Source of the DNA: Patiria pectinifera
Taxonomy: Eukaryota > Echinodermata > Asteroidea > Valvatida > Asterinidae
Assembly: GCA_029964075.1 (NCBI GenBank)
Contig: CM057133.1
Coordinates: 14,780,699 to 14,844,698 of the forward strand
Direction of reading: 5' to 3'
Length of the DNA stretch: 64,000 nt
The position numbers were made by a program, and so were the translations under genes. The notes under the pieces are model-generated. The model was not told the origin of the DNA. It searched no databases and saw only the letters and a program-made list of their open reading frames with translations. Shown here one piece after another: positions 1-64,000 of this stretch. Each line of letters opens with the position of its first letter. The first letter of the stretch is position 1.

Positions 1-2618
1 TTTGTCTCATTTTCACCCAAAAAGTAAGGCTAACCCCTTGCAAATTTATTTTGTCACATTTTCACCCAAAAAGTAAGGTTAATCCCTTGCAAATTTATTT
101 TGTCTCATTTTCACCCCAAAAGTAAGGCTAACCCCTTGCAAATTTATTTTGTCTCATTTTCACCCAAAAAGTAAGGCTAACCCCTTGCAAATTTATTTTG
201 TCTCATTTTCACCCCAAAAGTAAGGCTAACCTCTTGCAAATTGATTTCGTCACATTTTCACCCAAAAAGTAAGGCTAACCCCTTGCAAATTTATTTTGTC
301 TCATTTTCACCCAAAAAGTAAGGCTAACCCCTTTCAAATTTCTTTTGTCACATTTTTACCCAACAAGTAAGGCTAACCCCTTGCAAATTTCTTTTGTCTC
401 ATTTTCACCCCAAATGTAAGGTTAACCCCTTGCAAATTTATTTTGTCACATTTTCACCCAAAATGTAAGGCTAACCCCTTGCAAATTTATATTGTCACAT
501 TTTTACCCAAAAAGTAAGGCTAACCACTTGCAAATTTATTTTGTCACATTTTCACCCAAAAAAGTAAGGCTAACCCCTTGCAGATTTATTTTGTCACATT
601 TTCACCCAAAAAGTAAGGCTAACCCTTTGCAAATTTCTTTTGTCTCATTTTCACCCAAAAAGAAAGGCTAACCCCTTGAAAATTTATTTTGTCACATTTT
701 CACCCAAAAGTAAGGTTAACCCCTTGCAAATTTATTTTGTCTCATTTTCACCCAAAAAGTAAGGCTAACCCCTTGCAAATTATATTTTGTCACATTTTCA
801 CCCAAAAAGTAAGGCTAACCACTTGCAAATTTATTTTGTCTCATTTTCACCCAAAAAGTAAGGCTAACCCCTTGCAAATTATATTTTGTCACATTTTCAC
901 CCAAAAAGTAAGGCTAACCACTTGCAAATTTATTTTGTCACATTTTCACCCAAAAAAGTAAGGCTAACCCCTTGCAAATTTATTTTGTCTCATTTTCACC
1001 CAAAAAGTAAGGCTAACCCTTTGCAAATTTCCTTTGTCCCATTTTCACCCAAAAAGAAAGGCTAACCCCTTGAAAATTTATTTTGTCACATTTTCACCCA
1101 AAAGTAAGGTTAACCCCTTGCAAATTTATTTTGTCTCATTTTCACCCAAAAAGTAAGGCTAACCCCTTGCAAATTATATTTTGTCACATTTTCACCCAAA
1201 AAGTAAGGCTAACCACTTGCAAATTTATTTTGTCTCATTTTCACCCAAAAAGTAAGGCTAACCCCTTGCAAATTTATTTTGTCACATTTTCACCCAAAAA
1301 GTAAGGCTAACCCCTTGCAAATTTATTTTGTCTCATTTTCACCCAAAAAGTAAGGCTAACCCCTTGCAAATTTATTTTGTCACATTTTCACCCAAAAAGT
1401 AAGGCTAACCCCCTTGCAAATTTATTTTGTCTCATTTTCACCCCAAAACTAAGGCTAACCCCTTGCAAATTTATTGTCACATTTTCACCCAAAAAGTAAG
1501 GCTAACCCCTTGCAAATTTATTTTGTCTCATTTTCACCCAAAAAGTAAGGCTAACCCCTTGCAAATTTATTTTGTCACATTTTCACCCAAAAAGTAAGGT
1601 TAATCCCTTGCAAATTTATTTTGTCTCATTTTCACCCCAAAAGTAAGGCTAACCCCTTGCAAATTTATTTTGTCTCATTTTCACCCAAAAAGTAAGGCTA
1701 ACCCCTTGCAAATTTATTTTGTCACATTTTCACCCAAAAAGTAAGGCTAACCTCTTGCAAATTTATTTTGTCACATTTTCACCCAAAAAGTAAGGCTAAC
1801 CCCTTGCAAATTTATTTTGTCTCATTTTCACCCAAAAAGTAAGGCTAACCCCTTGCAAATTTATTTTGTCACATTTTCACCCAAAAAGTAAGGCTAACCC
1901 CTTGCAAATTTATTTTGTCTCATTTTCACCCCAAAAGTAAGGCTAACCCCTTGCAAATTAATTTTGTCTCATTTTCACCCCAAAAGTAAGGCTTACCCCT
2001 TGCAAATTTATTTTGTCTCATTTTCACCCCAAAAGTAAGGCTAACCTCTTGCAAATTTATTTCGTCACATTTTCACCCAAAAAGTAAGGCTAACCCCTTG
2101 CAAATTTATTTTGTCTCATTTTCACCCAAAAAGTAAGGCTAACCCCTTGCAAATTTCTTTTGTCACATTTTTACCCAAAAAGTAAGGCTAACCCCTTGCA
2201 AATTTATTTTGTCTCATTTTCACCCCAAATGTAAGGTTAAACCCTTGCACATTTATTTTGTCACATTTTCACCCAAAATGTAAGGCTAACCCCTTGCAAA
2301 TTTATTTTGTGTCATTTTCACCCAAAAAGTAAGGCTAACCCCTTGCAAATTTATTTTGTCTCATTTTCACCCCAAAAAGTAAGGCTAACCCCTTGCAAAT
2401 TTTTTTTGTCACATTTTCACCCAAAATGTAAGGCTAACCCCTTGCAAATTTATTTAGTCACATTTTCACCCAAAAAAGTAAGGCTAACCTCTTGCAAATT
2501 TATTTTGTCACATTTTCACCCAAAAAGTAAGGTTAACCCCTTGCAAATTTATTTTGTCACATTTTCACCCAAAAAGTAAGGCTAACCCCTTGCAAATTTA
2601 TTTTGTCATATTTTCACT
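1..2618. repeat. 49-bp satellite array, truncated by the left edge
   Basis: About 53 head-to-tail copies of a 49-bp unit containing TTTTCACCCAAAAAGTAAGG and CTAACCCCTTGCAAATT. Units vary mainly at GTCTCAT versus GTCACAT, at the A-run length and by single substitutions. Longer blocks recur: the variant order around 640-880 is repeated about 394 bp later (about 1034-1275), which suggests a higher-order repeat of about eight units. Open frames here only reflect that 49 is not a multiple of 3 and are not genes. The array decays at about 2618 into unique sequence. Confidence 0.97.
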
Positions 2619-4370
2619 TCCTTTGATGGTCGGCCAACCATCACTTTAAAAAATTCCATTTTTCTTGAAAATGACAGTACACCAGGTGCCATGATTTCAC
2701 AGGATGCTTGAGACTATTATTCACTTCAAGTGCATTATTTCATAAATAATTTGGTAGTTTTGTTTTTTGATGTTTGAGAATGTTGTATAGTACCTTTATC
2801 TTGAATACATATTCATTTTATTTGTGAATTCTAATGAATCTTTTAATGCGATATTCATGGTTGGTTTATGGATGGCAAACTTTTTGCATTATTTATGTTC
2901 CAAGCCTAACAGACAGACTGCATAAATTGAAATACTAGGATGTAATCTGCTACTGTATTTCCTCACAGCTAAGGGGGAGGGGGGGTAAATCAGAAGGTTA
3001 ACTTCACATATAACTCAGAGGAGAGGGTTGCATGATCTAAATCTAACAATTTTAAATCTCTAGTTCAAAATCAATTAAAATCACCGATACAAATTGAATT
3101 TGAACAACAATTTAAACTCATGTTAACATAAACTCAAAAAATGGTGTGTATATATCAAATTGTTCATCAAAACCAATTCTTAAAAAAAAAAAACTATTCA
3201 ATTTAAACAATTTCAGATGCCCTTGATTTATATAATGCACATGCATTAATCAAATTACGTACTTGGTAAAATATTGATTAAAATAAATTCTAAAAACAAC
3301 TCATCAAACAAGAGACAATACATGATTTACCGTATAGCAACTTTCCTCAGCAGCCAGAATGCCCAACCGAACTTTAAGCAAAATATTATATTTCGTTAAA
3401 CACCAATAACATTAAACATGGGAGGTCGACTCCAAATGAATTTTTAAAGATGCCCCCCCCCAAAAAAAAATTTAAAAAAAATCACCATCATTTTGTAACA
3501 TACGTACATTGTACAGAAAAGTACTTGACAAAGCATTACACAGTTACATTTCATGCTTGACCTCCTTAAGACACAAAGTGCAAAGGACAAGACAACTATG
3601 AGTGTTTGAAAAAAAAATAGCACCAAGGTGTTGGAATGCCCGGTAGTGGAATTTTGAAGAAAAAATCTGATTTTTTTTTTTAAATTGTGTTCTCAGTGTC
3701 AGATCAATAAAACTAACCTGTAGTTAAAAGAAAATTGTCAAAGACACTGTGACGAACCTCTCATTCGAATTGGTTAGGGCAAATTTCATGGAGTGCGTAA
3801 CACAAAATTGTTTAGCACTGAAGCACTTTGCTGAGTAGAAACAGGTCATGAGTCATACTGTCGTTGGCTGCGGTCCATTCTGGGCACACCAACATGTTTA
3901 CATTCCTAGCTAGGCCCATACTAATAATAAACCCCAAACAGAATGATTATCTTCGAAAAAATACTGTAAAAATAGCGGCTTGCACTAATGTGCTAAACCC
4001 AAATGGAATGATATCTTCAAAAACAAAACTGTTGTTAATAAAGCAGCGCCCTCTATGCCGCTCCTACAAGTATCACTAAAAGGATAATATAGCTTTTTAC
4101 ATTCTCAAGAGAGTTAGCTGTGGCACGAAGTGAAATTCTGTCAGCAACAAATGAACTTTACTCGTACTTTGGGTGTACCAAATGGAGAATTTCGGCCCCA
4201 ACAAAATCAATTCGTTCATTGTGTGCATCGTGCCATTCTTGGAAAACATAGCTAACGACACAGGAAGACTGTATACCTTTGTTGCTGATTTGCTAACATT
4301 GGTGGCAAAATAGTGCCAGGAGAAATGTCTTGCTTACCAGCACCAAGAAACTGAGCCTGAGCCATAATTT
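2619..4370. other. AT-rich 3' flank of PGM3, no gene seen
   Basis: Between the satellite and the first MITE I see no recognisable exon. About 2622-2710 (GGTCGGCCAACCATC followed by a TTCTTGAAAATGAC stretch) is similar, in inverted orientation, to 36150-36270 inside PGM3 intron 1, so it is probably a dispersed repeat fragment. The remainder is AT-rich with homopolymer runs. Confidence 0.5.
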
Positions 4371-4723
4371 GGGCGATTCACAATGCAGTGCGCCACCAAG
4401 AGTTTGCCACGGAGAGTTCATTTTTCCCAGTGCATTGTGGGAGATGGTCAACAAATTCGCAGTGCGGGACATTTGAAATTGTTAGTTTTTCTGGTCAGTG
4501 GTTTCGCAAGCGTATGATTCGAGGATCTGTTTGCCCATTTCCTTCCTTGTTATCAATATGGCCTTTCTGTAAGGCGGCAGAACGCTATGCCCCAATCTAT
4601 GACATATAAGCTCAAGTTGTCTACCGACACTCATTCAAATGGGCCATGTTTTGTCGACCGTAAACTTGAAAAATGGACTCTCCGTGGCAAACTCTTGGTG
4701 GCGCACTGCATTGTGAATTGCCC
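4371..4723. mobile_element. MITE with about 45-bp terminal inverted repeats
   Basis: The left end GGGCGATTCACAATGCAGTG is matched in reverse complement at the right end (about 4678-4723), including the inner block around GCCACCAAGAGTTTGCCACG. The 353-bp interior has no conserved coding sequence; a 73-aa open frame covers it by chance. This is a non-autonomous DNA transposon whose superfamily I cannot assign. Confidence 0.8.
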
Positions 4724-5323
4724 GAATTGGTTATAAATAAACAAATCACAAAACTACTTCGCATCCCTTCACCAGGAATGTATTACCCGTTGGATGACAA
4801 TAATGGTTAAAGATGCAATATAAACGTGTTACACAACTCGCATCCCGCATCTAGGAGACTCTCAAATGTATGTGAAATTAAAGTACGTCTTAAAAATACA
4901 GTACTGAAAAGGTTATCACTATTTATATCACGCTTCCAGATCAAAAAAAAAATCAGCGTATTGTATGCTTTGGTAAAAAGTCCGCGGATGACTGCAATAT
5001 TATGTCAGTAAGAACGACCGGATGAGGTCAACATTATTGATGTCCTCATCCTGGCAATTTAACAACTTTCGCTGGTTCCCACACAGTCAAGAGCGTGGAA
5101 ACTCACAGTTGTCAATCAGTCAACAGAGCATAGCGTTGTACTATCACACACAGACGCAGCGCAGCGCGAGGGTATACGCGCAGTTTTGTCAACAACCGCA
5201 ATGGCAGCTTTGAGCGGCGCAAATTTTGCTTCGGTAAGCGAAAAATATTCGACGAAATTTGAGAAATAAAGACAGTGTCCTGAAATGTACTTCTTGCGGA
5301 TCAAGTCAGCCTGATATGAATAA

Positions 5324-5419
5324 TAATATTGGATGGCTTTTTTTCGGGTGATACAAGAATATATTGCCCTAGCTGTAACAATATATTCTTGTATTCCCCT
5401 CAAAACCATCCAATATTAT
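5324..5419. mobile_element. Small hairpin element
   Basis: A 96-bp imperfect palindrome. AATATTGGATGG at the left pairs with CCATCCAATATT at the right, and ATACAAGAATATATTG pairs with CAATATATTCTTGTAT inside. It is probably a miniature foldback element. Confidence 0.7.
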
Positions 5420-5769
5420 ATAAATCTGTAAAGTTAAAGATGTGATGGTTCGCTTGAAAAGAAACTGACGTGACCGCGATTAGAAGCCATTCATGACTTG
5501 GTGCCACAACTCATGCACTAGTCTTTTTCCAAGACTGGACTTGGTTATTGTTCCTCTAATGCAGCTATTCCCTCACAAGAGTGGTCAAGCCGTCGCGGTG
5601 GTAGACGGTGCTATCAACATGAATCCAATCCAGTCTTTCTGAACTTTGGCACTTGGATGCGAGAACTTGTGAGCATACATCAAGTGCGCTATACTCAAGC
5701 TAATGCGGTAGCATGAAGTAGGCTGGTGTCAAAGTTCCCATTTTGTTGATAGCCCCCGTTACCATTGTG

Positions 5770-6010
5770 GGGCCAATTCCATTGTGCTGCTAAGCACAAA
5801 AATTTGCTAAGCACAAAAAAAAGTCTGGTTTATAAAAGCAGGTTATCAGCCAAAACTCCATGTGATTTTCATGCTAAGCAAACAACAGCTGAATACTGAT
5901 CACGAGCAATATACATCACGTGGAGTTTTGGCTGGTTACCTGCTTTTATAAGCCAGACTATTTTTGTGCTTAGCAAATTTTTGTGCTAAGCAGTGCCGTG
6001 AAATTGGGCC
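5770..6010. mobile_element. MITE with GGGCCAATT ends
   Basis: An inverted repeat about 240 bp long. GGCCAATTCC with TGCTAAGCACAAAAATTTGC at the left pairs with GCAAATTTTTGTGCTTAGCA and AAATTGGGCC at the right, and GCCAAAACTCCA pairs with TGGAGTTTTGGC. The flanks CATTGTGG and CATGGTGG may be an 8-bp target duplication with one mismatch. The ends resemble the MITE at 61682-61947. Confidence 0.8.
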
Positions 6011-6284
6011 ATGGTGGCTTGGCTGCCCTTCTCAGGGAAAAATGCATGAGTTGAAACCAAATCAAATTCCAGTCTAGGTTCAAGACTAGCACAGGCCGCA
6101 TGTGTGCATTTTATGCTCTTTTGACCGACTGGGTTTCAAAAATGCGCGCATTAAATTTGCGAGATGACCAAAAAGAGGTAATACCTCCGTAATGACTTTC
6201 AATAGCGGCTGCAGAATTGGTCTACAGTGTTTACCCTGGTGTGCCTCTGGCCTGATACAGGTAGTACGGTCGGGGTGACATCTG

Positions 6285-6380
6285 CTAACTTGAGCTGGGC
6301 TGGGCTGGTGGGTCTCCGACCCCATCGGCAAGGTGGTAAACTTTGGTGGCAACTTCGTAGGCAAGGGAGTCCGCAGCAGC
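6285..6380 (-). CDS. PGM3: PGM3 coding exon 18 and stop
   Basis: Encodes [20 protein letters not shown] and [10 protein letters not shown], then TAG at 6285-6287. It matches the ESADHLAHEV..AVFQLAGG tail of PGM3. The acceptor is GGCTTCAG. I could not choose a polyadenylation signal downstream. Confidence 0.93.
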   Translation of the reverse strand, partial: AAADSLAYEVATKVYHLADGVGDPPAQPSSS

Positions 6381-9300
6381 CTGAAGCCAATAAAGACATT
6401 AAATTAAAAAACAAAAAACGACACGAGAAAATTAATTTCCAAACATGCCAAAAGTGATGACTCCTGTTCATTTTAAGAGGGTCCTCCCAATCACAATATC
6501 AATACCATCAGGCCATGTACTTCAATTCAGTCATAAATGTGACATGCACACGGGAATATTGTAGAGTTATAATCTTTAGCACCGTCAGATTTTCTTATTC
6601 TTTTTTTTTTTTTTTAGTTTTCAATAATGTAGTCATCTTGCTACAGCAGAACACCAATATGGCCTGTGATGAATAATTAACCTTATGCAAGCAGCAGCAT
6701 CTACAGCAAAAATTTAAGGAGCAGCACAAAAGACAAAACTATTATTTTTTTTTCACTGTGGGTTCCACAAAGATTAGAAATACATTCCCAGCAGTGTAGA
6801 AGTTGAAAAGAACTACCGCTGGATAAGGACACTCAATCAGGATGTGTTGTATTGCAGTATTCCTACTTTTTACTTATTTTTTTTGTTTACCTTGAGCGTA
6901 CGTTTCTTACTTTTTTCTTGCAATTCCTATTTTTTTCTACTTTTCCAACTATTTTGGCCCACAAGTTTGAAAAATTAAATCTCATTGGATTTTTTTCATA
7001 AACAGTGTTAGTGTTATATTGTCATATATGTAAATCACACAATGGAGGGCTTGGGCGCAGGAGTACTGCAACTGTACTTCCAAGAGCTTAGTTGAGGATG
7101 GAGCACAAGTGTTGTGAGTACATGACATGTCAAATGAGGCTTATGATGCTGTGGACAAGGGTGAGTATCAACGAGAACTACTACTGAAAGACAACAAAAG
7201 TCCTTTTGGTACTCATGGCCGGTCTGAACACCCCTCTATGGTTCACATACAGAACACACAGTCATGCTTCGTTCTCACCTGGGTATCGGCTTCGGCGTAG
7301 ACTCTGACGATATCCTCTGTTCCGGAGGGTCTGTTTGATTACGACAAAATCAGAGAAAGAGAGAGAGTTCACATCTGCAACATAATTCCCCTCCGTGATC
7401 TGAGACGTTTGCATCCGAAAGATACATGTACGTCTACAAAGTTGCTTAGCAATCTGTATCCGTTAAACACAATTCCATAGTTTCGCATCATGTACGCATA
7501 CGCGTAAGCTAAGTTATCGGAACCGTTACCAATAAAAAGCAGTCATCCAAAATGGCGGCCTCCAATGAAAGCCTCGTATCTGTGGCTAGCCCTTCTTTGA
7601 AACGCAGACAAATGGCACATTATATGTTCAGCAATTCATCCTCTTTGAATTGAATCATTTATTAAATAACTTATTAGAAAAGAGGGCGACAATCGAAAAA
7701 TTTACTATGCGTTTCACACCGACGCTTTGCGTGTGATGTATCCATGTCATGCACACGCATAGCTGGATAACGAGTTGCGTATGACATCACAAGACCACAC
7801 AAACTGATGACCTATCCCACGCATCAACCATATCTGTAAGCTTTGGAAAAACTCTGGATACCTAATAATACTTTTTTGGGGAGTTGTTCACCCACCACGC
7901 TATGGGCTCCTTAAACAAGTACACCCTCAGCAGTGACCAAGAGATTCCTATGCGAACTCATTCAACACCACATTTTACTATGGAACAAGAACTTAATTGT
8001 TTTTGCCTGACAGTCCTGAATCCTCCAGGTTTCATATCGTTTTTCACACACCAAAGGGAATTAGGGTTGTTTATACACTGGTGAACCCAATGCTTGCACT
8101 AGATTTCACAGACACTTACAAAAAACCCCACAAACAAACAAACAAACAAACCCCAAAAACCTGACGCTAAATAAATAAGACTTAACTTTTGCTTTCCACA
8201 TAAAAGCGAGACCATACATTTCATAACAACTTTACAAACTATACAACTGTGTCTCATTCGTTTTCACAAAATAACAAATTAATCCCTAAATTCATGAGTG
8301 TAAGGGTAAAAATTGACTCTTATCAACAAATAATGAAGTTATTCTGAGGTTTTTGTTTTTTATTACCTGACAAATGATCGAGCATTGTTGTACTTGCTGA
8401 TGATACCGTCAATGGCTTCTTGGAGGCCTGCTGGGGTTGTTGCACATCGCTCGGCATTGGTAGTCTGGATCACCCTACGATCCTTCACCTAAAACAGGGG
8501 GAAAAAATGTAACATCAGCAAAAGACTTGGACTCCGACTTGACAATCATGATTCGGACTTGACTCTATAGACTTGTGACTCGTGAGCCATATGTCTTTTT
8601 TCATCAAAAATTAAATTCAAAACACAATTCCACGTTTATTTTGTGAAAGTTAGGTTAAAGCAACGCTAACAAAGCAACGCTGAAGAACTTGGACTCGGAC
8701 TCAAATCCAAGGACTTGTGACTCGGACTCGAACCAGATGACTCGAGACGGTTCATATTGGGAGAAGCCGGTTCATACTCGGAGAAGCCGGTTCATACTGG
8801 GAGAAACCGGTTCATAATGGCAAAAGTTCTCTGTTGCCAACTTCTTACTGCCGTTGTAGTCAAGCCCAACACGAGCCTGGCCACAAAGTAAATCAGTACA
8901 TGTCCTTTCACATGTCCATTTCTCAAGTAATAGGGAATAACCAATCACAAGGAATGCATTTGCTACTGTTCACTTGAATAGCTTGTGACTTGACCTAGGA
9001 CCAGATGATTTTTGAGGACTTCTGTTGGACCCGACTTCAGCACTGCCTCTTACCTTGACTTTGAGTTGTCTGTTTGGCAGGTCAGTGTACGCTGCGTTCC
9101 AGTCAGTCATTGTCCAGCCCTTGGCATGTAGGATACACTCCACAACCAGCATGTCAGATATAGCGTCACCGACAGTCTGAAAAAAAAATAATACCATTCC
9201 AAAGTTTTCTCTACTATTACAAATACAACATATACCATCACAATGCGGCTACATGCGCTATTAGGGTCTGCTGTTGAAAATTAGGTCATGGTGGCCAGTG

Positions 9301-12300
9301 GCTGCCTGTTCAAAGAGGCCAGTTTTCCCCATTCCCCTACGTGGCCACTAAAGGGCGGCGCGGGATTGCATCAGCTGTCGAAAACATCTATTCATTAGTG
9401 CGTTTTTACCGGTTGCTATGTGTTGCCATTCAGCACTCCATACACAGAGAACCATTCAGTGTTATGAACTAAAGTTCCTGAATTCTGCGCTAACCTATAT
9501 GCATATTTCATATTTCACTGCATTTGTCTTGTGTGAACTTTTGGGCAAGTTCTGGCGATGACCATTAGTCGACTAGTGGTTGATTCATGACGCATCGTAC
9601 GCCTGCGCGCTCACAGCAACGTAATTTGATTGCAAACTATGTCATGGTGGCCAGTGGCTACCTGTTCATCAAGGCCACTTTTCTCCATTTCCCTACGTGG
9701 CCACTAAAGGGCAGTGCAGGATTGCATCAGCCATCGAAAACATCTATTCATTAGCATGTGCGTTTTTACCGGTTGCTATGTGTTGCCATTTAGTACTCCA
9801 TACACAGAGAACCATTTGGTGTTATGAACTAAAGTTTCTGAATGTCTGCGCTAACCTATATGCATATTTCATATTTCACTGCATTTGTCTTGTGTGCACT
9901 TTCGGCCAAGTTCTGGCGAGGACCATTAGTCGACTAGTGGTTGATTCATGACGCATCGTACGCCTGCGCGCTCACAGCAAAGTGCGAACGCTTCTAGTCA
10001 AACATTGGTCAAAACGTCATCATGAAACATCGTGGTCCTGGCTCCCTGCTGCTCTTTATCATGCGCGTGGCTATTGGTCACCAGTGATGGAACCGTGCCC
10101 ATGCTCCGGTTCCAAATAGTCGACTAGAGTAGTCCAACCATCCTTCAAGTTTGTCAAACTATGGTTAGGCCAAAAAAAAAAGTCTCCGGTTTCTGGTATG
10201 GAGCTTGCCCTAAAAGTGGTGCGGCGATGCGGCATTTTTTACTTTTTTATTTTTTTTTCTTCAAATGTTGACTGATGACTGCAAATGGTGCCCGACTAAA
10301 CTTAGTGCAACATGTATGGGAGCCAAGAGAAGCCACACAAAGCTTATACTCGATCGTAACCCAATCTAGAAACATGTTAAAATTGTGCAGCAGCAGGATT
10401 CCAGTCAAACCAGTGAGTTTGGCGGTTTTGAGAAATCATCTTACATTGAAAAAATTTTATTTTGCTGACGTGCATGGCTACGGCGAGGCGCCCAGACCAG
10501 AAACCGGAACCTTTTTTTTTTGCCTTTTTTTTTAACTGTAGTTCACGCCGGAACTTGCTCCAAGTTGATACCTACCTTAAAGTTATTCAAATTTTAAGTC
10601 CCCCCCAAAAAAACTTTAGAAAATTTGTCTCTTTCTAAAATAATGATCTCCTATTTTGTGACTGGTAGGCACCCTAATCCATTACCTCATTGATGAGATC
10701 TTGAAGATACTTCAGTGTGGTTGCCGCTTGCCTCTGATCAGATGATAGCCTTCACAAAAAACAAAAACATAAACACAATCTTTAATCCAGCAATAATCAA
10801 ACGCAAGAATATTTTTCACTAGAAAATGTACCTACAAATCAAGTCTGCAAAAGAGTATGCTCATTCAAAGTTAAGACACAAAGTCAAAAAATCATGAATA
10901 ATTCAAATCAAGTCTGGAAACAAAGAAACTATGTAATCTACAGGAATAGTGTTTTCTAGCAACTGAGATACTAATAAATAACAAATAATGAAAGTTGGTG
11001 AATGTGATGGTAAGAATAATTTCATGAGGTGACACATGGAATGTTGCATTCCACGAGGCGATGCCGAATGGAATTAAACATTCCATCTGTCACCGAATGA
11101 AGTTACTCTCTACATTCATTATTTGTCATACGAGTGGTTACTATTTACCGTGGAATAAAACTTAGCTTTTTGCGGTGCAGCCAGGCTGCGGGTTGTGCCG
11201 AATTATTCAATGATAAACGTCTAAATTTGCGAGATAATAACACTGTTCATACACCGCACTATGAAGAGAAATTCTTTTGGGATCTTTATTTCCATTTACC
11301 TTTCATCCTGGCTGGCTGAGTTGATTTTCTCGGTTGCTAAGGCACTGAATAATACCTGCAAGTTCATTGGTTGAATAAACAAATGGATTATAAACCAAGA
11401 AATGGTATACAGATAGCGTCAGTTGATTGTAGATATTATACGTTACAAGTAGGATTTGGCAATTAACAGAATTCATTTGCATAACTTCATAGGGCAACAA
11501 TACCAATTGGAAAATAATATTTTGTTTTAAATACAGTTGAACTTTACGATTGCAATTTCATATGCCGTTTTTAATGCACAGTGAGAAAAACAACTTTGAT
11601 GCAATTTTGACGAGACAATAAAATCAAAATTAAAATTTTAAATCTTACAAAAAAATTGCTTTAATCCATAAGCACCTGTACTACACTTTACATTGTATTA
11701 TATTTGTACTACATTGTATTACATTGTGTTTACTCACTGAAGAATCAATAAAACCATAAAGAACTAGGGCGGTTTCAGGCGCTACATTGACTACGGGGTT
11801 ATCTCTTATGATTGGGAGTAGGTCCTGTATTTTTCAACCAAAAACTGACAACAAATTATCAAACTCTTTGGTGCTTTAAATAGTCAAGAACAATTAAGTT
11901 CGGAACAATTACGGAAATCGGAGCGTTAATTAACGCACTGTGGAAACAAATGTACAGTTGTATTGAGCCAAAAAAGGGCTTTGAATTTTGAAGCATACCG
12001 TTCCGTGTCCGTTGGCTTCAAAGTAGACCCCTACATCAAAATCCTGCGCTCTGTGGTGTAGATGCTTGACTCCAGTACAGGCACAAGCTACAGGCACTTT
12101 CTGCATGTAAAGAAATTATACACGTCAAGTTTGTGATTCAATGTTGTAGCGGGATTCGAACCAGTGCTCTACCAACGGAACCATTGGTCTGTGTTCATGT
12201 GACAGTCTCCAAGATATGCCAACAAGTGGTATTATACAACACCTGAGTAAATCCCCGTCATCTGATTCGTGGATCGTTGATCACATGCCACTGAATTATT

Positions 12301-15300
12301 CGTACCAACGCACAGCCCACGCGTGGCGCGCAGCGCACAGTGCAATGGAAGTTCTATTGCACGGTGAATAGAACTTCCATTGCATGGTGTCACTTCTGCT
12401 GGTGGTGACGCTGTTTTAAATCAAAATAAATTGAATATGACTGTTCTCAACCTGTTGAACAGTTTGCATTAATAAAATATTACCTTTAAACAGTTTTTTT
12501 ACCTGAATAAATTGGCTATTACAAGTCAACCAATCAGATGACAAGGATTTATTCAGGTGTTATATAAAAGAAATAATGAATGTTTCACGTTCGTGCAATG
12601 GAAAGAATAGTTTCATGAGGTGACAGATGAAATGTTCCATTCCACTCGGCTTTGCCTCGTGGAATGGAACATTCCATCTGTCACCTCATGAAACTATTCT
12701 CACCATTGCACTCACAAACATTCATTAGTTGTATACCGTATGATGTAAATGAAGCCATGTCCCAATTGCTTGGCTACGGCTTGAAATTACACACAGGTCT
12801 ATGAGAAGTGGCAGCAGCCGCTACCATGGACAACCCTATGAAATTTCTGTACGCTAAGTTTTGTTTGACTCAGATGTTGCGCGTTCCACGTCCATTTGTA
12901 TATCATGTATTTTACAAGCTGTTTGACGCGATTCTAATCGGGATAGGTCAATTCAGACACCTCCTAACACTGAGTTGCTGCCAGGGTGCCAGGGATCAAA
13001 CCCAAAGTCAAAATGCCAGCCACACGTCTAATTCGCAAATTTTGACCATGCTCAAATAAAGGGCAAAGGAAGATTTTGCCTCGTATATTTGTTCCGGAAT
13101 CCCTTACACTGCTTTTGGCTGTTTTGCAGGACAAAGTCTAGTCTGAAATTGATGAACTATGGCATACTAACCCTCCTATGCAAGTATACATTCTGTGCCA
13201 AGTTGTCCTTGCAGTCAATATCAATCAAGTGACTGTTTTCAACAGTTAAGAGTTCCCAGCCTGCATAAAGCAGGATTGACTGGCTGGGACTGTTTAAGTA
13301 TCTTGATACAGCTATGCTTTGACCCCGGGTGAGTGATAAAACACCGGTGACCACAACTTGCCTGCTATTGCTAAGTCTGTTGACCAAGTTTGACTAGACA
13401 CAGTGCTTGCTTGACATACATATATGATCTGACTGCTGGTGACCAGCCTTTGTTAAAAGTATAGCAGGGGAAGTGAATTTTGACAGTCTGTGACTGCTTA
13501 AATAGCAGGAGGGCTAATAAAGTTACCAAAGCAAATGGCTTTTTAATGGCTAACTTTTCATCGATTTACTGCAGATGTACCGTAGATAGCCGGGCTATAA
13601 AAATGACACCGTTCATTAAGCAAGTTACTTACAAGGACATCAGTGGCATATTGTGTGGAGCTTCCATTAGCATAGGCCGTCTGTACAAGGCCCATGTTGA
13701 GATGTAGATTAGCTGCAGTCAACAGCTCTTGAATGTACCCCGCTATCTGTATACACACAGAGAAAGCATGATACAATAGTATACAAATATTGAATGCTTC
13801 GAGTGGTGTAGTAAAACTAGCCTCCCGAGGTGATCCATGGACATGCTATTTTCCCGAGGGAAAGCCGAGGGAAAATAGAATGGTCCATGGATCACCGAGG
13901 ATCACATGGATCACTGCTAGTTTTACTTCACCACCAGATAAAGCATTCAATATTTGTATTATAACACTTCACCCACAGGTTCTGCTTGATTTTAATATTT
14001 TAAATTATTTAAATCTAAACATAGTTGAAATAAACTTCAATTTCAATACAAAATTGGTGGAAAATGTATTTCTCTTTTTTAAATTACCCCTTCACGAAAT
14101 GTTTGAACCCAAGTCTGTGGCGCGCTCTCTTTGGAACAATACGCACTACGCGCAACGCACACACCAGCATCCATTTGCACACAAATACTGCGCCGTGGAA
14201 ATAGTACTTTGGTTGCTAACGGTACAGTACTTTGGTTGCTACGGGTATAGTACTTTTGGCCGTGCACAGAAAGATAGCAAGTAACATGTGACTCGCTCTC
14301 GGCCAATCAAGACACAGAATCTGCGGGTGAGGTGTTATAATTGGAAATGTCACATACACTGCACATGTAAACCTGTGGCTGGAGAGAATCCCTGTTCATG
14401 AAAATCACAACCCGACACTGACTCTTTCAAATTTTGTCTCAAAAACTCTCAAGCTTATCATTAATTGTCTCACACCCCAGTGCAGTAAAAAGGTTTTCCT
14501 AGATACCAGGACTTTACAAGTTTTTATCATCATATTATTAAAATGAGTTTTCAATTTGAGTTTATTCAAGAGAAAAGGTGTTTCTTGCAGCACAAATCCT
14601 GTTTGTTGTGCAGTGCATCACGGGAACAAAGTTGGCAATCAATGCCATAGATGGTTTTCAGGGTGACAATACTTTCTAGTCATCAAAAGATTGACTACTG
14701 CAAACTGTTTGGAAGGCCTCCAGAATCTAGTCAAAGAAAAGTAATGCTTTGAGTTTGCCTGTCTGAAAACAAATTCAATTTGGGTCGCTCCAAATAATTT
14801 TGGATTCGGCCAAACTCTGGGATGTCAGTCGGTTGTTAGAGTAAGGGGCAATTCCACACCAAAGTGGACATGACACCAAAAAATTCAAATACATGTGACT
14901 TAAACAAATTTGGCATCAAATGAAAGCTAAAAGTCTATATTTTCAAGATTTGAAGTCGGAATTTAATTTTTTATACATTTCGGTACCAAAAACTAGGATT
15001 ATGTAATAATCCTGTTTTAATCCTAAAAATGTGATTAATAGTGATATGAAAGTATTGTACCAATAGACACACAAAAATATGTACTAATGCCATCAGTTTC
15101 TGTCGTGAGAAAGTATTGGTCTTGAAAAACCGACTAAAACTTGTTTTTAACATTTTGCGTATTTTGTTTCGCTTCAGTGACTTCTAATATTTCAGCCTTC
15201 GAAAACGTCCTTCCGTTACCGAAAAAATACATATTTTTAATTTATTTTTAAAACTTGCAGTATGAATGCATTGAAAGTTATTGTGCAAAGCAAGTTTAGG

Positions 15301-18300
15301 TAGGCCTTCAATATGACATTATAACTGACACTGCTGTACTTCTCGTTTTTTAATTACAATTAATTAAATCACGTCCTTCCGTTACCAAATTGGTAACGGA
15401 AGGACGGTAACGGAAGGACAAATTGTATTTTTTTCAAATGTTACGAAATTTGCGCTCATGTTTGAAAAATGAAAATCACTGCAAATACATGCATGTATAA
15501 TGAGCATTGAAAGGACATTCATTTGACCCACCTTCACAAAAGCGGGATAAGCAGGGCAAGGTGTTTATTACAATTTGAAGGCACAGGCATGTACAACATG
15601 TACAATGTACATGTACATATATGCCGATGTACCAGTACTTGTACATGTATGGAGTTGTTGCAGAAAATCAAATCATAAAGTTGCTGCCATCAGCATTCAT
15701 GGACAATAGAGAAAGATACGAATTCTGTGAAGCCATTCCAGAAGCAAATTAAGTCAAAAATGAGATGGCAGAAAGTACCGGTACTTTGGGGCACTTTCAT
15801 TCAATTTACATGTGTAAGACATGTGAGGTGCAGTCTTTAACAAATTATGCCCAAGTTAACAACTTCAGTTTGGATGTTTATAAATTAATTGTTACTACTC
15901 TAAATCATTGTAATTTGATTTCAAACATTGATTTTAGAGTTCAATTAAAAGCAACACCTAACTGAAGCCATCAGTTCTACCGGTAGATGTTTTGACCTTA
16001 AATGTACATGTAGGCTGGTTCCCCCCCCCCCTACTCTTTAGGTAAACCTTTGAACCTACCGGTATTATTATTAAAAGTTGTTGGTGAACATGTAACCAAT
16101 ATACTCAAGAGTTCAAATACTGTGTATTTAAACTTTTAAAGATTGAGGTGATGGGTTTGAAGTCTATTTCTGTAGTAGTCTTGTGTTCGTAAATTATGTG
16201 TTTTGGGTTGTTTTCATTTTTCTTTTGTTATCATTAATTAGCAGGCTTCTATCTTTATCTCCATAGTTTCTTGGGTATAATTATTTATGCCAGGTCTGCA
16301 TATTGTTGATTTCACATTCAGTTACACATTTAAGCAATTTGTTTCACTTGTATAATTAGTGTAAATTCACATTTTGTTCATGCTATAATTGAGTAAACCT
16401 TTTGTCCTTCCGTTACCGTCCTTCCGTTACCAAATTATAATCTGCTTAAAACGTTGTAATTATATAACCGAAACACTTAAAGTCAAATGAAAGGCGGTAT
16501 AATATAGATAAAGCTTCAGGGATTCCATTTCCTACCTTTAAAATATAATTGCCCCATAAAATTCACAGAGTTTTTGCAAAACGCGAGTAAGTTGGAAAAC
16601 CCTTGTCCGTTTTACCGTCCTTCCGTTACCGACCTCATTAATATTCATAATTCATAAACGGGAGGCATTCATGCCCCCCAAAAGTGTGGAAAATGAAAGA
16701 AGCATTATAGCAATACAATTGTGACATTTGTTTGCTGTAACTATGAACAGTGTCTGTGATACACACATTTGAAATTTTGTTTAATGAGTGAAAACGTCCT
16801 TCCGTTACCGTGGAATTGCCCTAAGTGGGACTGCTATTTGTATCCTCAGAGCTGCAAACAAGACTAGAAAACTCAGTAAAGGAGAAATAAACTACCTAAT
16901 TACAAAATATTAAAATTTGACTTATAATACTTACGAGGGTAGCTATTTTGTCACCATCAAGCAAGTGAAAAACACCATCTAAGGAGAATAAAACACAGTT
17001 AGCTTTAACCAACTCGACCATTGTTTTGAAGGGGAGGATCGCGTAACGGTGAGGTGCATTTAGGGTGCGCTGTTATACGCACACTGCACTCTACACTGCC
17101 ACGTTTGCGGGTCTACCAAGCCTTTTCCAAGCATGCGCATTTTGAACGGGCACTGCACTAGTACATTACAAATAGAGCTACAGGTTGGGGTGGGCTGATG
17201 CCATCTGATGAAACAATTATTCTTCAATGCACTGTGGCTTGGAAGCATTAACAAAGTCGTCGGAGTGCAGACAATGAAGAGATGTCCAATTTTAGAGGTG
17301 GGAGGAAAACCCAGTGCAAACGTTGACCTAGTTGGGAATCGAACCTAAAGACACAGAGGTGGAAGTGGGGGGAAAGTGCCTCTCCCCAAACATGACACTC
17401 ATGCTGTGCATGGTGTGGTTGCAAGAAATCCAATACAATAATCTGGGGCACGTGATCACCGAACACTAAACAAGAACCCCTTCAATGGTGAAAATATTTG
17501 TGCTAGCTGTTGTACAAAGCAACTGCCCAGGCACAATTATCGGTACAATGGATGGCACAATGCTTTCACAATTGAAGGGGGCCTCCGTGATAGGAATGAT
17601 ACCATTCCTGGATTGGTCTATACTCACCATGGTCGACAAAGTAGTAAACAATCCTGTCGGCATCGCCGTCAAGCGAAACGCACTTCCTTCCTGCTTCTTC
17701 TGAAGGCATACCTTTCAAGTAAAACAGAACAATTTCAGATAAACGTAGACATACTTTTCCCTGAGTCAGCGCTCTAGTTTAGCTCTACTATATTAAATTT
17801 CTTGAGCGTTGACTCATGTACAAAGTGATGCCTGCTGGGCACATCCATGTTTGTACACAAACTTATGGAAAACTCTAAATTTTGTACCTATTTTGTAGTC
17901 TATTTGCATATCTGCGTTTGTATTCCATACCGGTGCGTCATCAAAGCTAATACGCCAAAAACCAAAACGCACGATCAGCAAATGAGCGTGTCATTTTGCT
18001 CTACACAAACAGCGCAATGTGTGTGCGTATCCGCTGCAGCCTTAATTAGCCATGTGGTTTTTTTTAACCGTAACATGCAGGGGAAGTTTGCGTACATCTA
18101 ATGCGCATTGCATTTAGAGTACACTTTCAAAATTCAATCCATCTAATTTCATTATGTTCTACAAACACGCACATAAATTCAAAATGTCTGCATCCAGGAC
18201 AGCTTCAAAGCATCTCCGCATGCAAGAATGAGGAGTTAGCGCTCTTGTAATTTAATATAGCTCTATGGCTTTTCCTCATAGTTTGTTAATCCTGAATAAA

Positions 18301-21300
18301 TGCTTAGTTGAAAGCTGCCTTATGGAGACTGGATCATCGTTTCAATTTCATTTAAATGACTAGGATTACTGACATCTGTCCCTCAAAAGTGTCCTATTTG
18401 CTAATTATTTGGTACTATTCTGTTTCTAATGGGATTTTTTTGTGAAATACATATACCTTGTGTTTTTTTGAACTATTCTTTTTCATTATTCAACTGCCAA
18501 TGGAATTGCTGTGGTATTTAATGCAGACACGCTAAAAATGAAACTCAAAGCACAAAATCTAACTGCAAGCATGAGATGTCAACTATCAGAAAACATATTC
18601 AGTATTATGAGCAAAAGTATGAGAAAAAGTATATGGGAAAAAGCATGTTCATTATAAAGACCAGAATTAGCTTCCCCAAAATAAACTCCAGAATGAGTAC
18701 ATCCATCATGAAACACTTAACATGTGAAAGAGGTTTTTTTTCTTTTATAAAAATAAATCATGATCTTAAACATTTAAAATCCGTCTGAAAAAAAAAGATA
18801 AAAATTCTCAGAGGCAGAGGTTGAGAGTGTGACTTACCATGTGGTGGCTTCTGCTGAACTTTGACAAAGTCTGCTCCACACTGGAAAATTAAACCAAAAG
18901 CGACGAAAACATTAACAAAAAATGACTTATTTTTGACTACTCCCTTGAAGTTTTGGTGTAGTTTAGTGCATGTCATGTGGACAGAAGTGTACGTGTTCGA
19001 AAAATACCAGAGAACAAAAGAGAACAATATCGTCCACGATTCCCAGCATACGTCCACGATTGGGGCCATGTACAAAACATATGGGAGTCTTCCTAAAAAG
19101 TTAGAGTACAAACAAAAGAGGGACAATAGGAGGTCCACGATCGACGCTGAACACACGTTTACGTGCATTGGAAAATGCTGGCGGTATAACAATGAGAGCA
19201 TTTGTATCGCAGGTCACCTATTTTGCCTTGAAAAAAAATCCTAGTTTGTATGTTCTAAGGTAATTTTAATAGACAGTTCTATGACAAAACACACAAAATA
19301 TAGGTAATGCAAAAAAAAAGAAAGGCCAAATTAAAAAAAAGTCTCCGGTTTCTGGTATGCGCGCGCGTCGCCGTAACCATGGGCGTCGGCAAAATGAAAA
19401 AGTTTTTTTTTCAATGAAAGATGATGTCTCAAAACTGCCAAACTCACTGGTTTGACTGGAATCCTGCTGCTGCACAATTTTAACGTGGTTTTAGACTGGG
19501 TTATGGTCGAGAATAAGCTTTATGTGGCCTCTCTGGAATCCCATATATTTGCACTAAGTTTAGTCGGGCACCATTTGCAGTCATCAGCCGACATTTGAAG
19601 CAAAAAATTCAGGTAAAAAAAAAAAAAAAAGCCGTGTCGCCGCACCACTTTTTGGGCAAGCTCCACACCAGAAACCGGAGACTTTTTTTTTTTGGCCAAA
19701 AAGTTACATTTTTGGAAATCTTACCCTGTCATTCAATTGCCCGTGTGTTCCATCGTTGTAGACCGAAATCTTGAGTTGGTTGTTGAGATGTTGACACATT
19801 TGTTGGATTTTTAGAGCTCCCACGCCGTTGGCTCCATCTACCGACAGCTCACCGGTGTACTCACTCTCGTCAGTTTTGCTCTGCTACCAAAAAAGGAAGT
19901 CCATCAAATATCCATTACAAGCATTCAACTCACAAGTCACGTGAAGCTTTTCAAACAAACTTTTATAAAATGGCATTCCTGTGTCCTGTAATATAACACT
20001 CTCCCATAGACTAAGCACACAAACCTACTACAGAGGACCGTTTTGAACAAAAGACCCAATGCCCGAGGACTGAAAGGATCTGTTGTTCTCCCTTTGTGTG
20101 TCGGTCCTCGGGGGTTATGTAGAACATGTACATCAGCATACCCAGCTGCAGACCAAAATTAGGCGTATCCGAATTTCTTGACCACAGATTGAAAGTACAC
20201 GCAAGTATATGGAAAGTGGCTGCAGCGGCTACCATAGACCCTGTGGAATTTCAAGCCGTATCCAAGTAATTTTGGACACGGCCTTGTGCTCAAAGAGCAG
20301 GGATATAAAAAAATACACAGACTGTAGAAAGCCTCGTTCACACCTGTTCTCTGACTTTGGTGAAGGCCAACGCCAGCTTGCTGTAGTAGCCATGCTCGGT
20401 CGGATTGCCGTAGCCTCCTTGTGTGTTTTGGCACCGCACCATGTAGTGCAGCTGCGGTGTCGACAACAGACCTTGGAAAAACAAATCATAATCATGTTCA
20501 GAAAACAAGACAAGCCTAGCAAAGCGCATGGGGTGCTGTGGTCCAATGGCAATGGTGTTCGACTCGTGTGCCGTGGTACATGGGTTCGAATCCTGACCGT
20601 GGGAACATGGTGCTTGTGTTCTTGAGCAAGGCACTTTACCATTATTGCTTCGTCCTTCGGATGGGACGTAAAGCCGTAGGTCCCGTATGTTGTGTAATGC
20701 ACATTAAAGACCCCAGTAACGCTTGTCACTAAGAGAAGGGGTTTGCCTCAATGTTTCTGGCAGTGGCTGCAATATGCGCCGCAGCACTTAGCAAAAAAGG
20801 TGCTACATAATGGATCTCATATAATGTTCATATACTTCATTTACCTGTCTTTGGTTGCATTCTCCCCAGTGCTTTGTATCCTCTGGAAAAAGCGCTATAT
20901 AAGGCCCCCCCCCCCCAAAAAAGTCTCCAGTTTCTGGTATGGAGCTTGCCCAAAAAGTGGTGCAGCGACGCGGCTTTTTTTTTTTTTTACCTGATTGTTT
21001 TTCTTCAAATGTCGGCTGATGACTGCAAATGGTGCCCGACTAAACTTAGTGCAAATATATGGGAGTCCAGAGAGGCCACATAAAGCTTATTCTCGACCAT
21101 AACCCAATCTAAAAACACGTTTAGATTGTGCAGCAGCAGGATTCCAGTCAAACCAGTGAGTTTGGCGGTTTTGAGACATCATCTTTCATTGAAAAAAAAA
21201 GCTTTTTCATTTTGCCGACGCGCATGGCTACGGCGACGCGCGAGCATACCAGAAACCGGAGACTTTTTTGGGGGGCCTAAATATGGTTTTATAAAGCTGG

Positions 21301-24300
21301 TCCCAGAGTGCACACATTTGATTGGTTGAAAACGGCTGTTCACTGGAAGTCTTTCCATTCATGTGTCTACACAATGGGCTGGAATTAGCCCGTTACACAT
21401 CCACGTATCAACCCTGACATTTCTGAATGCTAAATCACATCCTATATATCTTATCTTATCATCCTGTAGAAAAAAGCCTAGATATTCTCATACCATAGTC
21501 AATGTAGTCGCCTTTCAATGCTTGGATACCATCAATTAGAGCTTGAGCTAATCCAAAGCTACTGGGTCTGCAAAATAAATGAAAAAAAAGGAAGCAAACA
21601 AGTAGCAGGCATGGTGGTCCAGTCTCCAAAGGGCCACTACGCAGTCACTTCTGCCTAGCAGTTACCAACAGAGACAGGTCACAGGTATCGCAATTTGACT
21701 GGTTACTTGTTCCATGCTGGATTGAAAAGCTTAAATTGTTGAACTTTCTGCTCTATACTGACCCATTAACCCTAACTCCCTCGCATGATTTACTTGGAAC
21801 CATACCCATCCTGGCAAATTCCAATACCATATGGTAAAACTGCACACACACATTTCTGACTTTGATTCTGGAGGTGTGCCGACCAAATGTAAAAGACTGT
21901 CAGTTTTAGGGGTACTGTAACCCATCCTGACAGGTTCCAACTGAAAACATGCCGTTGGGGTTTGATGGATTGAGTTGAGCATATATACAGGCGTAACTGA
22001 CAATTGACACTCATTTGTTTTACTCCAAGACTGCCAGTGACTCATCAACTGTTAACATTTGGAAATGCATATGATGAGAGCAGCATCTACAAGTTGCCGT
22101 GATAAAAAATGGGATAATTGGTACATTTTCTTGTATGGGCATTCCAAGTGCATACACTGTATGACAGTTCAAAGCTAACTGTGCTAAATGTGGGTCTTTT
22201 TTTGGTCTGAGCAGAGTTTGTGTGTTCTCTTACTCTCCTTCTTTACCTACTTGCAGAGAATTAGGTCACTTAATTAACTAACTGTACCTTGTATCTCGTG
22301 CCAGGAAGATGTTCGCTGGCAGCGCCATGTCTATGTTCAGCTCACTGATGAGGCTTTGGACACACTGGCCTAAATCTTCATCACTAGAATAATAACCAAG
22401 AAAATGAAATAATGAATGGGATTTTCATAATTATTAGATTTTTTTCCTCTTTTCTTTTGCATTAAGTAAGTTGAAAGACTTGGTTTGAGTTTAGTAGTGT
22501 AATCCTCTGTCGACCTGTCCTTTGTCTATTTACAGCTGTCCTTTAAATTCATAGCATTTGCATTTCTTTTAGCTGTGGTTATGTAACATATCAGGGTTTT
22601 CATTCATGCGTACTGGAGCGCAAAGTGCCAGAATCTGGTACAGGACAGAAGCTTGTAGAAACTCAAACCGAAGAGACGCTTGAAGCCAATGCTTCACAAA
22701 AAGGTAAGTGTTCTTTCAGCAAAACGAAAACAAATCACATCTATAGGGATGTGTGTGCATTGTTTTCGTTTTGCTGAAAGCACACCTTTTTGTGATCCGC
22801 GGACAGAACTTTAAAATGGTGGTTGTGTTTAAAATTCCGTAACTTGAAAAGCAGTGATGTAGTGCCTTGATGCTGGGCCTTGGCCTTAAGGCTGCCTTAA
22901 GGCTGGATTTTAGGGCCTTGGCCTTGGCCTCGAGGCTTGAGGACAAAAGCCTTGGCCTTGGCCTTGGCCTTGGCCTTGAGGGTTCAGGGCCTTGCAATTT
23001 TGAGTCAAGGCTCTTCAAGGCCCATAGATTTTTGCATTTTTCAGACAAATCTGTTCGAAATTCTGCTGTTACCATTTTAATCGTATTACCATGGAGGAGG
23101 GAAGCACCCTATAGATTTGTGTGTTGGGCACACTTCCACTTTTGTAGCATCACATTTTGTTACCATTGTAGTAGATTTGCTGCAAAAATATTCCGTACAC
23201 TTGTGGGGCTAATGAGATGATCACTTTAATTGCATATGACTATGAAATAGATCTGATTGGTTGTATATGTCTCCCTGATCAGTGCTAAAGCTTTGCATGT
23301 ACATGTATCTGTTTTAGATAATGCTGATATTTCTGACCATGTTGGGCCAGCAAATAAAAATTTCCCAAATCAGTTTCTTGGATCCCCTTTTTGTTACACT
23401 TGGGAGAATTATGTGTCAAAATAGAAGTAAATCATTATTTTGTTTAGTTAAACCATATTACAGTTTTTCCGGAGCTTGTCTCCGAAAAACGCACTTTAGC
23501 TCCGGGGGGAGGGAGTACGGTTGTTCCAATAACAATTTTGTTTGGTGCGCGCGTGAGCATCCAATCACAAGGAAGAACTGGCTCGCGGCGCGCGCACACT
23601 TGGCGGGAACCTTCACTTTTTCTTCGGATTCACCACCGGAGACATTGTAAAAAATTTGGTCAACAAATTCCGAAAAATTTCGGGCCTTACGCCGACTCCG
23701 AACCTCCAAGTGTGAATCGTCACTGACGCGAGGATGCCGAGAGGTCGGGGGAGAAAACGAAAAGCACGGGACGACGCAGGGGCCGTCGCAGGTTCGGGCA
23801 GAGCGGCGAGTGGTCCGGGAGAAATTTCTCAGCGACCGAGTCAAACCCGCGCTCAAGCGCGGGCGATACGCGCGTTAACCGACCCGCATTCGTTGCTGCA
23901 CACGGCCGACCCAGCCAGCGGCCCTGCCGAAGGACGCCCTCTCTCGACAAGAGACTCGATTACTAATGGCGGATCACAAGGCACGCAAGAACGGCCACGG
24001 GCAACTCGGCCGTCTTCGCCGGGGGATAGGAGCGGTTTCCACGCACCGGCATCGTCTGCAAGTGCGACAGCATCAAGCATCGCCGGCGGTGGGACAACGT
24101 TAGCGGTCGGCACACCTGGGCCTCTTCATCATGATGTAGGCCTACATGATATCGGCGGTCCATCTACGGCAGCCGGCGCGGCCACCGTGGCTATGGGGGG
24201 AACGTCAAACCCAACGACGGCCAGCATGACTTCGGACATTTCGGCGCCCACAGCCACAGCAGGGCCAGTGTCCACCACTCTGGCGGCCAGTGGATCGACT

Positions 24301-27300
24301 TACGCCCCCTACCCACAACAGGCTGTATTGGGAGGCGGCCTGGCGGCAACCCAGTCCACACCAACCTTCCAGGCGGCGACCGGACACCCCGGACATGCTG
24401 GAGGCGCAGGCGTGGGCCTTTGTTATCCTGGCTCAACGATGGCAGGTCCAAGTCATCGCCCGCTCGGTGAGTTGAGCGCCGGTTTCTGGCCGGTCTTGGG
24501 TAATTTCCCTTCATCAACTACATGTTTTACCTCCCCCTCATCAACCATGTCAATTGGACCCTCCTGTACTTCTGGGGTAACTTTAGGTAGGCCTAATCTT
24601 ATGCCTAGCACGGAGGTGAACGAGGGCCTATTGGCTTCTGTTTGCGACCCCTTAGGTGCTACCGTACCAGCTAACATAAGGGAAAAGATAGTGAAAAGCG
24701 AGTACATAGAGTTGGATTTGCTTTTAGAGCGTCATATCCCATCCCCTTCCTCTAGCTTCACATTGAGTCTAGATAATACTGGGCAATTACTGCTGAAAGA
24801 TGTGAAAAAAAGGCAACAGATTAATTCCATCATGGGGTGGACCGATGCCTTTCTCATTTTAGCATCAGTTTTCATAGGGGCACACCCGGGGCGAGCACAG
24901 GAGATGTTTAAATACATGCATGTTGTCAGGATGGCGGCTGCGCGCTTTGCCGGGCGGGGGTGGATGGAATATGATAAGCAATTTAGGATGCGCCAGCAAC
25001 TCCACCCCCACAGATCTTGGGCCACCATAGATAGCGAGCTTTGGGCTCTATTTCTGTCAGCCCCAGGGGCATTTCACACAGGATTTGGAGGTCAAAAAGG
25101 GGGTGGGCAAGTTGTGCCAACAAAGCAGCGATCCTTTCGCACATTCTCCCGCAACAGCGGCATATGCTTTGCCTTCAATCGGGGTGGGTGTAAAAACACA
25201 CAGTGCAAATATTCCCACAAGTGCTCCGTCTGCCAATCTAATGAACATGGGGGGGCAACCTGCAAATTCCAGAGCAATAAAACAAACGCGTCCCGCCGGT
25301 AGCATGAGGGCTTTTTTACCGCCCAACTCGACCAGTCCTTGCATCAAGGGAAATCATTGCGTGTGCTGCTTAGCACATACACCAGTGAAAGTATCAGCAT
25401 TGCTGCCCCTGCTAGAAGTATATCCAAAGACTGCGGCTGCGAAGTGTTTACGGGATGGGTTTTCAAACGGTTTTAGACTAGGGTTTTGCGGGCCTCGGGT
25501 CAGTGCGGACGCTCCCAATCCTCAGTCAGTTAAACAAAATTTTGCTGCAGCAGCAGAAAAGTTGAATGAGGAAGTCGAGTTGGGCCGCATGGCAGGGCCA
25601 TTTTCAGAGAAACCGATTGCAAACCTCAGAATTTCCCCCATTGGGCTCATACCGAAATCGGTCCCCGGCAGCTTCAGGTTAATTCACAATCTGTCCTACC
25701 CAGAGTCTGGTTCTGTAAACGAGGGGATTGATAAACAGCTTTGCACAGTGCAGTATACAAATTTTGACGATGCAGTTAATCTGGTAGTCGGGGCGGGGAT
25801 TGGGGCATTGATGGCCAAAGCTGATATAAAATCGGCTTTTCGCCTTTTACCAATTCACCCTGAAGACTTTTGTCTCCTAGGCATTAAGTTGCGTGACAAT
25901 TACTATGTAGACAAGACCTTGCCCATGGGGGCATCCTGCGCCCCAGCATTGTTCGAAACATTCTCCACTTTTTTGGAATGGGCCGTGAAAAAGCAGTCGG
26001 GATATGATAGCATATGTCATTATGCTGATGATTTCCTATTCCTGGGGAGGGAACGTCCAGGGGGGAGGTCTCCCTGTCAGGAGATTCTTACTTGTTTCAG
26101 AAAAGTATGTACGGACTTAGGGGTCCCCTTGGCAGAGGACAAAACTGTGGGGCCAACAACTCAGCTGACCTTCCTGGGGCTGGAAATAAATTCGGTATCT
26201 CAAACGGTATCAGTTCCTGGGGACAAATTGCATAAGATATCCGAGAAAGTTTTGGCGGTAGCTCAATCCAAGAAAGTTTCATTAAGAACGCTCCAATCCC
26301 TCATTGGTTCACTGTCATTCATTTGCCGAGCTGTGGCTCCAGGTCGGGCATTTTTACGACGGTTAATTGACCTGACGAAAGGTGTCAAGAAACCTTGGCA
26401 CCTGATTCCTCTTTCGCAAGGTGCAAAGGCGGATTTGGTCATGTGGCAGGTTTTCTTGCAAAACTTTAATGGGAAGACCTTGATTCCAAATCAGTTCTGG
26501 ATACAAGATACGGATTTGCAGCTGTTTACAGATGCCAGTGGCGGAATCGGGTTTGGGGGGTATCTTGGGGGGCAGTGGTTTCGCGACCTCTGGCCTCAGT
26601 CTGTCCATTCCGAAGCACGTTCCATTGCATGGTTGGAATTCTTCCCAATAGTCGTGGCACTGACACTTTGGGAGATAGTTGGGCCGGAAAGCGTATTTTG
26701 ATTCGGTCCGATAACCAGGCAGTGGTTGCCATCATCAACAATCAGACTTCCAAATGCCCCCATATTATGAAACTAGTCAGGTATTTTGTGCTCCAGTGTC
26801 TTCGAAAAAATGTTTCTTTCAAGGCCAAGCATATTCCAGGGGTCGAGAATAACATCGCTGACGCCCTGTCCCGTTCCCAGATTGCACGGTTCAGACAGCT
26901 AGCCCCATTAGCAGACAGGGTGGGCCGGGAGGTTCCGGGTTTTCTATGGCAGCTATAGGTGCTGAGACAGAGCGGCTCTTGGGGGCTTCTATGGCCAGCA
27001 GCACTTGGGTGAGCTATCACAGGGGGGTGTCCCATTTTCAACAATTTCGCCAACAAGCGGGATTACAGTCCTCTTGGCCCGCTTCCAGTGGACATGTTGC
27101 GGCATTTCTTGCCCACATGTCTATAATGGGTATGGCTCCATCCTCAATTAGCACTTACATCTCAGCAGTCGCCTTTGTTCATAAATTGAATGGTTGGCCC
27201 GACCCCTCAGATAATTTTATCATAAGAAAGCTCAGGGAAGGAAGTCGTCGAGCACACCGCAAGCCTGACACTAGGCGCCCGGTTACGGCGGACTTACTGG

Positions 27301-30300
27301 GGAAACTTTGTCACATGGTAGGCTCCATTGCCGCATCCGAGCTGGAGGCGCGACTATTTAAAGCAGCCTTTTTGCTAGCCTTCTTTGGATTTTTTAGGGT
27401 GGGAGAAATCACTGCTAGGAACAAATCTGCGGACTGCTCACAAATATTGGGATTCAATGATGTCTGGTTTGAGGGTAACGATGCGTCGGTCATGAATGTC
27501 ATGCTTAGGCACTCAAAAAGTGACCAGCGGGGTGATTCAGTAACGCTGCGGTTCCATAGAATCCTTGATTCCCCCCTGTGTCCAGTTCAAGCAGTGTTGC
27601 GTTATCTCCAGATCCGGCCGGCCTTGGGGTTTCCCCTGTTGATGCATGCGGATGGGGTTCCAATGACCGCATACCAGTTCCGACACATGCTAAAGAAGTG
27701 TTTGGAGGCTTTGGGGGTGCCCACACTAGGGTTTAGCGGACACAGCTTTCGCATTGGCGCAGCCACATCGGCTGCATTAAATGGCATTGCGGTCTCAGAC
27801 ATTCAGTCTTTGGGGCGGTGGAAATCGTCTGCTGTGAACTTATACATTCGGCCTGACAAAGTCTGGTTTCCCATGTAAGAGATAGGTTATGCTACGCTAA
27901 GCTTTATCGCCAATCCTGTAGACCCTAATTTTGCTGGAATGTTTTTGGCTCTGGTTTTTCTTTGTTTGTATTTCTTGCAGGCACGACTCGTACATGGGTA
28001 GTTGGGGACAGCATAGTTTACCGAGCAGCTCTCTCTGATCCTCGGTGCGCTTCCTCCAGGTGCCTCAGGTGGTACGGTGTTCGGGGAGCCAAGATCTCCG
28101 CATTGGTTCCTATTATCAGCAGCCACCTTAAACAAGAACCGGCCCCCTACACCATCGTCGTGCATTTAGGGACAAACAATTTATTTGTTACCCCGGTTAA
28201 AGAACTACGTTCCCAGATAGAAGAGGGCCTTCGTAGCATTCGGCATTTGCTGCCAAACACAAAGATCGTGTGGTCTGACATCTTGCTAAGGCTATTTTAT
28301 TATGGAGAGGTAAAACCAGGTGTGGGTAAAAAGAATGTGCGTTCCCTGAACAAGTTCGCCCACAGCTTGTGTAAACACCTGGGTAACGCTCACGCCATCG
28401 TGCACTCTCATAACATAAATCCCCTGCAACATTCGTTGTATTGGCGAGATGGCCTACACTTGGCCGCATCAGGCAACATGTTGTTTTGTGAAAACATTCA
28501 CAACGCGCTGGCCTTTTTTGCATTGGAACCAGAGGCCCTCCTCTACCCTCTCGGGAACAAGTATTAGGCTTACCCAACTAGTTCGGTTAAGTTACCTCAT
28601 TGCTGGGGTTGAGTGCGGTTTGCAAAAAAAAAAAAAAAAAAAGGGGGGGGGGGGTTTGGCAAGTTTTCCCAATGGTAAACTTGTTTGGTGAGAAATTGAA
28701 GATGTAAACGGGTTAATTGCCTTTTTTGACAAACTTGGGACCTTTTTCCGGGGCCTCCCTCCCCACATCTGGCACAGGGGGACGGAGCCCAATTTGGGAG
28801 ATTGGCACACGCAGTCTCAAACTCCGCAGGGGGGTTGGTATTTCCTTGCCAACCATAAACTCGCGCTGCACTCTTGGCGTGTAGACTGCCGGGGTTGTGA
28901 ATGGTTTATTTCACTTGTAATACTAAGTGCTCTTATGTAGTTTGGCTGCATTCATGTTGTTGTCGATGGACAAGAAAGGTCCTATATACATTATATTTAG
29001 AGGAAGTGTGTGTTTATTGTCATGTTCACTTCAAGTTACATGCAAGTGATGGTACATCTTGTGTACATGTTTACTGGGAACTTAACTAAGTCAGTTACGA
29101 TAAATGTTCCACCTTCAAGTGAATTGTGTGAGTTTTGAATTTAAAAAGAACTTCCTGCTAGAGTGGCAGCCAGTGTTTTTGCCGAAGGTGGTGGTTTTGC
29201 AAGTTTCGGGAAAGATTCCTGTATTACACATATATAAATGTAACTGCATGTATATGACCTCTGTAGTCTGGGTGCAGAAAAGTGAAGGAGAAATAAAACT
29301 CCGACTCGGTGGTGAAGGCCGAGAAAACTGGCAATACGGTTTCCGCTGTCTCTCTCTCTCCGCAGCTAATACAGTTTTTCCGGAGCTTGTCTCCGAAAAA
29401 CGCACTTTAGCTCCGGGGGGAGGGAGTACGGTTGTTCCAATAACAATTTTGTTTGGTGCGCGCGTGAGCATCCAATCACAAGGAAGAACTGGCTCGCGGC
29501 GCGCGCACACTTGGCGGGAACCTTCACTTTTTCTTCGGATTCACCACCGGAGACATTGTAAAAAATTCCCTCCCTCCCACCCATTAGAGCTAATGAATTA
29601 CCTTGGAGTTGGTAGGTCTTACTGCCTTTAGAATGTTTGGCATGGGTCAGAGAATTTTGATTGGATGACAGAGACAGGTATTCAGGCAATACAAGTTTTT
29701 AACGGTTGGGGGTCCCCTGTTGGGTTCAAATGGGGGGTGTTTGCCACCGTTGACAGTTTGCCGCTGTGGGACAAGAATTAGGAAGGCCTTATCCCCAATT
29801 GGGTTAAATTCAAACAAATTGGGGTGGGTTAGGTCTGGGGCTTGTCCATCCTGTTCATCCGCGCGACAAGTTGTGTAAGGCTCATTCTCAGTTGGGTTTA
29901 AACTGGGATGGTCAGGCCTGGGTAACTGTCATTGCATGGTTCCCACATTGGGAAGGGGACATGAAGGCTAGCCCCCAGTTGGGTGAATAATACTGGGGCG
30001 GTTCAGGCCTGGGTGCATGTCCAAGGTTCTCAATTAAGTCACATGTGGGATGGGTCTTAAGACCCGCATGGCATACAGCGGGTGACCCTGGGTAATTCAG
30101 GCTTTGTGTTTTTCCATGGTTATCGGGTGTGGTCAGGATAGGGAGAGATACAGGTATACCTGTTGGTGAGAAATTGAAGATGTAAACGGGTTAATTGCCT
30201 TTTTTGACAAACTTGGGACCTTTTTCCGGGGCCTCCCTCCCCACATCTGGCACAGGGGGACGGAGCCCAATTTGGGAGATTGGCACACGCAGTCTCAAAC

Positions 30301-33300
30301 TCCGCAGGGGGGTTGGTATTTCCTTGCCAACCATAAACTCGCGCTGCACTCTTGGCGTGTAGACTGCCGGGGTTGTGAATGGTTTATTTCACTTGTAATA
30401 CTAAGTGCTCTTATGTAGTTTGGCTGCATTCATGTTGTTGTCGATGGACAAGAAAGGTCCTATATACATTATATTTAGAGGAAGTGTGTGTTTATTGTCA
30501 TGTTCACTTCAAGTTACATGCAAGTGATGGTACATCTTGTGTACATGTTTACTGGGAACTTAACTAAGTCAGTTACGATAAATGTTCCACCTTCAAGTGA
30601 ATTGTGTGAGTTTTGAATTTAAAAAGAACTTCCTGCTAGAGTGGCAGCCAGTGTTTTTGCCGAAGGTGGTGGTTTTGCAAGTTTCGGGAAAGATTCCTGT
30701 ATTACACATATATAAATGTAACTGCATGTATATGACCTCTGTAGTCTGGGTGCAGAAAAGTGAAGGAGAAATAAAACTCCGACTCGGTGGTGAAGGCCGA
30801 GAAAACTGGCAATACGGTTTCCGCTGTCTCTCTCTCTCCGCAGCTAATGAAGACCTGAACTTATACTTTAATAGATACAGTGCAGTCATAAAACGGTGTA
30901 GGCCTATGCGAGCATGTTGATTGCAATTAAAGAAATGTTGTTCTTCGTAACGAGCAATTCGTGATGATAAGGGCGGATCCAGGGGGGCCAAAAAGGGACC
31001 ATGTCCCCCCCCCAAAAAAAGAAACCATTTTTTTTTAATGTGACGTCGTAATAAAGGCAGGCAATTAGTATACCACCATCTTTTCCTAAAAAAAACATTG
31101 GTTAAAAATGGTCAGAAATTGCCTCAAATCGCACCACAGAGCATCTCGAATCCAAATTTTTTTCGGGGCCCTTGAGCGGGCCCCGAAGCCCAAGCCGTAA
31201 TTTTTGACCCACTTTTTTGGGGAGGACCAAAATTTCTCCCCCCCCCCCAATTGTGTTCTGGATCCGCCCTTGCGTGGTGATGTGTCACTCATGTGACTAT
31301 AATCAGTTCTGTATCAGTGGTCATTTCATAAAACAGGGCCTTGGCCTTGGCCTTGGCCTTCAGGGTTAAGCCTTGGCCTTGGCCTCGAGGCTTGAGGGTC
31401 AAAGCCTTGGCCTTGGCCTTGGCCTTGAGGGTCAAAGCCTTGGCCTTGGCCTTGAGGGTCAAAGCCTTTGCTCCAACACTGTTGAAAAGTACATGAGTGA
31501 TTTGAATGATTCTTGTACTAAAAAGAAGCTTATGAATTGGGCTTTCATATCCTAGATTTTGAAAGTGCTACATGCAAAACTTCACTTAAACAATAGTCCC
31601 GACATTTGGGTTTCGTTTTTTTGACCCTGTATTTGTCCTGAGAAGGAATTCATTGACATTCCCTGATAGCTGTATATTGATAATTGTGCATTAACTACTC
31701 GCATTGTTTTGCAAACACTTTGGACAGGTAAATGGGACAGTTGATAGTGTGTTTTGGAGTAATTTAGCCCAACTAAATTTCTAGACTTTTGCCGGTCTAG
31801 CCGTGACAGCTGGTCTCATATTGAATAAACTGGTGAACTGGAATGGCATGGATAATGTTGCATGGGACAAGAAATATTCAGGCAGTGTCAGATTGCCACG
31901 TAGCAATTTTTACTTGACTCACGTACTCTTTAAATTTGCAACTTTTCAAACTGCATCACTTTTCACAAACCGTTGTCAATGTTGGACGATTTACAGTCTT
32001 TGGTAGCAAACAGGGTATCAAAATGTAGCTAACAACATTCCCCAAAGGTCTATATAAATGACGTTATCATAAGACGATCAGATTCAAAATTGTGACCCCT
32101 CCAATGAGTGTTGACTTTTTTTCTTTTTTTTTGCGGTGTTTATAAAGAACAGGGAGTGGACTGACTCAGACTGATATTTGACTGATTTCAAAGACGAAAT
32201 TTTAGCTAATAGTCCTCATGGAAACTCTGAAATCATGCACGAAATTGGTTTCAACAAAGTGTGGTAATTGAACCCCCCCCCCCCCGAAAAAAAATACCAT
32301 ACATCTGATTCAAATAACATCATGGACATTTTTTCATCATCACCCTGAGACCACTCACATTTTTCAAATGTTTGAATCAAAAGTATGCTATTCGAAAACA
32401 TTTTATTTGGTTGATGATCAAAATATTTGAATATTCACACAGCCCTAAACTGGCGCATACATGTATGTCTAGGTTCATACTCAGTGCAAAAGCAGACAGC
32501 ACATTTGTGAGGTCACACCAGGTTTTTTTGGCTTTGAATTAATAGCAAAAGTTGAGCATACCACTTATTTCAACTGGGGTGGATTTTCTTTCAATTTGGA
32601 TTCGTGAAATACATGTGTGAACTATATGTTTAAGCTACATGTAGACAAACTTGTGGATTATTCACTTGATCCCCTAAGCATCAGTAGTCTGGGTACAACA
32701 ATTGTATTTGTTTTCCTGCAACCATGCATGTACATGTACACGTGCATGTACATTACAAGGCATGAACACCCATTCAAATTTGTTTGCCAATTTTTTTTTT
32801 CTATTGTATTGTGAATCGACACACATTTTGGTCCCTGGCATCCAACAATGACAACTGTAGTTAACTATCAGTAGCGAATCGGCCCCCTCAACCATTCTAA
32901 GGCAATTGGAGAATAAATTTAGAAACTCTGAGTCGAAATTTATCTCTGGCATCATTTTACTAGTGTAATTTTTTTCAGAGGCTGCCCACCCCCCCCCCTC
33001 CCACCCCGTTCAATCTCTAATAAATTTTATACTTGTAAAATGGGGCCAAACATAAAAAAAATATGACTCAAAGTTCCTAAATTTATTCTCAAATTGTCTT
33101 AGAATGGAGAAGGGGACATGCCCCTGGACCCCCTATAGCAGGGGCACTCCTTCACTCAAATATCACCCATCACACCCCCCCCCATGGATTTCCTGAAAGC
33201 TAGATCCGTTGCTAACTATAGTGTACTCTGGAAATGTTTGTCTGTTCAGTATTTTGTTAAAGAGAAGAACAAAAAAACCTGATCAATATAAGCTATAAGT

Positions 33301-36300
33301 AAATGTGCATGTCCTCCATTAAATAACAATAGTCTTGCGATCAATGGTCATTTCAACTCCAACTGATAAAATTCACAAAACTTTTGGGATATCTATATCA
33401 ATCTTTGAATACGAAGAATAATAAGGTCAAATCAAAGATAGGAAATTTTTCCTTTTTTTTTTAAATTACAGTCTTCAGAATTAATTTTGTAAGCCATTTT
33501 GACCATCATCTTTTGTAAAATAATGGAACGTCTTTTGCAGCATGTTTATTTGCATGCACACTGTATGCCTTTACATACATGTAAAAACGGGAAGTGCGTT
33601 AATGGGCTCTGGCATTTGCAAAACTAACAAACAACTCCTTATCTATCGGAAGAAGGATCAAATCAGGCCAGAAACCATGGAAACTATAGTTCATTTGCGA
33701 TGAATAATGCGTTACCATGGAAACCAGGCATGAAAATCTGCCCCAGGATAAACGACAGCATTGGAACATGAACAACACTAACAGTGTTAAAAAAAAACAC
33801 CTGGAGATTCGACATAATAAATTATCATACACATTTCTGGAAATTCGGCATTTCATTTCCTTGTTGGTAAATTTTTGTTTGTTTGAAAATCAATGAAAGG
33901 CATACTGCAACACCTGTTTTGTCTGAGCCACTATTTCACAGCTGGTCGTAAATGATTGACAACAAAATGGTCAGAATTGCACATACAAGAATTTTCAAAT
34001 ATCATACACTTTCAATATTATCAAATCTGTATTGTAGAGAGTATTTTGCAAAGATACAAAAAGGCCAATGCTTTTTCTGAGTGGCAAAAATATACTGCAT
34101 ACATACATGTTCATATTCATTTACTGTGTGCACAAATAATATTTCATAATGTGGTGACGTACATTATGTATACTGACGATAGAAACTATGCATGTACCTT
34201 GAGAGAAAAAAAAATCTATTTCAGTCTTGCATTAAGGATATTCATATCATAACAGGGTGAGTTAAAAAAAAAAAAGGAGAAACCCAAAATGGTTTCAAAT
34301 ATTTTGTATTATAAGTTCTGCATACAATGTACATACTTCATGTTGTACATGTGTACTTTCCATATCTAAGACGTGAAAGCCAAAATAATAAGCTTTCTTT
34401 TAGTACAAGAATCATTCAAATCTCTTATGTCCTTTTTGATTAAATTTTGAACACAAAGACAGTTTTAAAATTTTGACCACGGATCACATTTAAGGTACGT
34501 GATATTTCTGTAAAATGAGACCATGTCGTATCAAGGAAACGATATCAGAATAATCCCGTAAATCTCTAAGTAGCCAAGTCGAAAGCCGGGCAAGACTATA
34601 AACTCTCGACAATCTAAAGCATGTAGTTTTAACATTGGAAGCAGAAGGTGTTTATATAGACGTTATTATAGGTGTAAGTGCCAGTTATCATGGTCATGAG
34701 AGTGTTCTGGTGTGTTTTTTTGACATGAATTGTTTTAGTTTTGCTGAAATATCACTTACAGTGTACCTTTATTGTGAAACGATTCTTTTACTAAAATAAA
34801 TGGGTTTTCAATTTTGGAAACCGGATTTTCAAAATGAAACTTACCTTAAAAATTTGCCCCAATTTTCTTTTACCACTTCACATCTAACTACTTTTGCCGA
34901 AAATTTTGATTTTCGCAAAGTGCAAAATTTTACAGCAAAGGGCCACAAATACTGATTTTCAAGAGTAATTTTAACAGTATTTGTACGATATTTCTTGCCG
35001 AAACCTCATGTGTTTCAATACTCTGGGGTGTGCACTGGAGCGTAAACAACGCCTCCGCAGACTTCACAGACTGCGTGTGTGTACAAATGGCATGAGGGAT
35101 TAGCTTGTTTAGACGTCACCCGGAGCCGAGTCGAGGCAATCTTGACGTCTAACCCGTCAGCCCTGCCTGTATATAAAAACAGTGTTTTCACGTCCTCCGA
35201 CGTGAACTGGTTAAAGGTGAACCTCAACCAATGTGGATATGAACAATGCAGATATCAATAATTCTGTCTCCACAATACTTACGATGTATTTGCGATTTGT
35301 GTTGCGTAGCCTTCCCATGCCTGCAGCAGCATCTCCCCCATGGGTTCTACCACCTTGGCCCCGTTGTCTTGCTCCGGGTTGTGGGAGGCTGTGATCACGA
35401 CTCCAATGGTGGCTGTCAATCAGGCCAAAAAAAGAAGAAAACAAATGTACTATAGTGTACCAGCCAAAGTGGAATGTTACACTTTGGACAACATTTTTGG
35501 GTAATTGCAGGCAACCATGTCAGATCAATCAGTCAAAGGATGAAGGCGAAAATGTAGGTGGATGCCACCCATACTTTTGACCCAAATATACCTAATTTGC
35601 ATAAATTGTTAATCCCTGCCGTGTTATAAATTTATTCCCATAAAATTGGGTATATTCTTTATTTTTTAATTTTTTTTTAAAGTTTATTTTGGTGATTCTA
35701 CTTACACACCCTTACTTAAATAACATTTTCTTAAGCATATAAGTGACTGAATAATTATGAGGACATGGCAATGATCCAAAATGGCTAAATGTAAACAAAA
35801 ATTAGCATTTTATCAAAATTAAAAACTTTTTCATGTAGCAGAAATTCCATAAAATACATGAATATGCACCTTTGGCTGCCCTGGATCTCAGAACGACAAG
35901 GAGCCCAAGGCGATACAACACTGGATCCAATATATCAGCCCTGCAGTAAAGAGAAATTAATTGAATGCACTGTGAATTTATAAGAGTATCACTAATCAGT
36001 ACAAAGGTAACTGTGATTGTTTCAGCACACAATGTACACGTTTCTACATGTATACTAAACAGGTAGACTGGTTATTCCTTATATTAAAGAGAATATACAA
36101 CATTTGCAAACATCAGAAAACAAAATTACCAGATTTTTGCGAAATACCTTACTAGGATGTTGGTAAATGAAAGTCTAAAGCATCCTGTAAAATTATGGCA
36201 CCTGGTGTGAAGTCATTTTCAAGAAAAGTGGTATTTTGTATAATTTTCTAACGGTGGTCGGCCGACCACCGTTGGAAAACCTAACTATTTTTCAACTACT

Positions 36301-39300
36301 GCTCCACATTCACCATTTTTTTTTCAGTCCAAATTTTGTTTGCTATTGGTTACATGTTCATGAACGGGTGCAGGCCAGCTAGACTGGTTTCCTTACCTTA
36401 CAATTTTCTGGCACCTATAAATTGATTCATTTCATCTTAGCGGAGTCAGGGAACCAGACTACTTGAACATTTTTTTGTTTTTCTTGGTTTTTCTAGCATT
36501 TTCGAACACAAACCTTCAAACTTGTCAGTGTATCAATATTTGATCTATTACACTATTCCCTCAAATAGTTCATTTCTGAAATTTACAGCAAAAGTCAATG
36601 ATGTACATTCCCTTTAAGTCTTGTCTGCATTGCGTGATCGCAATGGTGACACCCATGCATCATGCATGCAACAATTGCAGGGAGGGGGGAGGGGGGAGGG
36701 GAATGCTCCCCTTTTGATACCCTGGACACCAACAGCTCGATATTGAACAACATTAAAGAATAAATGTTCGACTTCCTAAACTGCAGTCTTTTCCTCTAAA
36801 AATGGAATTTGCTAACTGATAAATTAATAGGTTTTTTTTCCAAAGATTGAGCACTTAATGTCAGTGGTGAGATTGGGAATAATGAAAAATCCACAAATTT
36901 GGCAGCGGTTTTGAGTTAAAAAAGAAAAACCCAAAATAACGTATGTGTTTTATATCCATGTATTTCTTTTGTTCTATATAAACTTTTATGTAGGTGAAAT
37001 AACACCTTTATGGCAAAACCGCAGGAATTCCAGATTTCAGAAGGTATTCTTTAAAAGTCGAGAAATCAGGAAAAGCCATGGCCAAAAAAATCGTGAATTC
37101 AGGGAAAATCCTGATAAATCTCGCCCTGATGTAGGCCTACAGTTGAACCCTGATAAGAGCACTGTTAATACAACGTCATGCTTACAACAAGCAAAATTTC
37201 AGGTCCCAAGTCTTTGTTGTTCTTGTTGTGACCAACAAAAGGGTTAGTACACGGACCTTTTCACTAACAACTGTTTACTGAATTCTATTGTTTACTGCTT
37301 ATTTGCATTGTTTATTCCAGGCAAATAATTATTCCTATGCCACATATACAGTTTATCCATGGAGCTATAAGCTCCATGGTTTATCCAAGCGTACTGTTCA
37401 AACAATTTGGGGGCAGAAAGTAGTCCTGACGCTCCTTTTTGCACCTTTTATCAAAAGAAAATGAATGAGGCTGAGGAAAGTTTTCAAATTTTGTTCAGCA
37501 CTGTTTGAATACATGCCACAACTCGTTTACAAGTCTTCTGAAAGGTTTTGTGTCCCCAATGGTCTAGTAAGTAAGATTAAGACAACAGTACACTGTACCT
37601 ACAGTGTACACACATCAAGTGTTATTTTTCGTACTCTTTTTGTTTTTGAAGTGTTTTTATCTACTATAATCGCTGTCCCGTATTTTTTTTCTGCTTTTGT
37701 GCTGGCACTTCATCTGCGCATGAGCATTTATACAAGTTTGCATTATCAGATAATCCTTTCGACTAGAGCAAACGTGTGGCATGATGTCTAAGGCGTTCAA
37801 CCGGAACCGTGGGCCTCGTGACCCAGGTTTGAGCAGCGGCTGTGCGAGGCTTATTTTGTTTTTCGTTTTTCCTCAAAGTGCATTTCTTCCTTTATCCCTA
37901 ACCCTGGTAAGTGTAACAGAAAGCAACAAAGATAAAAAAGTTGTTGCATCTTGTTGCATTCAGCAACCAAGTCCCCCTGCTTTGTTGCATCTTGTTGCAT
38001 TCAGCAGGGTAACTTCTCGTAGTGCCGAGCTATACAACATAATCCACTTTTGCATTTGGTTGCAGTAACTGCTTGGTGCCAAGGCTGGTAAAAATGCACT
38101 AGGTTCACTGCACAATACAACGGAATCCACTGTTGCAATTTGTTGCATTTTACAGGGTTCTTATTTCAGCCAAGGTCATGAAGGTTGCTGCATTTTGACA
38201 GGGTGCCTTGAGAAAACCTGTTGGGGGTTAGGGTTATTGTTTTACATTCGAATCCTGCACTTCATTGCAATTTTTTTTGGTCTGCTTGTCTTATTCACTG
38301 CTCCCTGGAGGATTTTATTTTTTTAACGGGAAGTTAAGTCCGAAACTGTCTGATCATGCTGATTCCCGTCTCCCGTCTAGTCTCCTGAAAGTCACACCAA
38401 CAATGTCTTGCACGCGAGCAACCACACAAAGATTTGTTACGGTAAAAATGTCTAATTAAGTCCCAAAAAATATCCACAGCGTACGTTCAGTGAAGTGCCA
38501 GGACAACTTAAGAGCGAAAACAATCGGGACCGATTCATACCTGTTGTTAATTCACCCTAATTCCTGTTAGCTGGAGTTACCCAGCTTTGAGTTTTATCAT
38601 TGGGTTGTCATCTAGAGCTGGAGCTCATTTTTCTCAAAAACGATAGTATAGTAAAAAAAAAAATTGGAAAATGTTGAATTTTGTCCCCGTTACACACTAA
38701 TTGCAACTGCAACTCACCCCAAACTTGCCTGGAATAACCATTACACAGGTCCTTGGAGTAAAAAACGATCCACGATGAAGATTCAGCCTACAATTGCAGT
38801 GAAAACAGGAAGAATAACCGCTAACCTGACAACCTTGCGTGCATAGCCAGGATCGCCGATGGTTTGTGCATAAAAAAAATTTGTGTACGATTGAATGGCG
38901 GTCGGTTACCGGTACCAGGCTGTCAACTAGTCGTTTTTGCCGGCTGGCGATTGGCTGTTGGCGCATGACGTCGTGCGGAAGCGTAATACCCGATGACTGT
39001 TTCATGTACTCATATTAAGTTTACCACTCGCATCACAGCTGCGGTACTGGAACCGCAACCGATAGTGCATGAAACAGTCATCGGGTGTTACGCTTCCGCA
39101 CGACGTCATGCGCCAACAGCCAATCGCCAGCCGGCAAAAACGACTAGTTGACAGCCTGGTACCGGTAACCGACCGCCATTCAATCGTACACAATTTTTTT
39201 TATGCACAAACCATCGGCGATCCTGGCTATGCACGCAAGGTTGTCAGGTTAGCGGTTATTCTTCCTGTTTTCACTGCAATTGTAGGCTGAATCTTCATCG

Positions 39301-39924
39301 TGGATCGTTTTTTACTTCAAGGACCTGTGTAATGGTTATTCCAGGCAAGTTTGGGGTGAGTTGCAGTTGCAATTAGTGTGTAACGGGGACAAAATTAAAC
39401 TTTTTCCAATTTTTTTTTTACTATACTATCGTTTTTGAGAAAAATGAGCTCCAGCTCTAGATGACAACCCAATGATAAAACTCAGAGCTGGGTAACTCCA
39501 GCTAAATTCCTGTAAGCATTTTTCACAAAATCTTACTGGCATAAGTTGTTCTTCTGCCATGTCTACCTCACTCTGATCCATTTCGGATCTCGAAAGTTTT
39601 ACGACATCCCCCCCCCCTTACAAAAACAACCCGCAAAACAACCCACAAAACAACCCGCAAAACGTGCCAGAATAAAATACACTGCCTCACAGCATGGAGG
39701 AATATATTCCTCCATGCTCACAGTCACGGGGTCACAGTCACGGCAAGTTACCACAGTCACACAGGTGGTTCAACTTCAATCAAAACCTTTCAATTTTTTT
39801 CTAAAGATTAAATTTATTACCTGCAACGTATTCCCGCTGTTCCATAACTGAAGACGTTCTTCCCTTTATGAGGGTGTTTACTGGCTCCAACAGCTATCGC
39901 TTGGTGTACTGGCAAATTGTTCAT
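6285..39924 (-). CDS. PGM3: Phosphoacetylglucosamine mutase, complete 18-exon gene
   Basis: PGM3/AGM1 interconverts GlcNAc-6-phosphate and GlcNAc-1-phosphate, the step before UDP-GlcNAc in the cytosolic hexosamine pathway. Coding exons in order: 39821-39924, 35870-35940, 35283-35412, 22288-22383, 21494-21567, 20344-20471, 19725-19880, 18838-18880, 17628-17711, 16935-16978, 13633-13746, 11999-12100, 11300-11355, 10686-10749, 9054-9176, 8367-8488, 7279-7330, 6285-6380. They sum to 1659 nt, 552 codons plus stop; vertebrate PGM3 is about 542 aa. Visible motifs are TASHNP with the phosphoserine at about residue 68 (exon 3), the metal loop DGDADR at about 281-286 (exon 9), the sugar-binding FEANGHGT (exon 12) and the phosphate-binding RPSGTED at about 504-510 (exon 17). 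All introns are GT-AG with consistent phase. Intron 3 (12.9 kb) carries a nested transposon stack. No broken catalytic motif was found, so the gene looks functional. Confidence 0.96.
7279..7330 (-). CDS. PGM3: PGM3 coding exon 17 (phosphate-binding loop)
   Basis: Encodes (R)[17 protein letters not shown], the phosphate-binding loop near the C-terminus. The donor is CAG/GTGAG. Confidence 0.96.
8367..8488 (-). CDS. PGM3: PGM3 coding exon 16
   Basis: Encodes [20 protein letters not shown] and [20 protein letters not shown], ending just before RPSGTED. Confidence 0.95.
9054..9176 (-). CDS. PGM3: PGM3 coding exon 15
   Basis: Encodes [20 protein letters not shown] and [14 protein letters not shown], matching the conserved GDAISDMLV and [11 protein letters not shown] motifs. 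It is phase 0 at both ends. Confidence 0.95.
9285..9980. repeat. Tandem duplication of about 340 bp in PGM3 intron 14
   Basis: The block 9285-9620 recurs at 9641-9980 with a few substitutions and small indels. Both copies start GTCATGGTGGCCAGTGGC, contain GTCGACTAGTGGTTGATTC and end with GCCTGCGCGCTCACAGCAA. The 20-bp spacer between copies is unrelated. No coding signal is shared. Confidence 0.93.
10168..10524. mobile_element. GGCC/AGTCTCCGG-family MITE, copy 1
   Basis: The left end GGCCAAAA then AGTCTCCGGTTTCTGGTATG is mirrored by CCAGAAACCGGA and an A/T run at the right. The interior (TTGACTGATGACTGCAAATG, GTGCAGCAGCAGGATTCCAG) is shared with the copies at 19324 and 20905. The right terminus is degraded (TGCC). 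Confidence 0.85.
10686..10749 (-). CDS. PGM3: PGM3 coding exon 14
   Basis: Encodes [20 protein letters not shown] and E. This is less conserved than its neighbours, but phase and position fit the helix before GDAISDML. Confidence 0.85.
10982..11127. mobile_element. Foldback element in PGM3 intron 13
   Basis: An imperfect palindrome. ACAAATAATG with TTTCATGAGGTGACA at the left pairs with TGTCACCGAATGAAG and CATTATTTGT at the right, around a core of GGAATG / CATTCC. It is related to the hairpin at 12563-12735. Confidence 0.75.
11300..11355 (-). CDS. PGM3: PGM3 coding exon 13
   Basis: Encodes [18 protein letters not shown], continuing [12 protein letters not shown]. The acceptor is CTTGCAG and the donor is AAAG/GTAAAT (phase 2). 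Confidence 0.88.
11999..12100 (-). CDS. PGM3: PGM3 coding exon 12 (sugar-binding FEANGHGT)
   Basis: Encodes [20 protein letters not shown] and [22 protein letters not shown] and FEANGHGT form the substrate-binding domain 3 loops. Confidence 0.96.
12155..12200 (-). repeat. tRNA-like fragment (A-box and B-box remnants)
   Basis: On the minus strand a D-arm-like CGTTGGTAGAGCA is followed by the B-box GGTTCGAATCCCGC. It is too short and lacks an anticodon arm, so it is a SINE or tRNA-relic fragment rather than a tRNA gene. Confidence 0.45.
12563..12735. mobile_element. Foldback element in PGM3 intron 11
   Basis: A near-perfect palindrome. AGAATAGTTTCATGAGGTGA and GGAATGGAACATT-type blocks pair across a short CTCGGCTTTGCCTCG loop, and AATGAATGTTT at the left pairs with AAACATTCATT at the right. 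Confidence 0.85.
13633..13746 (-). CDS. PGM3: PGM3 coding exon 11
   Basis: Encodes [20 protein letters not shown] and [29 protein letters not shown] is a PGM3 signature. It is phase 0 at both ends (38 codons). Confidence 0.95.
13780..13961. mobile_element. Foldback element in PGM3 intron 10
   Basis: A palindrome. ATACAAATATTGAATGCTT pairs with AAGCATTCAATATTTGTAT, and GTAAAACTAG, GGTGATCCATGGA and CTATTTTCCC pair with their complements around a GAGGGAAAGCCGAGG loop. It has the same architecture as the elements at 10982 and 12563 but different sequence. Confidence 0.85.
14845..16821. mobile_element. 2-kb non-autonomous element with GTCCTTCCGTTACC motifs (Harbinger-like?)
   Basis: The ends GGGGCAATTCCAC (14845) and GTGGAATTGCCC (to 16821) are inverted and flanked by TAA on both sides (14842-14844, 16822-16824), a 3-bp TWA-type target duplication typical of PIF/Harbinger. 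GTCCTTCCGTTACC occurs at least eight times in either orientation: about 15207, 15373, 15392, 15406, 16404, 16418, 16617 and 16796. No transposase ORF is visible. It lies in PGM3 intron 10. Confidence 0.78.
16935..16978 (-). CDS. PGM3: PGM3 coding exon 10
   Basis: A 44-nt microexon encoding [15 protein letters not shown], matching the [10 protein letters not shown] segment. It lies about 110 bp beyond the right end of the 2-kb inverted-repeat element in intron 10. Confidence 0.93.
17270..17355 (-). repeat. Possible SINE fragment
   Basis: On the minus strand there is a B-box-like GGTTCGATTCCCAAC next to GGTTTTCCTCCCACC, the arrangement of the tRNA-derived SINE at 50270-50543. It is degenerate and weakly supported. 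Confidence 0.35.
17628..17711 (-). CDS. PGM3: PGM3 coding exon 9 (metal-binding loop)
   Basis: Encodes [20 protein letters not shown] and VYYFVDH. DGDADR holds the Mg-coordinating aspartates of the phosphohexomutase family. Confidence 0.95.
18838..18880 (-). CDS. PGM3: PGM3 coding exon 8
   Basis: A 43-nt microexon encoding [14 protein letters not shown], the highly conserved CGADFVK..QKPP motif. The acceptor is TTTCCAG and the donor is ATG/GTAAGT. Confidence 0.93.
19324..19697. mobile_element. GGCC/AGTCTCCGG-family MITE, copy 2
   Basis: The ends GGCCAAA and TTTGGCC enclose GTCTCCGGTTTCTGGTATG at the left and CACCAGAAACCGGAGAC at the right. The interior is the reverse orientation of the copies at 10168 and 20905. 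It lies in PGM3 intron 7. Confidence 0.9.
19725..19880 (-). CDS. PGM3: PGM3 coding exon 7
   Basis: Encodes [20 protein letters not shown] and [12 protein letters not shown] through HGQLNDR. The acceptor could also be 3 nt further upstream (ending at 19883), adding one Gln; both are in frame. The donor is AGG/GTAAGA. Confidence 0.9.
20344..20471 (-). CDS. PGM3: PGM3 coding exon 6
   Basis: Encodes [20 protein letters not shown] and [18 protein letters not shown], the TTPQLHYMV region of PGM3. A tRNA-derived SINE lies just upstream in intron 5. Confidence 0.94.
20530..20903 (+). mobile_element. tRNA-derived SINE
   Basis: The tRNA-like head GGTGCTGTGGTCCAATGGCA with B-box GGGTTCGAATCC is followed by the body TGTGTTCTTGAGCAAGGCAC and an end at AAAGCGCTATATAAGG. 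It overlaps the 5' boundary region of PGM3 exon 6 only in intron 5. A MITE is inserted directly at its 3' end. Confidence 0.85.
20904..21277. mobile_element. GGCC/AGTCTCCGG-family MITE, copy 3, in a SINE tail
   Basis: GGCC-C(n)-AAAAAAGTCTCCAG at the left and GGAGACTTTTTTGGGGGGCC at the right, flanked by TAA on both sides. It shares its interior with copies 1 and 2. It sits exactly at the TATAA end of the preceding SINE, so the SINE supplied the target. Confidence 0.88.
21494..21567 (-). CDS. PGM3: PGM3 coding exon 5
   Basis: Encodes [19 protein letters not shown] and DYIDY. It joins in phase with exons 4 and 6 to give the conserved RDTRPSS and [11 protein letters not shown] segments. Confidence 0.93.
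22288..22383 (-). CDS. PGM3: PGM3 coding exon 4
   Basis: Encodes [18 protein letters not shown] through FLARDT, ending at the conserved RDTRPSS junction. The acceptor is TTATTCTAG and the donor is AAG/GTACAG. Confidence 0.9.
22694..22851. mobile_element. Left fragment of a palindromic MITE split by a hAT-like insertion
   Basis: TTCTTTCAGCAAAACGAAAA through GTTTAAAATTCCGTAACTTG closely matches the centre of the intact 504-bp element at 51603-52106. The left arm of that element is missing here. The match stops at TTGAAAAG (22844-22851) and resumes after the second TTGAAAAG at 31482. Confidence 0.88.
22871..23000. repeat. GCCTTG hexamer array, left
   Basis: Degenerate tandem GGCCTT/GCCTTG units interrupted by AAGGCTGCC and GAGGCTTGAGG. 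It lies in the same orientation as the array at 31335-31465, with which it shares the phrase CTTGGCCTCGAGGCTTGAGG. Confidence 0.92.
23459..23656 (+). repeat. Ngaro split direct repeat A1
   Basis: 198 bp that appear identical to A2 at 29370-29567, beginning TACAGTTTTTCCGGAGCTTG and ending GACATTGTAAAAAATT. It probably contains the promoter; the gag ATG is 77 nt downstream. Confidence 0.93.
23734..25302 (+). CDS. Ngaro ORF1, gag-like protein with zinc finger
   Basis: 522 codons from ATG. The start follows the A1 repeat. The N-terminal 60 residues are basic ([11 protein letters not shown]). Residues about 70-300 are low-complexity, rich in Ser, Thr, Gly, Ala and Pro. A more conserved helical region follows ([12 protein letters not shown] through [15 protein letters not shown]). 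The C-terminus has a Cys/His cluster starting at about Cys478, [20 protein letters not shown] then [16 protein letters not shown], resembling a CCCH finger plus a knuckle. It probably packages element RNA, as gag proteins of DIRS/Ngaro elements are thought to do. The frame is open throughout and overlaps the next ORF by about 220 nt in another frame, so pol may be expressed by reinitiation, frameshifting or splicing. Confidence 0.85.
   Translation: MPRGRGRKRKARDDAGAVAGSGRAASGPGEISQRPSQTRAQARAIRALTDPHSLLHTADPASGPAEGRPLSTRDSITNGGSQGTQERPRATRPSSPGDRSGFHAPASSASATASSIAGGGTTLAVGTPGPLHHDVGLHDIGGPSTAAGAATVAMGGTSNPTTASMTSDISAPTATAGPVSTTLAASGSTYAPYPQQAVLGGGLAATQSTPTFQAATGHPGHAGGAGVGLCYPGSTMAGPSHRPLGELSAGFWPVLGNFPSSTTCFTSPSSTMSIGPSCTSGVTLGRPNLMPSTEVNEGLLASVCDPLGATVPANIREKIVKSEYIELDLLLERHIPSPSSSFTLSLDNTGQLLLKDVKKRQQINSIMGWTDAFLILASVFIGAHPGRAQEMFKYMHVVRMAAARFAGRGWMEYDKQFRMRQQLHPHRSWATIDSELWALFLSAPGAFHTGFGGQKGGGQVVPTKQRSFRTFSRNSGICFAFNRGGCKNTQCKYSHKCSVCQSNEHGGATCKFQSNKTNASRR
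25085..26701 (+). CDS. Ngaro ORF2, reverse transcriptase and RNase H (frameshifted 3' end)
   Basis: A 538-codon open frame; the N-terminal part overlapping gag may not be translated. The RT fingers and palm are clear: [50 protein letters not shown] at about residue 279 and the catalytic YADDFLFLG at about 313-321. The connection leads to RNase H with [17 protein letters not shown] from residue 480, where Asp483 is the first catalytic acid. The frame ends at a TGA (26699-26701) inside RNase H, while homologous sequence continues in another frame (26660-26958), so one base has probably been lost in the G-run near 26670. It copies element RNA into DNA. Family assignment to the DIRS-like RT clade is strong. 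Confidence 0.9.
   Translation: MEVKKGVGKLCQQSSDPFAHSPATAAYALPSIGVGVKTHSANIPTSAPSANLMNMGGQPANSRAIKQTRPAGSMRAFLPPNSTSPCIKGNHCVCCLAHTPVKVSALLPLLEVYPKTAAAKCLRDGFSNGFRLGFCGPRVSADAPNPQSVKQNFAAAAEKLNEEVELGRMAGPFSEKPIANLRISPIGLIPKSVPGSFRLIHNLSYPESGSVNEGIDKQLCTVQYTNFDDAVNLVVGAGIGALMAKADIKSAFRLLPIHPEDFCLLGIKLRDNYYVDKTLPMGASCAPALFETFSTFLEWAVKKQSGYDSICHYADDFLFLGRERPGGRSPCQEILTCFRKVCTDLGVPLAEDKTVGPTTQLTFLGLEINSVSQTVSVPGDKLHKISEKVLAVAQSKKVSLRTLQSLIGSLSFICRAVAPGRAFLRRLIDLTKGVKKPWHLIPLSQGAKADLVMWQVFLQNFNGKTLIPNQFWIQDTDLQLFTDASGGIGFGGYLGGQWFRDLWPQSVHSEARSIAWLEFFPIVVALTLWEIVGPESVF
26660..26958 (+). CDS. Ngaro RNase H C-terminal part, shifted frame
   Basis: In frame 1 the sequence reads [20 protein letters not shown], then [17 protein letters not shown] and [20 protein letters not shown], the DNQA and H-x-PG..N..AD..SR signature of DIRS-type RNase H. 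It carries the catalytic Asp of SDNQ that ORF2 lacks. It overlaps the start of the recombinase ORF. The open frame extends upstream to 26575, but that part is a shadow of ORF2. Confidence 0.85.
26946..27878 (+). CDS. Ngaro tyrosine recombinase
   Basis: 310 codons from ATG, overlapping the RNase H frame by 13 nt. The N-terminal SAM-like core-binding domain ([16 protein letters not shown] through [12 protein letters not shown]) precedes the catalytic domain. Catalytic residues visible are Arg151 (FFRVGEIT), His266 and Arg269 ([10 protein letters not shown]), Trp292 in the H/W position (LGRWKS) and the nucleophile Tyr300 (LYIRP). It joins circular element DNA to the genome without target duplication. 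The set is intact, so the enzyme could be active. A GTAAGA sequence overlaps the stop codon. Confidence 0.92.
   Translation: MAAIGAETERLLGASMASSTWVSYHRGVSHFQQFRQQAGLQSSWPASSGHVAAFLAHMSIMGMAPSSISTYISAVAFVHKLNGWPDPSDNFIIRKLREGSRRAHRKPDTRRPVTADLLGKLCHMVGSIAASELEARLFKAAFLLAFFGFFRVGEITARNKSADCSQILGFNDVWFEGNDASVMNVMLRHSKSDQRGDSVTLRFHRILDSPLCPVQAVLRYLQIRPALGFPLLMHADGVPMTAYQFRHMLKKCLEALGVPTLGFSGHSFRIGAATSAALNGIAVSDIQSLGRWKSSAVNLYIRPDKVWFPM
27980..28567 (+). CDS. Ngaro SGNH-hydrolase-like ORF
   Basis: Open from 27980 to the TAG at 28565-28567. It has the SGNH blocks: GDS in [12 protein letters not shown] (nucleophile Ser), Gly in WYGVRGAKI, Asn in [10 protein letters not shown] and the Asp/His dyad in [15 protein letters not shown] hydrolases are esterases; many Ngaro elements carry one of unknown role. 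There is no convincing ATG before GDS, and a strong acceptor-like TTTGTATTTCTTGCAG lies immediately upstream (27965-27980), so the ORF may be reached by splicing. The obvious donor at 27875 (CCAT/GTAAGA) is phase 2 while this frame needs phase 1, so the exact junction is unresolved. Confidence 0.82.
   Translation, partial: GTTRTWVVGDSIVYRAALSDPRCASSRCLRWYGVRGAKISALVPIISSHLKQEPAPYTIVVHLGTNNLFVTPVKELRSQIEEGLRSIRHLLPNTKIVWSDILLRLFYYGEVKPGVGKKNVRSLNKFAHSLCKHLGNAHAIVHSHNINPLQHSLYWRDGLHLAASGNMLFCENIHNALAFFALEPEALLYPLGNKY
28685..29370 (+). repeat. Ngaro split direct repeat B1
   Basis: 686 bp, apparently identical to B2 at 30163-30848, from TTGGTGAGAAATTGAAGATG to TCTCTCTCCGCAGCTAAT. It abuts A2 directly at 29370. 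Confidence 0.93.
29370..29567 (+). repeat. Ngaro split direct repeat A2
   Basis: 198 bp matching A1. The B1/A2 junction reads CGCAGCTAAT/ACAGTTTTT and represents the circle junction predicted for the B2-end plus A1-start join. Confidence 0.93.
29568..30162 (+). repeat. Ngaro spacer between A2 and B2 with degenerate repeats
   Basis: 595 bp with no ORF of note. It contains roughly three degenerate units of about 85-90 bp around 29810, 29897 and 29975, each with GTTGGGT followed by TCAGGCCTGGG or a variant. Confidence 0.7.
30163..30848 (+). repeat. Ngaro split direct repeat B2
   Basis: 686 bp matching B1; right end of the retrotransposon. The following GAAGACCTGAAC is flanking hAT-element DNA. 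Confidence 0.93.
30969..31271. mobile_element. MITE with AAGGGCGGATCC ends
   Basis: AAGGGCGGATCCAGG at the left and CTGGATCCGCCCTT at the right are inverted, and C/G-rich and A/T-rich blocks just inside also pair. No coding sequence. It lies between the Ngaro element and the right GCCTTG array. Confidence 0.82.
31335..31465. repeat. GCCTTG hexamer array, right
   Basis: GGCCTT/GCCTTG tandem units with the phrase GAGGGTCAAAGCCTTGGCC repeated three times. It is the counterpart of the array at 22871-23000. Confidence 0.92.
31482..31632. mobile_element. Right fragment of the split palindromic MITE
   Basis: From TTGAAAAGTACATGAGTGAT to GGGTTTCGTTTTTTTGACCC the sequence matches about 51952-52106 of the intact copy, including TCCTAGATTTTGAAAGTGC and ATAGTCCCGACATTTGGG. 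It continues exactly where the fragment at 22694-22851 stops. Confidence 0.88.
31633..34250. other. PGM3 intron 3 remainder, no gene seen
   Basis: AT-rich sequence with several short poly-C or poly-A tracts (about 32273, 32990, 33173) and TACATGTAC-type dinucleotide-like stretches. Two related phrases (AATTTAGAAACT... near 32915 and CTAAATTTATTCTC near 33075) form an imperfect inverted repeat around 32880-33125, possibly a degenerate MITE. No exon was recognised. Confidence 0.4.
34251..34500. mobile_element. Half copy of the CAGGGTGAGT MITE family
   Basis: ACAGGGTGAGTTAAAAAAAA through AGCTTTCTTTTAGTACAAG and ACGGATCACATTTAAGG is similar to the left arm of the intact element at 51603-52106. 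The right arm is absent. Confidence 0.75.
35283..35412 (-). CDS. PGM3: PGM3 coding exon 3 (active-site serine)
   Basis: Encodes [18 protein letters not shown] and [24 protein letters not shown] is the phosphohexomutase active-site loop, and its serine carries the phosphate. The donor GTAAGTATT opens a 12.9-kb intron. Confidence 0.95.
35870..35940 (-). CDS. PGM3: PGM3 coding exon 2
   Basis: Encodes [20 protein letters not shown], matching the conserved helix after YGTAG. The acceptor is CTGCAG and the donor is AAAG/GTGCAT (phase 1). Confidence 0.92.
36150..36270. repeat. Dispersed repeat fragment with GGTCGGCC hairpin
   Basis: CATCCTGTAAAATTATGGCACC, AAGTCATTTTCAAGAAAA and the palindrome ACGGTGGTCGGCCGACCACCG. 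The same segments occur inverted at about 2622-2710. Confidence 0.6.
36271..37894. other. PGM3 intron 1 stretch, no gene seen
   Basis: No exon recognised. It contains a GGGGGGAGGGG tract near 36683 and an ATCCATGGAGCTATAAGCTCCATGG-type small hairpin near 37354-37383. Confidence 0.4.
37895..38236. mobile_element. Element with CCCTAACCCTG inverted ends
   Basis: ATCCCTAACCCTGG at the left and GGGGGTTAGGGTTAT at the right are inverted. The interior has repeated GTTGCATCTTGTTGCATTC and GTTGCATTTTGCAGGG-like phrases. It is similar in design to 48524-48825. Confidence 0.6.
38567..39505. mobile_element. 0.94-kb near-perfect palindromic (foldback) element
   Basis: Two arms of about 440 bp (about 38567-39005 and 39066-39505) are near-exact reverse complements around a loop of about 60 bp. 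The ends are TTAGCTGGAGTTACCCAGCT and its complement. ATTCCTG(T) occurs on both sides (38560 and 39506), a 7-8 bp target duplication suggestive of a hAT-like origin. Open frames in the two arms mirror each other and are not genes. It lies in PGM3 intron 1, about 300 bp downstream of exon 1. Confidence 0.93.
39821..39924 (-). CDS. PGM3: PGM3 coding exon 1
   Basis: Starts at the ATG at 39922-39924 and encodes MNNLPVHQA through YGTAGIRC, matching the YGTAGFR region near the N-terminus of animal PGM3. It ends in phase 2 before a GTAATA donor; the split Arg codon is completed by exon 2. No upstream in-frame ATG is needed. Confidence 0.88.
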
Positions 39925-40160
39925 TTTGACAAAAAAAATAACGAATCAACAGTCACACTCACAAAAATCTTCTGAGCGTTTCGTCCGATCCGAAACTGAA
40001 TCTCAAAATACGTCGTGTGCAAATTGCAGGCGCGCACGCTGCCGTCAGCTGTGCATGTGATGAACAGCGCCACCAAGGGTTTATTAATAGATCAAGTTCA
40101 CCCATGCGGCGAAGCGGGATATGAAGGGGAAGAGGTGGGGGGGGGGGAGATATCAATTTA
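39925..40160 (-). promoter_or_regulatory. PGM3 upstream region (putative promoter/5' UTR)
   Basis: CpG-containing sequence directly upstream of the PGM3 start codon (CGTTTCGTCCGATCCG, GGCGCGCACGCTGCCG), unlike the AT-rich surroundings. No TATA box or defined initiator can be assigned; the role is inferred from position only. Confidence 0.35.
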
Positions 40161-42410
40161 ACCCTATTATTTATAACTAATACTAAATAAGTGAAGACGA
40201 CTGTTATGCTGTAGTCTACCCTTAGGACTTTCCTATTCCTTGGTTGGCAACCAACATCATTGACACTTTACAGCTTTCGAAAAAACAACTAGACACAACT
40301 ACTGGGGACCTCTTTTTTTGTGTGGCTTGGATCGGTCGGTTAGGAGCTATTAGGCCCTAAAGAGCTATTAAGAGTTCCAATACTCAATTGGAAAATATAC
40401 CAATTGGTTCCAATTGGAAAAATCAATTGGTAACGAATTTGAAATTTTGCTAAGGAAGGCTAGCGCCCTAGTTACATTGCAAAAAAATGCTGGGTAATTG
40501 AAAGCTGGGCAACTTCATTTCGGCACCTATTGGGCAATTTCACCGCAGCAAATGGATGCGATTTTCAGTTGGCCATCATTGGTTAAATCATATTTTAAAG
40601 TTTTTTTGAAACATGCTGACTTTATTTAAATTATATTTAATTATCTAGCAATTGAAACACCTAGTCATCAATATTTATTATTGTCAGTTGATAAAGGGAA
40701 AATTTGCTGATTTAATTTTCAACATCTCTTTGAAAATCGTATTTACACAAATCAGCCCACAATGAATATATCCTTCACAAATGTAGAGCGCTAGATACAT
40801 TGATAAAAAAAAGATATTTTTAATAACAGTTTATTAGACAAATACAGACTCAAAAGCCAAAAATTAATGTGTGTGTGTGTGGGGGGGGGGGGGGGGTACA
40901 CCCATGTTACCGTGAGACGCATCTACCATTTTGCAAATAAAGGACCCAATTCCAATATCAAACATTAATTTGAACAGTTTGAATTTTAACAGAATGCAAT
41001 TATCGTTAGTTGACATTTTGTATTTTTAATATTTTTTTCAAAACATGCTTGATTTGAGTTATATGTTATTATGTAGTAATTGAAAAACAAGTCATCAACA
41101 TATATTTTTGGAACATGTCTGAACTCGAGATATTTTTAACTCTGAAATAATTGAACACCAAGTCATCAACGTATTATCGTCAGGTGATCAAGGGAAACTT
41201 TGCAGATTTAATTTCAATCATCTCTTTGACAATCTAATTTGAAAAAGATCATTATTAAAAAAACCTCGTGTAGCGTGATCAACTGCCCTTTAAATGCTTT
41301 AAAGGGGCTTCCTTCAAAGTATTAAGTTTAAAAGTGTTCAAAAAGTTTGTTATTTTGATGATGATGTTTGTAATGAAATATTAAGAAAACCAAGCCTAGC
41401 TTTAAAGAAAAAGGAAATGAGGCACGCCTTGCATTGTTGTTGGATGGAGCTAGGGTGCTGTCACCAGCTTTTCACAGCCGGGGAAGAATTGGCCACCGTC
41501 GGCCGCGGCTGACTGCGTTTATATTAAACATAGACACAGTCAACTGAACGAACGACTACAATAGTCGAGTGGCTTAGATCCAATTGTTTAATTTGCATTC
41601 ATACTTTGGCCATTTTCTTCAAAATGATATTACTGATCATTGTTCAAATTGATAGCAGTTGGACAATTCTTGTGTAAAATTAGTGTAAAATTAGTCTTTT
41701 TTTTTTACAAAGAATAAACATTCAGACATTTTAAGATGTGACTTTCAGATATTTATTTCCAGATAAAGAGTGTCTGTATTATAATTACATGAGTGTCCTT
41801 CAATCTAAACGGATCTAGAATTTCACTTTAACCCAATTGTGAAACCTAGAAAATGTTTTTTTTTAGACACAAATAAATAAAACCATTCAACAAGGTCTTC
41901 GGTAATCCCTATATTACTCTTAGTGAGGTTTCGAGTATTATATTGATTGTTGCGAATTTGCCTTTTGGCCAACTGAACCCAGCAAAATCATTTTCCAATA
42001 GAATTTTGTTCAAGTACTTCTGTCCCCAAGTTTACATATGTTGCAAGTGCTGTTCTTCTTCAGAAAAATAAGAAATTGCAGAAAAGTGTTTATAACCCCC
42101 CCCCCCCCTTTGTGTACTCCTTACAAGCATTGAGTTAGACGGCTTCGTGATACCTTTATGTGTCCGAAACATTCATATATACAAAATACTAAATTACAAA
42201 ATTACCTTTAATAAATATGACACACGCTACACGTAACTGACTATAGTGCTAAATATGTACAAAACATATACACAGTGCTTCATTTCACTCAAATACTCGA
42301 ATCCTTTTCAACCTTACCCTATTAAAGATGGATACCCCATGCTCTTAAAAAAACCCTGATTTTTCTCTTAAACAAATTTTGAATTTGTAAGTTTTGTTTT
42401 AACAGGAAAA
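40161..42410. other. Intergenic PGM3-RMND5A, AT-rich with internal duplications
   Basis: No exon seen. A segment of about 95 bp (about 40650-40745: AGTCATCAA, TTGTCAGTTGAT, TTTAATTTTCAACATCTCTT) recurs at about 41150-41245 and partly at 41080-41115, so it is a degraded repeat. A (GT)n-(G)n tract is at 40869-40897. Confidence 0.5.
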
Positions 42411-42525
42411 AAAATACTACTTAAGTCGGATTTTGGGCGTCTGCATCCCTCTGAAAAAAGGTTTTTCATTTTGTGCACAAATAACCCGCCCTGTGAGAGT
42501 CTGGCAACCAATTATTCCAAGATTT
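42410..42525. repeat. Dispersed repeat shared with 54755-54870
   Basis: GGGCGTCTGCATCCCTCTG, TTTTCATTTTGTGCACAAAT and GTCTGGCAACCAATTATTCC recur near 54804-54945 with about 85 percent similarity by eye. Both copies lie just outside RMND5A. Confidence 0.65.
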
Positions 42526-42573
42526 ATGAAAAAATTTGGTTATTACCATTGTTCCTACGTGCCTGCAATTTTA

Positions 42574-42958
42574 GGCCCCCCCCCCCCCCAAATACTCGGT
42601 CTCTGGTCAGCGCGCGCGTCGATTTTAATCATGTGCGTCAACTTATTTTTCTTCAAATTAACATGGAAGCTACAACAGCGACCTCTATTGCCGCACCTCC
42701 TCAGATTTTTTTTACCAAGGAGCACCAAGGAATGGGGAAATTGAACCAAGGCAAATGATAAAGGGAACCAAGGCAAATTATGGAGGACACCAATGTTCAA
42801 TGAGGACACAAAAAAGCAAAATAGTACCCACCTTGTCTGTACAATTCAAGCTTGAAAAAAAAAAAAAGCCACCCAAAATTTTTTTTAAAAATGCGTCGCC
42901 GCATCAATTTCGAAACTTCGGTCTGACCAGAGACCGATTATTATTATTTTTTTTGGCC
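42574..42958. mobile_element. GGCC-end MITE, divergent copy 4
   Basis: GGCC-C(n)-AAATACTCGGTCTCTGGTCA at the left and GACCAGAGACCGAT...TTTTGGCC at the right, with TTA on each side (42571-42573, 42959-42961). It has the same terminal plan and TWA target duplication as the copies at 10168, 19324 and 20904, but the subterminal sequence differs. Confidence 0.82.
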
Positions 42959-43214
42959 TTAAATGTAGCATCTTAGTGTGAGACGAGTGCAACAATGTGA
43001 TACACTCCATCAAACAATCACACTTACACTGCTAAGTTACAGGTGTCACCAGCAACAGCTATCCTCCCTCCGATATCACTGGTCTCAAAACCTTGCTCCA
43101 AAACTTCTTTTTTTCTAAGCGATACCATTTTTACATTGTCAGAATAATTTGTCATTCTGAAATCGATTTACAAATTGTCGACAAATTGAGCACACAGAGG
43201 ATCCTTTGGACAAG

Positions 43215-43469
43215 TGTGACGCAATCAAGCTAAATGAGTCGTTTGTCAACCCTGGTCATTTAATTTTTTTTTAACAGATTTGAAAAGAGCACAATCTCAG
43301 CATTACTGCTGTGGAAACCGCATGCTGATACCATCTTTAGTTCAAAAATTATGGAAGTTAGAACACCCAGAGATGTGATGCAGTGATGTGATAAAGTGAC
43401 CCTATTTTGGCCTGAATCTCCAAATGAAAAATCCAGACAAACGACTCATTTAGCTTGATCGAATCACAT
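43215..43469. mobile_element. MITE with CAATCAAGCTAAATGAGTCG arms, copy 1
   Basis: TGTGACGCAATCAAGCTAAA at the left and TTTAGCTTGATCGAATCACA at the right are inverted. The interior (TTAACAGATTTGAAA, CATTACTGCTGTGGAAACC) is shared with 62307-62562. Confidence 0.9.
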
Positions 43470-43709
43470 ACCGGTATTACTCCTTTTGATAGAGGAGGTC
43501 GCGAATTCCTTACCAGTAGCACTGACTGGTGCAATCGGAAACCAAACTTTCGAGTTTGACGGTTTTGGTTTCAAATATTTTCATGTGCAAAAACTGGGGC
43601 AAAAGAAAAAAAGAAAAAAAAAAGAAAAAAGGAAATTGTAAAAATCACGACGAGGTGACACACTGTACATATCTGATTTAAAAGGTCTACAATGAGCAGT
43701 TGAGCCACA

Positions 43710-43773
43710 CTACAGATAGAGTTGTTTTGACTCGGCCGGCGTTGACTCCACAGGGCAGTATGGACACTTGATT
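43710..43773 (-). CDS. RMND5A: RMND5A coding exon 9 and stop (RING part 2)
   Basis: Encodes [20 protein letters not shown] then TAG at 43710-43712. CPYCP provides the last RING cysteines. The acceptor is CTTCACAG. Confidence 0.94.
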
Positions 43774-46700
43774 CTGTGAAGAAAACAAATTGGATGGAAA
43801 TGTAAGCTGATTGATTCATGAGGTTACGATCACAGGCACTGCTAGAAGGGACATAGGGGATGTGTGACAACAGTTATTGATGTCGAAACAAGCTCAAAAT
43901 GATCTCGGTAGCTGCGGGCCAACAAATTTGTGTTCATGCACGGGTCACAAGATTGTGCCATGTAATTTCTGGAAGGAGTAGTGTTTTGAGTTACAAAAAT
44001 CTGGTTTTTGACCCTAGTGGCCCTTTTTTTCAGGACTACATTAAATTAGTAGGCGGTCAGTGGAGACCCATGAAAGTGCAAAAAAAGAGGGCCCGGTGTC
44101 GTGCCAAAAACCGTCCGGTGCCAAATAGTGTCCGCTAATTAGCATAATGCGATCTGATTGGTCATGCGTCTATGACGTCACATTGTTTACGGACGCTTGC
44201 CAAATAGTGTCCGCGCTTAGCGTGCATCCTATTGCGTGCCTTGTCGAGCTGTCAATACATCGTATAAAAAAGATCTCTTTTCACCTGAATTTGCTTTTTA
44301 CAATCTGTTTTAACGTTTTCCTTGTTATCTGTGATAACTATTTGACTTGAATTCCCTAATAGTTTAAACATTATATTTGTGCAAAATGTTTGTGTGTTTT
44401 TTTCGCGTCAGTTCACCTGTTTGGCATGCAGTACGTACGTAGGACTAACGTCGTGTGAAGTGTGTGTAGTGCGTACTGTGCTGTGTGTAGCATTATAACC
44501 AACGTTACATTTTACGGTTTCTCCCACCTAATACTGTCCGATTTTTCCTGCCAAATATTGTCCGATTTTTCCTGCCAAACTGTCCGATTCCCCCTGCCAA
44601 ACTTGTCTGATTCCCCCGCCACTGAATATTGTCCGATTTTTCCTGCCAACAAATACTGTCCGATTCCCCTCCCTGCCAAATATTGTCCGATTCCCCCTTG
44701 CAAAATACTGTCCGATTTTGCCAGCTTAATACTGTCCTGCAGGACGTACGTACGTGCGCCCTTGTTCTCGCTCGATCGACGGCCCCCGGCCCCGGACACT
44801 ATTTGGCACCGAACACTATTTGGCATGTATTACATGCTAAATAGTGTCTGGCGCCTACTGCGCATGCTCAGCGGACACTATTTGGCACCGGACGGTTTTT
44901 GGCACGACACCGGGCCTGAGGGACGAGTTGATATACCCTTTGCGAGGGCCTGAGGGACAAGTTGATTACTACCCATCGAAGGCCGTCACTGGAACGTTTG
45001 TTACTAACTAACTAACTAACAGAGAGACATGACAATTTGTTGAGCTGCTACAAGCAGCTAAAAACATGTCAATTTGTCAAATATGCTACAATGAATAGTG
45101 CCACTAAGTGTCGGCTTGATTTTAACCCTTACTCTAAGTACTGATGCACAGAAACATTTGAAATCCGCAAAAATACCCGCAAATCCCATGACTTAAAACT
45201 GACTTTACGAAATCAATAGAAGCGAACAGTAGTCATTGTCTTCCTGGGTTTTCGGTGGGAGAAGTTATGGCTTTTCCTTTACTCTACTAGTTCAAAAACC
45301 TGGCCTTCGAATATAATGTCGTTGTTCTCATCTTTATTCTATAATTTTTAAACCAGGTAGGTATCCAGATAACTGTTGGTAAGTTTTTTGGGGTATATTG
45401 TTCTTAAAACAGCCGTAAGTAAAAAGCCCCAACTTACTTGTTTCCGTTTGTCAGTTTGTTGAGGGAATCTCTTGAGATGGCATGTCCGCAGGTCAGGCGG
45501 ACTGGTGGGTTTGTCTCCGATGTCTGCTGTCGCAGGATGGGGCAGGCAAAGATGGAATGATAGCGGTGGTTCTCGCCAAGATCAACCTCAATCTAAAACG
45601 ATGACAAAAATGTAAAAAAAAGGCCATTGTAAAAACTAATTGTCACGCTACAAAACTGGAAAACTGCAAAACCATTGGTTTTGCACCCATTCCAATGGGA
45701 TGGGATTTACACAGTTAATTTAATTTACATCAGAGTGAAAAGGCCCATGACAATCTGGAGCACTGATATCACTAACTGTGTGAATCCCATTGGAATGGGT
45801 GAAAAACCCATAGCCTTTTACAATCTGTTAGATCTCTGGTTTGCATGAACGGATTTCCATGACATTTTCACTGATTATACACAAGAGTATAATTAATATG
45901 CTCCATCAAAATGAAATACTCATGTTAAAGGTATAGTCCATCATTTGTAATTTGTGCATTTTGTTCGTTTGAAGCAACAAAAGTGCTCAAGATCTAAAGA
46001 AGGGTGCTGAACAACTAACCTGATGAAGTTTCAGCTAAGCTTTAGCTGCATATTTTGAGAAAAACAACATTCTAGGATCTCGATTTCAAATCAAAAGTTG
46101 CTGAATCATGTTTTGAATTGGGCCTGAATTCAGCGTCCGAGACACGTTCTCACTGAACCGATTGCAGCTACGCGATGTCGCGCACTGATCTGACGAACTA
46201 TAGCAACCGCGTGCGGGTGTGTGTTGTGCCAATGCTTGCGTGCGCTTTGAGGAATAACAAAACAAACTACTAATTTGAATTTCCAACGGTGCTTCTTAAG
46301 AAGCACCTTTGGAAAGGCCTTCTTTTGTTGATTTCTTGAAAATGACAGCTTGCCAGAAAAAATAATTTCACAGGGAGTTTAGTTCCCTTACTATCTTTCA
46401 ACCAAGTACATTTTTCAACAATAATTATGGCAGTTACTTTTTGGATAGCTGCAAATGATGGACTCTGGCTTTAAGTAGTTTTTGAGAAATTAAAGGAAAT
46501 CTGCTTGCACAACTTTTGTTTGGGACACCCTGTATCTTAACTACTACTTACCGGAAGTTCATCCTTTGCGTTCCACACTACTTGGCACTGCCTCTGCTGC
46601 ATTACTTGTCTGATGTTAAGTAGGGCAGGCAGAGCAGCGCAGCCAGCTGATATACTGTATGGAATCAAGGAAAAAAAAACTGGCAACAGTTACCAAGCGT

Positions 46701-49700
46701 TGGCGGTCAAGAATCGCACTACAAACTACAACACATTCAGCAAACCTTCATTGTCTTCATCTGATAAATCCCCCTAAATATCCGAATTATTCATTATCCC
46801 CTCAAGCACACCAGCTACAGAGAGCCTACCTTTGAAATTAGCAACTGCTATTGATAAGTGGGAAAATCCACAATTTTGAACGAAAACTTGACAGGTTTAT
46901 CAACAAATCTGATGGCTTTATTATTGTATAACATTGCTGTTATCTTAAAATTGATCAGTGTGCACTCAATTGACGTGTTTTTGAGAGGGGGTTCATTATA
47001 CAGTCGGGTTTTGAAATGCATATTCATGTTGTACGAATTTGTATGATGGACGGTTAAAGGGTTAACGCACTTATGCAATAATGCACTAATGCAAATTTGG
47101 GTAAGTGGAGATACGCAACTGTATAAAGTTTTGTTCATACTCAGCACGAAAAAGAACACAAATGGGAATTTGTGTTGAAGATGCAAATTCGTAAAAATTG
47201 AAAAGTTTCCAACTCAAAGCGAATTTTACAGTGAATGTTTCACGTCATCATATTCGCTTCGTATTCGCATTAAGGTTTCAGTATGAACCGGCTTTGAGGT
47301 GGTGGTGTACTGTTCCAAGGATTCCAAGTTTTGTTTCTAGAACCCATCCTTTTACCTGACTGTCAGAGGGCTTTCCACAGACAGACCCAGCAGGGCACAG
47401 GCATCCTGAGTGAAGACGTCACAGATGTCATCCCAGTGGATGGGGTCTAGGAGATGAGAGTAAGGCGTGTGCTCCAGGCCTTGGCGGATGAAGAGGAGGC
47501 TGCCCATCAACACCTGAAGCTCTGAAGACGACGGAAAGACAGAACAAGTATTAGCTCTCATTAGTCTGAATTAGAGGTGCAAGGATACAAATGTTCACCA
47601 TAGGATATGATGCAATACCCACAAGTCACCCAAACACAACTCGGGTTGAAAGCTTATCTAGTCTGGTCCGGTCTTGTCCGGTCTGTTCCGGTTATTTTGG
47701 TCTGGTCTGGTTTGGTCTGAACTGCTCTAGTCTGGTTTGGTCTAGTCTGGTCTGGTCTGTTCTAAACTGCTCTAGTCTGGTTTGGTCTAGCCTGGTCTGA
47801 GTTTTTTCAGGTCTAGTTAGGTCTGTTCTGGTCAGTTTGGTCTGGTCTGGTCCTTTCTAAACTGTTCTAGTCTGGTTTGTTTTGTTCTGGTCTGGTCTGG
47901 TCTGGTGTAGTCTCCTTGGGTCTGGTCTACTCTGGTTTGGTTGCTTCTTGTCTGGTTTGGTCAGGTCTGGTCTGGTTTGCTCCAGTCCGGTCTGGTCTGG
48001 TCTGGAAGGGTCTAGTCTGGTCTACTTTGGTTCCCTCTGGTCCTGTTTGGCTTGGTCTGGTCTGGTCTGGTCTGATCTTGTCTGATTTGGTCCTAGCCAA
48101 GCAACAAGTGTGGCTATGAAACCGTGTCTGGTCTAGTCTGGTCAAGCATCCAAAACAATACTGTCTACTTAAATGTTCTTCCTGTCCTTCATGTGAAACC
48201 AACCTTTTGCATGGCCCTCGGCAAACGAGGAGAAGTTTCTTGCAAATGTCAGGGCCTCCTGTTGTTTGGCCCCGCCGTGGCTAATCAGCTCAATGAAGCG
48301 TAACCGGTGCAGCTTGAACTCTAACGAGCTATTCTGAGCTTGAAGCTGCTCCCTGTGTCTGGCTGCCCAACTGAGAACAATCAACGAGGAAAGACAATTT
48401 TGAACAAAAACAATGCTTAACTGGAAAGCAAATAAAATATTCTCAACCTCCCCCCCCCCATATTGAAAATAATTTACTTGCCTCTAAATGTATCAGAAAT
48501 GACTATTGTGGCCCTTTATTTAATCCTAACCCTGCAGGGTATTCTGGCTAGAAACCCTGCCAAACGCAACAACATGCAACACTTGTCAAAGTGACAGGCC
48601 TGCCAAGTGTAGCAAGATCCATCACGCCAAAAGTCCCAAGGCCAAGCTGCATCAGAGCCTGTGGTCCCCGAACGCAGCAGGATACAACTGTGGCATTGTT
48701 CTATGAGACAAGCTCTCATTGTCTCAGAAGTGGTCGTTTATGCACTGGTGTTGGTAGCTGAATGCATCAAAGTGCACCAGACTTTTCCACCTGATGCACT
48801 GTGTTGTGTCTGGCAGGGTTAGGGTTAACCCTAACATGGTATATGTACTGTGCTCAAAAGTTCAAGATCTCGCATGCATACTTACGCCATCGCTGGCCGA
48901 AGATCCTTCCGTTTCAGGGCCTCCAGGATCTGATTAATTTCAATGAAGGGCTCCTTGGCCGAGTCTAACATGTCCAAATCAGCCTCCTGATTGATAAAGA
49001 AAGAAGCATCAATTATCCACGGTTAATTTTTGTTTCATTTGAAGCAAATAAATTGCTTTGTGTCTCGCAAATTCCATTGCTAATGCACGTAGAAAAGTGT
49101 GTACCCCATTTTGAAACCCCATTCAATGATTGTTTACTTCAAAACGATACCATTTCAGACGGAATAATTTCACAGGGTATTTGACACCAGTCATACCCTC
49201 ACTTTGAGCAAGGTTTCTGTTGTTAAATCGGTAGGTTCCTTTCTGGGTAGCTTACACCAATGTTCCTGCATTTCTTTTAGGCTATCACAGGGTGGACGCA
49301 TGTACATTTTCAAGTAAAAGAACGTGTATGAAAATAAGAGCATTAACAGCAAGCACTGGACTCCTAAAGCACTGCTTCGAGTAAACCCTTACCAGTTCTA
49401 AGAGCAACAATTTTGAAATTGTTATTAAAGCCCGAGTGTATAAATGATATTAGGAATGGTGCTATACTGTCAAGGAATCTTTGAATGACTGTTAGTACGT
49501 TTTGTACTAGTCAGTAGGATATGACATATCACATTCTAAAAATCTACAATTGGAAACATGAGGTCTCTAAAATACATCAGTATAAATTTATGTGACCGGC
49601 TCCACAAAAAAGGGTATTAAGTCGCGCTGTGCATTATTGTGTAATGGCCCGCTAAACACTGAGATGGTGAAAATTTCGTCAAAATGTGATTTTCATTTTT

Positions 49701-52700
49701 TGTCACGAATTACATCTTTAATACTTACAGTTTCAGGTTTCATTCACAGAAATGTTGATTTTGATGAACAATTCGGAAAAACAACCATTTTGTGTGCATC
49801 GTTCTGTAGTTCTACAACAGAGCCAGCTATTTCAAAGCCTGTTTTCTCAGTTGTGTAATTCGAACTCCAAGGAAGTAATTAATATGCAAATATGTCATAT
49901 CTCCAGAACGGGAGGGGCTATGGAGCTCTATTATATACCAAATGAAAGCTTACGTTGTGGGCTTTCCAACCACGTATATAACCTTTTTGTGGAGCCGGTC
50001 ACTAATGTGAATGTGTATTTGCACAATTCGTTCCTACCTCTGTCAGATTTTCGGCTATGTCAAGCATACCCTGCCGTAAGAAGTGTTCACAGATCACCTC
50101 ATTGAGAAGCCGCATTCTCTCTGGTGACTCAAACGTCTGTTCAGAGTTCAGCTGGATCAGCTCGCTGGCGAAATTCTGCCGAGAAGACATCAGAGTATGA
50201 ATGGTCAAGTATAATAATTTGGGAGGCTAATCATCCTTACTCACAGCTGGTATGCTGAATTGCGAAGGACGCGGCTACAACGTGGTCGGGCCGCTGGCAC
50301 GTAAAGGCACCTATGGCTGCCGGCCACATCGACCCATAATATGACCACAGAGCACAGCCTGAGATCGAAAGTGTTTGATTTTTCCGGAGGGAGGAAAACC
50401 GGAGGGCCCGGAGAAAAACCCTTGTGGCACAGGAGAGAACCAACGCACAACTCTACTCACATGCGATCCGCGGCCAGGATTCGAACCGTGGTCACCTTGG
50501 TGAGAGGCGAGCGCTTTACGCACAAGCCACCCATGCCACCCAAAGTATCAGCGACTAGTTAACTTTATGTCATAACACAGAACCCTTGTTCAGGTTTTGG
50601 TCTGATCAGAATTTGATGTGAATCAAAACACAAAGTTTTTTTTTGTTTCTGCTCGGTTTGGACCACTTGGTTTGTTAACACTTGGCATTTTTGCTGGGAA
50701 CCCACTGCGGTTCAAGCATTTCCCTTATACTTCAATCAGGCCGTTCTGTATTTCTAATACCACAAATGCCCATGGAAAGCCCTATAAAAAAAATATGTCA
50801 ACTAATCTGAACCCACACAAGCCAAAATTCCTTGCTATCTTGTGAAACACACTTACTACCAAAAGCCGGTCATACTAAAAAGCGTCAACACACGCAGAAA
50901 CGTCAACACAGCGTCGACACCTCGAAAACGCTTTCAAATTGACAAAACCAGTATTCCAACCGCACAGTATGGGCAAAAATGAAATTTTGGCTTAAAATAA
51001 ATAGGTTAAACGTCTGAAAATTGCAATTTTCAGTTCAAGAAAATTGGCTCTTCGTGCAGCTCCCAAATCGGCAGCCATGTTGCCTCAGGAACAGCGCTGA
51101 CGATACCATTTCGCAAAAGTGGTGATAACATTATACAATAAATCAACAGAGGGCGGTCGTTACGTGTGAATCTGAATACGAAGACATGATAATTTTATTA
51201 CCTGCACATCCATATCTGAAATGGTGTAGTCCAAGCTCAGTGCAAAGGCAAGATGGCGGACAACGGCAGTGCTGCTTAGAGATATTTTTTCGCGTGAAAA
51301 AACTCCATTTTCGTAACCAAATGTAACTTCTGACCCACCGAAAATCTTTTTAAGTCTAAACTTTACAGTTCTATGCCCTTTTTTGTTAATTTAGAATGCG
51401 TTTTGGAGGTGTTGACGATGTGTTGATGCCATGTTGACGCTTCTGCATGTGTTGACGCTTATTAGTACGACCCCCAAAAGCACCTTATCAAAAGCAGTTT
51501 CTTCTGATAGGGTGAACAGAGATTCTTTGCTTACAGTAGCAGACCCGCAATCCCCTGTGGTTAGCAGAGCGATGAAATTGAGCCCAAGTGAAAGTCAGTG
51601 TACAGGGTGAGTAAAAAAAAACAACCAAATGTTGGGACAATTGTTTTAGTGAAGTTCTGCATGTAGCACTTTCAAAAATCTAGGATATAAAAAAGCCCAA
51701 TTCATAAGCTTTCTTTTAGAATAAAAATCATTCAAATCACTCATGTACTTTTAAAGTTACAGAATTTTAGACACAACCACAGTTTTAAGGTTCTGTCCAC
51801 GGATCACAAAAAGTTCAGCATTCTTTCAGCAAACGAAAACAAATCACATAGGGATGTGTGTGAATTGTTTTCGTTTTGCTGAGAGAACGCACACCTTTTT
51901 GTGATCCGTGGACAGAACCTTAAAACGGTGGTTGTGTTTAAAATTCCGTAACATGAAAAGTACATAAGTGATTTGAATGAATCTTGTACTAAAAGAAAGC
52001 TTATGAATCGGGCTTTCATGTCCTAGATTTTGAAAGTGCTACATACAGAACTTCAATAAAACAATAGTCCCGACATTTGGGTTTCGTTTTTTTTTTACTC
52101 ACCCTGTAGATTCCAAATTCAGGAAACACAACCCTTCATTTAGCTTGCATTGCTGTGAGGCTCTAAATGCCGAGTCCCAGTATTTCAGACATGTATACAT
52201 ACGTACATATTATGGGCAGAGATGCCACAGGGTCTGCTTGAAAAAACCGGAACTGGGTCTGCTTGAAAAAAAACCCAGAACGGCTGCTTGAAAAAAACCA
52301 GACTTTTTTGTGAGTGAAAAAGCCACTCCGTGTCCGACACAAAGTCCCCGTTGTCATCTTTATCTTGTAGCCAAGCCAAGTTTTGTTTATTTTTTAATTT
52401 TGCTTCTATGGCCTTTAAAGCTGTCGGTTCGTTCAATCACTGACTTTTTTCATATTCCTAATATTTATTCTGCCTACCCGAATTTCCAACATAATATTCG
52501 ACACGAAACATGCACAATTCCACAACACTGCTGTCGGTGTACATGATCCTTGCACTACGCGATGCGCTCAACAAAAACATGGTTGGTACCTGCATTTTTT
52601 GTATTCACATATATCACTGCGATCGGAAACCACCGATAGCTGACACGATAGACTTGATTTCCAGGCTGAATGCTACCGGTACGTGTGCTTAGCACACAAC

Positions 52701-54502
52701 GCGCCCGCGTTGTACACTGTGTGCAATTAAGTACGTTGGCCGCTTGTATCGCATGCAGGCTCGGCAACAACATACACAAAGAATGTTTTTAAGACTACTT
52801 CAACGAACAACGTTGTGCCATGCGTGCGCCTAAATGTACTAAATCGAGGTAAAAATCAACGCATTTCTTTTTTTTTTTTTTTCTTTTTTCGTTTTACTTC
52901 TCTTTTTCTGGTTAATTCGACAGCCGGAATTTTGTGAGAATTTTTTTTAAAACCGGAATTCCGGTTAAAACCGGAAAAGTGGCATCTCTGTATGGGGGTT
53001 AACAGAGACCACACCTGTACATGTACACTGACCTTGTCAATGGCCTTGCCCACTTTGGAGACGCTGCTGTGGATGTCCTTGTGCTCATTGCTGACTCGGG
53101 TCAGTATGTCTTTGGTTCTGTTCTGGGCGGAGCTGAGAATCAGCTGATGCACTCTGTTCAACTCGGTGTGCGGCTCCGCTGCAAAATAAAAAATAAAGTT
53201 ACTAAAAATAATGTGTGTTTATCCAAACTAAAAACTTCCTAATTCAGCGAGTCGGAGGGTTGAAGTTTGGAAGTGGGACTGGAAACATTACATCAGCTAA
53301 TATCTAATGGGTGCTGTTTGAGCTGGTATAGGCCGAACGTTATATATAAAAGAAGTCTTTACAGTTCTATGAACCTCCCCTCATATTTTCTGCCCTTGTG
53401 CTGGCACTTTTGACCAATACTGAACGACTGGCAACAGCCGCATCGAGGCACTTTGCCAAAATTTGACGCAAGCTAGTGTGGGCGTGATTATCACAACCCA
53501 CAACGTCATTGCAGCATGATGCTTTCGTGAACAATGGCAGCAGAAATTCATCTGAAACCAACCAACCCGAAATGACAAGATAACTAGACCTCTGAAGGTA
53601 ATGAATTCAACCTATTTTTGTTATTAAGCAGTTGTATACAGGATTGTGTGATTATAAGGCCAAATAAAAAAAAATGTTAAGCGTCCTCGCCCACTTCCTT
53701 TTTGGATGCCACCTCCTTATAAAAGAAAAAAAAAAAAAAACTAAAAAATAATAAATTTTCAGCAGTGACATCATTCTGGCCTCTTTGCCTGTTCAATATA
53801 AAGCTGGTGTTTCATTCCTGAGTCCAAGTGGCGGCCATTTAAAAAAATAAAAGGGCTTCCTCCTTCCTTTTTTTCAAAAAGACAGGAAGCTAAACATATT
53901 TTTTTATTTTTTATTTGGCTTTAGTTAAGTTACAAATAATTCCAATCTTAATTAGATTATTCGCTCCCCTAGCAATGGGACCTTCCTCGCACAGGTTGTA
54001 TGGCATTTTGTGGCTGATATACGGAGGTAGTCCAGTATTTCAGCCACATTTATGGGGCTAGTAAAAACTCGAATATAACTGTTACAATGCCACCCCCCCC
54101 CCCCAAAAAAAACCCCAAAATATTAACAAAATGAAAAATAAATATATTCCTGGGATAAATTTCATAAGCATGATAAGGATGTTTTCCCACCAATTGTTAC
54201 CATTAGTTAAAGTTCACCCATATTTTTCCTCGAACGTCAAAACAAGAACCCCAGCTTCTTCGACCACCATATCATGCCTATTTAAATAATTTATCACGAA
54301 TTGCGTGCAACATCACACATCAACGAACTTGCATTTTAGAAACTGAATTTCTAAAATGATTCTCACCACTCGACAACTCCTGTCTTATGTTACTCAAGCT
54401 CTCGATCAGTTCCTCTAAAGTACGAGCGGAATGAGCTTTGATTCCATCAAATTTCCCAAGAACTTTGTCGACTTCCTTTTGCACACTCAGGCAGGCGTCC
54501 AT
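43710..54502 (-). CDS. RMND5A: RMND5A, RING subunit of the GID/CTLH E3 ubiquitin ligase
   Basis: RMND5A (yeast Gid2) pairs with MAEA (Gid9) to form the catalytic RING heterodimer of the GID/CTLH complex. Coding exons: 54367-54502, 53033-53178, 50038-50175, 48886-48986, 48204-48370, 47356-47521, 46552-46654, 45438-45592, 43710-43773; 1176 nt, 391 aa, the same length as human RMND5A. Visible parts are the N-terminal helix ([18 protein letters not shown]), [17 protein letters not shown], a LisH-like [20 protein letters not shown], the CTLH/CRA region ([51 protein letters not shown]) and the degenerate RING from CPILRQQT through [10 protein letters not shown] to KCPYCP. All junction phases agree and no lesion is seen. 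It is named RMND5A, but invertebrates usually have a single RMND5A/B ancestor. Confidence 0.96.
44090..44915. mobile_element. Element with about 46-bp inverted ends and TGTCCGATT minisatellite
   Basis: GGCCCGGTGTCGTGCCAAAA and CCGTCCGGTGCCAAATAGTG at the left are repeated inverted at about 44870-44915. Inside, 44523-44745 is a tandem array of units of about 20 bp, TGTCCGATT(T/C)(T/C)(C)CTGCCAAA. The motif GCCAAATAGTGTCCG also recurs internally (about 44200, and inverted about 44795-44850). It lies in RMND5A intron 8. The flanking GAGGGCCTGAGGGAC is duplicated at the right side (44910 and 44945). Confidence 0.85.
45438..45592 (-). CDS. RMND5A: RMND5A coding exon 8 (RING part 1)
   Basis: Encodes [20 protein letters not shown] then [20 protein letters not shown] and [11 protein letters not shown]. 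It contains the first zinc-ligand Cys and the CGH motif of the RING. Confidence 0.96.
45926..46473. mobile_element. MITE with ATCATTTG arms, copy 1
   Basis: TTAAAGGTATAGTCCATCAT at the left and ATGATGGACTCTGGCTTTAA at the right are inverted. The interior, including CCTGATGAAGTTTCAGCT and CCGATTGCAGCTACGCG, is shared with 59326-59870. It lies in RMND5A intron 7. Confidence 0.88.
46552..46654 (-). CDS. RMND5A: RMND5A coding exon 7
   Basis: Encodes [20 protein letters not shown] then [14 protein letters not shown]. The acceptor is CATACAG and the donor is CCG/GTAAGT. Confidence 0.95.
47356..47521 (-). CDS. RMND5A: RMND5A coding exon 6
   Basis: Encodes [20 protein letters not shown] then [20 protein letters not shown] and [14 protein letters not shown]. 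Confidence 0.96.
47645..48150. repeat. TCTGG pentamer microsatellite
   Basis: About 500 bp of degenerate TCTGG/TTTGG/TCTAG units with occasional CTGAACTGCTCTAG inserts, in RMND5A intron 5 only 54 bp from exon 5. The 80-90-aa open frames through it are low-complexity artefacts. Confidence 0.95.
48204..48370 (-). CDS. RMND5A: RMND5A coding exon 5
   Basis: Encodes [20 protein letters not shown] then [20 protein letters not shown] and [15 protein letters not shown]. The acceptor is TTCTCAG and the donor is AAAG/GTTGGT. Confidence 0.95.
48524..48825. mobile_element. Element with CCTAACCCTGC inverted ends
   Basis: CCTAACCCTGCAGGG at the left and TGGCAGGGTTAGGG at the right. Internal phrases such as CAACATGCAACACTTG and TGATGCACTGTGTTG give further imperfect pairing. 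Compare 37895-38236. Confidence 0.6.
48886..48986 (-). CDS. RMND5A: RMND5A coding exon 4
   Basis: Encodes [20 protein letters not shown] then [13 protein letters not shown], the start of the CTLH region. The acceptor is AATCAG and the donor is GGC/GTAAGT. Confidence 0.95.
49592..50002. mobile_element. MITE with GTGACCGGCTCC ends
   Basis: GTGACCGGCTCCACAAAAAA at the left and TTTTTGTGGAGCCGGTCAC at the right; 411 bp in RMND5A intron 3. The interior has overlapping small frames but no conserved protein. Confidence 0.9.
50038..50175 (-). CDS. RMND5A: RMND5A coding exon 3 (LisH-like)
   Basis: Encodes [20 protein letters not shown] and [20 protein letters not shown] then AENLTE; 46 codons, phase 0 at both ends. 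A MITE ends 35 bp past its donor. Confidence 0.95.
50270..50543 (-). mobile_element. tRNA-derived SINE, minus strand
   Basis: Read on the minus strand: a head with GGGTGGCTTGTGCG, B-box GGTTCGAATCCTGG, then TTGGTTCTCTCCTGTGCCAC, TTTTTCTCCGGGCCCTCCGG and GGTTTTCCTCCCTCCGG. This is the layout of a full tRNA SINE. It lies in RMND5A intron 2. Confidence 0.85.
50867..51473. mobile_element. MITE with GCGTCAACAC repeats and an 8-bp target duplication
   Basis: Exact 8-bp direct repeats CCAAAAGC flank the element (50859-50866 and 51474-51481). The inverted ends CGGTCATACTAAAAAGCGTC and its counterpart carry repeated GTCAACAC units at both ends (three or four per side). The 607-bp interior is non-coding. 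The target length suggests a hAT-like transposase. Confidence 0.88.
51603..52106. mobile_element. Intact 504-bp palindromic MITE (TA target site)
   Basis: CAGGGTGAGTAAAAAAAA and TTTTTTTTACTCACCCTG are inverted ends flanked by TA on each side, the Tc1/mariner-type target. The two arms pair almost fully, for example AAGCTTTCTTTTAG with CTAAAAGAAAGCTT. It is the reference copy for the fragments at 22694, 31482 and 34251. Confidence 0.92.
52217..52990. mobile_element. Element with CAGAGATGCCAC ends
   Basis: CAGAGATGCCAC at the left and GTGGCATCTCTG at the right, flanked by direct TATGGG. GGTCTGCTTGAAAAAA is repeated three times near the left end, and AACCGGAATTCCGGTT is near the right. It is 774 bp with no conserved ORF, and is probably non-autonomous hAT. 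Confidence 0.78.
53033..53178 (-). CDS. RMND5A: RMND5A coding exon 2
   Basis: Encodes [20 protein letters not shown] and [20 protein letters not shown] plus K. The acceptor is TTTTGCAG and the donor is AAG/GTCAGTG. Confidence 0.95.
54367..54502 (-). CDS. RMND5A: RMND5A coding exon 1
   Basis: Starts at the ATG at 54500-54502: [20 protein letters not shown] through [16 protein letters not shown]. The donor is AGTG/GTGAGA (phase 1). Confidence 0.93.
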
Positions 54503-54754
54503 GTTGAAGATTTCCTTCTTTGTTTACCACATCATATGAAACGTACGTGACTTCCGGTAAAACTACATTCCAGAGATTTTTAATAGCGCCCTCTATATTA
54601 TAATTTAAATTCCTGTCTGTTTTCGGGGGGGGGGGGTGTTTGTAACTACCAAGACAAAAACGTTTAAAAAATTTCCTGTACAAATTCCTCTTTTTCCGCT
54701 TTACCACCCACAAATGTCTCTATATAGGCTTGCACATAAACGAATTTTCATTTT

Positions 54755-54945
54755 GTATGCTTAGTTTTAACGGAAAAAACTAGGCCTATATTCCGATTGC
54801 GGGCGTCTGCAACCCTCTGTAAAAGTGCTTTCATTTTGCGCACAAATGAACCCACCCTGCGTATGGGGCGCCGTTTGTCCGTCAAATAATTATTTAGCCA
54901 ATTTTAAGCGAGAGCCAAATTATTGTCTGGCTGCCAATAATTCTA
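54755..54945. repeat. Dispersed repeat shared with 42410-42525
   Basis: GGGCGTCTGCAACCCTCTG, TTTCATTTTGCGCACAAATG and GTCTGGCTGCCAATAATTC repeat the sequence near 42440-42520. Confidence 0.65.
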
Positions 54946-55288
54946 ATTTTTGGAAGGAATAATTCAATAACTAAATGTCGGTGGATTTTATTTGTTCGAT
55001 GTCTTATTCAAAAGTGACTAACTTTTATTTTGCTAGGAATAGAGCAGCTGAAAAACAACTCGATTTTCCGGAGGTGAAACTCAAAACTAGCACGGGGAAC
55101 GAATTTTTAATAAAACATGAGCCTTACCCGAAAATAAATCATCTTTTGATTTTATTCCCTGGCCTTAAACAAACATCTTTGCTAATAAAGATTGACTGTT
55201 TTTATTGCCATTATATTCGCAAGTCGAGACTTTCGGTTGGCCACACAACCGAACAAATCAGAAATTAAATGATAGTCTATATAGTCGT

Positions 55289-55899
55289 GTTCCCTAACGT
55301 GGGCGCACTTCGAAGCTTACCCAACTTTCCTTGTGTAGTGGTGCCAAATCTCTTTGTTGATAAACCTCAAATTCATGCAGTGAAATACTGGTACTTTTAC
55401 CTTTTTAATGCTTGCTATTTAACCTCTGTGAACAATTTCGGTTTCATAAAATTTCATCCGAAATGCAAAAACGGTCGCGTCCGGAAATTGGGCACAAATT
55501 GGCGGAGTGTTCCCTACCGTGGCGCACTTGAATAAATCTCGGAAAATTCCAAATTAACATTTAGGAATTTCTGTAAACTTGATAAATTCTGATAAATCAT
55601 TATTATCTTAACTTACAAACCCAGCCAGACGTTTGTCAGAAAATTATTTTTTTATTTTTCGGGGCATTTTCAAAGGGTTCACTTTGCACTTGAAAATAAA
55701 ATCGAAAAATCACGCCAAAATCATTTTTTCTTTTAACTTTGTAACGGGTAAATAAACTCGCGATTTATAAACGGGAGTGTTTAGAACTTGATGAAATTTC
55801 ACTTTCTGTGAAATTTCAGTTAAAAGTTTTGCTCTAGCTAGGCGCTACAGGCGAAAAATCAAAGTGCGCCACGTTAGGGGCCGCGCCACGTTAGGGTAC
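55289..55899. mobile_element. Probable element with GTTCCCTAACGTGG inverted ends
   Basis: GTTCCCTAACGTGGGCGCAC at the left; CCACGTTAGGG occurs twice in inverted orientation at 55861-55898. An internal copy GTTCCCTACCGTGGCGCAC is at 55509. The boundaries are approximate and the interior is non-coding. Confidence 0.65.
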
Positions 55900-55945
55900 A
55901 TCAACAATATATGCTACCTGTGACGTACGTCATACCAATGATTTT

Positions 55946-56805
55946 GGGTCAACTCGTACCCGAGTCAACTCGTACCCGAGTCAACTCGTACCCGAGTCAA
56001 CTCGTACCCGAGTCAACTCGTACCCGAGTCAACTCGTACCCGAGTCAACTCGTACCCGAGTCAACTCGTACCCGGGTTACTCGTACCCGAGTTAACTCGC
56101 ACCCAGGTTAACTCGTATCCGAGTCAACTCGTACCCGCGTCAACTCGCACTCAGGTCAACTCGTATGGATGGTTAACAAAACTTCCGATTTTACCCTCAA
56201 AAACGGCGACTGAGAAATAGTAGTTACGCCGCCAGAAATACAAATAAAGTTCAAGGATTAGTTGAAGGCGGTGGTATCAAATGTTGATCACAATCTGGAT
56301 GAAAAGGGAAAATGTACCGTTCATCGGCAAGGGCTTCATCGCAAACGGACGGGTACCGCGCGGAGAACATTTTCAAAACGGCATCAGTGTGGTACTCGAT
56401 CGCGACTCGACGACGGAGCCCTCGCTGATAAACGGTAAATTTCACTGTTCATCCAGATCATCAGATGTGTTATTTTAAAATTTGTGTAGTATTTTCTCTT
56501 AGTAATGATGTTTTTTCTTTCTTTTTTCAGAGACCCTGGATCACCGTGCACGGACAACCGGCCATATCCCTCCGATCTTCCGTTCGTTTCACTGACTTTC
56601 TTTTCGAAAATAGGCAACTATTCTGCGCTGCGGGTACGAGTTGACTCGGGTACGAGTCAAGTCGGGTACGACTTAACTCGGGTACAAGTTGACTGGGGTA
56701 CGACTTGACTCGCGTACGACCTAACTCGGGTACGACTTGACTTGGGTGTCAATTTTGGGGTACGAGTTGACTCGGGCACGAGTTAACTCGGGTACGAGTT
56801 GACCC
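55946..56805. mobile_element. Element bounded by opposed 16-bp tandem arrays
   Basis: Left end 55946-56166: about 14 tandem copies of GTCAACTCGTACCCGA. Right end 56630-56805: about 11 copies of the reverse complement (TCGGGTACGAGTTGAC). The outer tips are GGGTCAACTC and GAGTTGACCC. The interior of about 460 bp differs in composition and may hold two small exons (see the entry at 56281). Target duplication not certain. Confidence 0.82.
56281..56591 (+). other. Possible two-exon ORF inside the 16-bp-array element
   Basis: An open frame from the ATG at 56281 (MLITIWMKRENVPFIGKG, NGRVPRGEHFQNGISVVLD) runs to a donor-like AAACG/GTAAAT at about 56434. A pyrimidine tract and CAG at about 56530 precede ETLDHRARTTGHIPPIFRSF and a stop, in matching phase. 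I do not recognise a family. It could equally be chance, or a captured host exon pair. Confidence 0.3.
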
Positions 56806-56854
56806 ATTTCCATACCAATTATGGGGCAACGCGACATACAGGCAACTCAAACAG

Positions 56855-57148
56855 GCACCTTTTTACATGTTATTTTGGAACGAATGTTGCATCCTAACGC
56901 CACTTTTTTATCATTATTATCTTAATAAAGGTCAGTCATTGCGGAAATGTTTGTTGACATAAAACATTTCCAATTTTGTTAGAAAATACTTTTAAAATGC
57001 ACCTTTTACATGTTAATTTGGAAAGAATGTTGCATCCTAACGCCACTGCTTTTTTCATCATTATTATCTCAATGAAGGTCAGTCATTGCAGAAATATTTT
57101 TTGACATGAAGAATTTCAAATTTTGTTAGAAAATACTTTGAAAATGCA
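56855..57148. repeat. Tandem duplication of a 144-bp unit
   Basis: 56855-56998 and 56999-57148 share GCACCTTTTTACATGTTA, GAATGTTGCATCCTAACGCC and TTTTGTTAGAAAATACTT. A third, more diverged copy is visible around 58040-58180 (AACATTTCCAATTTTT, AACACTTCGAAAATG). Confidence 0.9.
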
Positions 57149-59325
57149 CTGGACTGCGACACCAATCACACTTCGAGGGATACACATGAAGTGCAGATGT
57201 GAACACGTTTGCTAAAAGTTGGCATCAGGTCAGTGATGACCACAACATTCAATTGTAAACAAATGTAACACGATCCATACTCCGCATAAGCTTTTTTTTC
57301 CATATATTTTATTGCAAATATCAGAAATTACATCAGATATCATATGTTTTCTTTGACATAAAAAGAAGTAAAGTCGATTGCAAAAAACACAGGGTCCACA
57401 AACTGGAACATAAAATATGGGTGAAATTGTTTTGTTTGTCACATTTTGCTCAGAATGTCGCATATTGGATCAAATATCAAGATTTTTAAGGTTGTGTTAA
57501 ACAGCCTCATAAGATGATCCCGATATCTACGGTTGCTGAAAAAACTTAAATCATGTTTCAGAAGCTTACAACATACTGCACAATAAACGAACTCATCCTA
57601 AAACATGTCTAATTTGCACATCTAATCACATATAAAAAATATACCATCAAGAGTGATTATTTGCATGACGGATTTTCAAATGTTAAAAAGACAAGTATTA
57701 TTACATTAATTGTGCATTGATAGTTTGTACTTAATACACAATGAACATAATTATTTAGAAGGATTAGTCACACTAAAATATACAAATTCAGGTTAAAAGT
57801 ATTGTTAATATTTCATGAAACTATAACTACATGTATTAATTCAGAAGGTGTTTTACCATGGTACACATCTTTCATCCCCTTCCCATTCTCCCACCAACCC
57901 CATTATCCGACAAAGAAAAACCCTCAAATCATGAGTAAAACAAAAGCCTGTAACGTCTGAAGTAATGCATTTGCTTCAAATATTCAAAAAGCTTGGCACT
58001 AGTAATATAATGAATGCAAGAGGACATTTAGTCAGGCGAAAGAATGTTGCAACATGGCGCAACATTGCATCATATATCATCATAAAAGTCATTCACTGTG
58101 CAAAAATGTTGAAAAAACGTGAACCTTGGACTGAGAAACATTTCCAATTTTTAAAAGGAAACACTTCGAAAATGTTTTTTACTCTCCATAGACTTTGCAC
58201 ACAGAAACTGAAGTAGAGTCTGGATACTACATTCTCTCTGTATTAGGGCCCAGTTCTTGTCTTATCAAACCACAATTTTTTTTTATTCTATTCATAAAAT
58301 GACATCTTATATTGGTAGTTTTGTATGAAATTATACTTCTTTTGTCCCTTTTATAATGATCCAACTTGGTTAGAAATGAGGACCATCAAAACTAAGACTG
58401 TAAAACACATGTACTGTTATCCCCGATTAGAACTACTTGTCATAGAATATAAAAAATATGTTTATTCCCTTGATGGAAGATAAAATTTCACTATGCCGGA
58501 AGCGTAGAATTTCAGCGAAAAGCCAAGACCATAATTACAATAACAAGTTTGACTGAAATTAATTCTAAAATAAAATCTATATTGCGATGTTGTTTTCAAC
58601 GTCACAATGATATAGTTTTTTTAAAAACATAGTTAAAACTAGTTTTCTCCTCACAGGCAAATTTCATGAATAAGTATTTCAGTGCTCAGTATTTCAACAA
58701 CAAATATAACCCGATTTTGCTGATTTGACTGATTATCACTGATTTTACTAATTAACAAACCACATTTTTGTGGAATTAGCTGATTGCCAATTTTGACAAG
58801 TTTCCTCTACATTGTACGTTAACCTAAATTTGTTCTGAACAATAATTTTGTTACAATTTCTATAAACAATGATCTCTGCGCTCACTCACAGTGTTGACTG
58901 CTTCAAGTGATACAATTGAACACAATTAGAAGGCATTACGGATAACCAACTCACATGCAGGACGCACATGTTCTTGAAGTTGAGCTATACGCACATCCTG
59001 AGAACCCTATTGGTCACAGGAGCGCTGAATTTTGCAAGAGTGTGCTGCTATCGCAGTAATGGTTTCTATAAACTGAATTCACCGGATTAGTCTGTAGGAA
59101 AACTAGCCCAGCCAGTGTCAAACAGAAAATTGAAAAGATTTTTTTTTTAGGATCCCTCCATTTGGAGCTTACGGCAGGAACCAGTGATATACTTGATAAT
59201 CGAAGTTCCCTTGCGTTTTAGCAAAATCAGGCAGGAAGATATTAGCAGACTAGAATATCTTACAAGACTGGAACGTGGAGTGATTTTATCAAAACTAGAA
59301 ATTATGTCTTTATTGGTCCGTTATT
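57149..59325. other. Intergenic RMND5A-hexokinase, AT-rich, no gene seen
   Basis: No exon with recognisable similarity. The only structure noted is the diverged copy of the 144-bp unit near 58040-58180. An AATAAA on the minus strand at about 59309 is a candidate hexokinase polyadenylation signal, 0.64 kb past the stop, with weak support. Confidence 0.4.
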
Positions 59326-59870
59326 GGTAGGGTAGATCATTTGTCATTTGTGCATTTTTTTTTTTCGTTTGAAACAACAGCAGTGCTCAAAATCTCAAAG
59401 ACGGGTGCTTAATGACTAACCTGATGAAGTTTTAGCTTAGTGAATGCTGTAGATTCTGAAAAAAAACCACAATATTCTCGGATCTCTGTTTCAATTCAAA
59501 ACTTGCCGAGTCATGTTTTGAATTGCGCCCAAATTCAGTGTCCTGGACAAGTTCTCATTCAGCCGATTGCAGCTACGCGGTGTCACGCACTGAACTGCAG
59601 AATTAAAGCAACCCCGCATGTGCCGTGTCAATGCTGGCACGCACCCATTCATAGATTCACTGAATTGCAAACCAACTACTAACGGGAATTCCCAAAAATG
59701 CGTCAAGTGGAAATGGCCTTCTTTGATTGTTTTCTTCAAAATGACAGCATGCCGGAAAGAATAATTACACAGGGAGCTTAGTGCCATTACTATCTTTAAA
59801 CCAAGTAAGGTTTGCAACAACAATCTCGTCAGGTACTTTTTGGACAGCTGCAAATGATCTACTCTACCTT
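59326..59870. mobile_element. MITE with ATCATTTG arms, copy 2
   Basis: GGTAGGGTAGATCATTTG at the left and CAAATGATCTACTCTACC at the right. It shares CCTGATGAAGTTTTAGCT, CCGATTGCAGCTACGCG and the ACAGGGAGCTTAGTGCC region with the copy at 45926. It ends 78 bp before the hexokinase stop, so it may lie within the 3' UTR. Confidence 0.9.
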
Positions 59871-59947
59871 CAGGTTACATAATGCGAGGGTAAATTTGAC
59901 TGGAATTATAAAAACACACGGAGGAAAAATGTGGGCAGCAGGGTACC

Positions 59948-63328
<3,381 letters not shown>

Positions 63329-63657
63329 CTGTAAAAAAAAAAAGGGAACAAAAAGAACAAAAACGTTTTGAAAGAAAACACAAATATTCAATTTTTAGGT
63401 GTCACAGTTCTTTTACGGATCATATGAATAATGGCCAACTTTGCCACTTTTACTGACTTCAAGCAAGTTCTGGAGTCTTGCATAACTCGGCGAAAAAATC
63501 AGGGGAATACGTTTCAAAGGTTTTTTTTTCCAATTACAATATTTTCAACATTTCTGAAAGTGCACTGATGTAATACCAACATCCCTACGCAATACTGTAT
63601 TGAAGTGCAACGCCAGCCCTGCACCCAATGTCACAAAATTCATCGTAACTTACGATG

Positions 63658-63887
63658 CTATTATAAGATGGAATTTTACGTCGGGGTGATATAAATCAAA
63701 TTAGGTTTTGCCCTTCACCGATGTTTGAACACTGTATACTCAGTGTGTTACCTCCCGAGTGAAAGTTGGAAAAAATCACTTGGGTGGGACTCGAACCCAT
63801 GACCTCCTGCTTTCTAGTGCAGGTGTCTTACCACTCGACCACTGGGCCATTTATATCACCCTGACGCAAAATTCCATCTTATAATAG
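63658..63887. mobile_element. Hairpin MITE with a tRNA-like core
   Basis: CTATTATAAGATGGAATTTT and GGGGTGATATAAAT at the left are inverted at 63850-63887. Between them, minus strand 63778-63849, is a tRNA-like segment with A-box TGGTCGAGTGGTAAGACA and B-box GGGTTCGAGTCCC. The tRNA-like part is closely similar to 63940-64000 on the plus strand. Confidence 0.8.
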
Positions 63888-63939
63888 TTTATGCGGTATC
63901 TGCTGCTATGTACATTAGATTCGAACCGACCAACCGATC

Positions 63940-64000
63940 CCGTTAGCTTGGTGGTTGAGTGGTCAGACATCTACACTAGAAAGCAGGAGGTCGTGGGTTC
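63940..64000 (+). repeat. tRNA-like element, cut by the right edge
   Basis: GTTAGCTTGGTGGTTGAGTG, GTCAGACATCTACACTAGAA and GCAGGAGGTCGTGGGTTC align with the minus-strand core at 63778-63849. The internal CACTAGAAAGCAGGAGGTC is shared. It is incomplete because the window ends at the B-box. Confidence 0.65.

Follow-up and report, generated by a model that had tools for sequence, protein, structure and literature searches.

Location of the transposon stack

The window (the whole analyzed stretch of 64 kb, located on contig C5 of the 613.5-Mb genome that was searched) contains a stack of mobile elements lying between two exons on the minus strand (Table 1). Joined into one query, these exons matched chains of phosphoacetylglucosamine mutase (E 7.2e-18), and the upstream exon, which carries the TASHNP motif, was itself covered by PDB chains in this joined search. 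The placement of the stack in a PGM3 intron, proposed in an earlier note on this DNA, is thus borne out by the flanking exons. A single TGA occurs within the PF02878 stretch of the upstream exon; as it is the first codon of that stretch, it probably marks the intron edge. The unique left flank of the stack was found at one place only, and the genome search with this flank yielded no alternative allele. No title describing such a nested stack was found in the partial literature collection, which was searched by title. The samples of repeat copies used below are the best matches of longer lists and are biased to close copies.

Table 1. Exons, mobile elements and their parts in the window (positions of the 64-kb stretch).
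Feature	Position	Strand	Remarks
PGM3 exon, downstream of the stack	22288..22383 (about)	-	Translation read; splice sites inferred
LTR-like repeat, left part (layer 1)	22420..22686	+	From genome matches; family edges TGTCA/TGACA
Palindromic MITE (layer 2), remaining left piece	22694..22851	+	Corresponds to 202-358 of the intact copy
hAT target duplication TTGAAAAG, left	22844..22851	+	Directly outside CAGTG (22852)
Predicted non-autonomous hAT element (layer 3)	22852..31481	+	8,630 bp in all; 1,241 bp once Ngaro is removed
Ngaro retrotransposon, last insertion	23459..30847	+	7,389 bp; no target duplication
Ngaro repeat A1	23459..23656	+	198/198 identical to A2
Ngaro ORF1, gag position	23716..25299	+	528 aa; no Pfam match
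Ngaro ORF, reverse transcriptase	25031..26698	+	RVT_1 E 2.4e-13; end reads like an RNase H start (by eye)
Ngaro frame, later part of RNase H	26470..26955	+	RVT_3 E 5.2e-5, covering only 61-121 of the profile
Ngaro tyrosine recombinase	26862..27875	+	Phage_int_SAM_1 E 5.7e-6; Cre chains E about 1e-6
Ngaro SGNH/GDSL-type hydrolase ORF	27929..28564	+	Lipase_GDSL_2 E 1.2e-6, 29.6 bits vs cut-off 32.9
Ngaro repeat B1	28685..29369	+	685/685 identical to B2
Ngaro repeat A2	29370..29567	+	Abuts B1; equals A1
Ngaro repeat B2	30163..30847	+	Equals B1
Small-MITE duplication CGTGATGA, left	30960..30967	+	By eye
Small hAT-type MITE (GGGCGGATCC MITE)	30968..31272	+	In all hAT copies examined
Small-MITE duplication CGTGGTGA, right	31273..31280	+	CGTGATGA in most other copies shown
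Palindromic MITE, right piece with second octamer	31482..31629	+	End read by eye
hAT target duplication TTGAAAAG, right	31482..31489	+	Directly outside CACTG (31481)
LTR-like repeat, right part, ends GTCTAGCCGTGACA	31639..31809	+	From second match of loci and edges
PGM3 exon with TASHNP motif, upstream of the stack	35318..35422	-	PF02878 30.3 bits, over cut-off
Intact palindromic MITE, reference	51603..52106	+	504 bp, flanked by TA

Outer layers: LTR-like repeat and palindromic MITE

The outermost layer is an LTR-like repeat, whose left part matches at least 21 further places in the genome (76-88% identical, some of them partial). Five of the seven excised loci match again to the right of the stack at 31639, and one of these five also matches at 31766-31809. 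The family unit is about 1.6 kb long and runs from TGTCA to TGACA; a 5-bp duplication (AGAAG) on both sides was seen in one locus (L044) of the three with a readable right end, and three pairs of matches are spaced about 7, 7, and 12 kb apart. This oldest layer is probably the remnant of an LTR retrotransposon. Approximately 730 bp of the unit are absent from the window, as are the first 201 bp of the palindromic MITE, and the right part of the repeat is also shortened; the missing bases on the two elements are read as one or more probable deletions. Neither the older repeat around the MITE nor the loss of the left part of the MITE appears in the earlier note.

Compared with its reverse complement, the intact copy of the palindromic MITE shows 85.5% identity, and TA flanks are found for this copy and for several aligned family copies. 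With these flanks and a near-complete inverted repeat over its full length, the family resembles TA-flanked palindromic (fold-back) MITEs, and it is probably Tc1/mariner-related. Identity with the intact copy is 88% for the left surviving piece (against 51804-51960) and 92.9% for the segment 31483-31622 of the right piece. Among the best 40 of 2,451 candidate matches to the left piece, 39 are other places in the genome (89-92% identical).

The two MITE pieces had been described as separated by an insertion at TTGAAAAG and contiguous elsewhere, and alignment across a single octamer supports this description: the joined flanks agree with the intact copy in 272 of 304 columns, with the misaligned 3' tail counted in, and eight other copies carry the site once each. 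The site is TTGAAAAG in five of the eight and one base off in the remaining three, including the reference copy (ATGAAAAG). Since TTGAAAAG occurs eight times on the plus strand of the window, it is its exact presence at both chosen edges that is unexpected by chance (about 4^-8 by our own estimate). The correspondence of the left piece to the intact copy, also claimed previously, holds only from position 202 of that copy onward, and the edge reading moves the right end of the MITE from 31632 to 31629.

The CAGTG element and its transposase-bearing relatives

The DNA inserted into the palindromic MITE is delimited by short terminal inverted repeats (CAGTGATG/CAACACTG), with arrays of GGCCTTGG near both ends, in the same orientation at both. 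A query from its left portion (23040-23458) gave matches that were 94-100% identical in the best 40 of 680 candidates, and 29 loci were excised. An exact 8-bp duplication flanks 25 of the 27 other copies with both ends; the remaining two have no matching duplication, the flanking octamers differing at four (L012) and three (L033) positions. Two loci, L010 and L011, have a common duplication, and their alignment, whose 2,740 columns take in the element and its flanks, shows 97.6% identity; they were therefore counted as one insertion. No hAT transposase was found in the element's own pieces, where the longest stop-to-stop frame encodes 120 aa. The 8-bp duplication and the short terminal inverted repeats are shared with non-autonomous members of the hAT superfamily.

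Transposase-bearing elements with similar ends occur elsewhere in the genome. There are 94 genome matches to the hAT dimerization domain, and in 4 of the 20 for which 700 bp of downstream sequence were fetched, GCTCCAACACTG is present with at most two changes; the arrays preceding this end consist of GGCCTYGG in two cases (L099 and L100) and of GGTCTCGG in the other two (L102 and L104). One element of 5,132 bp (C7:23123321-23128452) has CAGTG ends, GGCCTYGG arrays at both ends, and an exact 8-bp duplication (ATAATGTT) on both sides. Five of its frames were tested: a BED zinc finger (E 1.6e-6) and the hAT dimerization domain PF05699 (E 7e-16) were detected, one match to the hAT RNase-H fold remained under the cut-off, and two frames had no match. 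No match between the window element and the C7 element was found outside the arrays, so we regard the latter as a relative and not as an identified direct helper. The hexamer arrays common to the window element and the transposase-bearing elements had gone unmentioned in the earlier note.

Target duplications of 8 bp are not unique to hAT, and the CAGTG element might in principle belong to another type with terminal inverted repeats, e.g., the P element. This assignment is very improbable, given that the hAT domains of the C7 element lie between comparable ends and subterminal arrays of this type, with an exact 8-bp duplication around them. The earlier hAT-like assignment is upheld by the 25 duplicated copies together with this relative, and on its sequence features the CAGTG element is classified as a predicted non-autonomous hAT. 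In the consulted part of PMC4890040, Tgf2-like elements likewise have subterminal repeats at either end and a BED zinc finger (here found in the transposase-bearing relative). In our case the subterminal repeats are GGCCTTGG arrays, with GGTCTCGG arrays taking their place in two relatives. The subterminal repeats of Tgf2 are described in PMC4890040 as bound by the N-terminal zinc finger.

The small MITE carried by the hAT family

The small MITE within the hAT element extends one base further on each side (30968-31272) than previously delimited (30969-31271), according to the edge reading. Next to the hAT of L010 lies an independent copy, with CAAGGGCGGATCC/GGATCCGCCCTTG as its ends and ATTGCACG as its duplication (read by eye); the terminal repeat CAAGGGCGGATCC of this copy begins with T in the window copy. 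When these ends are applied to the copy inside the hAT, its duplication is CGTGATGA. Its own 8-bp duplication and CAAGGGCGGATCC-type ends identify the small MITE as hAT-type.

According to the earlier note, this MITE entered the stack locally, in an unknown order relative to Ngaro. Its own duplication and the independent copy indeed mark it as a real separate transposon, as an insertion into this particular hAT copy before or after Ngaro would require, but the distribution of the MITE contradicts a local event. A query from a different part of the hAT had yielded 29 loci, and in every one the small MITE directly follows the same hAT sequence in the same orientation; two of them (L014 and L023), cut short on the right, retain only its left part. 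For the query 30969-31271, the best 40 of 3,438 candidates comprise the window, 8 sampled hAT loci, and 31 other places; 20 of these 31 were fetched, and all 20 lie inside a hAT at the same site and in the same orientation. Because the selection for the small-MITE alignment (from which L014, L020, and L023 were left out) required a gap between the flanks, it could not show MITE-free copies, and the 29-locus check was rerun without this condition. A search with the MITE-free hAT join gave no match across the join among the best 40 of 1,028 candidates, and a 33-base empty-site pattern had no genome hits at up to three mismatches, a range that would miss a more diverged founder. Local insertion is accordingly a reading to which we give hardly any credence.

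Presence at the same site in all these loci instead makes the small MITE older than the hAT insertion in the window. It had therefore inserted into the founder before the sampled hAT family was amplified, and it came here with its host. The small MITEs of the window and L010 differ at 1 of 293 aligned bases. Gene conversion was considered for the extra differences of the small MITE relative to its hAT surroundings (mean 3.6%); many of them fall at homopolymers, where the alignment is uncertain, and nothing was drawn from them.

The Ngaro retrotransposon

The earlier assignment of the innermost element to Ngaro agrees with its split repeats and with its reverse transcriptase, RNase H, and tyrosine recombinase domains. 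The split direct repeats are identical at 883 of 883 bases, and the joint between B1 and A2 (CTAA/TACAG) corresponds to the two ends of the element joined together. The recombinase frame also has a match to Phage_integrase that narrowly misses the curated cut-off (E 1.3e-5). No methyltransferase domain was detected in the five Ngaro ORFs at E <= 0.01, in contrast to DIRS and PAT. The features that define membership were found as split repeats, reverse transcriptase with a partial RNase H, recombinase, no methyltransferase match, and duplication-free integration, together with the SGNH hydrolase ORF that some members have. As far as the consulted parts of PMC9210276 and PMC4157794 go, Ngaro-like elements of zebrafish, sea urchin, and Xenopus have the same A1 - coding - B1 A2 B2 layout, and the same series of reverse transcriptase/RNase H, tyrosine recombinase, and then SGNH-type hydrolase with no methyltransferase match. 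The window copy may differ in its spacing of A2 and B2, which are separated by about 595 bp of unrelated DNA. Its RNase H is apparently divided between two frames, and by this division the copy may be defective.

At the window joints, CATAT is followed by TACAG...CTAA (23459-30847) and then by TGAAG, with no target bases gained or lost; base 30848, formerly counted as the end of the element, belongs to the target, and the end is therefore 30847. Genomic copies that join the flanks of Ngaro without it, whose absence would have refuted the reading in the earlier note, were seen in all 29 other hAT loci (27 with CATATTGAAG and 2 with one change). These empty sites also bear on whether the stack is an assembly artefact joining repeats. 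Repeats are prone to collapse, and one hAT locus does occur nearly duplicated in the assembly (L010/L011); nonetheless, the joints of both hAT and Ngaro are precise to a single base and agree with homologous empty sites, and the unique left flank occurs once in the genome, which leaves an artefact extremely unlikely.

Over 3 kb, seven other Ngaro copies show 98.6-99.6% identity, and the window copy differs from them by 0.41-1.19% substitutions in the first 2.9 kb. The ends were read for seven copies on the 5' side and six on the 3' side, the copy on C17 lacking a 3' end where one was expected. The base two positions before the element is A in all eight insertions, including that in the window, whereas the first base after it varies, a pattern consistent with a circle recombining where it shares a very short sequence with the target. 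Such recombination has been proposed for DIRS1-like elements in the consulted part of PMC3266345. A circular DNA copy recombining through its own tyrosine recombinase would be expected to enter with no target bases duplicated or deleted, and a circular intermediate is probable for this Ngaro.

Order of events

The nesting gives the order LTR-like repeat, palindromic MITE, hAT, and Ngaro, and the divergence from close relatives, which drops with depth, agrees with it. The LTR-like repeat is 83-88% identical to its aligned relatives; the palindromic MITE has 6 differences in 173 positions from the majority of eight copies; the window hAT differs from L011, its nearest relative, at 2 of 569 positions and from L010 at 4 of 569; and the Ngaro repeats have none in 883. 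As the window hAT differs from the whole-family majority at 10 of 561 positions (9 of them common to L010), the divergence order depends on the use of nearest relatives; L016 and L013 were left out of the hAT count. The succession of palindromic MITE, hAT, and Ngaro proposed earlier is supported by both nesting and divergence.

With the borders, duplications, empty sites, and the small MITE common to the hAT copies as observed features, the locus is very probably a five-layer nest of mobile elements in a PGM3 intron, built in the following steps. An LTR retrotransposon would first have left the LTR-like repeat in the intron, and the TA-flanked palindromic MITE would then have entered this repeat; at some time a deletion would have removed part of the repeat and the left 201 bp of the MITE. 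Elsewhere, the small hAT-type MITE would have entered the founder of the non-autonomous hAT, and the composite would have multiplied as one unit. Probably with hAT transposase supplied in trans, the composite would next have been pasted into the palindromic MITE, duplicating TTGAAAAG. Most recently, Ngaro would have entered this hAT copy, with no target bases duplicated or deleted.

Implications

All the elements belong to known kinds, and the stack is ordinary in kind and unusually legible. Copies elsewhere decide what nesting alone cannot, since a nested piece may arrive with its host element. One could further suppose that a hAT-type MITE captured in a hAT helped the family to spread and for that reason came to be in every sampled copy, making the transposon within a transposon the unit of amplification. 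We consider this idea unlikely; if it were true, extra transposase contacts or mobility by two transposases would be possible ways of helping. The very similar Ngaro copies and the identical split repeats point to recent movement of the Ngaro family. Finally, the hAT lineage, comprising both transposase-bearing and non-autonomous members, is marked by hexamer arrays at both ends, so that recognition of these arrays by the transposase becomes testable.

Relatives of the hAT element and structure of its Ngaro insertion

Among the matches listed (40 scored of 680 candidates), the hAT copy in the window is most closely related to those at the genomic loci L010 and L011, which carry the same duplication, GCAGGTGT, and are 97.6% identical, flanks included. 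They are one insertion in two copies, which arose by segmental duplication or reflect haplotypes left unmerged in the assembly.

In the Ngaro retrotransposon hosted by the window copy, weak internal repeats ~90 bp apart occur between split repeats A2 and B2. Two frames appear to share its RNase H (26470-26955); despite this, the split repeats are identical.

Coordinates of the features
Feature	Location	Extent
Ngaro A2-B2 intervening stretch	29568-30162	~595 bp
L010 and L011	C13	spacing ~380 kb
Transposase-bearing hAT	C7:23123321-23128452	L115:1022 to L099:325

Each end of the transposase-bearing hAT carries GGCCTYGG arrays, and the 8-bp duplication flanking the element is exact. Since arrays in two other hAT loci (L102 and L104) contain the variant GGTCTCGG instead, the array unit seems to vary from subfamily to subfamily.
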